A stretch of DNA of 64,000 bases, taken from NCBI RefSeq assembly GCF_900109175.1, contig NZ_FNZE01000001.1:62001-126000 (forward strand). Direction: 5' to 3'. This DNA comes from Pseudomonas linyingensis (GTDB lineage Bacteria > Pseudomonadota > Gammaproteobacteria > Pseudomonadales > Pseudomonadaceae). The translations under genes and the position numbers were made by a program. Numbering within the stretch: the stretch's first letter is position 1; the number at the start of each line of letters is the position of its first letter. The notes under the pieces are model-generated. The model had not been told where the DNA came from and searched no databases. It worked only from the letters and a program-made list of their open reading frames with translations. Below, piece after piece: positions 1-64,000 of this stretch.

Positions 1-312
1 CTGGCGCGCATGGGGCAATACGAGGAGGCGCTGTCGGCCTTCGAGCAGGTCGAGCCGCGCGCCGAGGCCAGCAACGATGTTGGCTATATCTGCCTGATCG
101 AGGGCAAGCTGGCAGAGGCCGAACGCTTCTTCCGTAGCGCCATCGACCAGTCGCCGGCCCACTATGAGGTGGCCTTCCAGAACCTCAAGCGCGTTGAGCA
201 GATTCGTCGCATCCGCAACGAGGGTGGCAGTGTGGGTGAGTTGCAGGTGCCGCTGGCGCCAGTGGTCTCCAGTGTCAGCCTGCCTGCGACAGGGCACGTG
301 AAGATGCCTTGA
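1..312 (+). CDS. Tetratricopeptide-repeat protein, C-terminal part (TadD-like)
   Basis: This is the last 103 codons of a gene that begins before the window; the frame is open from base 1 and stops at 310-312. The visible part contains two TPR-like helix pairs: one around 'GQYEEALSAFEQVEP' and one around 'EGKLAEAERFFRSAIDQSP', followed by a short basic and then Val/Pro/Ala-rich tail without structure. The second repeat resembles the end of TadD-type pilotin/TPR proteins of Flp pilus loci, but with only the 3' end visible that identity is an inference. TPR proteins act as protein-protein scaffolds. No terminator with a T-run follows; a short hairpin repeat lies about 80 bases downstream. Confidence 0.7.
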   Translation: MARMGQYEEALSAFEQVEPRAEASNDVGYICLIEGKLAEAERFFRSAIDQSPAHYEVAFQNLKRVEQIRRIRNEGGSVGELQVPLAPVVSSVSLPATGHVKMP

Positions 313-390
313 ATTGTGGCGATCTGCCGGACAAGTGAGCAGGGAAATAGCATGAAGTGACAACAGTTACTGCTACCCCACCCCCGGCCT

Positions 391-410
391 CTCTCCCATG
401 ACTGGGAGAG
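391..410. repeat. CTCTCCCA/TGGGAGAG hairpin of a dispersed intergenic repeat
   Basis: Arms at 391-398 and 403-410 are perfect inverted complements with a 4-nt loop, preceded by an ACCCCCGGCC-type stretch. The same composition (CACCCCCGGCC next to CCTCTCCC hairpins) recurs at 59856-59946, so both look like members of one dispersed intergenic family common in Pseudomonas genomes. Confidence 0.55.
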
Positions 411-495
411 GGGTGAAAGTCGTGCATGCCATTGCTCAGGGTGAATGAGTCGCCCCTTCAGACGGTCCACTTTTGTTCTACTGCGAACGATTGTT

Positions 496-1350
496 CTACT
501 GCAGGCGATCCGATGCCCTTCTATCCAGTTGGTCGGGCAGGGGCGTTGTCGTTTCCGCTGGCTGAGCTTGCCGGCAGGCGCTCGGGCTGTGACCGAAATA
601 CTGGCGGAAGGCGCGGGCGAAATAGGAGGGGTCCTTGAAACCGACCATGTAGGCCACGCTGGAGACCGGGATCTCGCTGTTGAGCAGCAGTTCCTCGGCG
701 GCCTGCATGCGTTTGCGCATCACGTATTCCTGGAAGCCGATACCGCAGTTCTGCTTGAACATGCGGCTGAAGCGCACCACGGTCATGGCGCAGAGCTCGG
801 CCATTTCCTTCTCTTCGATCCGTTCCCGGAAGTGATTGTCGATATGCGCCAGGGCGGCGTAGAGCGGCTGGTGGGCATGCTGTCCGCGGTTCAGGCGCAC
901 GCAGTCGGGCAGTTGCTCGGTACGTACCGGGCGCAGACGCTGACTGCCCGGCGGGCGTCGGCGCAGTTCGTGCAGGTCGCGCAGGGACTTAAGGTAGCGC
1001 TGGCGCTCGGCGCCGGACAGCGGCAGGGTCAGATACTCCCAGGCGCCCGAGCGGAACGCCCACACGGCCAGTTCCTCGGAGTGCTGCACGGTGAGCATGG
1101 TGATCGGGATGGAGGGCGCGCGACGCTTGATCTCCAGCAACAGGTTCAGACCGCTGCTGTCGGGGCGGTCGAATTGCAGGCAGATCATGTCCGGCAGGTT
1201 CTTCTCGTCTGCTGCCGGCAGGCTGCCGAGACCATAGGCGAGGGTGACCTCGCACGGCGGAGTGAATTGCTGGGTGCACTGCTCGGCGTTCTGCGCGCTG
1301 GTCAGATCGAACCACAACAGACGGGGCTTGCTCGCGGCCTTGGCACTCAT
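496..1350 (-). CDS. AraC-family transcriptional regulator with degenerate receiver-like N-terminus
   Basis: A 284-residue protein. Residues ~1-125 look like a response-regulator receiver fold ('PRLLWFDL', 'PDMICLQFD', 'SIPITMLTVQHSEE'), but the usual conserved Lys near the end of the domain is replaced by a hydrophobic/Pro stretch ('YLTLPLSG'), so phosphorylation is doubtful. Residues ~165-270 form an AraC/XylS DNA-binding domain with two helix-turn-helix units; 'PVSSVAYMVGFKDPSYFARAF' is split by the typical 'GF.D.SYF.R.F' signature. It should bind DNA and respond to an unknown signal. It stands alone, convergent to the TPR gene and in the same direction as gdhA, which lies 190 bases upstream behind its own terminator. 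Its target is unknown. Confidence 0.85.
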   Translation of the reverse strand: MSAKAASKPRLLWFDLTSAQNAEQCTQQFTPPCEVTLAYGLGSLPAADEKNLPDMICLQFDRPDSSGLNLLLEIKRRAPSIPITMLTVQHSEELAVWAFRSGAWEYLTLPLSGAERQRYLKSLRDLHELRRRPPGSQRLRPVRTEQLPDCVRLNRGQHAHQPLYAALAHIDNHFRERIEEKEMAELCAMTVVRFSRMFKQNCGIGFQEYVMRKRMQAAEELLLNSEIPVSSVAYMVGFKDPSYFARAFRQYFGHSPSACRQAQPAETTTPLPDQLDRRASDRLQ

Positions 1351-1420
1351 TCCACTAACTACTCTACTGACTTGATTCTGCTATCAATTCAAGATCATTC
1401 AGGGCGGGCGGAAGAGAACC

Positions 1421-1442
1421 AATCCTCCTAAACGTGAGGATT
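1421..1442. promoter_or_regulatory. Candidate operator: AATCCTC-N8-GAGGATT
   Basis: A perfect 7-bp inverted repeat (1421-1427 and 1436-1442) with an 8-nt spacer, 71 bases upstream of the AraC-type regulator start and before the gdhA terminator. Dyad symmetry in the leader of a regulator suggests a protein-binding site, possibly for autoregulation; this is inference. Confidence 0.35.
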
Positions 1443-1473
1443 AAATGAGCTTTTTGGAATAAAAAATGCGAGG

Positions 1474-1502
1474 CAAGAAAAAGCCGGCACAGCGGCCGGC
1501 TT
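1474..1502 (-). terminator. Rho-independent terminator of gdhA
   Basis: Arms 1481-1488 and 1495-1502 pair perfectly (AAGCCGGC/GCCGGCTT); read on the minus strand the stem is followed by a T-rich tract. It sits 39 bases past the gdhA stop codon. Confidence 0.8.
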
Positions 1503-1540
1503 GTTCTGTACTGCTCAGGCAGCGTCGCGAGGCGGGAGCC

Positions 1541-4554
<3,014 letters not shown>

Positions 4555-4556
4555 GC

Positions 4557-6176
4557 TCAGCTCGCGGTTTTCGGGTGGGCGAAGGTGATACGGAAACAGG
4601 CGCCGCCTTCACGGGGAACGTGGTCGAGGCGGGCGCGGTTGCTTTCGCACAGCTCGCGGGAGATGTACAGGCCAAGGCCCGTGCCCTTGTTTTCGGTGCT
4701 GAAGAACGGCTCGAACAGGTTGCCCAGCTGGTCGGCGGGGATGCCGTCGCCGTCGTCGCTGATTTCCAGCACCGGCAGTTGCGTGGCGCCGTCGCGAAAC
4801 AGCTGCAGCCAGACCTGGCCCTTGTCGTGCTTGCGCGCGCTGTGGCGCAGGCCGTTTTGCACCAGGTTGGTGAGGATCTGGGTCAGCTGTTGCGGATCCA
4901 TGCGGGTCTGGATCGAGCCGGAGACGCATTGCAGGTTGACCGCCGAATCGCCGCGCTGGGTTTCGCGCAGTTCGCCGGCGAAGCGGTGCAGCCAGTAGCG
5001 CAGGTCGAGCAGCTGCGGTTCGGCCTGGCGCCGACGCGACAGTTGCAGGACGTTTTCCACCACCAGGTTCATGCGTCGCGAGTGGTCGAGGATGATCTGG
5101 GTCAGGCGGCGGTCGGGTGCGCTGAGGTCCTCGGCTTCCTGCAGCAGTTGGGCGGCGTGACTGATGGCACCGAGCGGGTTGCGGATTTCGTGGGCGATGC
5201 CGGCGGTCAGGCGACCGAGGGAGGCCAGCTTGAGTTGCTGCGCCTGCTGGGCGATCTGCGAGACGTCCTCGAGGAACACCAGGATGTCGCGCTCGCCCTT
5301 GCGGCGCAGCGGCACGAAGCTGGGCTGCAGCACCGGGCCTTCGGCGAAGGCCTGCAGGCTCTGCGGGCGCAAGGCCGGATTTTCCTGCCACTGCTGCAAG
5401 CGCTCGAGCAGCGCGGGACAGTGCGCGTCGAGGCGCTGGGTGACCAGTTGGCTCTGGCCGAGCAGGGTCTGGCTGCTGGGGTTGGCCAGTAGTACCCGCA
5501 GCTGCGGGTCGAGGACCAGGATGCCGGTGCGCATGCGCTGCAGGATCAGGGCGTTGAGCGCCTGCAGGTCGGCGACGTCGGCGGCGTGGCGGCGGGCCAG
5601 GGTTTCGCTCTGCTGCAGGCGCCGGCCGAGAGCCTGGATGATCAGCGCGGCGGCAAAGCACAGGGTGCCGAGGGCGCCAGCCTGCACGTACTGGGCGGTG
5701 GCCGCCGGGCGGCTGAGGCTGAGATAGAAGGTCAGGTAGATCAGCCCGCTGCTGGCCAGCGCGGCGATCAGCAGGCCGAGGCGCCCGCGCAGGATGCTGT
5801 TGGCGATCGCCACCGAGATCACCAGCAACGGCGCCAGGCCGCTGGGGATGCCGCCGGCGGCATAGAACAGGGCGCTGAGCAGGCTGACGTCGAACAGCGC
5901 CAGGCCGAACAGCTGCAGTGGCCGGTTGGCCTGCTGCAGCAGGACGCCAAGCACCACGTTGGTGGCCAGGTAGGCCCAGCTGCCGTAGCGGAACAGCTGG
6001 GGATCGGCCATGTCCAGCAGCTCGCGGTGCATGTTGCTGGTGACCAGCAGCACCAGAGCGAGGCCGACGCTGAGGCGATAGAGATGGTACAGGCGCAGGA
6101 TGCGCTGGCCCTGCTCGGCACTCGGCGACCAGAAGTCAGCGCGGTCCAGGGGGATTGTCCTGTTCGAGGTGGGCAC
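4557..6176 (-). CDS. pilS: Type IV pilus sensor histidine kinase PilS
   Basis: An inner-membrane sensor kinase with about six N-terminal hydrophobic segments within its first ~200 residues, a PAS-like region ('QRMRTGILVLDPQLRVLLANP'), a HisKA domain with the H-box 'GRLTAGIAHEIRNPLGAISH', and a HATPase domain ('NLVQNGL', 'SDDGDGIP', 'KGTGLGLYISREL'). It phosphorylates PilR. The start is uncertain: in-frame options are an ATG at 6227, a GTG at 6176 (used here, 539 residues) and a CTG at 6149. The CTG has an AGGAC ribosome site at good spacing and would give 530 residues, the length I recall for P. aeruginosa PilS. All three overlap the upstream small gene. Confidence 0.92.
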   Translation of the reverse strand: MPTSNRTIPLDRADFWSPSAEQGQRILRLYHLYRLSVGLALVLLVTSNMHRELLDMADPQLFRYGSWAYLATNVVLGVLLQQANRPLQLFGLALFDVSLLSALFYAAGGIPSGLAPLLVISVAIANSILRGRLGLLIAALASSGLIYLTFYLSLSRPAATAQYVQAGALGTLCFAAALIIQALGRRLQQSETLARRHAADVADLQALNALILQRMRTGILVLDPQLRVLLANPSSQTLLGQSQLVTQRLDAHCPALLERLQQWQENPALRPQSLQAFAEGPVLQPSFVPLRRKGERDILVFLEDVSQIAQQAQQLKLASLGRLTAGIAHEIRNPLGAISHAAQLLQEAEDLSAPDRRLTQIILDHSRRMNLVVENVLQLSRRRQAEPQLLDLRYWLHRFAGELRETQRGDSAVNLQCVSGSIQTRMDPQQLTQILTNLVQNGLRHSARKHDKGQVWLQLFRDGATQLPVLEISDDGDGIPADQLGNLFEPFFSTENKGTGLGLYISRELCESNRARLDHVPREGGACFRITFAHPKTAS

Positions 6177-6366
6177 GGCTGCAATACCAGCGGTTGTCGT
6201 GGGCGAGGGCTTCGGCTTGCGGCACATGTACCCCGCAGTGGGCGCAGCGCACCATCGGCTGGACCTTGGGCGCGGCCGGCGGGCGAGCCTTCTTCGGGCG
6301 GGTGAAGCTGCGCCACAGCCACCAGGCCAGGGCGAACAGGGCAAGCAGGATCAGTAGGCGAGCCAT
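6136..6366 (-). CDS. Small membrane-anchored zinc-ribbon protein (PP0621 family)
   Basis: A 76-residue protein with an N-terminal hydrophobic helix (residues ~3-18, 'LLILLALFALAWWLW'), a basic linker and a C-terminal Cys motif: 'VRCAHCGVHVPQAEA' followed by 'WYCSRAH', a CxxC plus Cys/His arrangement that could bind zinc. Such a protein is found just upstream of pilS in Pseudomonas genomes. Its 3' end overlaps the pilS 5' region, which implies translational coupling. The function is not known to me. Confidence 0.75.
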   Translation of the reverse strand: MARLLILLALFALAWWLWRSFTRPKKARPPAAPKVQPMVRCAHCGVHVPQAEALAHDNRWYCSRAHLEQDNPPGPR

Positions 6367-6450
6367 AATGCTCTCATGCGCAAGCGGAATCGGGCGCCAG
6401 TGTAGCGTCGCCGGCGGCGCGATCCCAGCACCGCCGGCCGCGACTGTGCG

Positions 6451-6480
6451 TTGTGTCGGCTGCGGCCGTTGCGGGACAAT
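6451..6480 (+). promoter_or_regulatory. Candidate sigma-70 promoter of nadE
   Basis: TTGTGT (6451-6456), an 18-base spacer and GACAAT (6475-6480), about 70 bases before the nadE start. Both boxes deviate moderately from consensus. Confidence 0.4.
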
Positions 6481-6551
6481 GCGGCCCTTACATCAGGCCC
6501 GGCGGGACTCTCACGGTTCCCGGCGCCTGTTCCCTTCATTTGGAGAGCAGC

Positions 6552-8186
6552 ATGAGTCAAGTCCTGCGGGTCGCGATGGCCCAGCTCAACCTGCGCGTCG
6601 GCGACATTCACGGCAATGTCGAGCGCATCATCGAGGCGGCCGGGCGCGCCCGCGAACAGTGGCAGGCCGATGTGATCGTGTTTCCCGAGCTGTCGCTGTG
6701 CGGCTATCCGCCGGAAGACCTGCTGTTCCGGGACAGCATGCAACTGCGCACTGAGGCCGCCCTCGAGCGCCTGGCCCGCGAGGTGCGTGACATCCGCCTG
6801 CTGATCGGCTTCCCCTGGGTGGAGGGCGAGCGGCGCTACAACGCCTGTGCGCTGCTCGATGACGGCCAGCAGGTGGCGCGCTACTACAAGCAGAAGCTGC
6901 CCAACTATCAGGTGTTCGACGAGAAGCGCTACTTCGATGCCGGCGACCAGCCGTGCGTGGTGGAGATCGCCGGCGTGCCGGTGGCGCTGAGCATCTGCGA
7001 GGACATCTGGCATGCCGAGCCGATGGCGGCGGCGCGTGCCGCCGGCGCGCGGCTGATGCTCAACCTCAATGCCTCGCCGTTCCACCTGGACAAGCAGCGC
7101 CTGCGCGAGGAGACCCTGGCGACGCGCGCGCGCGAAGGCGACATGCCGATCGTCTATGTCAACCAGGTCGGCGGCCAGGACGAGCTGGTGTTCGACGGCG
7201 GCTCCTGCGTGGTGGCGGCCAGCGGCCATGTGCTGCAGCGCGCGCCGGCCTACGAGGAAGGGTTGTTCCTCGCCGAGCTGCAGGTCGACGAGGAGCTGGT
7301 GCAGCCGCAGCCCGGCGCCTGCGTACCGCTGGCTGGCGAGGAGGCCAGCGTGTACGGCGCGCTGGTGCTCGGCGTACGCGACTATGTGCGCAAGAACGGC
7401 TTCAAGGGCGTGGTGCTCGGCCTGTCCGGCGGCATCGACTCGGCGCTGACCCTGGCGGTGGCGGTGGATGCCCTCGGTGCCGACCGGGTGGAGGCGGTGA
7501 TGATGCCGTACCACTACACCGCGCAGATCAGCCTCGAGGATGCCGAGGCCGAGGCGCGCACCTTGGGAGTGGCCTACAGCGTGCTGCCCATTGCGCCGAT
7601 GGTCGAGGCGTTCATGGGCACACTGGCGCCCGTGTTCGCCGGCCTGGCGCGCGACACCACCGAGGAGAATTTGCAGGCGCGCTGCCGCGGCACCCTGCTG
7701 ATGGCGATCTCCAACAAGAAGGGCTACCTGGTGCTGACCACCGGCAACAAGAGCGAGGTGGCGGTCGGCTATTGCACCCTGTACGGCGACATGGCCGGTG
7801 GCTTCGACGTGCTCAAGGACGTGCCCAAGACCCTGGTGTTCCGTCTCTGCGAGTATCGCAACAGCCTGGGTGGCGAGGTGATCCCGCAGCGGGTCATCGA
7901 CCGTCCGCCGTCGGCGGAGCTGGCGCCGGACCAGAAGGACGAGGATTCGCTGCCGCCTTATGCGGAGCTGGACGAGATCCTGCGCCTGTACGTGGAGGAG
8001 GACCAGTCGGCTGATGCCATCATCGCCCGCGGCTTCAGCGCCGAGAACGTGCGCCGCGTGCTGCGCCTGGTCGATCTCAACGAGTACAAGCGCCGCCAGG
8101 CCGCGGTCGGCCCGCGTATCACCCAGCGCGGCTTTGGCCGCGATCGCCGCTATCCGATCACCTCGGGCTGGCGCATCGGCGAGTGA
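6552..8186 (+). CDS. nadE: Glutamine-dependent NAD+ synthetase (two-domain form)
   Basis: A 544-residue enzyme that amidates deamido-NAD+ to NAD+ using ATP and glutamine. Residues ~5-260 form a nitrilase-type glutaminase domain with the Glu/Lys/Cys triad visible as E46 ('VFPELSLCGYPPEDLL'), K113 ('YYKQKLPNY') and C149 ('LSICEDIW'). The synthetase domain follows, with the ATP pyrophosphatase loop 'SGGIDSA' near residue 292 and 'TTGNKSE' further on. The ATG at 6552 was chosen because a GGAGA ribosome site precedes it and the nitrilase domain starts there. From memory, P. aeruginosa carries the short ammonia-dependent NadE (~275 residues) elsewhere, so this form at this position is a notable difference. 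Confidence 0.95.
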   Translation: MSQVLRVAMAQLNLRVGDIHGNVERIIEAAGRAREQWQADVIVFPELSLCGYPPEDLLFRDSMQLRTEAALERLAREVRDIRLLIGFPWVEGERRYNACALLDDGQQVARYYKQKLPNYQVFDEKRYFDAGDQPCVVEIAGVPVALSICEDIWHAEPMAAARAAGARLMLNLNASPFHLDKQRLREETLATRAREGDMPIVYVNQVGGQDELVFDGGSCVVAASGHVLQRAPAYEEGLFLAELQVDEELVQPQPGACVPLAGEEASVYGALVLGVRDYVRKNGFKGVVLGLSGGIDSALTLAVAVDALGADRVEAVMMPYHYTAQISLEDAEAEARTLGVAYSVLPIAPMVEAFMGTLAPVFAGLARDTTEENLQARCRGTLLMAISNKKGYLVLTTGNKSEVAVGYCTLYGDMAGGFDVLKDVPKTLVFRLCEYRNSLGGEVIPQRVIDRPPSAELAPDQKDEDSLPPYAELDEILRLYVEEDQSADAIIARGFSAENVRRVLRLVDLNEYKRRQAAVGPRITQRGFGRDRRYPITSGWRIGE

Positions 8187-8202
8187 CTGTCCGGCAGAAA
8201 TG

Positions 8203-8230
8203 AAAAAGGGAGGCCGTAGCCTCCCTTTTT
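8203..8230. terminator. Bidirectional terminator between nadE and bamD
   Basis: Stem AAAAAGGGAGGC/GCCTCCCTTTTT with a 4-nt loop. An A-run on one side and a T-run on the other let it end both convergent genes. Confidence 0.9.
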
Positions 8231-8245
8231 CATTGCCCGGTCGTG

Positions 8246-9262
8246 TCAGTCGAACAGGCCGAAGGTCATGCGCTTCCACCAGGAGCGCTTCGGTGCGTTG
8301 TCGTCTTCCTCGACTTCGTCGGGCTCGACCTCTTGCGCGTTTTCCGGCTGCAGCTCCTCGGGGATGGCTTCCAGGGCTTCCTCGTACTGGCGCTGCACAT
8401 CCTGGCTGGCGCGGGTCTGGCCCGGCGGCAGCGGCGCTTCGCTCTCGATCAGGCCAAGGGTGGCCTTGCTCATCCAGGAGCGTGTGTCGGCTTCCTTCTC
8501 GCTCGGCACGAACTCGCCGCTTTCCAGGGACGGGTGGTCCGGGTAGTTGAGCGTGAGGGTGGCCAGGCTGGTGGCGGCCAGATCGTCGAGGCCGAGGCGC
8601 TGGTAGGCTTCGGTCATCACCGCCAGGCCGTCGCCGACGGCCGGGGTTTCCTGGAAGTTTTCCACCACGTAGCGGCCGCGGTTGGCGGCGGCGACGTAGG
8701 CCTGGCGCTTGAGGTAGTAGTGCGCCACGTGCATTTCATAGGCGGCCAGCAGGTTGCGCAGGTAGATCATGCGCGCCTTGGCGTCCGGGGCGTAGCGGCT
8801 GTTCGGGTAGCGGGCGACCAGTTGGGCGAATTCGTTGAACGAGTCGCGGGCCGCGCCGGGATCGCGCTTGGTCATGTCCAGCGGCAGGAAGCGGGCCAGC
8901 AGGCCGCGGTCCTGGTCGAAGGAAGCCAGGCCCTTGAGGTACCAGGCATAGTCGGCGTTGGGGTGCTGCGGATGCAGGCGGATGAAGCGCTCGGCGGCGG
9001 CCTTGGCGGCTTCCGGCTCCTGGTTCTGGTAGTGGGCGTAGATCAGTTCGAGCTGCGCCTGCTCGGCGTAGCGACCGAACGGGTAGCGCGACTCCAGCGC
9101 CTTGAGCGAGGTCACCGCGCTGGTGTAACTGTCGTTGTCCAGGTGCTCCTGCGCTTGCTTGTACAGCTCGGCCTCGCTGAGGTTTTCGTCGATCACCTGC
9201 TGCGACGAGCAGGCGGCGGTGAGGGCGAGGGTGGCGATCAGCAGCAGGTGTTTCACTTGCAT
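8246..9262 (-). CDS. bamD: Outer membrane assembly lipoprotein BamD (ComL)
   Basis: A 338-residue lipoprotein of the BAM complex, which inserts beta-barrel proteins into the outer membrane. The signal peptide ends in a lipobox 'LTAACSS' with the lipidated Cys at position 18. Residues ~30-240 hold TPR-like helix pairs ('[20 protein letters not shown]', '[20 protein letters not shown]'). A long acidic, Glu/Pro/Gln-rich tail (~260-338) ends in a basic '[13 protein letters not shown]'; the tail is longer than in E. coli BamD (~245 residues) but such extensions are usual in Pseudomonas. It is divergent from rluD. Confidence 0.95.
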
Positions 9263-9306
9263 GGCGCTTGGGTTCCCTGGGGCCGGGTGCGTGACGGGGG
9301 CCGGCC

Positions 9307-9315
9307 TGATATGAT
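9307..9315 (+). promoter_or_regulatory. Candidate extended -10 promoter of rluD
   Basis: TGATATGAT (TG-n-TATGAT) about 94 bases before the rluD start, in the bamD–rluD divergent region. There is no good -35, which fits an extended -10 promoter. Confidence 0.45.
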
Positions 9316-9408
9316 TGGCGCCCCAGAATCCTCTGGGGGAAATTCGCCGTATTTAACCACAAGCCTGTGGCTGAAACCAAAGCCGCACGGCCCTCCCCGA
9401 TACCCGCC

Positions 9409-10371
9409 ATGTCCGAAATCATTCAATTGCGTGCCGAAGTGCCCTACGAGCTGGGCGGGCAACGTCTTGACCAGATCGCCGCCCAGGTATTTCCCGATCA
9501 CTCGCGCTCGCGCCTGGCCGGCTGGATCAAGGATGGTCGGCTGACCGTCGACGGCGCCGTGTTGCGTCCGCGCGACGTCGTCCACGGCGGCGCCGTGCTG
9601 CAGCTGGAGGCCGAGCGCGAGGCGCAAGTCGAGTATCTGGCGCAGGATATCGCCCTCAACGTCGTCTACGAGGACGAGCACCTGCTGGTGCTGGACAAGC
9701 CCGCCGGACTGGTGGTGCATCCGGCTGCCGGGCACGCCGACGGCACCCTGCTCAACGCCCTGCTGCATCACTGGCCCGAGTTGGCCAACGTGCCGCGTGG
9801 CGGCATCGTCCACCGTCTGGACAAGGACACCACCGGCCTGATGGTGGTGGCCAAGACCCTGGAGGCGCATACCAATCTGGTCGCCCAGCTGCAGGCGCGC
9901 AGCGTCAGCCGCGTCTACGAGGCCATCGTACTCGGCGTGGTCACCGCTGGCGGCAAGGTCGATGCCCCCATCGGTCGCCACTCGCAGCAGCGCCAGAAGA
10001 TGGCGGTGACCTCCACCGGCAAGCCGGCGGTTAGCCATTACCGGGTGCTCGAGCGCTTCCGCGCGCACACCCACGTGCGGGTCAAGCTGGAGACCGGGCG
10101 CACCCATCAGATTCGCGTGCACATGGCCCACGTCAACTTCCCACTGGTCGGCGATCCGCTCTATGGCGGCCGCTTCCGTATTCCGCCGGCGGCTAACCCG
10201 GTGCTGGTCCAGGCCCTGCGCGAGTATCCGCGCCAGGCACTGCATGCGCGCTTCCTCGAGCTGGATCACCCGGTGACCGGCGAGCGCATGGGCTGGGAAT
10301 CGGCACTGCCGGACGACCTGGTCGAGCTGCTCAACCTGCTGCGCGGCGACCGCGAGGCGTTCATCGGATGA
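9409..10371 (+). CDS. rluD: 23S rRNA pseudouridine synthase RluD
   Basis: A 320-residue enzyme that makes the pseudouridines of helix 69 of 23S rRNA. An N-terminal S4-like domain ('GQRLDQIAAQVFPDHSRSRL') precedes the catalytic domain with 'GIVHRLDKDTTGLMVVAK', whose Asp is the catalytic residue, and 'LETGRTHQIRVHM' near residue 230. The ATG at 9409 is preferred over a GTG at 9367 because homologous proteins start with MS-[DE]-IIQL. Its stop overlaps the pgeF start by 4 bases (ATGA), so the two are translationally coupled. Confidence 0.95.
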   Translation: MSEIIQLRAEVPYELGGQRLDQIAAQVFPDHSRSRLAGWIKDGRLTVDGAVLRPRDVVHGGAVLQLEAEREAQVEYLAQDIALNVVYEDEHLLVLDKPAGLVVHPAAGHADGTLLNALLHHWPELANVPRGGIVHRLDKDTTGLMVVAKTLEAHTNLVAQLQARSVSRVYEAIVLGVVTAGGKVDAPIGRHSQQRQKMAVTSTGKPAVSHYRVLERFRAHTHVRVKLETGRTHQIRVHMAHVNFPLVGDPLYGGRFRIPPAANPVLVQALREYPRQALHARFLELDHPVTGERMGWESALPDDLVELLNLLRGDREAFIG

Positions 10372-11117
10372 GTCTGGCCCTCGGTGATCTGCTGATCCCT
10401 GACTGGCCGGCGCCACCCAGCGTGCGCGCCTGCGTGACCACCCGCGCCGGTGGCGCCAGCCAGGCGCCGTTCGACAGCTTCAACCTCGGCGACCATGTCG
10501 GCGACGATCCGGCTGCCGTGGCCGAAAATCGCCGGCGCCTGCAGGCGTTGCTCGGCTGCCAGCCGGCCTGGCTCAGTCAGGTGCACGGCGTGGCGGTGGC
10601 CGAGGCCGATCCGGCGCAGGTCGCCGACGCCGACGCCAGCTGGAGCGCCACCCCCGGCATCGCCTGTACCGTCATGACCGCCGACTGCCTGCCGGTGCTG
10701 TTCTGCGACCGTGCCGGCAGCCGCGTGGCGGCGGCGCATGCCGGCTGGCGTGGGCTGGCGGCCGGGGTCTTGGAGGCCAGCGTCGCCGCGCTGGACTGCC
10801 CGGTCGATCAGGTGCTGGTCTGGCTGGGGCCGGCCATCGGCCCGCAGGTCTTCGAGGTCGGCGCCGAGGTACGCGAGGCCTTCGTCGCGCAGCATGCCGA
10901 GGCGGTCGCGGCGTTCGTGCCCAGCGTCAATCCCGGGCGCTTCATGGCCGACCTGTACCGGCTGGCGCGCATTCGCCTGGCGGCCATTGGTATCACCGCC
11001 GTATACGGTGGCGGGTTGTGCACCTTCAGTGATGCCGAGCGCTTCTATTCCTACCGCCGCGAGCCGCGTACCGGGCGATTGGCCAGCCTGATCTGGCTGG
11101 AGTCGTTAGCCCTGTAG
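10368..11117 (+). CDS. pgeF: YfiH/PgeF-family multicopper polyphenol oxidoreductase-like protein
   Basis: A 249-residue member of the YfiH/DUF152 family. Zinc-binding residues of the family are visible: His in 'LSQVHGV', Cys in 'MTADCLPVLF' and His in 'AAAHAGWRGLA'. Members are annotated as laccase-domain proteins, as purine nucleoside phosphorylases/adenosine deaminases, and in E. coli as a peptidoglycan editing factor that removes L-Ser mis-incorporated in place of L-Ala. Its position directly after rluD and before clpB is the conserved order in Pseudomonas. Catalytic role is inferred from family only. Confidence 0.9.
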   Translation: MSLALGDLLIPDWPAPPSVRACVTTRAGGASQAPFDSFNLGDHVGDDPAAVAENRRRLQALLGCQPAWLSQVHGVAVAEADPAQVADADASWSATPGIACTVMTADCLPVLFCDRAGSRVAAAHAGWRGLAAGVLEASVAALDCPVDQVLVWLGPAIGPQVFEVGAEVREAFVAQHAEAVAAFVPSVNPGRFMADLYRLARIRLAAIGITAVYGGGLCTFSDAERFYSYRREPRTGRLASLIWLESLAL

Positions 11118-11142
11118 GCGCCAGCAAGCTGGTTCCTGCAGG
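11111..11142. repeat. REP-like hairpin between pgeF and clpB
   Basis: An imperfect palindrome, CCTGTAGG…CCAG-CAAG-CTGG…CCTGCAGG. Its minus-strand reading, with 'ACCAGCTTGCTGG', resembles Pseudomonas REP sequences that are common in intergenic gaps. Confidence 0.5.
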
Positions 11143-11155
11143 TCTCTGCACCCCG

Positions 11156-11171
11156 CTTGACCCCGGTCAAG
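11156..11171. promoter_or_regulatory. Palindrome CTTGACC-CC-GGTCAAG upstream of the clpB promoter
   Basis: Perfect 7-bp arms with a 2-bp centre, ending 9 bases before the sigma-32 -35 box. One arm also resembles a -35 (CTTGACC). It could be an operator or a fortuitous duplication of the -35 motif. Confidence 0.4.
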
Positions 11172-11180
11172 TTCCCGCCC

Positions 11181-11209
11181 CTTGAATCGCCGTCAATCGT
11201 CCTCATCTA
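11181..11209 (+). promoter_or_regulatory. Sigma-32 (RpoH) heat-shock promoter of clpB
   Basis: -35 CTTGAAT (11181-11187), 13-base spacer, -10 CCTCATCTA (11201-11209), very close to the RpoH consensus CTTGAAA/CCCCATnTA. The clpB start lies ~85 bases downstream. Confidence 0.85.
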
Positions 11210-11294
11210 TCCTGCAATCGAATCCCCAGGCGGACTCGCTGTGCTTGTCGGGTGCCTGTTGCCCGGTCCGCCGTTGCTTACGAAGGACGAATCC

Positions 11295-13859
<2,565 letters not shown>

Positions 13860-13903
13860 GGTCGGGTCAGGTGGCCGGGGGATCCCGGCCATGCGGATAA
13901 CCC

Positions 13904-13937
13904 AAAGGCACGGCGCCGCGAGAGCCGTGCCTTTTTT
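13904..13937. terminator. Terminator between clpB and the DUF1631 gene
   Basis: Stem AAAGGCACGGC/GCCGTGCCTTT (13904-13914, 13924-13934) followed by more T. It lies between convergent genes; the A-run on the left arm would allow function in both directions. Confidence 0.9.
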
Positions 13938-13954
13938 GCTGCAGGCGTCGGGGC

Positions 13955-16300
13955 TCAGCCGTCTGCCGGTTGGTCTTCCTCGAGGCGCTGCAGGACCCGG
14001 TAGATCGCCTGCAGGGCGCGCTCCATCAGCGGCGTGTCGGTCGGCTCGCCGAGCAACTGCACGCTGCCGTCGTGCAGCGCCTGGGCCAGGCGTGCCGCCG
14101 GCCAGGTGCGGTTGTGCTCGCCGCTGGGATCGATGAACAGGTAGCGGCGGGTGGCCGGACTGAACCAGGACAGGCGCAGGCGGCGCATCTGGCCGTCCTC
14201 GTGGAAGCCGAACAGGCTACCGAACGGTAGGGCCTGCAACTGTTGCAGCTGGGCTTCCAGTTCCTCGGTCAGCGCATCGCTCGCGGGTAGCTCGTCTTCC
14301 GGGCCGGCCTGCAGCTTGGTGCCCAGCAGGCTCTTCGGCAGTCTGGCCTGCAGGCCGGCGACCAGCTCGGGCTGCCGGGCCTGCACGGCGTGCTGGCAGG
14401 CGACCACGTCCTGCAGCAGGCCGCGGATGTCGGCTTCGGGCAGGCTGCCCAGCTGCTGCAGCCCTTCGCGCAGTTGTTCCAGCAAGGCCAGCCGTGCCCG
14501 CTGCATGCGCTCGCGGTCGTTGCGGCTCAATGGCGTGCAGCTCCAGGCCAGTTGTTCGGCGACCTGGCAGGCGCTCTGCCATTCCTCGCTCTGCTCGCCC
14601 GTGCGCAGGTGGATCAGGGTCAGCACGTCGCGCCAGCCATTTTCCAGCAGCTCCTGCATCAGGCGCGGCAGTGCACGGTCATGCAGCACCTGGCGGATCT
14701 GTTGGGCAGCCTGGCTGCGCGCCGCAAGCAGGCGGTCGCGACCGCGGGCGGTATCCAGCGTGCGCCGCTCACGCAGCTCGATGCGCTGCTGCAGGCGGCG
14801 CAGGTGCGCCTCGAAGTCCTCGAGCAGCAGGGAGAACCGCGCGCGATCCTCGCTGAAGTCCTGGATGATGCGCTCGACGATTTCCTGCATCTTCGCCAGC
14901 AGGCCGCTGGCATCGCTGTCCTCGACGAAGCGGGTGCCGGCCTTGGCCATGCTGTCGAGCAGCCGGCGTGCCGGGTGGTCGCCGTGGGTGAACAGACGGC
15001 GATCCCGCAGGGCGAGCTTCAGGTAGGGCGTGTGCAGGTGGGAGAGTACGGTCTTGCAGCGATCCGGCAGGGCGGGGTCGTCAAGGATGAAGGCGAACAG
15101 CATGCCCACCAGATCGATGATGTCCGCATCCTCGTCACTCAGTTGCGGACGCTCGGGCAGGGTGCAGGCAGCCTCCAGCTCGGCGTACAGGCGCGCCTTG
15201 AGCTGTCCGGCATCCTGCGGTCGTTGCATCTCCTGGGTGATCTTGTGGGCGGTGACCTGCTGCAGACGGGTCAACGCGGCCATCAGCTCGTCTGCGCTGT
15301 AGGTTCCGCTCGAGGCGGGCGGTGGCCCCGGGTTTACGGGGGTAATAGGGTCGCCCACGCTGTTGCCAGTGCCAGTGCCAGTGCCAGTGCCAGTGCCAGT
15401 GCCAGTGCCAGTGCCAGTGCCAGTGCCAGTGCCAGTGTGGCGCCGGCTGAGCAGCTGGGTGACGCCGCGAAACAGCTGCTCGCCGCTGCTGTCCACCGCC
15501 TCCGGCCAGTTGTCGTTGCGGCGCTGGCGGCTTTCGGTGACAGGCTGCGGGCTGCTCGGGGCGCTGGCGGGCGCTGACGGCCTGTGCGGGCGCGGCGGCT
15601 TGTCGCTGAGCTGCGGCAGGATGCCGGCCTCGATCAGCTGCTGGTTGAGAGTGGCATACAGACTGTCGAGCGAGCCCATGACCTGCTGCTCGAACAGTTC
15701 ATAGAGGATGCGGCGGATCGTCAGCGGCAATGGTAGCGGCTCGCCGGCCAGTGCCTGGCGGAAGGCCTCGGCGATGGCGCGGGGGCCGAAGGGTAGCGCC
15801 TGCTGCAATGCCGCCTGCGGCGCGGGGCACAGGTGCGCCAGACGTTGCTCCAGTGGCCGCAGCAGCGTGGCGCAGTGGCTCTGGCAGCGCTTGACCAGCT
15901 TGTCGAGCAGCAGGTCTTCCTCGTGCTCTTCGTGGGCGACGAGCGACAGCTGGTCACGGGCGCTGGGGGGCGGAACTGCGCTCTCGACACGGCTGCCGGA
16001 AAGATAGGCTGCGAAGTCGCTGGAGAGCTGCTGGTGGAAGTGGCGGACGATCGCGGTCCGCTGTTTGCGTACCTCGCGCATGCCGTCGAAGAACAGTACC
16101 TGTTCGCGATTGTTGGCAGCCTTGTCGGCCAGGGCAAACAGGGTGTCGTCCACCTGTTCGAAGGTGCGCGTCAGGTACGGGTCGAGATGGTTCATCACCT
16201 GCTGGCGGCACGCCTGCTCGAGCTGGCCGAAGCGTGGCTGGATGCTGCGGCCGGCGAGGGCGCTGGGGGCGGAAAGATCTGGCGGTGGCGTATGGCTCAT
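13955..16300 (-). CDS. DUF1631 domain-containing protein with internal Thr-Gly repeat
   Basis: A 781-residue cytoplasmic protein of the DUF1631 family (sometimes mislabelled thymidine phosphorylase). The N-terminal ~270 residues and the C-terminal ~400 are rich in Leu, Gln, Arg and Glu helices, with patches of predicted coiled coil ('FEAHLRRLQQRIELRERR'). Between them a low-complexity stretch includes a run of alternating Thr-Gly at ~289-312, encoded by a 12-copy hexanucleotide repeat. The C-terminus ('FIDPSGEHNRTWPAARLAQAL') has PilZ-like flavour. The ATG at 16300 is chosen because the 46 residues before it do not look like protein; its ribosome site is weak. Function unknown. Confidence 0.85.
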   Translation of the reverse strand: MSHTPPPDLSAPSALAGRSIQPRFGQLEQACRQQVMNHLDPYLTRTFEQVDDTLFALADKAANNREQVLFFDGMREVRKQRTAIVRHFHQQLSSDFAAYLSGSRVESAVPPPSARDQLSLVAHEEHEEDLLLDKLVKRCQSHCATLLRPLEQRLAHLCPAPQAALQQALPFGPRAIAEAFRQALAGEPLPLPLTIRRILYELFEQQVMGSLDSLYATLNQQLIEAGILPQLSDKPPRPHRPSAPASAPSSPQPVTESRQRRNDNWPEAVDSSGEQLFRGVTQLLSRRHTGTGTGTGTGTGTGTGTGTGTGTGNSVGDPITPVNPGPPPASSGTYSADELMAALTRLQQVTAHKITQEMQRPQDAGQLKARLYAELEAACTLPERPQLSDEDADIIDLVGMLFAFILDDPALPDRCKTVLSHLHTPYLKLALRDRRLFTHGDHPARRLLDSMAKAGTRFVEDSDASGLLAKMQEIVERIIQDFSEDRARFSLLLEDFEAHLRRLQQRIELRERRTLDTARGRDRLLAARSQAAQQIRQVLHDRALPRLMQELLENGWRDVLTLIHLRTGEQSEEWQSACQVAEQLAWSCTPLSRNDRERMQRARLALLEQLREGLQQLGSLPEADIRGLLQDVVACQHAVQARQPELVAGLQARLPKSLLGTKLQAGPEDELPASDALTEELEAQLQQLQALPFGSLFGFHEDGQMRRLRLSWFSPATRRYLFIDPSGEHNRTWPAARLAQALHDGSVQLLGEPTDTPLMERALQAIYRVLQRLEEDQPADG
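15365..15436. repeat. Hexanucleotide microsatellite, 12 copies of GCCAGT
   Basis: Twelve uninterrupted copies, starting every 6 bases from 15365 to 15431. It lies in frame inside the DUF1631 gene and encodes alternating Thr-Gly. Because the unit is 6 bases, copy-number change would lengthen or shorten a linker without breaking the frame. Confidence 0.97.
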
Positions 16301-16400
16301 GATGGTCTGGCGGGCCAGCGCCCTGCACTCTCGGAAGTGGTGCACATATAGCAAGTGGAGGGGGTTATGCCAAGCACTGAAAAAAAACCTGATCGCAGGG

Positions 16401-16428
16401 TTGACGGATGTTTTTAAATGCGTAGAAT
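16401..16428 (+). promoter_or_regulatory. Promoter of the tRNA-Asn/Pro/Lys operon
   Basis: TTGACG (16401-16406), 16-base spacer, TAGAAT (16423-16428), followed by a GC-rich discriminator (GCCGCGCC) of the kind found at stringently controlled stable-RNA promoters. tRNA-Asn begins 66 bases downstream. Confidence 0.8.
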
Positions 16429-16493
16429 GCCGCGCCACTGATACGGGAAATCGGCAACGCCGAAACCTGTTGAGGGGTTGAAAGTATTACCGT

Positions 16494-16569
16494 TCCGCGA
16501 TAGCTCAGTCGGTAGAGCAAATGACTGTTAATCATTGGGTCCCTGGTTCGAGTCCAGGTCGCGGAGCCA
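16494..16569 (+). tRNA. tRNA-Asn (GTT)
   Basis: Seventy-six bases including encoded CCA. The acceptor stem TCCGCGA/TCGCGGA pairs, the anticodon loop reads CTGTTAA with GTT at 16527-16529, and the T-arm contains GGTTCGAGTCC. Confidence 0.97.
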
Positions 16570-16578
16570 ACTTTCAGA

Positions 16579-16655
16579 CGGGGTATAGCGCAGTCCGGTA
16601 GCGCGCCTGCTTTGGGAGCAGGATGTCGGGAGTTCGAATCCCCCTACCCCGACCA
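16579..16655 (+). tRNA. tRNA-Pro (TGG)
   Basis: Seventy-seven bases with encoded CCA. The acceptor CGGGGTA/TACCCCG pairs, the anticodon loop TTTGGGA gives anticodon TGG, and the T-arm has GTTCGAATC. It is 9 bases after tRNA-Asn. Confidence 0.97.
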
Positions 16656-16660
16656 GTTTT

Positions 16661-16735
16661 GGGTCGTTAGCTCAGTGGTAGAGCAGTTGGCTTTTAACCA
16701 ATTGGTCGTAGGTTCGAATCCCACACGACCCACCA
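16661..16735 (+). tRNA. tRNA-Lys (TTT)
   Basis: Seventy-five bases with encoded CCA. The acceptor GGGTCGT/ACGACCC pairs, the anticodon loop CTTTTAA gives TTT, and the T-arm has GGTTCGAATCC. It is 5 bases after tRNA-Pro. Confidence 0.97.
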
Positions 16736-16758
16736 TCTTGCCTTCTTCGGAAGGACTG

Positions 16759-16797
16759 AAAAGCTGGAAGTGCCGCAAGGCCTTCCAGCTTTTTTTG
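16759..16797 (+). terminator. Terminator of the tRNA operon
   Basis: Stem AAAAGCTGGAAG/CTTCCAGCTTTT followed by a T-run, 24 bases past tRNA-Lys. Confidence 0.9.
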
Positions 16798-16852
16798 TTT
16801 GTCCGCGTTTTTTGTCCGCCCACCGGGCCGCCCTCCTGTCGCCGTGGCGGCT

Positions 16853-16887
16853 CGGGTGGATAACGCCGCTGGCGGCGTATCCACCCG
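16853..16887. repeat. Intergenic inverted repeat CGGGTGGATA…TATCCACCCG
   Basis: Perfect 10-bp outer arms (16853-16862, 16878-16887) with a second nested stem ACGCCG/CGGCGT. Elements with GGGTGGAT…ATCCACCC ends are dispersed in many Pseudomonas genomes. It lies between the tRNA terminator and the ndh 3' end. Confidence 0.6.
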
Positions 16888-16943
16888 ATTGCCGATGGGC
16901 AGCGTGGTGCGCCGCCCATCCTGCCCCTGCCGGGGCGTTGCCG

Positions 16944-18242
16944 TCAGTGCAGCTTCAGACGCGGCTCGGTGCTGCGGCCGAGGCGGTCGCTGAGCATCAG
17001 CAGCAGGGTGCGGAAGGTGCCGTACAGCGCCATCTGGTGCAGGCGGTAGAGCGACACGTAGAACCAGCGCGCCAGGCGCCCCTCCAGCATCACGTCACCG
17101 GTCAGGTTGCCCATCAGGTTGCCCACCGCACTGAAGCTCGACAGCGAGATCAGCGAACCGTAGTCGCGGTAGCGATACTCCAGCAACGGCTTGCCTTCCA
17201 GGCGGCGCGCCAGCGACTTGGCCAGCAGCGAGGCCTGCTGGTGGGCGGCCTGCGCGCGCGGCGGCACGTTCTTGCCGTCGCCCATCGGACAGGCGGCGCA
17301 GTCGCCGAGCACGAAGATGTGCTCGTCGCGGCTTGACTGCAGGGTCGGCAGGACCACCAGTTGATTGATCCGGTTGGTTTCCAGGCCGTCCAGCTCGCGG
17401 AGGAACTCGGGGGCGCGAATGCCGGCGGCCCAGACCTTGAGGCTGGCCGGGATGAAGTTGCCGTTGGCGGTGCGCAGGCCCTCGGCGCTGACTTCCTGGA
17501 CCGGCGAGCCGACCAGGACCTTGATGCCCAGTTTCTCCAGGGTGCTGTGCACCGGGCGGCTGATGCGTTCGGGCAGGGCGGGGACCACCCGCGGGCCGGC
17601 CTCGATCAGGGTCAGGTTGAGGTTTTCCGGGCGGATGCCGTCGAGGCCGTAGGCCGCCATCAGCAGCGCGGCATGGTGCAGTTCGGCCGCCAGTTCGACT
17701 CCGGTGGCACCGGCGCCGACGATGGCCACGTTGATCTGTCCGGCCCCTTCCTGCTGCGGATGGGCGTGGGCGCACAGGTACTGGTCGAGCAGCAGGTTGT
17801 GGAAGCGCTCGGCCTGGTCGCGCGAATCGAGGAACAGGCAGTGCTCGGCCGCGCCCAGGGTGCCGAAGTCGTTGGTCTTGCTGCCGACCGCCAGCACCAG
17901 GGTGTCGTAGGCGATCTCGCGCGCTGGCACCAGCTCGACGCCGGCGGCGTCGTGCTTGGCTTCCAGCTGGATGGTCTTGCGCGCGCGATCGAGGCCGCAC
18001 ATGCGCCCGGGCTGGAACTTGAAGTGGTTCCACTTGGCCTGGGCGACATAGTTCAGCTCGTCCTCCGAGGAGTTCAGCGAGCCGGCGGCCACCTCGTGCA
18101 GCAGCGGTTTCCAGATGTGGGTGAGGTTGGCGTCAACCAGGGTGATGCGCGCCTGGCCACGCTTGCCCAGGCTGCGGCCAAGGCGGGTGGCCAGTTCGAT
18201 CCCGCCGGCGCCGCCGCCGACAATCACGATGTGATGGGTCAT
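16944..18242 (-). CDS. ndh: Type II NADH:quinone oxidoreductase
   Basis: A 432-residue single-subunit, non-proton-pumping NADH dehydrogenase. An FAD-binding Rossmann motif opens the protein ('IVIVGGGAGGIELA'), a second one for NADH is near residue 170 ('NVAIVGAGATGVELAAEL'), and 'FVLGDCAACP' carries the FAD-pyrophosphate Asp. The C-terminal ~50 residues are hydrophobic and basic, as expected for membrane attachment. It oxidises NADH and reduces ubiquinone at the inner membrane. The ATG at 18242 is preferred over one 15 bases upstream because it begins directly at the Rossmann fold with an upstream GAGA. Confidence 0.95.
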   Translation of the reverse strand: MTHHIVIVGGGAGGIELATRLGRSLGKRGQARITLVDANLTHIWKPLLHEVAAGSLNSSEDELNYVAQAKWNHFKFQPGRMCGLDRARKTIQLEAKHDAAGVELVPAREIAYDTLVLAVGSKTNDFGTLGAAEHCLFLDSRDQAERFHNLLLDQYLCAHAHPQQEGAGQINVAIVGAGATGVELAAELHHAALLMAAYGLDGIRPENLNLTLIEAGPRVVPALPERISRPVHSTLEKLGIKVLVGSPVQEVSAEGLRTANGNFIPASLKVWAAGIRAPEFLRELDGLETNRINQLVVLPTLQSSRDEHIFVLGDCAACPMGDGKNVPPRAQAAHQQASLLAKSLARRLEGKPLLEYRYRDYGSLISLSSFSAVGNLMGNLTGDVMLEGRLARWFYVSLYRLHQMALYGTFRTLLLMLSDRLGRSTEPRLKLH

Positions 18243-18302
18243 GGGGATGTCTCTCAAGGCTTGGAAAAACCGGGGGAGACTGGCGGCGGCGTACGGGTGC
18301 GA

Positions 18303-18476
18303 TCATGTGACCAGCGAACTCAGCAGGCGGCTCAGCAGGCCCAGGCCGATGACCACGGCCAGCAGAGCGAGCATCAGCCGCCACGGCCGGAACGGCTGGC
18401 GCTTGACCTGATGCTGCGGGGAGCTGAGGTAGTGCTCGACCCGGCGCTGATCTTCGGGGTTCAGACGGCTGGACAT
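18303..18476 (-). CDS. Small membrane protein, DUF3094 family
   Basis: A 57-residue protein with a polar N-terminus ('MSSRLNPEDQRRVEHYLSSP') and one hydrophobic helix at ~34-53 near the C-terminus, so it is probably a single-pass inner-membrane protein. It matches the DUF3094 family found next to ndh in Pseudomonas. It lies 60 bases upstream of ndh on the same strand and may be co-transcribed. Function unknown. Confidence 0.75.
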   Translation of the reverse strand: MSSRLNPEDQRRVEHYLSSPQHQVKRQPFRPWRLMLALLAVVIGLGLLSRLLSSLVT

Positions 18477-18553
18477 GGCAGTCTCGGAATAAGAAATGGA
18501 CCATTCTATGCCTGGCGCCCTGTGCGGCTCAATGCCGCAGGAGCGCAAGGCGC

Positions 18554-19183
18554 TCAGAAGCCCATTTCGACATCGAACAGCAGGGTGCGCGCCTGGTTGT
18601 CGCGCAGGAATGCCGGCGCGTCGGCATGGGCGAACAGCACGCGGGCATAGTTGGGGCCGACGATCGACAGCGAGCGCCAGCCCTGGCGCAGGTACTCGCT
18701 GGGCGGCGGGAAGACGCTGTTGAAGTCGGGGATCTCGCGCTTGAAGCTGACGTAGGCCAGCAGGTCGAGTTCGCCCAGGTCGATGCCGCGCTCTGCATAG
18801 TTGTGCGCCTTCTTGCGCAGGGTCGGACCGAGGCGTTGCTGCACCTCGGCCAGGGTGATGCGTCTGGGCTTGGGCTCGCGGCGCTGCAGCTGGGCAAGGC
18901 TGCTGGCGGCGCGGCGTCGCTCCAGTTCCTCGCGCCACTCGTCGTTCAGGCGGCGGCCCTCGTCGATGACGAAGAACACCTCGAAGCTGGCGTCGCGGTA
19001 CAGCACGTCAGGCGGCTGCTGCATCGGGGTGACGAAGTCCTCCACGCGGTGGGCGATGTTCAGCGCTTGCAGCAGGCGCTGGCAGACCCAGCGTTCGCGT
19101 TCCCACTTGCGGCCGTTGGAGAGAAAGTCGGTGGCCGCCTCGGCCTGGCGCACCAGATGGTGCAGGTAGTCGCGCTCGTCCAT
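18554..19183 (-). CDS. DUF1780 domain-containing protein
   Basis: A 209-residue soluble protein matching the DUF1780 family of Pseudomonas: it begins 'MDERDYLHHLVRQAEAATDF' and contains a conserved 'GRKWERERWVCQRLLQAL' helix. It has no signal peptide or membrane segment. Same strand as the DUF3094 gene and ndh, 77 bases upstream, so the three may form one unit. Biochemical role unknown. Confidence 0.8.
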   Translation of the reverse strand: MDERDYLHHLVRQAEAATDFLSNGRKWERERWVCQRLLQALNIAHRVEDFVTPMQQPPDVLYRDASFEVFFVIDEGRRLNDEWREELERRRAASSLAQLQRREPKPRRITLAEVQQRLGPTLRKKAHNYAERGIDLGELDLLAYVSFKREIPDFNSVFPPPSEYLRQGWRSLSIVGPNYARVLFAHADAPAFLRDNQARTLLFDVEMGF

Positions 19184-19296
19184 GTTGGAAGTGTAGCCGG
19201 CACGCCCCCTCGGCGGTGCCGACGCCAGGTTGTCGCAGTCGCTCTGGGGAGCGTGCCGGCGGTGTAGACTGAAGCGTGCCGATTATCGGAGTGCCC

Positions 19297-19722
19297 ATGC
19301 AGCTGCGCGAAGCCACCCCCGCCGACCATGCCGTTCTCCATGCCCTGTGGGCCCGCACGCCGGGCATTCAGCTGCGCGCCGAGGATGCGTTGGCGCCTTA
19401 TTGCGCCTATCTGGCGCGCAATCCCGGCTTCAGTCTGCTGGCCGAGACCGATGGCCGCGTTGTCGGCTGCCTGCTGGCCGGCCATGACGGCCGGCGTGGC
19501 TACCTGCAGCACCTGGCGGTCGATCCCGGCTATCGGCGGCGTGGCATCGCCAGCGCGCTGATCGCCGCGGTGCTGGCGCGCCTGGCGGCGCAGGGCATCG
19601 CCAAGAGTCATGTCTTCGTTCTCGACGCCGCGCCCGAGGCGCTGGCGTTCTGGCGCGCCCGTTTTGGCTGGGGGGAGCGCGGGGATATCCGGGTCTTTTC
19701 CACGATGGAGCAATCACGATGA
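19297..19722 (+). CDS. GNAT-family N-acetyltransferase
   Basis: A 141-residue acetyltransferase. The acetyl-CoA binding motif A is clear: '[20 protein letters not shown]' (R/QxxGxG/A type) near residues 75-95, followed by '[19 protein letters not shown]'. The ATG at 19297 has CGGAG six bases upstream; a GTG at 19276 is an alternative. Substrate unknown. Its stop overlaps the next start by 4 bases, so it is coupled to the secreted-protein and CbiM-like genes that follow. Confidence 0.9.
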
Positions 19723-20186
19723 AGTGCTGGATATGGCTGGGCCTGGCCCTGTTGGCGAGCGGTGCGCAGGCGCTGGAAACCGGCGAGCGCCTGGCGCCCT
19801 GGACCCTCAGCGACCAGTTCGAGCAGGCCTATACCCTCGACGACGACCTGCGCATCCTGCTGGTGGCGCGCAGCATGGACGCGGCGAAACTGCTGGATGC
19901 CGCCCTGGAAGGGCAGGCCAAGGGCTATCTGGAGGCCCGTCAGGCGCTGTTCGTGGCCGATATCAGCCGCATGCCCGGCCTGATCGGCAAGCTGTTCGCC
20001 ATCCCAGCGATGCGCGAGTACCGCTACCGCGTGCTGCTCGATCGCGAGGCGCAGGTGGTGCCGCAGTACGCCGCGCCGGAACAGGGCGTGCTCTGGCTGC
20101 AGCTGGAGCGGGGCGTGCTGCGTGAACGCCGGGTGTTCAGCGATGCCGCGGCGTTGCGGGCGGCCCTGGAGCAGGTGGCGCCGTGA
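19719..20186 (+). CDS. Secreted small protein of unknown function (thioredoxin-like fold suspected)
   Basis: A 155-residue protein with a short signal peptide ('[18 protein letters not shown]', cleavage after AQA). The mature part begins '[19 protein letters not shown]', which resembles the opening strand region of YtfJ/thioredoxin-like proteins, and contains '[10 protein letters not shown]' and '[10 protein letters not shown]'. The mature protein has no cysteine, so it cannot be a thiol redox enzyme. Related Pseudomonas proteins are sometimes labelled FAD/FMN-containing dehydrogenase, but no flavin motif is visible. It overlaps both neighbours by 4 bases, pointing to a joint role at the envelope. 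Confidence 0.7.
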
Positions 20187-20887
20187 TCGCCGCGCGGTTG
20201 CTCAGCGAGGCCAGCCTGTGGCTGGGTGCGCTGCTGTTTCTGCCGCTGCTGCTGGCGGCGCTCTGGCAGGCGCCCTGGGTCGAGCTGTTCAGCGATTTCC
20301 GCCGCCAGCACCTGCTGTTCGGCACCGTGCTGGCGCTGTTCCTGCTGTGGCTGGTGCGCCGCGACTTTGCCTCGGGGCTGTCCTTCCACTTCATCGGCAT
20401 GACCGCGGTGACCCTGCTGCTCGACTGGCCGCTGGCGGTGCTCAGTGCCTTCGCCGCGCAGCTGGCGCTGGCTGCGCTGGGTCGTCAGGACTGGCTGGCG
20501 CTGGGGGTGAACGGCGTCCTGCTGATTCTCATCCCGGTGCTGGTCACCGAGGTCTGCGCGCGCTGGGTCGAGCGCCTGCAGCCGCGCAACCTGTTCGTCT
20601 ACATCTTCTTCAGCGGCTTCTTCCCGGCGGCGTTGATTGCCGTGCTGGTGCTGCTCGCCGGTCTGGGCGTGCTGCTGGTCGATGGCATCTACCAGATGCC
20701 GCCCTGGCTCGACGACTTCGTCGGTTTCCTGTGGCTGATCATGTTCCCCGAGGCCTTCATCAACGGCACGGTGGTCACCGCGCTGGTGGTCTACTACCCG
20801 GAGTGGCTGGAGACCTTCAACCGCACCCGCTACCTGCAGGCGCCGTGGAAGGACGAGAGCAAGGACGAGGACGAAAACAGGCGCTGA
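20183..20887 (+). CDS. CbiM-like integral membrane protein (energy-coupling factor permease family)
   Basis: A 234-residue protein with about six to seven hydrophobic segments. Features of the CbiM/NikM S-component family are visible: '[20 protein letters not shown]', then '[15 protein letters not shown]', and '[19 protein letters not shown]' matching the family's C-terminal glycine/Thr motif. However, the metal-binding N-terminal motif (Met-His-Ile-x-Asp-Gly) of true cobalt/nickel S-components is absent. No cbiQ/cbiO partner genes are nearby. Substrate therefore unknown; it could be a standalone transporter or a repurposed membrane protein working with the secreted product of the preceding gene. 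Confidence 0.7.
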
Positions 20888-20908
20888 GTCTGTCCCGTCG
20901 CCCGGCCG

Positions 20909-22223
<1,315 letters not shown>

Positions 22224-22231
<8 letters not shown>

Positions 22232-24122
22232 CGCGGCGGGACTCGGCAGGGGATGGGGGCAGCAGCGGCAGCTTCAGCTCGAACAGGGTGCCGCCGTCGT
22301 CCGGGTGCTGGGCAGTCAGGCTGCCGCCGGCGGCGGCGGCCAGGCTGGCCGACAGGGTCAGGCCAAGGCCCAGACCCTGTTCGCCCGGCTTGGTGGTGAA
22401 GAACGGCTCGAACAGCTGGCTGCGCAGGGCCGGCGGGATGCCGGGTCCGTTGTCGCGCACGGCGAGGCGGTAGTGACCGTCCTCGACGCGGCCGTCGAGC
22501 CATAGCTGGCGGTCGCTCTGTGCGCTCAGGGCGTCGATGGCGTTGACGATCAGGTTGACCAGGATCTGCTCCAGGCGCGTCTGGTCGATCGCCAGGCGGG
22601 CGTCGGCACAGGTGCGGTGGATGGTCAGCGGTGTGCGCTCCAGGCGCGGACGGAGGAGGAACAGGGCGGCGTCCACCGCCTTGTCCAGCGCGGCCTCGCC
22701 GCGGTCATCGGAGCGCCGGGCGAAGGCGCGCAGGCTGGCGGTGATGCGGCCCATGTGGTCGACCAGTTCGTTGATGGTCTGCAGGTTGCTGCTGGCGGTG
22801 GCGCTGTCGCCGCGGGCGAGAAAGCGCACGGTGTTGCCGGACAGGGTGCGCAGGGCGGCCAGCGGCTGGTTGAGTTCGTGGGCGATGCTGGTGGACATCT
22901 GCCCGATCACGGCCAGCTTGCCGGCCTGGATCAGGTCGTCCTGGGTCTTGCGCAGGCTTTCCTCGGCCTGGCGGCGTTCGCGGATCTGCGCCTTGAGCCG
23001 TTCGTTGCTGGCGCGCAGGTGCTCGGTGCGTTCGGCGATGCGCCGCTCCAGCTGGTTGTTGGCCTCCTCCAGCGCCTCGCGCGCGGCCAGGCGGGTGGCC
23101 AGTGTCTTGCGCCGCTCGTTCCAGGCGATCAGCAGGAAGGCCAGCAGGGCCACTGCCACCGCTGCCAGCAGGCCATGGCTGGTGGCGGCGCTGCGCACGT
23201 CGCGTACCGGCGAGAGCAGGGTGAAGTCCCACGGCGGATCGGCGAGGCGACGGGTCTGCGCCAGGTAGCTGACCGGCTGGGCGCTGGCCGCGGAGGGCAG
23301 GCTGAGCAGCTCGGTGTCGGCGGACAGGCGCTGGCGGCGCAGCGGCTGCAGTTCCTCGAAGCGCGTCCAGTGGTACTGCAGGCTGCTGGCCAGCTGGGTA
23401 CGCCGTTCCGCGTCGAGGGGTTGCACCGACTTGAAGCGCCGCGCCGGGTCGCTGGAGAGGATGACGATGCCGTTGCCGTCGCTGACGTAGGCCTCCAGCT
23501 GCGCCCGTTGCCAGCGCTCCTCCAGCGGGTCGAGACGGATCTTCACCACCGCCACGCCGATGATCTCGCCGGCGCGGCGCAGGCCGTGGGACAGGTAGTA
23601 GCCGGGCTCGCCGGTGATGCTGTCGAGCCCGTAGAAGCGTCCCGGCTTGCCCTGGATGGCGTCCTGGAAGTAGGGGCGGAACGACAGGTCGTCGCCCTGG
23701 AAGCTGTCGGCGTCGCGCCAGTTGCTGGTGGCCACGACCCGGCCGCTGCGGTCGAGCAGGTACACCGCGCGGCTGCCGCTGCGCTGGTTGAGGCCTTCGA
23801 GGTAGGCGTTGACCTGGGCGCGGCGGCGCTCGCTGGGCTCGAGCAGCAGGCGGCCGACGCCGGTCTCCAGTTCCAGCAGGCTGGGTAGGTAGGCGTGGAT
23901 GCTGATCGCGCTGGCCAGGGTGTGGGCATGCAGTTCGAGCTGACGCTCGCCGTTGTCCGCCAGCGCGCGCAGGCCGGCCCGTTCGCTGAGGTGGTAGGCG
24001 ACCACCCCACAGCCGAGCATCAGCAACAGGACCAGCAGTGGTACATGCACGGGCGGAGTCAGGCGCGGGTTCACGGTCAGCGAGGGCGGCAGCGCCGGAG
24101 GGCGGGGATGTGGCGATTGCAT
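22224..24122 (-). CDS. aauS: Sensor histidine kinase for acidic amino acids, AauS (DctB type)
   Basis: A 632-residue inner-membrane kinase. TM1 is at ~23-45 ('LLVLLLMLGCGVVAYHL') and TM2 at ~315-335 ('LLAAVAVALLAFLLIAW'), enclosing a ~270-residue periplasmic double-Cache sensor. A coiled coil ('ALEEANNQLERRIAERTEHL') leads to the HisKA box 'GQMSTSIAHELNQPLAAL' and a HATPase domain ('NLIVNAIDAL', 'RDNGPGIPP', 'GLGLGLTLSAS'). It senses glutamate/aspartate and phosphorylates AauR. The ATG at 24122 is chosen because the open frame further upstream only shadows aatP in another frame. Confidence 0.9.
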
Positions 24123-24169
24123 CACAAAGAGGTCCGTGCGGCCAGTAGGGCGCCGGCACTGCCCGTGGA

Positions 24170-24197
24170 CGGGAGGCGGCGCCGGCGCCGCCTCCCG
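24170..24197. repeat. 28-nt perfect palindrome between aatP and aauS
   Basis: Fourteen-base perfect arms (24170-24183 and 24184-24197), GC-only except two A:T pairs, 9 bases past the aatP stop and 48 bases before the aauS start. No T-run follows on the minus strand. It would form a very stable mRNA hairpin separating transporter and sensor cistrons. Confidence 0.85.
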
Positions 24198-24205
24198 CTG
24201 CAGGC

Positions 24206-24940
24206 TCAATGCTGGAGGATCTTGGCGAGGAACTGCTGGGCGCGCTCGGAGCGGGCGTGGATGTCGCCGAAGAACGCGTCCTTGGCGCAGTCCTCGACGA
24301 TCTGCCCGCGGTCCATGAAGATCACCCGGTCGGCGACCTTGCGCGCGAAGCCCATCTCGTGGGTCACGCACATCATGGTCATGCCTTCCTGGGCCAGCTC
24401 GACCATCACGTCGAGCACCTCGTTGACCATCTCTGGATCGAGCGCCGAGGTCGGCTCGTCGAACAGCATCACCACCGGGTCCATCGCCAGGGCGCGGGCG
24501 ATGGCTACGCGCTGCTGCTGGCCGCCGGACAGCTGGCCGGGGTGCTTGTGGGCGTGGGCCTTGAGGCCGACGCGGTCGAGCAGCCTGAGGCCCTTGTCGA
24601 TGGCCTCGTCCTTGCTGCGGCCGAGCACCTTGGTCTGCGCGATGGTCAGGTTCTCGGTGATCGACAGATGCGGGAACAGCTCGAAGTGCTGGAACACCAT
24701 GCCGACCCGCGAGCGCAGCTGCGGCAGGTTGGTCTGCGGCGCGGCGATCGAGGTGCCGTCGACCACGATGTCGCCCTGCTGGAACGGCTCCAGAGCGTTG
24801 ACGCACTTGATCAGGGTCGACTTGCCGGAGCCGGACGGCCCGCACACCACCACTACCTCGCCCTTGCTCACCTCGGTGCTGCAGCCGGTCAGCACCTGGA
24901 AGTCCCCGTACCACTTGTTGACGTTCTGGATGGAAATCAT
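24206..24940 (-). CDS. aatP: Glutamate/aspartate ABC transporter ATP-binding protein
   Basis: A 244-residue polar amino acid ABC ATPase (GlnQ/GltL class). Walker A 'GPSGSGKST' is at ~35-43, the signature '[15 protein letters not shown]' at ~135-149, Walker B '[16 protein letters not shown]' and the H-loop 'CVTHEMGFA' follow. It powers uptake through AatQ/AatM. The ATG at 24940 fits the family start ([12 protein letters not shown]); the frame upstream of it only shadows aatM. It overlaps the aatM stop by 4 bases. Confidence 0.96.
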
Positions 24941-25602
24941 ACGGCTAACCTCTTCTGCAGGAGTTTGACCAACTGGGCGGCGGCGAAGCTGACGGTGAAG
25001 TAGACCAGGCCGGCGAAGATCAGGAATTCGTACGGCTGGCCGATGATGTCGCCGCGCGAGCGGGCGGCGTTGAGGAAGTCCATCAGGCCCACGGTGTAGA
25101 CCAGCGAGGTGTCCTGGAACAGGATGATGCTCTGCTGCAGCAGCAGCGGGGTCATCTTGCGGAACGCCTGCGGCAGGATCACCAGGCGCATGCACTGGCC
25201 GTAGCTCATGCCCAGCGCCTGGGCGGCGCCCATCTGGCCCTTGGGAATGGCCTGGATGCCGGCGCGGACGATTTCGCAGAAATACGCCGCCTCGAACATC
25301 ATGAAGGCCACCAGGCACGAGGTGAACGCGCCGACCGGGGTGTCCTCGCCGGTGACCCAGCGCAGGATGAAGGGCACCGCGAAGTAGAACCAGGTGATCA
25401 CCAGCAGCAGCGGGATGGAGCGGAAGTAGTTGACGTACAGCCCGGCCAGCTTGGACAGCAAGGGGTTGTGCGACAGGCGCATGAGCGCCAGCAGGGTGCC
25501 GAGGCTGACGCCGCCGAGCACGCCGAGCAGCAGCAGCTTGAGGGTCATCAGCATGCCGTCGACGAGGCCGGGCATGGCCGGGAGGATTGCGCTGAAATCC
25601 AT
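24937..25602 (-). CDS. aatM: Glutamate/aspartate ABC transporter permease AatM
   Basis: A 221-residue inner-membrane permease of the HisM/GlnP family. About five hydrophobic segments are visible, with the coupling-helix EAA motif '[22 protein letters not shown]' split around residues 115-140 (key Gly in '[12 protein letters not shown]'). It pairs with AatQ. The start ATG at 25602 shares one base with the aatQ stop codon, so translation is coupled. Confidence 0.95.
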
Positions 25603-26348
25603 CACTTGCCTCCTACCGACAGCAGGCCGGGCACCGCCACCTTCTTCTCCACCTGGCGCATGAGCAGCATCAGGCCCATGTTCAGCACGAAGTAGATCAG
25701 GGTGGCCAGGGTGAAGGCCTCGAACAGGTTGGCGGAGAACTCGGCGGTCTGCTTGGTCTGCGCCAGCAGCTCCATCAGGCCGATCAGCGAGGCCACCGCG
25801 GAGTTCTTGAAGATGTTGAGGAACTCGCTGGTCAGCGGCGGGATGATGATGCGGAAGGCCTGCGGCAGCAGCACGTAGCGGTAGATCTGCGCCAGGCTGA
25901 AACCCATGGCGCGGGCGGCGGCGGTCTGGCCCTTGGGCAGGGCCTGGATGCCGGTGCGCACCTGCTCGCAGACCCGCGCGGCGGTGAACAGGCCGAGGCA
26001 CACCACCACGCTCAGGTAGGCCGAGGTGGCGGGGCTGAGGTCCTGCTTGAACCACAGCTCCAGCGGCTCGGGCAGCAGGTCCGGCACCAGGAAGTACCAG
26101 AGGAACAGCTGCACCAGCAGCGGTACGTTGCGGAAGATCTCCACGTAGCTGCTGGCGAAGCCGGACAGCCAGCGGTTCGGCACGGTGCGCAGCACGCCGA
26201 GCAGCGCGCCGAGCGCCAGGGCGACGGTCCAGGCCGCCAGGGCGACGGCGAGGGTCCAGCCGAAGCCGGTGACGAACCAGTCGAGGTAGATCTCGCTGCC
26301 GATCCCGGTGGACTTGAAGAATATGCCCCAGTCCCAGTTGTAATTCAT
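25602..26348 (-). CDS. aatQ: Glutamate/aspartate ABC transporter permease AatQ
   Basis: A 248-residue inner-membrane permease with several TM segments and the EAA-loop '[21 protein letters not shown]' (Gly in 'RAMGFS'). The opening '[11 protein letters not shown]' is typical for GltJ/AatQ proteins. It forms the membrane channel with AatM. It lies 62 bases downstream of aatJ in the same operon; the upstream open frame belongs to a shadow of aatJ. Confidence 0.95.
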
Positions 26349-26410
26349 GCGGGTTTCCCCTTCTGTGGTTGACGCAAGGCCAGGCGGCTGCGTGCAGCCG
26401 CCCGTTTCGT

Positions 26411-27328
26411 TCAGCGCTGCTCGGCCGACTTGTCGGTCGGTTCGGCGATCAGCTGCTTGATCTGCTCGCTCATCGGGAAGTTGAGGTTGAGGCCCTTCGG
26501 CGGTACCGGCTGGAGGAACCACTTGTCGTAGATGGCGTTGATCTCGCCGGACTGGTAGGTGGCGCGGATGGCGTCGTCGACCACCTGCTTGAAGGCCGGG
26601 TCGTCCTTGCGCAGCATGCAGCCGTAGATCTCGAAGGACTGCGGGGTGCCGACCACGGTCCAGTCGTCGGGCTTCCTGGCCTTGACCATTTCGCCATAGA
26701 GCAGCACGTCGTCCATCATGAAGGCCACCGCGCGGCCGGACTCGAGCATCAGGAACGACTCGCCGTGGTCCTTGGCCGAGATGATGTTCATGCCCATCTG
26801 CTTGTCGGCGTTCATCGACTTGAGCAGGCGCTCGGAGGTGGTGCCGGCGGTGGTCACCACGTTCTTGCCGGCGAGGTCGGCGAAATCGGCGATGCCGGAG
26901 GTCTTCTTGGTCAGCAGGCGGGTGCCGACCTCGAAGATGCCCACCGAGAAGTCGACCTGCTTTTGCCGCTCCAGATTGTTGGTGGTCGAGCCGCACTCGA
27001 GGTCGACGGTGCCGTTCTGCACCAGCGGGATGCGGGTCTGCGAGGTGACCAGGTTGTAGCGCACCTTGAGTTCCGGCATGCCGAGCTTCTGCTTGAGCGC
27101 CTCGACCACCTTGAGCTGCAGGTCGTGGGAGTAGCCGACTGGCTGGCGCTGGCGCGAATCGGTGCCCAGGTAGGAGAAGGGGATGGAGGCGTCGCGGTGG
27201 CCGAGGGTGATGCTGCCGGATTCCTTGATCTTCTTCAGGGTACCGGTGAGTTCCTCGGCGGCGAAGGCCGGGCCGGACAGCAGGGCGATGGCGATGGCAC
27301 TGCTCAGCAAACGGGGGACGATACGCAT
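26411..27328 (-). CDS. aatJ: Periplasmic glutamate/aspartate-binding protein
   Basis: A 305-residue solute-binding protein of the SBP-bac-3 family. The signal peptide spans ~1-23 ('LLSSAIAIALLSGPAFA', cleavage after AFA). Mature residues include 'GSITLGHRDASIPFSYL' at the ligand pocket entrance and 'VDLECGSTTNNLERQKQVDF', with the Arg/Asp ligand contacts of GltI-type proteins. It delivers L-glutamate and L-aspartate to AatQMP. It is the first gene of the transporter operon and follows a sigma-54 promoter with AauR-like sites. Confidence 0.95.
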   Translation of the reverse strand: MRIVPRLLSSAIAIALLSGPAFAAEELTGTLKKIKESGSITLGHRDASIPFSYLGTDSRQRQPVGYSHDLQLKVVEALKQKLGMPELKVRYNLVTSQTRIPLVQNGTVDLECGSTTNNLERQKQVDFSVGIFEVGTRLLTKKTSGIADFADLAGKNVVTTAGTTSERLLKSMNADKQMGMNIISAKDHGESFLMLESGRAVAFMMDDVLLYGEMVKARKPDDWTVVGTPQSFEIYGCMLRKDDPAFKQVVDDAIRATYQSGEINAIYDKWFLQPVPPKGLNLNFPMSEQIKQLIAEPTDKSAEQR

Positions 27329-27424
27329 GAGTGTTTCCTCGGCTTCTAGTTATTGGTTATTGGCGTGGACGGTGATAGCGGCGATCCGCGGGGGCTTCGG
27401 ATCAGCATGGCTGACAGGTTGATT

Positions 27425-27439
27425 GCAGGATGCGGGCCA
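27425..27439 (-). promoter_or_regulatory. Sigma-54 promoter of the aatJQMP operon
   Basis: Read on the minus strand: TGGCCC-GCATC-CTGC, with the invariant GG and GC separated by exactly 10 bases. The transcript would start ~85 bases before the aatJ ATG. The presence of an RpoN-dependent activator (AauR) in the same locus supports it. Confidence 0.75.
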
Positions 27440-27523
27440 GCTTTATGGCTACGCGGATATAAGCGTATCTTATTGAAAATGAAGGATTTTATTTTTACTG
27501 GCGGCGACTGGAGAGGATCTTCG

Positions 27524-27537
27524 TCCGGCTGGCCGGA
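27524..27537. promoter_or_regulatory. Second, degenerate AauR-like site (TCCGG-CTGG-CCGGA)
   Basis: Same dyad geometry (5-4-5) as the perfect site, one base different per arm. Its centre is 31 bp, about three helical turns, from the upstream site, so both could be bound on one face of the DNA. Confidence 0.5.
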
Positions 27538-27554
27538 TGGAGCGGGCTGCTGCA

Positions 27555-27568
27555 TTCGGAAAGCCGAA
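27555..27568. promoter_or_regulatory. AauR binding site (TTCGG-AAAG-CCGAA) upstream of aatJ
   Basis: An exact match to the inverted repeat TTCGG-N4-CCGAA that I recall being described for AauR in P. putida. It sits ~116 bp upstream of the sigma-54 -24/-12 element, normal for an enhancer. The AT-rich stretch between (27455-27500) could allow IHF-assisted bending. Confidence 0.8.
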
Positions 27569-27623
27569 CGATTCGGGGCGGGGCGGAGAGGGGCGGCGAC
27601 AGGCGTGTTGGGCAGACGGGGAC

Positions 27624-27800
27624 TCAGGCGGCGAGCTTTTCCGGACCTGGAAAGGAAGAAGCCTCCCGGTCGGTGGACCGGAAGGCTTCGCGGCGGTAGC
27701 TGCCTTTGCCTTTGGCGGGCTTTTCCCGGCGACAGCGGAACAGCGGTTGCGCTATCAGGGATTTGACCTTGTTCGGGCCGGGGTTGCGTTGCTTGGCCAT
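27624..27800 (-). CDS. arfA: Alternative ribosome-rescue factor ArfA
   Basis: A 58-residue protein starting 'MAKQRNPGPNKVKSLIAQPL' with the ArfA core 'FRCRR…KPAKGKGSYRRE'. ArfA recruits release factor 2 to ribosomes stalled on non-stop mRNA, backing up trans-translation. A strong hairpin (27658-27689) lies inside the coding region at codons ~38-48; in other bacteria such a hairpin causes RNase III cleavage or termination, so the gene gives a truncated, active protein only when tmRNA is overwhelmed. The start has a GAGGAG ribosome site. It lies 98 bases downstream of holA on the same strand. Confidence 0.85.
   Translation of the reverse strand: MAKQRNPGPNKVKSLIAQPLFRCRREKPAKGKGSYRREAFRSTDREASSFPGPEKLAA
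27658..27689 (-). terminator. Hairpin inside arfA that would generate a non-stop mRNA
   Basis: Arms GAAGCCT+CCGGTC and GACCGG+AGGCTTC pair through 13 bp with a single T·G mismatch step and a 4-nt loop; on the minus strand a pyrimidine-rich TTCCTTTCC follows. It may act as an RNase III target or intrinsic terminator. Confidence 0.8.
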
Positions 27801-27898
27801 GACCACTCCTCGTGGGTCGCCGGCGAGCGTGCCGGCGCGCGCATCATCGGCCGCGCTACGCAAGTTGTCCAGTGGCGCTGTGCAAAAAGTGAGCAGGT

Positions 27899-28936
27899 CT
27901 ACTCGGTGGGCAGGTTGAGGCGCGTGCCGGCGATCTGCAGGGTCAACTGCGCCAGCGCATTCCACACGTTGCCGGGTGCCTGGCCCTTGATCTGCGCGTC
28001 GATCAGCTGGGCATCGCGCAGCAGCTGGTTCCAGCGGCTCGCCGGGTGACGCTGTACGGCGCGGCCGACCAGGGCCTGGCGCTTGCCGAAGATCGGCGGC
28101 TTGGCCTGGGCGATCAGTCGCTCCAGCGGCTGGCCCTGGGCGTGCTGCTGGGCGAGGGTGGCGAGCAGGCGCAGCTCGCGGGCCAGTCCCCAGAGGATCA
28201 CCGGCGCCTCCACGCCCTCGCCGCGCAAGCCTTCGAGCATGCGCAGGGCGTGGGCTGCATCGCCGGCCAGCGCCGCGTCGAGCAGGCCGAACAGGTCGAA
28301 GCGCGCGCTGTCGGCGACGCTGGCCTGCACGGTGGCCGCATCCAGCTGGTTGCCCTCGACCAGCAGCTTGAGCTTCTCGATCTCCTGCACCGCGGCCAGC
28401 AGGTTGCCCTCGATGCGCGCCACCAGCAGGTCGATGGCCTCCATGCTGGCGGACAGCCCGGCCTGGGCCAGGCGCTGGCGAATCCACTGCGGCAGCTGCG
28501 CGGCGTCCACCGGCCAGATCTGCACGAACTGGCAGTTGTCGCCGTCGATCAGCGCCTTGGCCCACTTGGTCTTCTGCGTCTTGCCGTCGAGCCGCGGCAG
28601 GCTGAGCAGCAGCACGGTGTCCTCGGCCGGACGCGCCAGGTAGTCGAGCAGCGCGCGGGTGCCGTCGTCGCCGGGCTTGCCGGCGGGGATGCGCAGCTCC
28701 AGCAGGCGCTTGTCGGCGAACAGCGACAGGCTGGCGCCGGCCTCGCGCAGCAGGTTCCAGTCGAAATTGGCGTCGACGTGGAAGACCTGGCGCTCGCTGA
28801 ACTCGCGGGCGCGGCAGGCGGCGCGGATGGCGTCGCAGGCTTCCTGGCACAGCAGCGGGTCATCGCCGCTGACCACGTACAGCGGGGCGAGCGGACCCTG
28901 CAGGTGCTTGGCCAGTTGGGCGGGGGTGAGTTTCAT
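27899..28936 (-). CDS. holA: DNA polymerase III subunit delta
   Basis: A 345-residue clamp-loader subunit that opens the beta sliding clamp. The N-terminal AAA+-like domain starts 'MKLTPAQLAKHLQGPLAPLY' and contains 'VVSGDDPLLCQEACDAIR' (the degenerate P-loop region of HolA). The length matches E. coli (343). Its position after lptE–leuS is the conserved order. The start codon lies just after a hairpin in the lptE–holA gap. Confidence 0.95.
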   Translation of the reverse strand: MKLTPAQLAKHLQGPLAPLYVVSGDDPLLCQEACDAIRAACRAREFSERQVFHVDANFDWNLLREAGASLSLFADKRLLELRIPAGKPGDDGTRALLDYLARPAEDTVLLLSLPRLDGKTQKTKWAKALIDGDNCQFVQIWPVDAAQLPQWIRQRLAQAGLSASMEAIDLLVARIEGNLLAAVQEIEKLKLLVEGNQLDAATVQASVADSARFDLFGLLDAALAGDAAHALRMLEGLRGEGVEAPVILWGLARELRLLATLAQQHAQGQPLERLIAQAKPPIFGKRQALVGRAVQRHPASRWNQLLRDAQLIDAQIKGQAPGNVWNALAQLTLQIAGTRLNLPTE

Positions 28937-28943
28937 CGGCAGG

Positions 28944-28967
28944 GAAAACGGGGCCCGCAGGCCCCGT
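28944..28967 (-). terminator. Hairpin between lptE and holA, terminator-like
   Basis: Perfect 8-bp stem ACGGGGCC/GGCCCCGT followed by TTTTCCC on the minus strand. It ends only 8 bases before the holA ATG, so it may attenuate rather than fully end the leuS–lptE transcript. Confidence 0.6.
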
Positions 28968-28973
28968 GCTCGC

Positions 28974-29561
28974 TCAGCGTGCCGGCGCGGCCGGAGCCGG
29001 CTGGCGCGCGGCTTCTTCGGCCGCGCGAGCCTCGGCGTCGGCCTTGGCCTGGGCGGTTTCCTGCAGCGTGGCCAGGCGGGTCGGGCTCAGCTGTTGCAGG
29101 CGCATGCCCAGTTGCTGCACCAGCTCGCGGCGAATTTCCGCGCGCAGCTGCTGGGCTTCCTGGTCGGAGCCGATCAGGTTGTTGGAGTCGTGCACGTAGA
29201 CCTTCTGCACCTCCAGGCGATCGCCGAGCAGGCGCAGCTCGCCGCTGCGAATCTCGTAGTCGAGGCTGCTGCTCAGGGCGTACTCGGCGCTGCGTGCCGA
29301 ACTGGTGTAGCTGGCGGTGCGCTGCCGTTCGTTCTCGTTGACCAGCACCAGCCGGTAGGGAGCGCCGCCGTGCACGCGCACGCCGCTGTTTTCCAGCATG
29401 CGGCGCACGTCCTTGACGGTCTCGCCGTAGGCGTTGCGTGCAGCGAGATCCAGTTCGGTCAGGGCAAAATCGTTGCTGCCGGTGCCGCGCAGCTGAAAGC
29501 CGCAGGCGCCGAGCAGGGTGGCCAGCATCACCAGCAGCAGGCCGGACAGGCTACGTTTCAT
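28974..29561 (-). CDS. lptE: LPS assembly lipoprotein LptE
   Basis: A 195-residue outer-membrane lipoprotein that plugs the LptD barrel and helps insert lipopolysaccharide. The signal peptide runs '[20 protein letters not shown]' with lipobox LGAC, then 'GFQLRGTG', the hallmark start of mature LptE. A C-terminal Ala/Glu/Pro-rich tail is low complexity. The ATG at 29561 is chosen because the lipobox falls at the right distance. It lies 61 bases downstream of leuS with a GC-rich hairpin in the gap (29583-29605). Confidence 0.93.
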
Positions 29562-29582
29562 CAGGCTTCCCTCATGTGAAAC

Positions 29583-29605
29583 GCCGCCCGCACGAGGCGG
29601 GCGGC
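29583..29605 (-). other. Intercistronic GC hairpin between leuS and lptE
   Basis: Perfect 9-bp arms GCCGCCCGC/GCGGGCGGC with a 5-nt loop. Only GTTTC follows on the minus strand, so it is a weak terminator at best; it may modulate the leuS:lptE ratio. Confidence 0.5.
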
Positions 29606-29622
29606 AGATTGGACGATGTCCG

Positions 29623-32274
<2,652 letters not shown>

Positions 32275-32491
32275 TCAAAGTTTCCAAGCATACATGACCC
32301 CCGCGGATCTGGGGAAACCCTGATTGGCGGGTGGCGGGGCGTTGATCGGCGGCGTCTGCGGATGGTTTTGCAGCCACGCTGGGTGCCGGTGCATCGCACT
32401 ACGGCTCGTTGCACCGCTAAGCTAGGGGATGGCGGGCGCGCACCGTCGGCTGCCGGGGCGACCGTCGCGGCCCATGCAGGGGAGGATCGCC

Positions 32492-33253
32492 GTGCCACTG
32501 GGTTATTTGTTCGAGCAACTGCTGCTGCCGCCGGGCGGTCTGTTCCTGCTGTTGCTGCTGGTCTGGTGGTGGCGGCTGCGCCGCCCGCGGCTGGCCCTGG
32601 CCTGCGGCGTGCTGGGCCTTGGCGGCCTGTGGCTGATGAGTCTGCCCGTGGCGGTCGAGCAGGCGGCGCGGCTCTTGGAGCGCGAGCCGGCGCTGGCGGC
32701 GAGCGAGTGGCCGACGCTGTCGCGGCGCGCCGAGGCCATCGTGCTGCTCGGCGGTGGACGCGAGCGTGGCGATCCCGGCTGGGGCGGCGATCAGCCGAGT
32801 CTGCTGGCGCTGGAGCGCGCCCGTCTGGCGGCGCGCCTGCACTGGGCTAGCGGCCTGCCGATCCTCGCCAGCGGCGGCCTGCATTTCGGCGCGCCGCCGA
32901 GCGAGGCCGAGCTGTTCGCCCAGGTGCTGCAGGAGGACTTCAGCGTGGTGGCGCGCTGGCAGGAAGGGCGCAGCCGCACCACCTGGGAAAACGCCGCGCT
33001 CAGTGCGCCGCTGCTGCGCGACGCGGGGGTGCGGCGCATCGTGCTGGTCACCCAGGCATGGCACATGCCGCGGGCGCGCTGGTGCTTCGAGCGCCACGGT
33101 TTCGAGGTGGTGCCGGCGCCGCTGGGCTTTCTCGGCGTGCCCAACGGCCGGCCGTTGGGCGGCTGGCTGCCGGAGAGCAAGGCGTTGTGGCAGAGCGGCC
33201 TGCTGCTTCACGAGGCGGCAGGGCTGCTGCTCTATCCGCTGCTCCATCGCTGA
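32492..33253 (+). CDS. YdcF/ElyC-family (DUF218) membrane protein
   Basis: A 253-residue protein with two N-terminal hydrophobic segments ('GGLFLLLLLVWWWRL', 'LACGVLGLGGLWLMSLP') and a DUF218 domain: 'AIVLLGGGRERGD', 'LPILASGGL', 'EEDFSVV'-type region, 'RTTWENAALSAPLL' and 'IVLVTQAWHMPRA'. E. coli relatives ElyC and SanA affect envelope integrity. A GTG start at 32492 is chosen for its GGGGAGGA ribosome site; the frame upstream does not look coding. Its 3' end converges on queG. Confidence 0.85.
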   Translation: MPLGYLFEQLLLPPGGLFLLLLLVWWWRLRRPRLALACGVLGLGGLWLMSLPVAVEQAARLLEREPALAASEWPTLSRRAEAIVLLGGGRERGDPGWGGDQPSLLALERARLAARLHWASGLPILASGGLHFGAPPSEAELFAQVLQEDFSVVARWQEGRSRTTWENAALSAPLLRDAGVRRIVLVTQAWHMPRARWCFERHGFEVVPAPLGFLGVPNGRPLGGWLPESKALWQSGLLLHEAAGLLLYPLLHR

Positions 33254-33264
33254 TCGACTGTTGC

Positions 33265-34329
33265 TCAGGCCACGCCGTGGCGCGCCAGCGCCCATTCGAC
33301 ATGCTCGCGTACCAGCTCGGATGGGTCGTCGCGGCGCAGGCGCAAGGCCTCGATGACCGCAATGCTGCTCGGCGCATTGCCCAGGCCCACCGCCAGGTTG
33401 CGCAGCCAGCGCTGGTAGCCGGCGCGGCGTAGCGGCGAGCCCTCGGTGCGGGCGAGAAACTCCTCCTCGCTCCAGCGGAACAGTGCCGCCAGTTCGCTGT
33501 TGTCCAGATTGTGCCGCGGCTGGAAGTCGCCCTGCGCGGTGGGGCGGGCGAAGCGGTTCCACGGGCAGACCAGCTGGCAGTCGTCGCAGCCGAACACCCG
33601 GTTGCCGATCAGCGGGCGCAGCTCCTCGGGGATCGGCCCCTTGAACTCGATGGTCAGGTAGGAGATGCAGCGCCGCGCATCCAGCTGCTGCGGGCCGACG
33701 AAGGCGGCGGTCGGGCAGATGTCCAGGCAGGCCTGGCAGCGCCCGCAGTGTTCGCTGGTGTGGGGCGCATCGACGGGCAGCGGCAGGTCGACGTACAGCT
33801 CGCCGAGAAAGAACCAGCTGCCGGCCTTCTTGTTGAGCAGCAGGGTGTTCTTGCCGATCCAGCCGAGCCCGGCCTGCTGCGCCAGGGCCTTTTCCAGCAC
33901 CGGCGCGCTGTCGACGAAGGCGCGATGGCCGAACGGGCCGACGGCGGTCTGGATACGCTCGGCCAACTGCTGCAGGCGCTTGCGGATCAGTTTGTGGTAG
34001 TCGCGGCCCAGGGCGTAGCGCGACACGTAGGCCTTGTCCGGGCTGGCCAGTACCTCGGTCATACGCGTGTCGCCGGGCAGGTAGTCCATGCGCAGCGAGA
34101 TCACCCGCAGGGTGCCCGGCACCAGTTCGCCCGGGCGCGAGCGCTTGTGGCCGTGGGCGGCCATGTAGTCCATTTCGCCGTGATGGCCGGCGGCCAGCCA
34201 GCGCTGGAGATACGCCTCGTGCTCGTCCAGCTCGATGCCGGCGATGCCGACCTGCTGGAAGCCCAGCTCGCGGCCCCAGTCACGGATCGACTGGGCGAGG
34301 GCGACAAGATCGGGGGCGGTGGTCGACAT
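33265..34329 (-). CDS. queG: Epoxyqueuosine reductase QueG
   Basis: A 354-residue cobalamin-dependent iron-sulfur enzyme that reduces epoxyqueuosine to queuosine in tRNA anticodons. Two 4Fe-4S motifs are visible: 'CGRCQACLDICPTAAF' and 'CDDCQLVCPWNRF'. The N-terminal catalytic part includes 'SYALGRDYHKLIRKRLQQL' and 'DSAPVLEKALAQQAGLGWIG'. It is divergent from nnr, which starts 62 bases away. In Pseudomonas it usually flanks nnr, as here. Confidence 0.96.
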   Translation of the reverse strand: MSTTAPDLVALAQSIRDWGRELGFQQVGIAGIELDEHEAYLQRWLAAGHHGEMDYMAAHGHKRSRPGELVPGTLRVISLRMDYLPGDTRMTEVLASPDKAYVSRYALGRDYHKLIRKRLQQLAERIQTAVGPFGHRAFVDSAPVLEKALAQQAGLGWIGKNTLLLNKKAGSWFFLGELYVDLPLPVDAPHTSEHCGRCQACLDICPTAAFVGPQQLDARRCISYLTIEFKGPIPEELRPLIGNRVFGCDDCQLVCPWNRFARPTAQGDFQPRHNLDNSELAALFRWSEEEFLARTEGSPLRRAGYQRWLRNLAVGLGNAPSSIAVIEALRLRRDDPSELVREHVEWALARHGVA

Positions 34330-34357
34330 GGCTGGCGGCAGTCCGGGACAGGGTGGG

Positions 34358-34363
34358 TATAAT
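34358..34363 (+). promoter_or_regulatory. Perfect -10 box (TATAAT) upstream of nnr
   Basis: TATAAT 28 bases before the nnr ATG; the -35 is poor. It would give a leader of about 20 nt and drive the nnr–tsaE–amiB–mutL series. Confidence 0.5.
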
Positions 34364-34391
34364 TGTGCCAGAGCCCGGAGTCGAATGGCCC

Positions 34392-35894
34392 ATGTCGCAT
34401 CGCAACGATCCCCTGCCCCTTGCCCTGTATCGCGCCGCCCAGGTCCGCGAGCTGGACGCGCGCCTGATCGCCGCCGGCACCCCCGGCTTCGAGCTGATGC
34501 AGCGCGCCGCCCAGGCCGTGTGGCGGGCCCTGCGCCGGCGCTGGCCGGATGCGCGGGAAGTCACCGTGCTGGCCGGGCGCGGCAACAACGCCGGCGACGG
34601 CTATCTGCTTGCCGCGCTGGCGCAGCATTCCGGCTGGCGCGTGCGCGTGCTGGCGGTCGGTGATCCCGGGCAGCTGGGCGGCGATGCGGCAAGCGCCTGC
34701 GCCGAAGCCCGCGCGGCTGGCGTGGCGATCGAGCCATGGAGCGAGTGCGCGCCGCTGCGCGGCGTGCTGGTCGATGCGCTGCTCGGCACCGGCCTCAACG
34801 GCGCGGTCCGCGAGCCCTACGCCCAGGCCATCCGTCTGGCCAATGCCAGCGGCCTGCCGGTGCTGGCGGTGGATATCCCTTCCGGTCTGTGCGCGGATAC
34901 CGGGCGGGTGCTCGGCGTGGCGCTGCAGGCCGAGCTGACGGTGACCTTCATCGGCCTCAAGCTGGGCCTGTACTGCCTCGACGGGCCGGACTACTGCGGT
35001 GCGCTGGTGTTCGACGACCTGCGCGGCGATCCGGCGCTGCTCGCCAGCGTGGCGCCGGCGGCGCTGCGCCTGTCCGCCGGCAGTCTGCCGCGGCTGGCGC
35101 CGCGCCCGCGCAACGCCCACAAGGGCCTGTTCGGCCACGTACTGCTGGTCGGCGGCGATCTCGGCTTCGGCGGTGCGGCGCTGCTTGCGGCGGAAAGCTG
35201 CCTGCGCAGCGGCGCCGGGCTGGTCAGCCTGGCCACCCGCGACGAGCATGTGCCGGCGCTGCTGGCGCGCCGACCGGAGGTGATGGCGCGTGGCGTGCAG
35301 TCGTCCTTCCAGCTGCAGGATCTGCTCGCCCAAGCCGATGTGCTGGTGCTCGGCCCCGGCTGCGGGCAGGGCGCCTGGGGGCGCGGCCTGCTGGCCGGGC
35401 TGGGCGCGCTGGACAAGCCGCAGGTGTGGGACGCCGATGCGCTGAACCTGCTGGCCGCCGCACAGCTGACACCGCCGAGCGGCAACTGGCTGGTCACGCC
35501 GCACCCCGGCGAGGCCGCGCGCCTGCTTGACTGCACTACGGCAGAGGTGCAGGCCGACCGGCCGGCCGCCGCGCTGGCGCTGGCCCGCCGGCTGAATGCC
35601 GTGGTGCTGCTCAAGGGCTTGGGCAGCCTGGTGGCGACCCCTGCAGGCGAGTTGTATCTGTGCGACCATGGCCACCCGGCCATGGCCGGTGCCGGGTTGG
35701 GCGATGTCCTCGCCGGCCTGCTCGGTGCCCTGCTGGCCCAGGGCCTGGACGTGGCCGCGGCGGCGCGTCTCGGCGTGTGGCTGCATGCCCGCGCCGGCGA
35801 GCGTCTGGGCCGCGGCGGCCGCGGTCTGGCGGCGGCCGATCTGATCGAAACCCTACGTGAACTGCTGGAGGAGCACAGCCCGTGCCTGAAGTGA
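34392..35894 (+). CDS. nnr: Bifunctional NAD(P)H-hydrate epimerase / ADP-dependent dehydratase
   Basis: A 500-residue repair enzyme. The N-terminal YjeF domain (~1-215; '[19 protein letters not shown]', '[12 protein letters not shown]') epimerises hydrated NAD(P)H; the C-terminal ribokinase-like domain (~220-500; '[21 protein letters not shown]', '[11 protein letters not shown]', '[21 protein letters not shown]') dehydrates it using ADP. The ATG at 34392 is preferred over an upstream GTG because it starts at the family N-terminus. Its last 13 bases overlap tsaE. Confidence 0.96.
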
Positions 35895-36355
35895 CCCTGT
35901 ATGCCGCCGATGAGGCCGCCATGCTGGCGCTGGGCGCTCGCCTGGCCGAGGTGAGCGCCGGCGTCGGCGTGATCTATCTGCATGGCGATCTGGGCATGGG
36001 CAAGACCACCCTGTCGCGCGGTATCCTGCGCGGTCTGGGCCATGCCGGAGCGGTGAAGAGTCCGACCTTCACCCTGGTCGAGCCCTACGAGCTGGGCGCG
36101 CGGCACGTCTATCATTTCGACCTGTACCGTCTGGCCGATCCGGAGGAGCTGGAATTCTTCGGCATCCGCGACTATTTCGACGGTGACGCGTTGTGCCTGA
36201 TCGAGTGGCCCGAACGTGGCGCCGGCATTCTGCCCAAGGCGGACCTGGACATTACCATCGACGTGCAAGGTGAGGGCCGGGTAGTGCGCCTGCAGCCCCA
36301 TGGCGCGCGTGGTGACGCCTGGTGCGCCACACTGACGACTGTGGGAGTTCAATGA
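35882..36355 (+). CDS. tsaE: tRNA threonylcarbamoyladenosine synthesis ATPase TsaE
   Basis: A 157-residue P-loop ATPase that works with TsaB and TsaD to form t6A37 on ANN-decoding tRNAs. Walker A is '[15 protein letters not shown]' near residue 40, and '[12 protein letters not shown]' plus '[15 protein letters not shown]' are family signatures. It uses a GTG start inside the 3' end of nnr (13-base overlap) and its stop overlaps the amiB start (ATGA), so the three are translationally coupled. Confidence 0.95.
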
Positions 36356-37884
36356 ACATGCGATGGGCCATTCGCCCCCGGGCACTGCTTGCCGTGCTGA
36401 GCACCGCGCTGGCCCTGCTGGCGGCCGAGACGGTGCTGGCGGCCAGCGAAATCCGCAGCGTGCGCCTGTGGCGCGCGCCGGACAACACCCGTCTGGTGTT
36501 CGACCTGAGCGGACCGGTGCAGCACAGTGTGTTCACCCTGAGCGCACCGGAGCGCATTGTCATCGACGTCGACGGCGCGCAGCTGAAGACCCGTCTGGAG
36601 CAGCTGGCCACCGCGCAGACTCCGATCCGCAGCCTGCGCGTGGCCGAGCGGGCGCCCGGGCAGCTGCGCATTGTGCTCGACATGGCGGCGGCGGTATCGC
36701 CGAAGAGTTTCAGCCTGGCGCCGAACCAGCAGTATGGTCACCGTCTGGTGGTCGATCTGTTTGATCAGGACGAGACGCCCACCCAGGCCAGTGTGCCGGT
36801 GCAGTCGGCCAAGGGGCCGGCGAATGCCGTGCCGCCCCGTCCGTCGGCGGACAAGCCGGTGGCGAACGATCCCCTGCCAGTCGCGACCCTGCCGCCGCCC
36901 GTCGCGACTCAGCCGCCGAAAGCTGCCCCCGAACCGCGTGCGGCCGCCCCGCTGCCACCGGTGCCGAGCGGCAAGCGCAACATCGTCGTCGCCATCGATG
37001 CCGGTCACGGCGGCGAGGATCCGGGCGCCCTCGGCCCGCGTGGTGTGCGCGAGAAGGACGTGGTGCTGGCGATTTCCCGCGAGCTTCAGCGCCAGATCAA
37101 CAGCGAGCGTGGCTTTCGCGCCGAGCTGGTGCGCAGCGGCGACTACTTCATCCCGCTGCGCAAGCGTACCGAGATCGCCCGCAAGAAGGGTGCCGACCTG
37201 TTCGTCTCGATCCATGCCGATGCTGCGCCACGGGCGGCGGCCTTCGGCGCCTCGGTATTCGCCCTTTCCGATCGCGGCGCTACCTCGGAAACCGCGCGCT
37301 GGCTGGCCGACAGCGAAAACCGCTCGGACCTGGTCGGCGGCGTCGGCAGCGTGAGTCTCGACGACAAGGACCGCATGCTCGCCGGGGTGCTGCTCGATCT
37401 GTCGATGACCGCGACGCTGTCCTCCAGCCTGGACGTCGGCCACAAGGTGCTGTCGAACATGGGGCGCATCGCGCCGCTGCACAAGCGACGGGTCGAGCAG
37501 GCCGGGTTCATGGTGCTGAAGTCGCCGGACATTCCGTCGATCCTGGTGGAAACCGGGTTCATCTCCAATCCTGCCGAATCGCAGAAGTTGTCCACCAAGA
37601 GCCATCAGCAGGCCTTGGCACACTCGATCCACAGCGGTATCCGCCAGTTCTTCCACGAGAACCCGCCACCGGGCAGTTACATCGCCTGGCTGCGCGACCA
37701 GGGCAAGATCAAGATCGGCCGGCGTGAGCACGTGGTCGCTCCCGGTGAGAGCCTGGCGCTGATCGCCCAGCGCTATCAGGTCGGCCTCCCGGCGCTGCGC
37801 AGTACCAACCGGCTTAGCAGCGACAATCTCAAGGCCGGTCAGATGCTGACCATTCCGGCGCCGAGCCTGGCGGTGCAGCCATGA
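36352..37884 (+). CDS. amiB: N-acetylmuramoyl-L-alanine amidase (AmiB type) with AMIN and LysM domains
   Basis: A 510-residue periplasmic amidase that splits septal peptidoglycan during cell separation. It has a signal peptide (~1-30, '[20 protein letters not shown]'), an AMIN domain (~30-140), a Pro/Ala-rich linker (~140-205), the zinc amidase domain with '[13 protein letters not shown]' and '[11 protein letters not shown]', and a C-terminal LysM domain ('[20 protein letters not shown]'). AmiB is normally activated by EnvC/NlpD. ATG at 36352 has a GGGAG ribosome site and a 4-base overlap with tsaE; the stop overlaps mutL by 4 bases. Confidence 0.96.
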
Positions 37885-39782
37885 GTGAGGCGGCGCGGAT
37901 CCAGTTGCTGACGCCGCGGCTGGCCAACCAGATCGCTGCCGGCGAGGTAGTCGAGCGGCCGGCCTCGGTGGCCAAGGAGCTGCTCGAGAACAGTCTCGAC
38001 GCCGGTGCCGCGCGCATCGACGTCGAGGTCGAGCAGGGCGGCATCAAGCTGCTGCGCGTGCGCGATGACGGCGGCGGGATAGATCCGGATGATTTGCCGC
38101 TGGCTCTGGCGCGCCACGCCACCAGCAAGATCCGCGAGCTGGAAGACCTCGAGCGGGTGCTCAGCCTGGGCTTTCGCGGCGAGGCGCTGGCCTCGATCAG
38201 CTCGGTGGCCCGACTGACCCTGACCTCGCGCCGCCGCGGTACGCCGCAGGCCTGGCAGGTCGAGGCCGAGGGGCGTGACATGCAGCCGCGGGTGCAGCCG
38301 GCGGCGCATCCCGACGGCACCACGGTGGAAGTGCGTGACCTGTTCTTCAATACCCCGGCGCGGCGCAAGTTCCTGCGCGCCGAGAAGACCGAGTTCGACC
38401 ACCTGCAGGAAGTGATCAAGCGTCTGGCGCTGACCCACTTCGAGGTCGGCTTCCACCTGCGCCACAACGGCAAGGGCGTGTTGTCCCTGCATCCGGCGGC
38501 CGACGAGACCAGCCGCGCGCGGCGGGTGGCCAGCGTCTGCGGTCCGGCGTTCCTCGAGCAGGCGCTGCCCATCGACATCGAGCGCGGCGGCCTGCGCCTG
38601 TGGGGCTGGGTCGGCCTGCCGACCTTCTCGCGCAGCCAGGCCGACCTGCAGTACTTCTATGTCAACGGCCGCATGGTGCGCGACAAGCTGGTCGCCCACG
38701 CGGTGCGCCAGGCCTATCGCGACGTGCTGTACAACGGCCGCCACCCGGCCTTTGTGCTGTTTCTCGAGATCGATCCGACGGTGGTCGACGTCAACGTGCA
38801 CCCGACCAAGCACGAGGTGCGTTTCCGCGACAGCCGCATGGTCCACGACTTCCTGTATGGCACCCTGCATCGCGCGCTGGCCGATGTGCGCCCCGAGGAT
38901 CAGCTCGCTGCGCCGGCCAGCCTGCGCAGCGAGGCGCAGGTCGGTGGCCTGGCGGCTGGCGAGTTCGCTGGGCAGAACGAGATGAGCCTGGCCGAGCATG
39001 TGCCGGCGGCCGCACCGGCCGAGGCGCCACGCTGGCAGCCGCCGCCGGGCGGACAAAGCGTCGGCGGCGGCGGTGGCTATCGTCCACCGCAGGCGCCGGG
39101 TGGCCAGCCACAGGCCGAGTTGCAGGGCGCCTACCGCGAGTTCTTCGCTCCGCTGCCTGCGGGGGGCGCGCAGGCGTTGCCGCAGGGCCAGGGCGACGTG
39201 CCGCCGCTGGGCTATGCGCTGGCGCAGCTCAAGGGCGTGTACATCCTCGCCGAGAATGCCCATGGCCTGGTGCTGGTGGACATGCATGCGGCCCACGAGC
39301 GCATCACCTACGAGCGCCTGAAGAGCGCCATGGCCAGCGAGGGCCTGCGTGGCCAGCCGCTGCTGGTGCCCGAATCCATCGCCCTCAGTCAGCGCGAGGC
39401 CGACTGCGCCGAGGAACATGCCGAGTGGTTCGCCCGTCTCGGCTTCGAGCTGCAGCGCCTCGGACCGGAAACCCTGGCGATCCGCCAGATTCCCGCGCTG
39501 CTCAAGCAGGCCGAAGCCAGCCAGCTGGTGCGCGACGTGCTCAGCGATCTGCTCGAGTACGGCTCCAGCGACCGCATCCAGGCCCACCTCAACGAACTGC
39601 TGGCGACCATGGCCTGCCATGGCGCGGTGCGCGCCAACCGGCGCCTGACCGTGCCGGAGATGAACTCCCTGCTGCGCGACATGGAGCAGACCGAGCGCAG
39701 TGGTCAGTGCAACCACGGCCGGCCGACCTGGACCCAGCTGGGCATGGACGATCTCGACAAGCTGTTCCTGCGCGGGCGCTGA
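37881..39782 (+). CDS. mutL: DNA mismatch repair protein MutL
   Basis: A 633-residue mismatch-repair ATPase. GHKL motifs at the N-terminus are '[11 protein letters not shown]', 'DDGGGID' and '[10 protein letters not shown]'. A Pro/Gly/Gln-rich linker (~350-430) joins the C-terminal dimerisation domain, which carries the endonuclease metal motif '[12 protein letters not shown]' (D-x-H-A-x2-E-x4-E). Pseudomonas lacks MutH, so MutL itself nicks the strand. It overlaps amiB by 4 bases. Confidence 0.97.
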
Positions 39783-39871
39783 TCGCCGCCGCCCCGTCGG
39801 TCGAGGGGCGCCTGAAACCTTGCCTGACCGTCCGTAGCGTCGGATGGTCGTTACCCTTCCAGAGTGTCCCG

Positions 39872-40843
39872 ATGTCTTCGCTGCCTCCCGCCATCTTCCT
39901 CATGGGTCCGACCGCCTCGGGCAAGACCGACCTGGCCATCGAGCTGGCGCGGGTGTTGCCCTGCGAGATCGTCAGTGTCGACTCGGCGCTGGTCTATCGC
40001 GGCATGGACATCGGCACTGCCAAGCCCTCGCGCGAGCTGCTGGGTGAATTTCCCCACCGCCTGATCGATATCCGCGACCCGGCCGAGAGCTATTCGGCGG
40101 CGGAGTTTCGCAGCGATGCGCTGGCGGCGATGGCCGAAATCACCGCAGCCGGGCGGATTCCGCTGCTGGTCGGCGGCACCATGCTGTATTTCAAGGCGCT
40201 GCTCGAGGGACTGGCCGACATGCCCTCGGCCGATCCCGCGGTGCGCGCCCAGCTCGAGGCGCAGGCCGCCACCGAGGGTCTGGCGGCGCTGCATGCGGAA
40301 CTGGTGCGGGTCGATCCGGAGTCGGCAGCGCGCATCCATCCCAACGATCCGCAACGGCTGGTAAGGGCGCTGGAGGTGTACCGGGTCAGCGGCCTGAGCA
40401 TGAGCGAGCACCGTCGCCGCCAGGTGTTGCAAAATCTGCACGCGGGTACGCCGCAGGGACAGGCTTTACCCTATAATGTCGCCCACTTGGCGATTGCCCC
40501 GGGACAGCGTCCGCTGCTGCACGAGCGCATTGCGCGACGGTTTCAGCTGATGCTTGAACAAGGTTTCATTGCCGAGGTCGAAGCTCTGCATGCCCGTGGC
40601 GACCTGCATGCGGGATTGCCCTCGATTCGTTCGGTGGGCTACCGGCAGGCATGGGAATATATCGAAGGACACCTGAGTCGAGAGGAGATGGCCGAGCGCG
40701 GCATCATCGCTACCCGCCAGCTGGCCAAGCGACAATTCACCTGGTTGCGCAGTTGGTCGCAGTTGCACTGGCTGGACAGCCTGGCCTGCGACAATCTGGC
40801 ACGTACCTTGAAATATCTGCACGCGATCTCCATTAAAGGCTGA
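39872..40843 (+). CDS. miaA: tRNA dimethylallyltransferase MiaA
   Basis: A 323-residue enzyme adding an isopentenyl group to A37 of UNN-decoding tRNAs. Walker A '[11 protein letters not shown]' is at residues ~11-21, followed by '[19 protein letters not shown]' and the substrate-binding '[19 protein letters not shown]'. The ATG at 39872 matches the family start; the long open frame upstream shadows mutL. It lies 89 bases after mutL and 110 bases before hfq. Confidence 0.97.
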
Positions 40844-40953
40844 GTTTCGGTCGGCAGCCGGCTATCCTGTGGGGAAAGCGCAGCAGCAAGCCATGACTTC
40901 GTCGATTTCGACCTACCAATTAAAATTACTTATCCTCTGAAGGAGTGTGGACA

Positions 40954-41202
40954 ATGTCAAAAGGGCATTCGCTACAAGACCCTTACCTGAATACCCTGCG
41001 TAAGGAACGCGTTCCGGTCTCCATCTATCTGGTCAACGGCATCAAACTGCAGGGTCAGATCGAGTCGTTCGACCAGTTCGTCATCCTGCTGAAGAACACC
41101 GTCAGCCAGATGGTCTACAAGCACGCCATTTCCACCGTGGTTCCGAGCCGTCCGGTCCGTCTGCCCAGCAGCGAGCAGGGCGAATCGGGCAACGACGAAT
41201 AA
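40954..41202 (+). CDS. hfq: RNA chaperone Hfq
   Basis: An 82-residue hexameric Sm-like protein that pairs small RNAs with mRNAs and represses catabolic genes. The Sm1 motif '[21 protein letters not shown]' is split at residues ~22-41 and Sm2 is '[10 protein letters not shown]' at ~55-64. The start [13 protein letters not shown] is the family consensus, with an AAGGAG ribosome site. It has its own 110-base leader, where hfq promoters usually lie. Confidence 0.98.
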
Positions 41203-41217
41203 GCGGAGTCGCCAGTC

Positions 41218-42519
41218 TTGTTCTTTGAGCGCCATGAGGGCGGTGACCGGGCCATTCTGGTTCATCTGGAAGGTCAGGCGCCCGAGGCGCGTGAAGATCC
41301 CGACGAGTTTCTCGAGTTGGCTCGTTCGGCAGGCGCCGAGGTGGTTGGCTTCGTCAACATTCCCCGGCATCAGCCGAGCGCCCGCTTCCTGATCGGCAGC
41401 GGCAAGGTCGAGGAGATCTGCGATCAGGTCAAGCGCGACGCGGCCGACCTGGTCATCTTCAATCACACCCTTACGCCCAGTCAGGAGCGCAACCTCGAGC
41501 GGGTGTTCGAGTGTCGCGTGCTGGACCGTACCGGTCTGATTCTCGACATCTTCGCCCAGCGCGCGCGCACCCACGAGGGCAAGCTGCAGGTCGAGCTGGC
41601 CCAGCTGGATCACTTGAGCACGCGTCTGGTGCGTGGCTGGACCCACCTGGAGCGGCAGAAGGGCGGTATCGGCCTGCGCGGTCCGGGCGAGACCCAGCTG
41701 GAAACCGACCGCCGCCTGTTGCGCGTGCGCATTCGCCAGATCAAGCAGCGCCTGGAGAAGGTGCGTGGCCAGCGCGAGCTGGCCCGGCGCGGGCGCAAGC
41801 GTGCGGAAGTGCCGGTGGTCTCGCTGGTCGGCTATACCAACGCCGGCAAGTCGACCCTGTTCAATGCGCTGACCGAGGCGGATGTCTTCGCCGCCAACCA
41901 ACTGTTCGCCACCCTCGACCCGACCCTGCGCCGTCTGCAGTTCGACGACGTCGGCCCGGTGATCCTCGCCGATACCGTGGGCTTCATCCGTCACCTGCCG
42001 CACAAGCTGGTCGAGGCGTTCCGCGCCACGCTCGAGGAATCGAGCAATGCCGACCTGTTGCTGCACGTGATCGATGCTCACGAGCCGGAGCGCCAGCTGC
42101 AGATCGAGCAGGTGTATTCGGTGCTCAAGGAGATCGGCGCGGACGAGTTGCCGACCCTCGAGGTCTACAACAAGCTGGACCTGCTGCCCGGTGTGGCGCC
42201 GCAGATCCAGCGCGACGACAGCGGCAAGCCGGTGCGGGTGTGGTTGTCGGCGCGCGAAGGGTTGGGTCTGGACCTGCTGCACCAGGCCATCAGCGAACTG
42301 CTCGCCGACGACCTGTTCATCGGCACGCTGTGCCTGCCGCAGAAGCTGGGCCGCCTGCGCGCGCAGTTCTTCTCGCTCGGCGCCGTGCAGGAAGAGGGGC
42401 ACGACGAAGGGGGCGCTATCCTGTTGAAGGTGCGTCTGCCGCGGGTGGAGCTGAATCGGCTGGTCAGTCGCGAAGGCTGGAAGCCCGAAGAATTTCTGGC
42501 ACAACATACTTTGCAATAA
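41218..42519 (+). CDS. hflX: Ribosome-splitting GTPase HflX
   Basis: A 433-residue Obg-like GTPase that dissociates stalled or idle ribosomes. The N-terminal HflX domain ('SARFLIGSGKVEEI', 'RNLERVFECRVLDRTGLILDI') is followed by the G domain with G1 'GYTNAGKST', G3 'DTVGFI' and G4 'NKLDLL'. It uses a TTG start at 41218, 15 bases after hfq, consistent with the family's 'MFFERH' N-terminus. Confidence 0.95.
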   Translation: MFFERHEGGDRAILVHLEGQAPEAREDPDEFLELARSAGAEVVGFVNIPRHQPSARFLIGSGKVEEICDQVKRDAADLVIFNHTLTPSQERNLERVFECRVLDRTGLILDIFAQRARTHEGKLQVELAQLDHLSTRLVRGWTHLERQKGGIGLRGPGETQLETDRRLLRVRIRQIKQRLEKVRGQRELARRGRKRAEVPVVSLVGYTNAGKSTLFNALTEADVFAANQLFATLDPTLRRLQFDDVGPVILADTVGFIRHLPHKLVEAFRATLEESSNADLLLHVIDAHEPERQLQIEQVYSVLKEIGADELPTLEVYNKLDLLPGVAPQIQRDDSGKPVRVWLSAREGLGLDLLHQAISELLADDLFIGTLCLPQKLGRLRAQFFSLGAVQEEGHDEGGAILLKVRLPRVELNRLVSREGWKPEEFLAQHTLQ

Positions 42520-42618
42520 AGCCCGGGCGGCTGGCTTTGCCGTTGGTCGGGGGCTTTCTGTAGCATGGGTGGATGTGCGCCAAATGCGCGTCGATGCGTT
42601 ATCAGTGGGGAGAACGCT

Positions 42619-43779
42619 ATGGCCTGGAACGAGCCGGGTGGCAACTCGAACGACAAGGATCCCTGGGGTGGCCGCCGTGGCGGCGGTCGCCAGGGGCCAC
42701 CGGATCTGGACGAAGCCTTGCGCAAGCTGCAGGACAACCTCAACAGGCTGTTTGGCGGGCGCAAGCGTGGCGGCGACGATGGCGCAAGCGGCGGCAAGGG
42801 CGGTGGTATCGGCCTGCTGGCGATCGGCTTCGGCGTACTGGCCGCGCTCTGGCTGTACAGTGCCGTCTACGTGGTGGATGAGCAGGAACAGGCCGTCATC
42901 CTGCGCTTCGGCAAATACTACGAAACCGTAGGGCCGGGCCTGAACCTCTACCTGCCGCCGATCGACCGCAAGTTCCAGGAAAACGTCACCCGCGAGCGCG
43001 CCTACAGCAAGCAGGGACAGATGCTCACCGAGGATGAGAACATCATCGAGGTGCCGCTGACCGTGCAGTACCGGGTGAGCAACCTGCAGGAGTTCGTGCT
43101 CAACGTCGACCAGCCGGAAGTCAGCCTGCAGCACGCCACCGACAGCGCCCTGCGCCACGTGGTCGGCTCGACCTCGATGGACCAGGTGCTGACCGAGGGT
43201 CGCGAACAGATGGCCATCGACGTCCGCGAGCGCCTGCAGCGCTTCCTCGATACCTACAAGACCGGCATCACCGTGACCCAGGTGAACATCCAGAGCGCCG
43301 CCGCGCCGCGCGAAGTGCAGGAAGCCTTCGACGACGTGATCCGTGCCCGCGAGGATGAGCAGCGCGAGAAGAACCAGGCCGAGGCCTATGCCAATGGCGT
43401 GATTCCGGAGGCGCGCGGCCAGGCCCAGCGCATCGTCGAGGATGCCAACGGCTACCGCGAGGAAGTGGTGGCGCGAGCCCTGGGTGAGACCGACCGTTTC
43501 AGTCGCCTGCTGGCCGAGTACCGCAAGGCTCCTGAAGTGACCCGCGAGCGTCTCTATCTGGAAACCATGCAGGACCTGCTGGGCAACACCAGCAAGGTGC
43601 TGATCACCGGCGAGCAGGGGGGCAACAACCTGCTCTACCTGCCGCTGGACAAGATGATGGAGGGTCGCTCCGCTGCGGCCGGGTCCGTGGCACCGAGCAT
43701 TCAGTCCGGTGCGGCCGAGTCGGTACCGCGGATGAATAGCGATCTGCAGCGTGATCTGCGTTCGAGGGAGAGCCGCTGA
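42619..43779 (+). CDS. hflK: FtsH protease modulator HflK
   Basis: A 386-residue inner-membrane SPFH protein. The Gly/Asp-rich N-terminus (~1-60) faces the cytoplasm, one TM helix (~62-82, 'GLLAIGFGVLAALWLYSAV') anchors it, and the periplasmic SPFH/band 7 domain follows ('ILRFGKYYETVGPGLNLYLP'). With HflC it cages FtsH. The ATG at 42619 has a GGGGAGAA ribosome site. An imperfect AAAGCCC…GGGCTTT hairpin in the gap after hflX (42518-42557) may lower its expression. Its stop overlaps hflC by one base. Confidence 0.96.
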   Translation: MAWNEPGGNSNDKDPWGGRRGGGRQGPPDLDEALRKLQDNLNRLFGGRKRGGDDGASGGKGGGIGLLAIGFGVLAALWLYSAVYVVDEQEQAVILRFGKYYETVGPGLNLYLPPIDRKFQENVTRERAYSKQGQMLTEDENIIEVPLTVQYRVSNLQEFVLNVDQPEVSLQHATDSALRHVVGSTSMDQVLTEGREQMAIDVRERLQRFLDTYKTGITVTQVNIQSAAAPREVQEAFDDVIRAREDEQREKNQAEAYANGVIPEARGQAQRIVEDANGYREEVVARALGETDRFSRLLAEYRKAPEVTRERLYLETMQDLLGNTSKVLITGEQGGNNLLYLPLDKMMEGRSAAAGSVAPSIQSGAAESVPRMNSDLQRDLRSRESR

Positions 43780-44648
43780 TGAGCAACAAGTCGCTGATCG
43801 CCCTGATTGCCGCCGCCGTGCTGGCGCTGGTGGGCTGGAACTGCTTCTACATCGTCCTGCAGACCGAAAAGGCGGTGCTGCTGCAGTTCGGGCGCATCGT
43901 CGAGGCCGACGTGCAGCCGGGTCTGCACGTGAAGATCCCCTACGTCAACCAGGTGCGCAAGTTCGACGCGCGTCTGCTGACCCTGGATACGCCGACCCAG
44001 CGCTTCCTCACCCTGGAGAAGAAGGCGGTGATGGTCGACTCCTTCGCCAAGTGGCGGGTCGCAGACGCCGAGCGCTTCTACACCGCGACCTCGGGCATGA
44101 AACAGATCGCCGACGAGCGTCTGTCGCGGCGTCTGGAGTCGGGTCTGCGTGACCAGTTCGGCAAGCGCACCCTGCACGAGGTAGTGTCCGGCGAGCGCGA
44201 TGCGCTGATGGCCGACATCACCCAGTTGCTGGATCGCATGGCGCGTCGCGAGCTGGGCATCGAGGTGCTCGACGTGCGGGTCAAGGCCATCGACCTGCCC
44301 AAGGAGGTCAACCGCAGCGTGTTCGAGCGCATGAGCACCGAGCGCGAGCGCGAGGCCCGCGAGCATCGCGCCAAGGGTCGCGAGCTGGCCGAGGGTATCC
44401 GTGCCGACGCCGATCGTCAGCGCCGCGTGCTGCTGGCCGAAGCCTATCGCGAGTCGGAAGAGCTGCGCGGCCAGGGCGATGCCCAGGCGGCGGCGATCTA
44501 CGCCAAGGCCTACGGTCAGGATGCCGAGTTCTATGCCTTCCATCGCAGCCTGCAGGCTTACCGCGAAAGCTTTGCCGGCAAGCGCGACGTGATGGTGCTG
44601 GATCCCAAGGGTGACTTCTTCCGCTATCTGGAGAAGGCCAGGCCCTGA
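43779..44648 (+). CDS. hflC: FtsH protease modulator HflC
   Basis: A 289-residue SPFH protein with an N-terminal TM helix (~6-23, '[20 protein letters not shown]') and a band 7 domain ('[20 protein letters not shown]'), ending in a coiled-coil region of Arg/Glu/Ala-rich helices and '[16 protein letters not shown]'. It forms the alternating HflKC complex around FtsH. ATG and the hflK stop share a base. Confidence 0.96.
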
Positions 44649-44715
44649 CCGGTCCGCCCGGCGGTTGCTGCGCAGCCGCCGGGGTGACCACGGGGAAAAC
44701 GTGTTATCATGAGTC

Positions 44716-44738
44716 AGCCGGGATTTCCCGGCTTTTTT
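44716..44738 (+). terminator. Terminator after hflC
   Basis: Stem AGCCGGG/CCCGGCT with a short T-rich loop, followed by six T. It lies 68 bases past hflC and 16 before the DUF2065 gene, so it could act as an attenuator. Confidence 0.75.
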
Positions 44739-44753
44739 GCGTCTGCGGGAACC

Positions 44754-44939
44754 ATGTGGCAAGAACTTGGCATCGCTTTTTGTCTGCTGCTGGTACTGGA
44801 AGGCATTCTGCCGTTCCTCTGTCCGCGGCGCTGGCGCGAGGCTGTCATCAGTCTGGCCGGGCTGGAGGATCGCCAGCTGCGGCTGATCGGACTGGGCAGC
44901 ATGCTGCTGGGAACGGGCCTGCTGTACTGGCTACGTTGA
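44754..44939 (+). CDS. Small inner-membrane protein, DUF2065 (YjeT) family
   Basis: A 61-residue protein with two hydrophobic helices, ~5-20 ('[18 protein letters not shown]') and ~42-60 ('[17 protein letters not shown]'), joined by a short basic loop, as in the YjeT/DUF2065 family. It always sits between hflC and hisZ or purA in related genomes. The ATG at 44754 gives the family N-terminus; the codons before it overlap the terminator. Function unknown. Confidence 0.88.
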
Positions 44940-44971
44940 ACACCACGCCCGGCCGAAAGGGGAGAGGCAAT

Positions 44972-46159
44972 ATGGCAACGCTGGACCGCTGGCTGCTGCC
45001 GGACGGAATCGAAGAAGTGCTGCCGGCAGAGGCCGCACGCATAGAGACGGCTCGCCGTCAGGTGCTGGATCTGTTCCGCAACTGGGGCTACGAGCTCGTC
45101 ATCACTCCGCATGTCGAATACCTGGAGTCCCTGCTTACCGGGGCTGCGCAGGATCTCGACCTGCGCACCTTCAAGGTCACCGATCCGCTGTCCGGTCGGC
45201 AGATGGGCTTTCGCGCCGACATCACGCCACAGGTGGCGCGACTCGACGCCCATACCCATCGCCAGGAAGGACCGAGCCGCCTGTGCTACGCCGGCAGCGT
45301 GCTGCATGCGCGCCCGGCGGCGCTGTCCACCTCGCGCAGTCCGATCCAGATCGGCGCCGAGCTGTACGGCGATGCCAGCACGGCCAGCGATCGCGAGGTC
45401 ATCAGCCTTATGCTCGAGGTGCTGGAACTGGCGGGGGTGGCCGAAGTGCACATGGATCTCGGTCATGTCGGCATCTACCGCGGCCTGGCCCGCGCGGCCG
45501 GGCTGTCCGGCGAAACCGAACAGCAGTTGTTCGACGCCCTGCAGCGCAAGGCCATCGACGAGGTGGCGGCATTGACTGCGGCGCTGCCGGCCGAGCAGGC
45601 GGCCATGCTGCGCGCGCTGGCCGAGCTGTGTGGCGGCCGTGAAGTGCTGGCCGAGGCGCGCCAGCTGCTGGTGGCAGCCCCGGCCGATGTGCTGGCGGCG
45701 CTGGCCGAGCTGGAAGAGGTGGCCGGCGAGCTGAGCGCGCGCTACCCGGCGCTGCCGCTGTATTTCGATCTGGGCGAGCTGCGCGGCTATCACTACCACA
45801 CCGGCATGGTGTTCGCCGCCTTCGTGCCTGGCGTCGGCCAGTCCATCGCCCAGGGCGGGCGTTACGACGATATCGGCGCCGATTTCGGTCGCGCGCGTCC
45901 GGCCACCGGCTTCTCCACCGATCTGAAGGCCCTGGTGACGCTGGGGCAGGCCATCCAGGCTGCCGACCCGCGGGGTATCTGGGCGCCGCAGAGCGGTGAT
46001 GCACGGCTGTGGCAGACCGTGCTCGAGCTGCGTCGCAGCGGCCGTCGTGTGGTCCAGGCGCTGCCGGGGCAGACCCTGGCGGACGCCCGCGAGGCCGGCT
46101 GCGACAGCGAATTGCGTTTACAGGAGGGTGGCTGGCAGGTCTCGCCGCTGGCTTCCTGA
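44972..46159 (+). CDS. hisZ: ATP phosphoribosyltransferase regulatory subunit HisZ
   Basis: A 395-residue paralogue of histidyl-tRNA synthetase that lacks the tRNA-charging function and activates short-form HisG in histidine synthesis. Class II synthetase motif 2 is degenerate ('[15 protein letters not shown]') and motif 3-like '[11 protein letters not shown]' is present. It starts with '[18 protein letters not shown]', and a GGGAGAGG ribosome site supports the ATG at 44972. It lies 54 bases before purA, the usual pair. Confidence 0.95.
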
Positions 46160-47509
<1,350 letters not shown>

Positions 47510-47523
47510 TCGCTGGTTGCCTG

Positions 47524-47554
47524 AAAAAGACCGCCTGCGGGCGGTCTTTTTTTT
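47524..47554 (+). terminator. Terminator of purA
   Basis: Stem AGACCGCC/GGCGGTCT with A-run before and eight T after, 15 bases past the purA stop. Confidence 0.92.
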
Positions 47555-47642
47555 GTCCTGAAGAAGCGCCCTGAAGAGCTGGCGAATGGTACCGGTCAGG
47601 CTCGGTCGAGGCCTGAAGAGGGTTGATGCTTTTCTGCAGGCG

Positions 47643-47674
47643 AAAAAAAACCGGATCCTAAGATCCGGTTTTTT
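47643..47674 (-). terminator. Terminator downstream of the tRNA-Leu genes
   Basis: Stem AACCGGATC/GATCCGGTT with A- and T-runs on either side; active in both directions, 6 bases past the minus-strand tRNA-Leu 3' end. Confidence 0.88.
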
Positions 47675-47679
47675 CGAAT

Positions 47680-47766
47680 TGGTGCCCAGAAGAAGACTCG
47701 AACTTCCACGGTGTTGCCACCACTGATACCTGAAACCAGCGCGTCTACCAATTCCGCCATCTGGGC
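47680..47766 (-). tRNA. tRNA-Leu (CAG), copy 1
   Basis: Eighty-seven bases with encoded CCA and a long variable arm, class II. Acceptor GCCCAGA/TCTGGGC pairs; the anticodon loop TTCAGGT gives CAG. It differs from copy 2 at position 7 and its partner. Confidence 0.95.
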
Positions 47767-47839
47767 GTGCCATTTTTGCCGTTACACGACGAAGCTGACT
47801 GCTTCTTGCTGCACATCTGCCGAAGCAGATGTTTAGAAT

Positions 47840-47926
47840 TGGTGCCCAGGAGAAGACTCGAACTTCCACGGTGTTGCCACCACTGATACCTGAAACCAGC
47901 GCGTCTACCAATTCCGCCACCTGGGC
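47840..47926 (-). tRNA. tRNA-Leu (CAG), copy 2
   Basis: Eighty-seven bases with encoded CCA, nearly identical to copy 1; acceptor GCCCAGG/CCTGGGC. It is first in the minus-strand transcript, 73 bases before copy 1, and follows a strong promoter. Confidence 0.95.
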
Positions 47927-47989
47927 TAATAGTGCGATGATTGCTCATCTGCTCTATCGTTACAGCGATCACTGCTGCTGTGGGCGCAA

Positions 47990-48018
47990 ACTATACGGGG
48001 GCTTCGGAAGCTTGTAAA
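47990..48018 (-). promoter_or_regulatory. Promoter of the tRNA-Leu pair
   Basis: On the minus strand: TTTACA, 17-base spacer, TATAGT, followed by a GC-rich stretch. It lies 64 bases upstream of tRNA-Leu copy 2. Confidence 0.8.
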
Positions 48019-48129
48019 CCCCTGATATGAAAAAATTTTATTGTGCCGACGAGGCTGCGCTAGGCGCCGCTTTCGCGCTTCAATATAGGCATGACCACGA
48101 GCAAGACAACCACAGGTAAAACCGGACAT

Positions 48130-50883
48130 ATGGCCGATGATTGGCAAACCCTCGATCCCGAGGCCGCCCGCGAAGCGGAAAAATACGCAAACCCCATCCC
48201 CAGTCGCGAGCTGATCCTGGCGCACCTGGCCGAGCGCGGTGCGCCGGCTTCCCGTGCCCAGTTGTTCGAAGAGCTGGGTCTGGCTGGCGAGGAGGCCGAG
48301 GAGGCCCTGCGCCGCCGGCTGCGTGCCATGGAGCGCGATGGCCAACTGATCTATACCCGTCGCGGCGCCTATGCCCCGGTGGACAAGCTGGACCTGATCC
48401 GCGGGCGCGTCAGCGGCCATCGCGACGGCTTCGGCTTCCTGATTCCCGACGACGGCAGCGACGACCTCTTCCTCAGTCCGGCGCAGATGCGCCTGGTGTT
48501 CGACGGCGACCGTGCGCTGGCACGGGTCTCTGGTCTCGATCGGCGCGGGCGTCGAGAAGGCGCGCTGGTCGAGGTGCTCGAGCGCGCCCATGAAACGCTG
48601 GTTGGCCGTTTCTTCGAGGAAAGCGGCATTTCCATGGTGGTGGCTGACAATCCGAAGATCCAGCAGCAGGTGCTGGTCCTGCCGGGCAAGCAGGGTGCGG
48701 CGCACCACGGCCAGTTCGTCCAGGTGCGCATCGATGTGTGGCCGACGGTGTTCCGTCAGGCCCAGGGTGAAGTGGTCGAGGTGCTCGGCGACTACATGGC
48801 GCCCGGCATGGAGATCGAGGTCGCCATGCGCAGCTACGACCTGCCCCACGAGTGGCCGCAGGCGCTGCTCGCCGAGGCGAAGAAGCTCAAGCCCGAAGTG
48901 GAGGAGAAGGACAAGCACAAGCGCGTCGATCTGCGCGAGCTGCCCTTCGTCACCATCGATGGCGAGGATGCCCGCGACTTCGATGACGCGGTGTATGCCG
49001 AGGCGGTCAAGGGGGCCGGCTGGCGCCTGTTCGTCGCCATCGCCGACGTATCGCACTATGTGAAGGTTGGTTCGGCGCTGGACGAGGAGGCGGTCAAGCG
49101 CGGCAACTCGGTGTATTTCCCCGAGCGGGTGATCCCGATGCTGCCCGAGGAGCTGTCCAACGGCCTGTGCTCGCTGAATCCGCTGGTCGATCGCCTGGCC
49201 ATGGTCTGCGAGATGACCGTGTCGAAGAGCGGCGAGCTGACCGGCTACCAGTTCTACGAGGCGGTGATCCACTCCCATGCGCGACTGACCTACACCAAGG
49301 TCAGCCAGCTGCTGGAGAAGCCCAACTCCACCGAAGCCAAGTACCTGCGCCAGCAGATGCCGCACCTGGTGCCGCACCTGCGTCAGCTGTATGCGCTATA
49401 CAAGTCACTGCTGGCGGCACGCCAGGTGCGCGGCGCCATCGACTTCGAGACCCAGGAGACGCGCATCGTCTTCGGCGCCGACCGCAAGATCACCGAGATC
49501 CGCCCGACCCAGCGCAACGATGCGCACCGGTTGATCGAGGAGTGCATGCTCTGCGCCAACGTCGCCACCGCGCGCTTCCTCATGGAGCACGAGGTGCCGG
49601 CGCTGTACCGGGTGCACGACGGCCCGCCGGCGGAGAAGCTGGAAAAGCTGCGCAGCTTCCTCGGCGAGCTGGGGCTGACCCTGTACCGCGGCAAGGGCGA
49701 GCCGACGCCCAAGGACTACCTGAACCTGCTCGAGGCGGTGCGCGAGCGTCCGGACCAGCACCTGATCCAGACGGTCATGCTGCGCTCGCTGAGTCAGGCG
49801 GTGTACAGCCCGGACAATGCCGGCCACTTCGGCCTCAACTACGAGGCCTACACCCACTTCACCTCGCCGATCCGCCGCTATCCGGACCTGCTGGTGCACC
49901 GGGCGATCCGCAGCGTGATCCGCTCCAAGCGCACTTCCGACAAGGTGCGCCGGGTCGGGGCGGCGAGCATGCCCAAGGCGCGCATCTATCCGTACGACGA
50001 GGGTCGTCTGGAGCAGCTCGGCGAGCAGTGCTCGATGACCGAGCGGCGCGCCGACGAGGCGACCCGCGACGTGGTCAACTGGCTGAAGTGCGAGTACATG
50101 CGCGAGCACGTCGGCGAGACCTTCCCCGGGGTGATTACCGCGGTCACCGGTTTCGGTCTGTTCGTCGAGCTGACCGACATCTACGTCGAGGGGCTGGTGC
50201 ACGTGACCGCGCTGCCGGGTGACTACTACCACTTCGATCCGGTCCATCACCGCCTGAGTGGCGAGCGCTCCGGGCGCAGCTATCGGCTGGGCGACACCAT
50301 CGAGGTGCTGGTGGCGCGGGTCGATCTGGACGAGCGCAAGATCGACTTCGAAGTCGCCGGCGCCGTCCCGGCTGCCGCGCCAGCGCGCCAGCGCGAGGGC
50401 GGCAAGTCGGCTGCGGGCAAGGGCGGCTCGGGCAAGGCCCGGGCAGGCAAGACCAAGACGGGCGGACGCAAGTCCGACACCCGCCAGGCGGATGCATCGC
50501 GGGCGAGCGAGGCGCCGGTGGAGCCGGTGTCGCGCACTCGGGCGGGCAAGACCGGGCGGGTGCAGGCCCTGCCGGAAGTGGCCCCGCAGCTGCTGGAGCA
50601 GGCCGACATGCTGCTGGGCAATACCGAGGTGGAAAAGAGTCGCGCGCTGAAGAAAAAGCTGCTCGACGAATCGCGGGCACCGGCGAAGGCGGCCAAGGAA
50701 GGCAAGGGCGGCAAGGCCAAGGCGGTCGGCGCCAGCAAGGCGGCAGGCAAGAAGGTCACCCACCGCCCGGTGAAGATTGCCAAGCCGAGCAAGGCCGGCA
50801 AGGTGGTCGGGGCAACCGACAAGACGCCCGCGGCGGATGCGCCGGGCGGGCGAGCCATACGTAAACGCAAGGTCAAAGAATGA
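48130..50883 (+). CDS. rnr: Exoribonuclease RNase R
   Basis: A 917-residue 3'-5' exoribonuclease that degrades structured RNA. An N-terminal winged-helix/cold-shock part ('[21 protein letters not shown]') leads to the RNB catalytic domain with Asp-rich '[16 protein letters not shown]' near residue 280, then an S1 domain ('[15 protein letters not shown]') and a ~190-residue tail rich in Lys, Ala and Gly. The tail makes it ~100 residues longer than E. coli RNase R. The ATG at 48130 fits homologues (MAD.WQ.LDPEAA); an in-frame ATG at 48091 is possible. Its stop overlaps rlmB by 4 bases. Confidence 0.96.
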
Positions 50884-51632
50884 GTCAGTGGGAACGGGTT
50901 TACGGCGTGCATGCCGTGGAGGCATTGCTGCGCCATCATCCCAAGCGGGTCAAGCAGCTGTGGCTGGCCGAGGGTCGCCAGGATCCGCGTGTGCAGGCGC
51001 TGGTGCAGCTGGCCGGGGCGGCGCGCGTGCCGGTCGGCCAGCGCGAGCGGCGCGAGCTGGACGAATGGGCCGAAGGCGTGCACCAGGGCGTGGTCGCCGA
51101 GGTCAGTCCCAGCCAAGTGTGGGGCGAGAACTTCCTCGAGGAGCTGCTGGCGCGCAAGGAGTCGGTGCCGCTGCTGCTGGTGCTCGACGGGGTGACCGAT
51201 CCGCACAACCTCGGCGCCTGCCTGCGCACCGCCGATGCCGCCGGCGTGCAGGCGGTGATCGTGCCCAGGGATAAGTCGGCCACCCTCAACGCCACGGTAC
51301 GCAAGGTCGCCTGTGGCGCTGCCGAAGTGATTCCGCTGGTGGCGGTGACCAACCTGGCGCGCACCCTGGAGAAGCTGCAGCAGCAGGGGCTGTGGATCGT
51401 CGGCACCGCCGGCGAGGCGACCCAGGAAATCTATGATCTCGACCTGCGCGGGCCGACCGTGCTGGTGATGGGCGCCGAGGGCAGTGGCATGCGCCGGCTG
51501 ACCCGCGAGCACTGCGACTACCTGGCAAAGCTGCCGATGGGCGGCAGCGTCAGCAGTCTCAACGTCTCGGTGGCTACCGGCGTCTGCCTGTTCGAGGCTG
51601 TGCGTCAGCGCCGGCCGTCCACCGGCGCCTGA
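50880..51632 (+). CDS. rlmB: 23S rRNA 2'-O-ribose methyltransferase RlmB (Gm2251)
   Basis: A 250-residue SpoU-family methyltransferase. The N-terminal substrate-binding domain begins '[16 protein letters not shown]'. The knotted SAM domain has motif 1 '[16 protein letters not shown]', motif 2 '[14 protein letters not shown]' and motif 3 '[18 protein letters not shown]'. It is coupled to rnr by an ATGA overlap. Confidence 0.96.
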
Positions 51633-51649
51633 ATCGCGCCCCGCATCGC

Positions 51650-51678
51650 TTGCGGGGCGCCGCCGCCCTCCGTACAAT
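51650..51678 (+). promoter_or_regulatory. Promoter of the rpsF operon
   Basis: TTGCGG (51650-51655), 17-base spacer, TACAAT (51673-51678). The -35 is embedded in a 9-bp hairpin (GCGCCCCGC/GCGGGGCGC, 51636-51660) at the end of rlmB. Confidence 0.7.
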
Positions 51679-51750
51679 GCCACCCCTTGTCGTTCTGGCA
51701 GGCGCATGCGCGCCCGCGGCCGGCAAGCACATACGAAACATTCACTCCTT

Positions 51751-51773
51751 GCCTGACCGCTCTGGCGGCAGGC
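51751..51773 (+). promoter_or_regulatory. Candidate S6:S18-binding leader hairpin of rpsF
   Basis: A stem-loop GCCTG-A-CCG…CGG-CAGGC 23 bases before the rpsF start, with a CCG trinucleotide next to a bulged A. A hairpin with a conserved CCG in rpsF leaders is known to bind the S6:S18 complex for feedback control. The fit is by eye only. Confidence 0.4.
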
Positions 51774-51795
51774 TGCATAACCGTAAGGAGCATTT

Positions 51796-52206
51796 ATGCG
51801 TCATTACGAAATCGTCTTCCTGGTTCACCCGGATCAGAGTGAGCAGGTTGGCGGTATGGTCGAGCGTTACACCAAGACCATCGAAGAAGACGGCGGCAAG
51901 ATCCACCGTCTGGAAGACTGGGGTCGTCGTCAGCTGGCCTACGCCATCGACAACGTCCACAAGGCTCACTACGTGCTGATGAACGTCGAGTGCAGCGGCG
52001 CTGCCCTGGCCGAGCTGGAAGACAACTTCCGCTACAACGACGCCGTGATCCGCAACCTGGTCATCCGTCGCGACGAAGCCGTGACCGAACAGTCCGAGAT
52101 GCTCAAGGCCGAAGAAAGCCGCAACGAGCGCCGCGAGCGTCGTGACCGCAGCGACAGCGCCGAAGGCGCCGCTGAAGGCAGCGACGGCGACAGCGCCGAC
52201 GAGTAA
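51796..52206 (+). CDS. rpsF: 30S ribosomal protein S6
   Basis: A 136-residue ribosomal protein. It begins '[20 protein letters not shown]' and contains '[20 protein letters not shown]', the S6 signature. The C-terminal ~35 residues are an acidic/Arg-Ser-rich tail ('EERRER'-like, then Asp/Ser/Gly), the site of glutamate addition by RimK in some species. S6 forms a heterodimer with S18, encoded next. Confidence 0.98.
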
Positions 52207-52237
52207 TCTTCGTAACCAGTTTTGAGGAGCCACTTTC

Positions 52238-52468
52238 ATGGCACGTTTTTTCCGTCGTCGCAAGTTCTGCCGTTTCACCGCTGAAGGTGTTCTGGAGATC
52301 GATTACAAGGATCTCAACACCCTGAAGGCCTACGTTTCCGAAACCGGCAAGATCGTTCCGAGCCGTATCACCGGTACCAAAGCCAAGTATCAGCGTCAGC
52401 TGGCTACCGCTATCAAGCGCGCCCGCTACCTGGCCCTGCTGCCCTACACCGACAGCCACGGCCGTTAA
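52238..52468 (+). CDS. rpsR: 30S ribosomal protein S18
   Basis: A 76-residue ribosomal protein starting '[18 protein letters not shown]' with the family core '[19 protein letters not shown]' and '[18 protein letters not shown]'-type C-terminus. It contacts S6 in the 30S platform. It lies 31 bases after rpsF with a GAGGAG ribosome site. Confidence 0.98.
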
Positions 52469-52502
52469 GGCCCGGCCGTCGACAGGTCAACGGACGCAAT
52501 AG

Positions 52503-53396
52503 ATGCGGGCACTGGCTGACTTCGTCATGCGCGGACGCCTGCAGGCCACCTTCGCGGTGGTCATCGCGGCGGCGCTGCCCCTGCTGTTCTGGGTGAGCGC
52601 GGCCGCCGGCTCGCTGGTGGTGCTGCGCCGCGGTCTCCACGATGCCCTGGGCATCGTGGCCTGGGCGCTGCTGCCGACCCTGCTGTGGTGGCACTTCGGC
52701 GAGCCGCGGCCGCTGCTGGTGCTGTTCGGCACGCTGGTCCTGGCCCTGGTGTTGCGTGCCAGCGTCTCCTGGACGCGGGTGCTGCTGGCCAGCGTGCTGC
52801 TCGGTGTGCTGTATGGCGTGATCATCGATGCCGTATTCGGCGAGACGGTCAAGCGCAACGCCGCCGAGCTGCTCGAGCTGATGCCGCAGATGCTGGGCGA
52901 GGCCTACCAGCAGATGAGTGCGGACGAGAAGGCGCGGGTCGGCAATCTGCTGACGCCGGTGCTGACCGGCCTGATGGCTGCCCTGTTGCAGCTGCTCAGT
53001 CTGCTCAGCCTGCTGCTGGGACGTTACTGGCAGGCGCTGCTGTACAACCCGGGTGGTTTTGCCCGCGAGTTTCGCGCGGTACGACTTCCGGCGCCGATCG
53101 CCGTGGTTCTGCTGGTGGGAATCTTCCTGCTGCCGGGTCTGGGCATCGAGCTGGCCATGCTGACGCCGCTGTGCAGCGTGCCGCTGGCGTTTGCCGGGGT
53201 GGCCCTGCTGCACGGGCTGGTGGCTCAGCAGCGCTTGGGGCGTTTCTGGCTGGTGGGGCTGTACGTCTCGCTGCTGTTGTTCATGCAGCTGGTGTATCCG
53301 TTGTTGGTCGTGTTGGCCGTAGTCGACAGTCTGTTTGATTTCCGTGGGCGTGCTGCGCGCGATGGTGCGAGTGGTCCCACGGACGGTGAAGGTTAA
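52503..53396 (+). CDS. Integral membrane protein, DUF2232 (YybS-like)
   Basis: A 297-residue protein with about eight hydrophobic segments (for example 'FAVVIAAALPLLFWVSAAAG', 'LLQLLSLLSLLLGRYWQALL', 'VVLLVGIFLLPGLGIELAML' each split by charged loops). It matches the DUF2232/YybS family that sits between rpsR and rplI in Pseudomonas. It may affect cell-envelope or stress functions, but the biochemical role is unknown. It is 34 bases after rpsR and 21 before rplI. Confidence 0.85.
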   Translation: MRALADFVMRGRLQATFAVVIAAALPLLFWVSAAAGSLVVLRRGLHDALGIVAWALLPTLLWWHFGEPRPLLVLFGTLVLALVLRASVSWTRVLLASVLLGVLYGVIIDAVFGETVKRNAAELLELMPQMLGEAYQQMSADEKARVGNLLTPVLTGLMAALLQLLSLLSLLLGRYWQALLYNPGGFAREFRAVRLPAPIAVVLLVGIFLLPGLGIELAMLTPLCSVPLAFAGVALLHGLVAQQRLGRFWLVGLYVSLLLFMQLVYPLLVVLAVVDSLFDFRGRAARDGASGPTDGEG

Positions 53397-53417
53397 AAGT
53401 TAAGAGGTTAGAGCCAA

Positions 53418-53864
53418 ATGGAAATCATCCTGCTGGAAAAAATCGCCAACCTGGGCAACCTGGGCGACAAGGTGAACGTCAAGGCCGGTTACGGCCGTAA
53501 CTTCCTGCTGCCGCAGGGCAAGGCCACCGTGGCCAGCGCCGAGAACGTCGCTGCCTTCGAAGCCCGCCGTGCCGAGCTGGAACAGCTGGCTGCCGAGAAG
53601 AAGGCCTACGCCGAATCCCGCGCTGCCGAGCTGGCCGAACTGGAAGTCACCATCACCGCCACCGCTGGCGATGAAGGCAAGCTGTTCGGTTCCATCGGTA
53701 CCCACGACATCGCCGACGCCCTGACCGCCTCCGGCGTGGAAGTGGCCAAGAGCGAAGTCCGCCTGCCCAACGGTACCATCCGTCAGGTCGGCGAATACGA
53801 CGTGGCCGTGCACCTGCACAGCGACGTCGAAGCCACCGTTCGCGTGGTGGTGGTGGCTGCCTGA
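53418..53864 (+). CDS. rplI: 50S ribosomal protein L9
   Basis: A 148-residue ribosomal protein starting '[20 protein letters not shown]' with '[17 protein letters not shown]', the L9 N-terminal RNA-binding signature, then a long helix (~45-75) and a C-terminal domain. It stabilises the L1 stalk base region and limits frameshifting. It ends the rpsF–rpsR–DUF2232–rplI operon. Confidence 0.98.
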
Positions 53865-53912
53865 GGCACCCACCCAGCGCCCGTGCATCGATGATGCCGG
53901 GCGGTTAACATC

Positions 53913-53952
53913 GGGCACGTCCTGCGTCTTCGCAGGCGTGCCCTTTGTCTTT
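53913..53952 (+). terminator. Terminator after rplI
   Basis: Stem GGGCACG-(T)-CCTGCG / CGCAGG-CGTGCCC, 13 bp with a single bulged T and a TCTT loop, followed by TTTGTCTTT. It separates the ribosomal operon from dnaB. Confidence 0.88.
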
Positions 53953-53977
53953 CTGCAGCACAGAACATCGCGAGCCC

Positions 53978-55372
53978 ATGAACGAAATCAGCGTCCCCGA
54001 ACAGTACGATCTGGAAACCGCCGCCCTCAAGGTGCCGCCGCATTCCATCGAGGCCGAGCAGGCCGTGATCGGTGGCCTGATGCTGGACAACAATGCCTGG
54101 GAACGGGTGCTGGATCTGGTCTCCGATGGCGACTTCTATCGCCACGATCATCGGCTGATCTTCCGTGCCATCTACAAGCTGGCCGAACGCAACCAGCCGT
54201 TCGACGTGGTCACCCTGTCCGAGCAGCTGGACAAGGAAGGGCAGCTGGCCCAGACCGGTGGTCTGGCCTATCTCGGCGAGCTGGCCAAGAACACCCCCTC
54301 GGTGGCCAACATCAAGGCCTACGCGCAGATCATCCGCGAGCGCGCCACCCTGCGTCAGCTGATCGGCATCAGCAACGAGATCGGCGACAGCGCCTACAAC
54401 CCGCAGGGGCGTGGCGCCGACGAGGTGCTCGACGAGGCCGAGCGCAAGATCTTCCAGATCGCCGAGGCGCGGCCGAAGAGTGGCGGCCCGGTTGGCCTCA
54501 ACGAGCTGCTGACCAAGGCCATCGACCGCATCGACACCCTGTTCAACACCCACGAGGCGATCACCGGCATCTCCACCGGCTTCGCCGACCTGGACGACAA
54601 GACCAGCGGTCTGCAGCCCGGCGACCTGATCATCGTTGCCGGCCGTCCGTCGATGGGCAAGACCACCTTCGCCATGAACCTGGTGGAGAACGCCGTGCTG
54701 CGCAGCGACAAGGCGGTGATGGTCTACTCGCTGGAGATGCCCGGCGAGTCGCTGGTGATGCGTATGCTGTCCTCGCTAGGGCGCATCGATCAGACCAAGG
54801 TGCGCTCCGGGCGCCTCGACGACGACGACTGGCCGCGGCTGACCTCGGCGGTCAACCTGCTCAACGAGCGCAAGTTGTTCATCGACGACACCGCCGGGAT
54901 CACTCCTTCGGAAATGCGCGCGCGCACCCGCCGCCTGGTGCGCGAGCACGGCGATCTGGCGATGATCATGGTCGACTACCTGCAGCTGATGCAGATCGGC
55001 GGTGGGGGCGGCGAGAACCGCACCAACGAGATCTCCGAGATCTCCCGCTCGCTGAAGGGCCTGGCCAAGGAATTCAACTGCCCGGTGATTGCGCTCTCGC
55101 AGCTCAACCGCTCGTTGGAGCAGCGGCCGAACAAGCGTCCGATCAACTCCGACCTGCGCGAGTCGGGCGCCATCGAGCAGGACGCCGACGTGATCATGTT
55201 CGTTTACCGCGACGAGGTCTATCACCCGGAAACAGAGCACAAGGGCGTCGCCGAAATCATCATCGGCAAGCAGCGGAACGGCCCGATCGGTACCGTGCGT
55301 CTGGCCTTCCTCGGCAAGTACACGCGCTTCGAGAACCTGGCGCCGGGGATGTACAACTTCGAGGACGAATGA
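53978..55372 (+). CDS. dnaB: Replicative DNA helicase DnaB
   Basis: A 464-residue hexameric helicase that opens the fork ahead of Pol III. The N-terminal domain (~20-125; 'PHSIEAEQAVIGGLMLDN') binds DnaG primase; the RecA-like domain has Walker A 'AGRPSMGKTTFAM' near residue 228 and 'VDYLQLMQIGG' as Walker B. No intein is present. The ATG at 53978 gives the family start. Confidence 0.98.
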   Translation: MNEISVPEQYDLETAALKVPPHSIEAEQAVIGGLMLDNNAWERVLDLVSDGDFYRHDHRLIFRAIYKLAERNQPFDVVTLSEQLDKEGQLAQTGGLAYLGELAKNTPSVANIKAYAQIIRERATLRQLIGISNEIGDSAYNPQGRGADEVLDEAERKIFQIAEARPKSGGPVGLNELLTKAIDRIDTLFNTHEAITGISTGFADLDDKTSGLQPGDLIIVAGRPSMGKTTFAMNLVENAVLRSDKAVMVYSLEMPGESLVMRMLSSLGRIDQTKVRSGRLDDDDWPRLTSAVNLLNERKLFIDDTAGITPSEMRARTRRLVREHGDLAMIMVDYLQLMQIGGGGGENRTNEISEISRSLKGLAKEFNCPVIALSQLNRSLEQRPNKRPINSDLRESGAIEQDADVIMFVYRDEVYHPETEHKGVAEIIIGKQRNGPIGTVRLAFLGKYTRFENLAPGMYNFEDE

Positions 55373-55401
55373 CCGCGAAGCCATAGCCGGATCAAGGAAA
55401 G

Positions 55402-55436
55402 CGGGCGCCCAGCGGGTAAGATGGGCGCCCGTTTTC
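55402..55436 (+). terminator. Terminator of dnaB
   Basis: Stem CGGGCGCCCA/TGGGCGCCCG (55402-55411, 55422-55431) followed by TTTT, 30 bases past the dnaB stop and 21 before alr. Confidence 0.8.
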
Positions 55437-55456
55437 CGTTTCGAGGCCGAACCGTC

Positions 55457-56530
55457 ATGCGCCCCCTGGTTGCCACCATCGATCTGTCCGCCATCCGCTA
55501 CAACTATGCACTGGCCAAGGCCTGTGCGCCGCAGCGGCAGACCTTCGCGGTGGTCAAGGCGAATGCCTACGGGCATGGCGCGCGCGAGGTGGTCAGCGCC
55601 CTGCCGGAGGCCGATGGCTTCGTCGTCGCCTGCCTGGAGGAGGCCGGCGAGGTGCGTGGCCTGCACGGCAAGGCGCGGCTGCTGTTGCTGCAGGGTTGCT
55701 TCGAGGCGGCCGAGTACCAGTCGGCGGCGCGCCTGGCGCTGGACGTGGTGGTGCAGAGTGCCGAACAGGCCGAGGCGCTGCTCGGCGCAGCGCTGGGCCA
55801 GCCGCTGAACGTCTGGCTCAAGCTGGACAGCGGCATGCATCGCCTGGGCTTCAGTGCGGCCGAGCTGCGTGCCTGGCATGCCCGGTTGAGCAGCGCCGAG
55901 CAGGTGGCCGAACTCAATCTGCTCAGCCACTTCGCCTGCGCCGACCTGCCCGAGCATCCGCTCAATGCCGCGCAGCTGGCCGTGTATCGCAGTCTGGACG
56001 ATCTGCCCTTCGCCAACCGCTCGCTGGCCAACTCGGCGGCGATCCTTACCCGTCCCGAGGCGCACCTGGACTGGCTGCGTCCGGGCATCATGCTGTATGG
56101 CGCCAGCCCGTTCGCCGACCGCTCGGCGGCGGAGCTGGGCCTCAAGCCGGTGATGACTCTCAGTGGCGCGCTGATCGCGGTGCGCGAGGTGCCGGCCGGC
56201 GACAGCGTCGGTTACGGCGCCAGCTGGGTCGCCGAGCGGCCGACGCGTATCGGCACCATCAGCTGCGGCTATGCCGACGGCTACCCGCGCAGCGCCCCGG
56301 CCGGCACGCCGGTGCTGGTCTGCGGCCAGCGCGTGCCGCTGGTCGGTCGGGTTTCCATGGACCTGCTCACCGTGGATCTGTCCACGCTGCCCGAAGCCCG
56401 GGTCGGTTCGCCGGTCGAGCTGTGGGGCGCGCAGCTGCCGGTGGACGAGGTGGCCGCGGCCTGCGGCACCATCGGCTACGAGCTGCTCAGCAAGGTCACC
56501 GCGCGGGTGCCGCGCCGGCATCGCTACTGA
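55457..56530 (+). CDS. alr: Alanine racemase (biosynthetic)
   Basis: A 357-residue PLP enzyme converting L- to D-alanine for peptidoglycan. The PLP Lys is K34 in 'VVKANAYGHG'; the second catalytic base lies in 'GYGASW', and 'LSGALIAVREVPAGDSVG' precedes it. Length and the absence of a signal peptide point to the cytoplasmic Alr. The ATG at 55457 gives the family start. Confidence 0.95.
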   Translation: MRPLVATIDLSAIRYNYALAKACAPQRQTFAVVKANAYGHGAREVVSALPEADGFVVACLEEAGEVRGLHGKARLLLLQGCFEAAEYQSAARLALDVVVQSAEQAEALLGAALGQPLNVWLKLDSGMHRLGFSAAELRAWHARLSSAEQVAELNLLSHFACADLPEHPLNAAQLAVYRSLDDLPFANRSLANSAAILTRPEAHLDWLRPGIMLYGASPFADRSAAELGLKPVMTLSGALIAVREVPAGDSVGYGASWVAERPTRIGTISCGYADGYPRSAPAGTPVLVCGQRVPLVGRVSMDLLTVDLSTLPEARVGSPVELWGAQLPVDEVAAACGTIGYELLSKVTARVPRRHRY

Positions 56531-56539
56531 GGCGCTAAT

Positions 56540-56572
56540 CCCGACTTGCTGAGTCGGGTTTGCTCATTTTTT
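56540..56572 (+). terminator. Terminator of alr
   Basis: Stem CCCGACT/AGTCGGG with a 5-nt loop, followed by TTT and a further T-run, 10 bases past the alr stop. Confidence 0.8.
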
Positions 56573-56573
56573 G

Positions 56574-56582
56574 TGCTATCCT
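56574..56582 (+). promoter_or_regulatory. Candidate extended -10 promoter of ygiQ
   Basis: TGCTATCCT (TG-n-TATCCT at 56574-56582, allowing one base either side) ~43 bases before the ygiQ start; no clear -35. Confidence 0.4.
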
Positions 56583-56624
56583 CCGCGCCCGCGTAAATCC
56601 CTCCGAGAGTTCCTGGTCATCGCC

Positions 56625-58907
<2,283 letters not shown>

Positions 58908-58930
58908 GGCGTCCTCCCACTCGATAGACG

Positions 58931-58965
58931 GCAAAAGGCCGGAGTTCATGGCTCCGGCCTTTTGC
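58931..58965. terminator. Bidirectional terminator between ygiQ and purU
   Basis: A perfect 14-bp stem GCAAAAGGCCGGAG/CTCCGGCCTTTTGC with a 7-nt loop, between convergent genes. Confidence 0.92.
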
Positions 58966-58968
58966 TTT

Positions 58969-59826
58969 TCAGAGAACCACGGTGCGGTTGGCATTGAGGA
59001 ACACCCGGCGCTCGAGGAAGTAGCCGACTGCCTTGGCGAGGGTCAGGCACTCGATGTCGCGGCCCTTGGCGATCAGGTCCTCGGGGTAGTGGGCATGGTC
59101 CACCGGCTCGACGCCCTGGGTGATGATCGGACCCTCGTCGAGGTCGTTGTTGATGAAGTGGGCGGTGGCGCCGACCAGCTTGACCCCCTTCTGGTAGGCC
59201 TGGTGGTAGGGCTTGGCACCCTTGAAGCCGGGCAGCAGCGAGTGGTGGATGTTGATCGCGCGGCCGTCGAGACGACGGCACAGCTCGGCGGAGAGCACCT
59301 GCATGTAGCGGGCAAGGATCACCAGTTCGGCGCCGCAGCCTTCGATCACCTCGAGCACCCGCGCTTCCTGGGCGGACTTGTTCAGCGGGTCGAGGGGGAA
59401 GTGGTGGTAGGGGATGCCGTGCCAGCGGGCCAGCGGCTCGAGGTCCGGATGGTTGGACACCACCGCGGTGATGTCCATCGGCAACTGGCCGATGCGCTGG
59501 CGGTAGAGCAGGTCGTTGAGGCAGTGGTCGGCCTTGGAGACCATGATCACCACCTTGGGCCGGTAACCCGGTGGGGTCAGCTCGGTCTCCATGGCGAAGG
59601 GCGCGACCCGCCGCGCCAGCTCGGCGCGGAAGTCCGCCTCGGTGAAGCCGGCGGGCGCGCGGAACTCGGCGCGGATGAAGAAGCGACAGGCCTGGCGGTC
59701 GTCGAAGCTGTGGTGCTCGGTGACGTAGCAGCCCTGTTCGCACAGGAAGCGGGTGATCACGTCCACCGTGCCGAGCAGGCTCGGGCTGTGGGCGGTGAGA
59801 ATCCAGGTATCGGGTGTGCGGCTCAT
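58969..59826 (-). CDS. purU: Formyltetrahydrofolate deformylase
   Basis: A 285-residue enzyme hydrolysing 10-formyl-THF to formate and THF. An N-terminal ACT domain (~8-85, 'WILTAHSPSLLGTVDVITRF') is followed by the formyl-transferase fold with 'AINIHHSLLPGFKGAKPYHQ' and 'GATAHFINNDLDEGPII', which contain the catalytic His and Asp. It lies next to the sarcosine oxidase genes, where demethylation loads folate with one-carbon units, so it is likely the sox-linked PurU paralogue. Confidence 0.95.
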   Translation of the reverse strand: MSRTPDTWILTAHSPSLLGTVDVITRFLCEQGCYVTEHHSFDDRQACRFFIRAEFRAPAGFTEADFRAELARRVAPFAMETELTPPGYRPKVVIMVSKADHCLNDLLYRQRIGQLPMDITAVVSNHPDLEPLARWHGIPYHHFPLDPLNKSAQEARVLEVIEGCGAELVILARYMQVLSAELCRRLDGRAINIHHSLLPGFKGAKPYHQAYQKGVKLVGATAHFINNDLDEGPIITQGVEPVDHAHYPEDLIAKGRDIECLTLAKAVGYFLERRVFLNANRTVVL

Positions 59827-59855
59827 ATGCGTACTCGGGTGTTTTGTCTGCCCTC

Positions 59856-59946
59856 TCCTGCTGGGGCGGGGCCGGGGGTGTGGGCTGCTCCAGATGCAGC
59901 TAGGCCTCCCTCACCCAACCCTCTCCCGCAAGCGGGAGGGGGGGCA
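59856..59946. repeat. Paired dispersed repeat between soxG and purU
   Basis: Two copies of the CACCCCCGGCC/CCTCTCCC family in opposite orientation: the left one reads on the minus strand (CCCACACCCCCGGCC), the right one on the plus (CTCCCGC-AA-GCGGGAG hairpin, 59923-59938). Related to the element at 391-410. Confidence 0.55.
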
Positions 59947-59954
59947 TGTTGCCG

Positions 59955-60584
59955 TCAGGCTTTCACCGCCAGTCCGTACTCGGCGCTGGCATCCTGCAGC
60001 CAGAGCCAGATGTAGTCGGAGAAGCTGCGACGGATCAGCAGTTCCCAGGTGTCTTCGCCGGTGTGGCGGATCACCGCGCCAGCCTTGGCGAAGGTGCTGC
60101 CCACGGCCTTGCCCACCGGGAAGTTGCTCGGGTGCACGTCGTAGGTGGTCGACTTCATCAGCACGTCACGGGCATTGGTGCCGGAGAGTTCGACGATGGT
60201 CTGGCCACCGCTGACGTTCACCACCGAGATGTGCTGGCCGTCCAGTGCCTTGCGCAGGCGCTGTTCGATCTCGAACTCCTGGCCGCTGGGCACGATCAAC
60301 AGCCACTCATCCGGGCCGAGCCATTGCAGCGAGGTGTCGCCCTTGGCCACCAGGGTGAGTGCCACCGGCAGCTCCAGGCCCAGGGCACTGTGCACACCGC
60401 CGGAAAAGGCCGGGTCCTTGGCGTCGCCACGGATCACCAAGTGGCCGAGGAGCTTCTTCTCGCGCAGGATCACGCCGGCGCTGCTCTTGCCCTTGCGCGC
60501 CAGCTCATCGAGGCCGGCATGGAACAGCGGCGATTCGGCGCGGGCGGCATCAGGACGCTGTTTGTAGACGTTCACGTTAGACAT
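59955..60584 (-). CDS. soxG: Sarcosine oxidase gamma subunit
   Basis: A 209-residue subunit of heterotetrameric sarcosine oxidase (TSOX). It has the SoxG/YgfZ-like fold with 'GLELPVALTLVAKGDTSLQW' and 'WLLIVPSGQEFEIEQRLRKA'. It contacts the large alpha subunit in the THF-using enzyme. The ATG at 60584 overlaps the soxA 3' end by 8 bases, so the subunits are co-translated. Confidence 0.93.
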   Translation of the reverse strand: MSNVNVYKQRPDAARAESPLFHAGLDELARKGKSSAGVILREKKLLGHLVIRGDAKDPAFSGGVHSALGLELPVALTLVAKGDTSLQWLGPDEWLLIVPSGQEFEIEQRLRKALDGQHISVVNVSGGQTIVELSGTNARDVLMKSTTYDVHPSNFPVGKAVGSTFAKAGAVIRHTGEDTWELLIRRSFSDYIWLWLQDASAEYGLAVKA

Positions 60585-63500
60585 GCTGGCGGTCCCCTTT
60601 CGGGTCATAGAACACGGAGCTGCAGATTTCGGCTTCGATCACGCTGCCATCGGTCAGCGGCGCGAACACGCGCTCGCCGATGCGCTTGAGGCCGCCCTTG
60701 ACCACGGCCATGGCGAAGGAATAACCCATGGTCGAGCTCATGTAGCTGGAGGTGACGTGGCCGACCATCTTCATCGGGATGGACTGCTTCGGATCGAACA
60801 CCAGCTGGGCGCCTTCCGGCAGTACCTTGTTCGGGTCGATGGGCTTGAGTCCCACCAGTTGCTTGCGGTCTTCGCGCAGGCAGTCTTCGCGGTTCATGCC
60901 GCGCCAGCCGATCCAGGAGAACGGCTTGTTGCGCCCGACGCACCAGCCCATGTTCAGGTCGTCCGGGGTTACCGAGCCGTCGGTGTCCTGGCCGATGATG
61001 ATGAAGCCCTTCTCGGCCCGCAGCACGTGCATGGTTTCGGTGCCGTAGGGGGTCAGGTTGTACTTCTTGCCGGCCTCGACGATCTTCTCCCACACGCCGA
61101 GCGCGTAGTCGGCCTGCACGTTCACCTCGTAGGACAGCTCGCCGGTGAAGGAGATACGGAACACCCGCGCCGGTACGCCGCCGACCAGGCCTTCCTTCCA
61201 GGTCATGAAGGGGAAGGCGTCCTTGTCCAGGTCGATGTCGGTGACTTCGGCCAGCAGCTTGCGGCTGTTGGGGCCGGACAGGGTCATGGTCGCCCAGTGG
61301 TCGGTGACCGAGGTGAAGTAGACCTTCAGCTCCGGCCATTCGGTCTGGTGGTAGATCTCCAGCCATTCCATCACCCGGGCGGCACCGCCGGTGGTGGTGG
61401 TCATGATGAAGTGGTTCTCGCCGACGCAGGCGGTCACGCCATCGTCGAAGACCATGCCGTCTTCCTTGCACATCAGGCCGTAGCGGGCCTTGCCCACATC
61501 CAGCTTGGTCCAGGCGTTGGTGTAGACGCGGTTGAGGAACTCGCGCGCATCCGGACCCTGAATGTCGATCTTGCCCAGGGTGGAGGCGTCGAGGATGCCC
61601 ACGCTGTCACGCACGGCCTTGCATTCGCGGGCCACCGCAGCGTGCATGTCTTCGCCGCGCTTGGGGAAGTACCACGGGCGCTTCCACTGGCCGACGTCCT
61701 CGAATTCCGCGCCCTGCTCCAGGTGCCAGCGGTGCATGGCGGTGTAGCGCTTGGGCTCGAACAGGGGGCCGCAGTGACGGCCGGCCACGGCGCCGAAGGT
61801 CACCGGGGTGTAGTTCGGGCGGAACATGGTGGTGCCCATCTCGGCGATGCTGATGCCCATCGACTTGGCCGCGATGGCCAGGCCGTTGATGTTGCCGAGC
61901 TTGCCCTGGTCGGTACCGAAGCCCAGCGCGGTATAGCGCTTGACGTGCTCGACCGACTCGAAGCCCTCGCGGGTAGCCAGTTCGATACCGGCGGAGGTCA
62001 CGTCGTTCTGCAGGTCGACGAATTGCTTCGGTGCACGGGAGGTGGACTTCTCGTGGGGCACCTGGAACAGCGCAACCGCAGCTTCTTCCTTGCGTTTCTC
62101 GGTTTTCGGCATGCTGCCTTCGACCACTTTGCAGCCTGCTCCCGCAGCGGCTTTGGCACCGGCTTCGAAGCCGTCCGCCAGGACATCGCCCAGGCCGAAT
62201 ACGCCATTCACGGCACCGGCGCAGTGGCGCTTCTGGAAGCCTTCGCCGGGGATGAAGGCGAGGATGTCTTCACGCCAGGTCGGCTTGCCGCCCAGGTGCG
62301 ACGCCAGGTGCACCACCGGACTGTAGCCGCCGGAGCTGACGATCAGGTCGCACTCGACCAGTTCTCCGGAGCTGGTGACCTTGTGGTTCTTCAGGTCGAT
62401 GGCGCAGATGCGGGCACCGCTGACGCGCTTGTTGCCACGGGCTTCGACCACGGCGCTGCCCGTAAGGACGCGCACGCCACGGGCACGGGCCTCTTCCACC
62501 CAGGCACCACGCGGGTTGCTGCGGGCATCGGCCACGGCCACCACCTGCTGGCCGGCATCCAGCCAGTCCAGCACTACGCGGTAGGCGTAGTCGTTGTTGG
62601 TGGACAGCACCAGTTGGCGGCCGGGGGCCACGCCGTAGCGGTTCACGTAGGTGGAGACGGCGCCGGCGAGCATGTTGCCGGGTAGGTCGTTGTTCGAATA
62701 CACCAGCGGACGCTCGTGGGCGCCGGCGGCCAGTACCACGCGCTTGGCGCGGACGCGATGGACGCGATGACGGGCCTGGCCACGGGGCGCGATCTCGCCC
62801 AGGTGGTCGGTCAGGCGCTGGTGGATGGTGAGGAAGTTGTGGTCGTGATAGCCGTTCACGGTAGCGCGCGGCAGCAGGGTCACTTCCGGCATTTTTTCCA
62901 GCTCGGCGATGACCTTGGCCACCCACTCGGTAGCGGGCTTGCCGTCCAGGGTTTCGCGGGTGTCCAGCAGGCTGCCGCCGAACTCTTCCTGTTCGTCGGC
63001 CAGAATCACGCGGGCACCGCTGCGGCCAGCGACCAGGGCAGCGGCCAGGCCAGCCGGGCCGGCGCCGATCACCAGCACGTCGCAGTGCTGGTTCAGGTGG
63101 TCGTAGATGTCCGGGTCGACCTCGAGGGGCGCACGGCCGAGACCGGCGGCCTTGCGGATGTACTTCTCATAGGTCAGCCACAGGTTCTGCGGATACATGA
63201 AGGTCTTGTAGTAGAACCCAGGCGGCATCATGCCGCCGCCGACCTTGCCGAGGATGCCCATGACATCGTTCTTCACGTTCGGCCAGCCGTTGGTGCTGCT
63301 GGCCACCAGGCCGGCGTACAGCGCCTGCTGGGTGGCGCGCACGTTGGGCACCTGGGCGGACTCGGTGGAGCCGATCTGCAGGACTGCGTTGGGCTCCTCC
63401 GCACCGGCTGCGACGATGCCGCGCGGACGGGAGTACTTGAAGCTGCGGCCGACGATGTCGACGCCGTTGGCCAGCAGGGCTGCGGCCAGGGTGTCACCGG

Positions 63501-63594
63501 CGAAGCCCTGGTAGTTCTCGCCGTTGAAGGTGAAGGTCAGCGGTTGGCTGCGATCGACGCGGCCACCCTTGGGAAGACGGTTGACCTGGCTCAT
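60577..63594 (-). CDS. soxA: Sarcosine oxidase alpha subunit
   Basis: A 1005-residue subunit. The N-terminal 2Fe-2S-like domain ('LTFTFNGENYQGFAGDTLAA') precedes an NAD-binding Rossmann fold ('VLVIGAGPAGLAAALVAGRS') and the C-terminal GcvT-like folate-binding domain (~600-1005). The enzyme oxidises sarcosine to glycine and passes the methyl group as 5,10-methylene-THF, with electrons going to O2 via FMN/FAD. It overlaps soxD by 4 bases. Confidence 0.96.
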   Translation of the reverse strand: MSQVNRLPKGGRVDRSQPLTFTFNGENYQGFAGDTLAAALLANGVDIVGRSFKYSRPRGIVAAGAEEPNAVLQIGSTESAQVPNVRATQQALYAGLVASSTNGWPNVKNDVMGILGKVGGGMMPPGFYYKTFMYPQNLWLTYEKYIRKAAGLGRAPLEVDPDIYDHLNQHCDVLVIGAGPAGLAAALVAGRSGARVILADEQEEFGGSLLDTRETLDGKPATEWVAKVIAELEKMPEVTLLPRATVNGYHDHNFLTIHQRLTDHLGEIAPRGQARHRVHRVRAKRVVLAAGAHERPLVYSNNDLPGNMLAGAVSTYVNRYGVAPGRQLVLSTNNDYAYRVVLDWLDAGQQVVAVADARSNPRGAWVEEARARGVRVLTGSAVVEARGNKRVSGARICAIDLKNHKVTSSGELVECDLIVSSGGYSPVVHLASHLGGKPTWREDILAFIPGEGFQKRHCAGAVNGVFGLGDVLADGFEAGAKAAAGAGCKVVEGSMPKTEKRKEEAAVALFQVPHEKSTSRAPKQFVDLQNDVTSAGIELATREGFESVEHVKRYTALGFGTDQGKLGNINGLAIAAKSMGISIAEMGTTMFRPNYTPVTFGAVAGRHCGPLFEPKRYTAMHRWHLEQGAEFEDVGQWKRPWYFPKRGEDMHAAVARECKAVRDSVGILDASTLGKIDIQGPDAREFLNRVYTNAWTKLDVGKARYGLMCKEDGMVFDDGVTACVGENHFIMTTTTGGAARVMEWLEIYHQTEWPELKVYFTSVTDHWATMTLSGPNSRKLLAEVTDIDLDKDAFPFMTWKEGLVGGVPARVFRISFTGELSYEVNVQADYALGVWEKIVEAGKKYNLTPYGTETMHVLRAEKGFIIIGQDTDGSVTPDDLNMGWCVGRNKPFSWIGWRGMNREDCLREDRKQLVGLKPIDPNKVLPEGAQLVFDPKQSIPMKMVGHVTSSYMSSTMGYSFAMAVVKGGLKRIGERVFAPLTDGSVIEAEICSSVFYDPKGDRQHV

Positions 63595-63917
63595 GCCGTT
63601 ACTCCTGCGGTCGTGGCTTTCTTCTCGCCGACGGTGGCCTCGGTGACGGTGGGTTTCTCACCGATCCTGTAGGTTTCGAGGATTTCGTAGCTCACGGTGT
63701 GGCGCGTGGCGTTGAAGTACTTGCGGCAACCGGCGGCGTGCACCCACAGCTCGTGGTGGATGCCGCGTGGGTTGTCGCGGAAGAAGATGTAGTCGCCCCA
63801 CTCCTCGTCGGTGCAGGCATTCGGCTCCAGGGGGCGGGGGATGTGCGCCTGACCCTTGGCATGGAATTCCTCTTCGGAGCGCAGCTCGCCGCAGTGGGGG
63901 CAGAAGATGTGCAACAT
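63591..63917 (-). CDS. soxD: Sarcosine oxidase delta subunit
   Basis: A 108-residue subunit with a zinc site: 'HIFCPHCGELRSEEEF' gives CxxC, with further His/Cys in 'ELWVHAAGCRKYF'. It fits the SoxD family and holds the alpha/beta interface. It lies 11 bases after soxB. Confidence 0.95.
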   Translation of the reverse strand: MLHIFCPHCGELRSEEEFHAKGQAHIPRPLEPNACTDEEWGDYIFFRDNPRGIHHELWVHAAGCRKYFNATRHTVSYEILETYRIGEKPTVTEATVGEKKATTAGVTA

Positions 63918-63928
63918 GGCGGGTCTCC

Positions 63929-64000
63929 TTAGTGAGCCACGGCTGCTGCGCCGTGCTCGTCGATCAGTGCGCCGGTGTGGAAACGGTCGATGGAGAAAGG
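63929..64000 (-). CDS. soxB: Sarcosine oxidase beta subunit, C-terminal fragment
   Basis: Only the last 23 residues are in the window, ending 'PFSIDRFHTGALIDEHGAAA' plus VAH, with stop TAA at 63929-63931. The 'FSIDRF..G.LIDEH..A' end is characteristic of SoxB, and its position before soxD completes the operon. The rest lies beyond the window. Confidence 0.9.
   Translation of the reverse strand, partial: PFSIDRFHTGALIDEHGAAAVAH

What the first reader, a model, noticed from the sequence alone, without database searches (positions are those of the whole stretch)
27624..27800. arfA with a built-in hairpin that would make it express only as a non-stop mRNA
The 58-codon gene carries the ArfA core (KGKGSYRRE) and a 13-bp hairpin at codons ~38-48, within the coding region rather than after it. 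In E. coli, ArfA is made from an mRNA truncated by RNase III or terminated at such a hairpin; the tmRNA system destroys the tagged product unless it fails. The layout here predicts the same fail-safe circuit. The gene is very short after the hairpin (10 codons), shorter than the E. coli tail, so the C-terminal extension may have a different role or be vestigial.
Basis: partly seen in the sequence, partly recalled or inferred. Interest (0 to 1): 0.72.

Follow-up and report, generated by a model that had tools for sequence, protein, structure and literature searches.

The report
ArfA gene with hairpin and degron
This is the known ribosome-rescue gene arfA, whose message seems built to end before its stop codon; the few codons after that point, which looked like a possible leftover, are under strong selection to end in Ala-Ala, so the gene may carry its own copy of the cell's destruction tag.

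Summary
27800-27624 (minus strand) is a 58-codon ArfA gene (Pfam PF03889) with a 14-bp hairpin inside the coding region (27689-27658, codons 38-48). The non-stop/tmRNA fail-safe is a well-supported prediction but known: shown in E. coli, proposed for P. aeruginosa PA3990. A conserved U-tract codon (Phe TTT 105 of 105 against 17% background) makes an intrinsic terminator the likelier route. The idea that the tail may be vestigial is contradicted. Of 169 distinct Pseudomonadaceae loci, 159 end in Ala-Ala, 151 in [LIVM]AA (own-genome ORFs: 8 and 1 of 298). On a holA tree the last two codons show 14 changes at codon positions 1-2 against 70 at position 3, while the hairpin's two Ala codons show 3 and 0 changes in all. 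In a second family 27 of 28 end AA; in an Enterobacterales-like order 2 of 30. This genome's tmRNA tag is ANDDNYALAA. Most likely, read-through ArfA carries a gene-encoded ssrA-like degron, so both outcomes at the hairpin lead to degradation while trans-translation works. Degradation and transcript ends are untested; among 12 genes with lengthened tails only 7 keep AA.

The parts
27624..27800 (-). arfA, 58 codons, alternative ribosome-rescue factor A
   Evidence: ORF; Pfam PF03889 E 2.4e-10; the only ArfA match in the genome at E <= 0.001
27684..27722 (-). codons 27-39, PAKGKGSYRREAF: ArfA core motif KGKGSYRR and the start of the hairpin's 5' arm
   Evidence: translation; KGKGSY exact in all 178 Pseudomonadaceae loci examined, with third-position changes only among 146 tree tips
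27658..27689 (-). 14-bp hairpin inside codons 38-48
   Evidence: arms pair in relatives, 1734 of 1760 cells standard against a shuffle mean of 1683, for 160 of 169 loci
27649..27657 (-). U-tract TTCCTTTCC after the stem; predicted 3' end of terminated (non-stop) arfA mRNA about here, at codon 50 (TTT, 27653-27651)
   Evidence: terminator scan; T-ending codon at the matching place in relatives far above codon usage; the end itself is inferred
27636..27650 (-). 5 codons (PGPEK) by which the tail is longer than usual
   Evidence: 6 of 7 distinct same-genus genes are 5 residues longer than the seventh, which has the usual FLAA end
27627..27635 (-). codons for C-terminal Leu-Ala-Ala, ssrA-like degron (predicted)
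   Evidence: terminal AA in 159 of 169 distinct Pseudomonadaceae loci; 14 changes at codon positions 1-2 against 70 at position 3 in the last two codons; the tmRNA tag of this genome ends ALAA
27843..27871 (-). sigma-70-like promoter match upstream of arfA (TGGACA-17-GATGAT)
   Evidence: consensus scan, 1 found in 1501 bases, 0.1 expected; not tested further
27899..28936 (-). holA (DNA polymerase III delta), gene upstream of arfA
   Evidence: Pfam; a holA match lies within 1.5 kb upstream of arfA in 156 of 178 Pseudomonadaceae loci

Best explanation
arfA is a two-exit, one-degron switch. Most transcripts stop at the hairpin plus U-tract (or are cut there) and so lack a stop codon. The ribosome that reaches the end is taken by tmRNA-SmpB, which adds ANDDNYALAA, and ArfA is destroyed. 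Transcripts that read through encode a few further codons, about three in most of the relatives and eight here, which end in Leu-Ala-Ala, so the normally terminated protein carries an ssrA-like C-terminus written in the gene. ArfA would be stable only when the ribosome runs off the truncated message AND trans-translation fails to tag it. Shown here: the gene, the hairpin and its conservation, the conserved U-tract, protein-level selection on the terminal Ala-Ala, and the presence of tmRNA, SmpB, ClpX, RNase III and ArfB. Inferred: termination at the hairpin in the cell, tagging, and recognition of the encoded tail by ClpXP.
For: Terminal AA in 159 of 169 distinct Pseudomonadaceae loci and [LIVM]AA in 151, against 8 and 1 of 298 own-genome ORFs. 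Parsimony on a holA tree of 146 tips: changes at codon positions 1,2,3 are 4,3,45 (penultimate Ala) and 3,4,25 (last Ala); the hairpin's Ala codons give 0,0,0 (GCT) and 1,1,1 (GCC). Control: holA's own last two codons give 22,22,40 and 30,22,49; the holA mean codon is 6.5,3.4,25.4. AA is found at the terminus at 15 to 35 residues from KGKGSY. U-tract codon: Phe TTT 105 of 105 (holA background 16.7%), Leu CTT 32 of 34 (CTT is 3.7% of CTN), Val GTT 7 of 7 (6.1%), of 152 genes counted. Own tmRNA tag ANDDNYALAA; ClpX reads the LAA of that tag (review passages). In another family of the order 27 of 28 end AA. In E. coli full-length ArfA is unstable and two C-terminal Asp stabilise it (review passage).
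Against: No degradation, transcript-end or protein data were available. Ten of 169 loci lack AA. Of 12 distinct genes with tails longer than 20 residues, the window's included, only 7 end AA, against 152 of 157 with shorter tails. Within the genus one gene ends LTS and two distinct ones end RAA, which may be weaker degrons. Only 2 of 30 genes of the Enterobacterales-like order end AA, and the one other class-level hit, L120, ends VGD, so it is not a general ArfA feature. Folding energy is borderline or unremarkable against synonymous randomisation in many members. The window gene's own U-tract is interrupted. In the second family the AA codons often lie inside the hairpin arm, so RNA constraint may contribute there.
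Confidence: 0.7

Rival explanations
1. Ordinary E. coli-type arfA: RNase III cuts the hairpin, and the tail is only a generally hydrophobic, unstable C-terminus without a specific degron.
For: This is the published E. coli mechanism; RNase III is encoded; the P. aeruginosa tail has been described as hydrophobic.
Against: Selection is concentrated on the last two residues, which are alanines: 5 and 4 amino-acid changes there against 21, 27 and 25 at the three residues before. The P. aeruginosa hairpin was noted to be shorter than known RNase III substrates, and a U-tract is conserved.
Confidence: 0.15
2. The conserved tail is part of ArfA's active surface, for example in the mRNA channel, rather than a degron.
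For: ArfA's C-terminal region lies in the mRNA entry channel (review passage); a full-length product would then need a defined tail. Most AA-ending tails have the same length (18 residues after KGKGSY in 115 of 166 AA-ending loci before removal of duplicates), and genes with lengthened tails lose AA more often.
Against: AA also occurs at 15 to 35 residues from the core; truncated ArfA is fully active in E. coli; the Enterobacterales-like tails differ.
Confidence: 0.07
3. The encoded tail is a degron, but for another protease (ClpAP, Lon, FtsH or Prc) rather than ClpXP. This overlaps with the best explanation in all but the last step.
For: The E. coli ssrA tag is also read, less well, by ClpAP, Lon, FtsH and Prc (review passage); the residue before AA is not always Leu (Q, N, R, C, K in other clades).
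Against: In Pseudomonadaceae it is [LIVM] in 151 of 159 AA ends, as expected of the ClpX-read LAA.
Confidence: 0.2
4. The AA ending is shared descent or chance without function.
For: Sequences are related and sampling is uneven; 80 of the 178 loci came from one similarity search with the window protein.
Against: All four Ala codons are used and position 3 changed at least 70 times on the tree with only 14 changes at positions 1-2; holA's last two codons show no such bias; the loci found by profile alone give 85 of 93.
Confidence: 0.03

Closest known systems
E. coli ArfA (YhdL), arfA non-stop mRNA under tmRNA control
   Same: Protein family, KGKGSY core, hairpin in the 3' coding region, predicted non-stop mRNA, unstable full-length product as a second lock
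   Different: E. coli has a stem with some mismatches that RNase III cuts, with termination there also seen, and a hydrophobic tail; here a 14-bp stem without bulges, a conserved U-tract in relatives and a C-terminal LAA
P. aeruginosa ArfA PA3990
   Same: Same family; published as having a predicted hairpin and a hydrophobic C-terminus, with a regulation like E. coli's suggested
   Different: The passages read do not mention the ssrA-like Ala-Ala end or selection on it; the tail here is about five codons longer than the commonest in Pseudomonadaceae
Bacillus subtilis BrfA
   Same: A rescue factor whose gene holds an intrinsic terminator before the stop codon, giving tmRNA-controlled non-stop mRNA
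   Different: Another protein; its terminator-less GFP-BrfA-FLAG versions accumulated equally with and without SmpB, and no encoded degron is described in the passages read
ssrA (tmRNA) tag, ANDDNYALAA in this genome
   Same: C-terminal L-A-A, the part read by ClpX
   Different: Here it is encoded in arfA itself, not added by tmRNA, and lacks the ANDDNY part that SspB binds

Membership tests
ArfA (PF03889) | Profile match over the curated cut-off | tested here: met
   40.2 bits against 25.5
ArfA (PF03889) | KGKGSY core | tested here: met
   Present; exact in all 178 Pseudomonadaceae loci examined
ArfA (PF03889) | RF2-dependent release of non-stop ribosomes | not testable with these tools
   Needs biochemistry; RF2 was not searched for
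tmRNA-regulated arfA non-stop mRNA | Conserved hairpin in the 3' coding region | tested here: met
tmRNA-regulated arfA non-stop mRNA | tmRNA and SmpB present | tested here: met
tmRNA-regulated arfA non-stop mRNA | mRNA 3' ends at the hairpin; ArfA rises without ssrA | not testable with these tools
   Needs Term-seq and immunoblots
Intrinsic terminator | G+C-rich stem followed by a U-tract | tested here: met
   14 bp, 5 U of 9 in the window gene; U-tract codon T-ending in nearly all of 152 relatives counted
RNase III substrate | Long double-stranded stem that is cleaved | tested here: inconclusive
   14 bp only; RNase III encoded; P. aeruginosa hairpin reported as shorter than known substrates
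ssrA-type ClpXP degron | C-terminal Leu-Ala-Ala | tested here: met
   Ends KLAA; selection on the final AA in the family
ssrA-type ClpXP degron | ClpX-dependent degradation | not testable with these tools
   ClpX is encoded; turnover not measured

The most novel reading that the evidence does not exclude
In Pseudomonadales the arfA gene encodes its own copy of the end of the tmRNA degradation tag just past the point where its mRNA is truncated, so tagged and read-through ArfA converge on the same proteolytic signal and only untagged run-off product survives. The Ala-Ala end recurs with a different hairpin layout, with the stop codon within or beside a long stem, in a second family.
Probability: 0.65. 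Interest if true: 0.6.

Novelty: new variant of a known kind. Interest (0 to 1): 0.45.

Why it matters
It turns an apparently vestigial tail into a testable second lock on a backup ribosome-rescue system, and suggests that the discarded end of a non-stop gene is translated often enough to be under strong selection. It would link ArfA turnover to ClpXP capacity as well as to tmRNA capacity, so saturation of either could switch on the backup pathway.

Tried and rejected
Rejected: tail as vestige. Rejected: Rfam element (one match at E 0.66, far under the family's gathering score and on the other strand). Rejected: a second ArfA in the genome (one match at E <= 0.001). Not decisive: folding energy against synonymous-codon randomisation (25 runs, of which two are the window gene; from 6 to 353 of 500 random versions as stable). 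In one search the best stem found for L089 is not the conserved hairpin. Parser misses: 9 of 169 loci in the pair count (8 of one genus, g18, plus L243). Two of 28 tails of the second family and L120 were missed at first and read later; I had looked at the wrong place in L120. L253, under the profile's cut-off, gave no tail. The 80 loci are the best of 132. Of 158 profile-positive Pseudomonadaceae genomes, 98 were fetched, chosen from the listed rows to spread over genera, so the weakest matches are missing.

The two key primary papers (Schaub 2012, Garza-Sanchez 2011) are not held, so I cannot say that they do not mention the Ala-Ala end. Recalled, from no call: Schaub 2012 found hairpins in most ArfA genes and an intrinsic terminator in Neisseria. 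Searches on ArfA with ClpXP and full-length, with LAA and degron, on ClpXP and LAA in P. aeruginosa, on an ssrA-like degron, and on PA3990 listed no paper that describes this by its title or the start of its abstract (where 12 of 14 were listed, 43, 44). Of the papers cited I read found passages only, none in full.

Full report
The gene. The minus-strand ORF 27800-27624 encodes 58 residues with the core KGKGSYRRE and matches Pfam ArfA over its cut-off. It is the only ArfA match in the genome at E <= 0.001. Upstream lie holA, lptE and leuS, downstream a family-3 solute-binding protein; a holA match lies within 1.5 kb upstream of arfA in 156 of 178 Pseudomonadaceae loci. The closest named gene found is from Pseudomonas (Geopseudomonas) sagittaria, 88% identical, so the window is probably from that genus; the species is not identified.

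The hairpin. It is 14 pairs (one G-U) with a 4-nt loop, 27689-27658, codons 38-48, and the 66-nt stretch is more stable than all 200 dinucleotide shuffles. In the 241-nt context it is kept but the total energy is unremarkable (z -1.66), and against synonymous randomisation it is borderline (27 and 32 of 500 in two runs). Comparative evidence is better. In 166 of 169 distinct Pseudomonadaceae loci the best stem in the folded stretch has 9-17 pairs (in L089 it is not the conserved one). With arms placed by the protein motif in 160 of 169 loci, 1734 of 1760 pair cells are standard, against a mean of 1683 and a maximum of 1692 in 500 column shuffles; exchanges such as G-C to A-T, C-G to T-A and A-T to G-C or C-G occur. 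The shuffles ignore relatedness. On a holA tree of 146 tips the Ala codon GCT of the 3' arm never changes and the Ala codon GCC of the 5' arm changes once at each position. Other stem codons do change: the third codon of the 5' arm (TTC/TCC) 1,6,1, the W/R codon 11,3,1, and the last S/F codon, which leaves the stem at its third base, 0,9,16.

How the message ends. Just after the stem, the codon that carries the U-tract nearly always ends in T: Phe TTT 105 of 105, Leu CTT 32 of 34, Val GTT 7 of 7, among 152 AA-ending genes with tails of 15-20 residues, against holA backgrounds of 16.7% (TTT of Phe), 3.7% (CTT of CTN) and 6.1% (GTT of GTN). This is selection on the RNA and fits an intrinsic terminator. 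The window gene, with its longer tail, is not in that count; its codon there is TTT (codon 50), but its U-tract is interrupted (TTCCTTTCC). RNase III is encoded and cannot be excluded; the P. aeruginosa hairpin was described as shorter than known RNase III substrates (review passage).

The tail. The predicted truncation point lies just before the final codons. In most relatives about three codons, xAA, then remain; here eight (PGPEKLAA). Of 178 loci, 169 are distinct; 159 end AA, 151 of them [LIVM]AA; 10 do not. Restricted to the distinct loci found by the profile rather than by similarity to the window gene, it is 85 of 93 over 15 genera. Those come from 98 of the 158 profile-positive Pseudomonadaceae genomes, chosen from the listed rows to spread over genera. 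In 298 ORFs of 150 or more codons from 464 kb of this genome, 8 end AA and 1 ends [LIVM]AA. Fitch counts at codon positions 1,2,3 are 4,3,45 for the penultimate and 3,4,25 for the last Ala; holA's own last two codons give 22,22,40 (last) and 30,22,49, and the holA mean codon 6.5,3.4,25.4. The terminal Ala-Ala is therefore conserved as protein, with free synonymous change, just after a hairpin conserved as RNA. AA ends occur at 15 to 35 residues from the core, as expected for a signal read from the free C-terminus, but most tails have the same length, and of 12 distinct genes with tails over 20 residues only 7 end AA, against 152 of 157 with shorter tails. Lengthening thus often costs the signal, which weakens this part of the argument.

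Breadth. In another family of the same order (unnamed, f3), 28 of 101 genomes have ArfA, and 27 of the 28 end AA, most often QAA; the exception ends QVA. There the layout differs: in the 26 folds printed a long stem spans the end of the ORF, with the stop codon within or beside it, so part of the AA conservation could be RNA constraint; some tails differ altogether (..HNAA..MRAA..ALAA) and still end AA. Two genes of a third family of the order end KAA and KTA. Of 30 genes from 48 profile-positive genomes of the order centred on G448, Enterobacterales-like by their tails and the E. coli control, 2 end AA and none [LIVM]AA. One more class-level hit, L120, ends VGD.

Mechanism. The genome has tmRNA with tag ANDDNYALAA, SmpB, ClpX and ArfB. 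ClpX reads the LAA of this tag (passages of PMC13159725, and PMC9382460). In E. coli, full-length ArfA is unstable and two terminal aspartates stabilise it (passage of PMC3989581). The simplest reading is that the Pseudomonadales gene encodes an ssrA-like end, so read-through ArfA is destroyed much as tagged ArfA is, and only untagged run-off ArfA persists. Conservation of a tail that truncated messages do not encode implies that full-length protein is made often enough to matter. Degradation and transcript ends are not tested here.

What is known. The tmRNA-controlled non-stop arfA is established (reviews, passages read: PMC8012679, PMC3989581, PMC3989591) and proposed for P. aeruginosa (PMC13159725, passages). 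BrfA in Bacillus uses an internal terminator (PMC6881298, passages). The Ala-Ala end is not described in the passages I read, and the searches listed no paper on it by title or start of abstract; the two primary papers are not held. I rate it a new variant of a known kind.

Noticed in passing
L248-L250, L258-L280 (second family): In the folds printed, a long stem spans the end of the arfA ORF with the stop codon within or beside it, and its 5' arm encodes the tail (often ..RQAA); a different layout from Pseudomonadaceae that could suit RNase III.
   Followed up: partly
Pseudomonadaceae genomes: 40 of 198 genomes have no ArfA match. The two genera without any match in the tally (17 of 19 have one) appear to be g5 and g7, to judge from the 20 listed of 40.
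   Followed up: no
L101 and L211 (genus g12): ArfA with different tails (..FFIA..AFAA) and almost no hairpin in the folded stretch (3-4 pairs), though motif-placed arms still pair in part.
   Followed up: no
L243: The 5' arm reads RRRSTRNW where the near relative L199 has RREATRNW, as from a locally compensated frameshift, and the predicted hairpin is lost.
   Followed up: no
L001-L003, L005, L007, L008, L017, L089, L097, L111, L213, L246: Twelve distinct tails longer than 20 residues; 7 still end AA (3 LAA, 4 RAA), 5 do not (LTS, RYA, CCA, RCA, RAC).
   Followed up: partly
L131 (G000:C26:6131-7303): A second match to the ClpX model over the curated cut-off, besides clpX itself.
   Followed up: no
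window 27843-27871: Sigma-70-like promoter match between holA and arfA, which would give arfA its own transcript.
   Followed up: no
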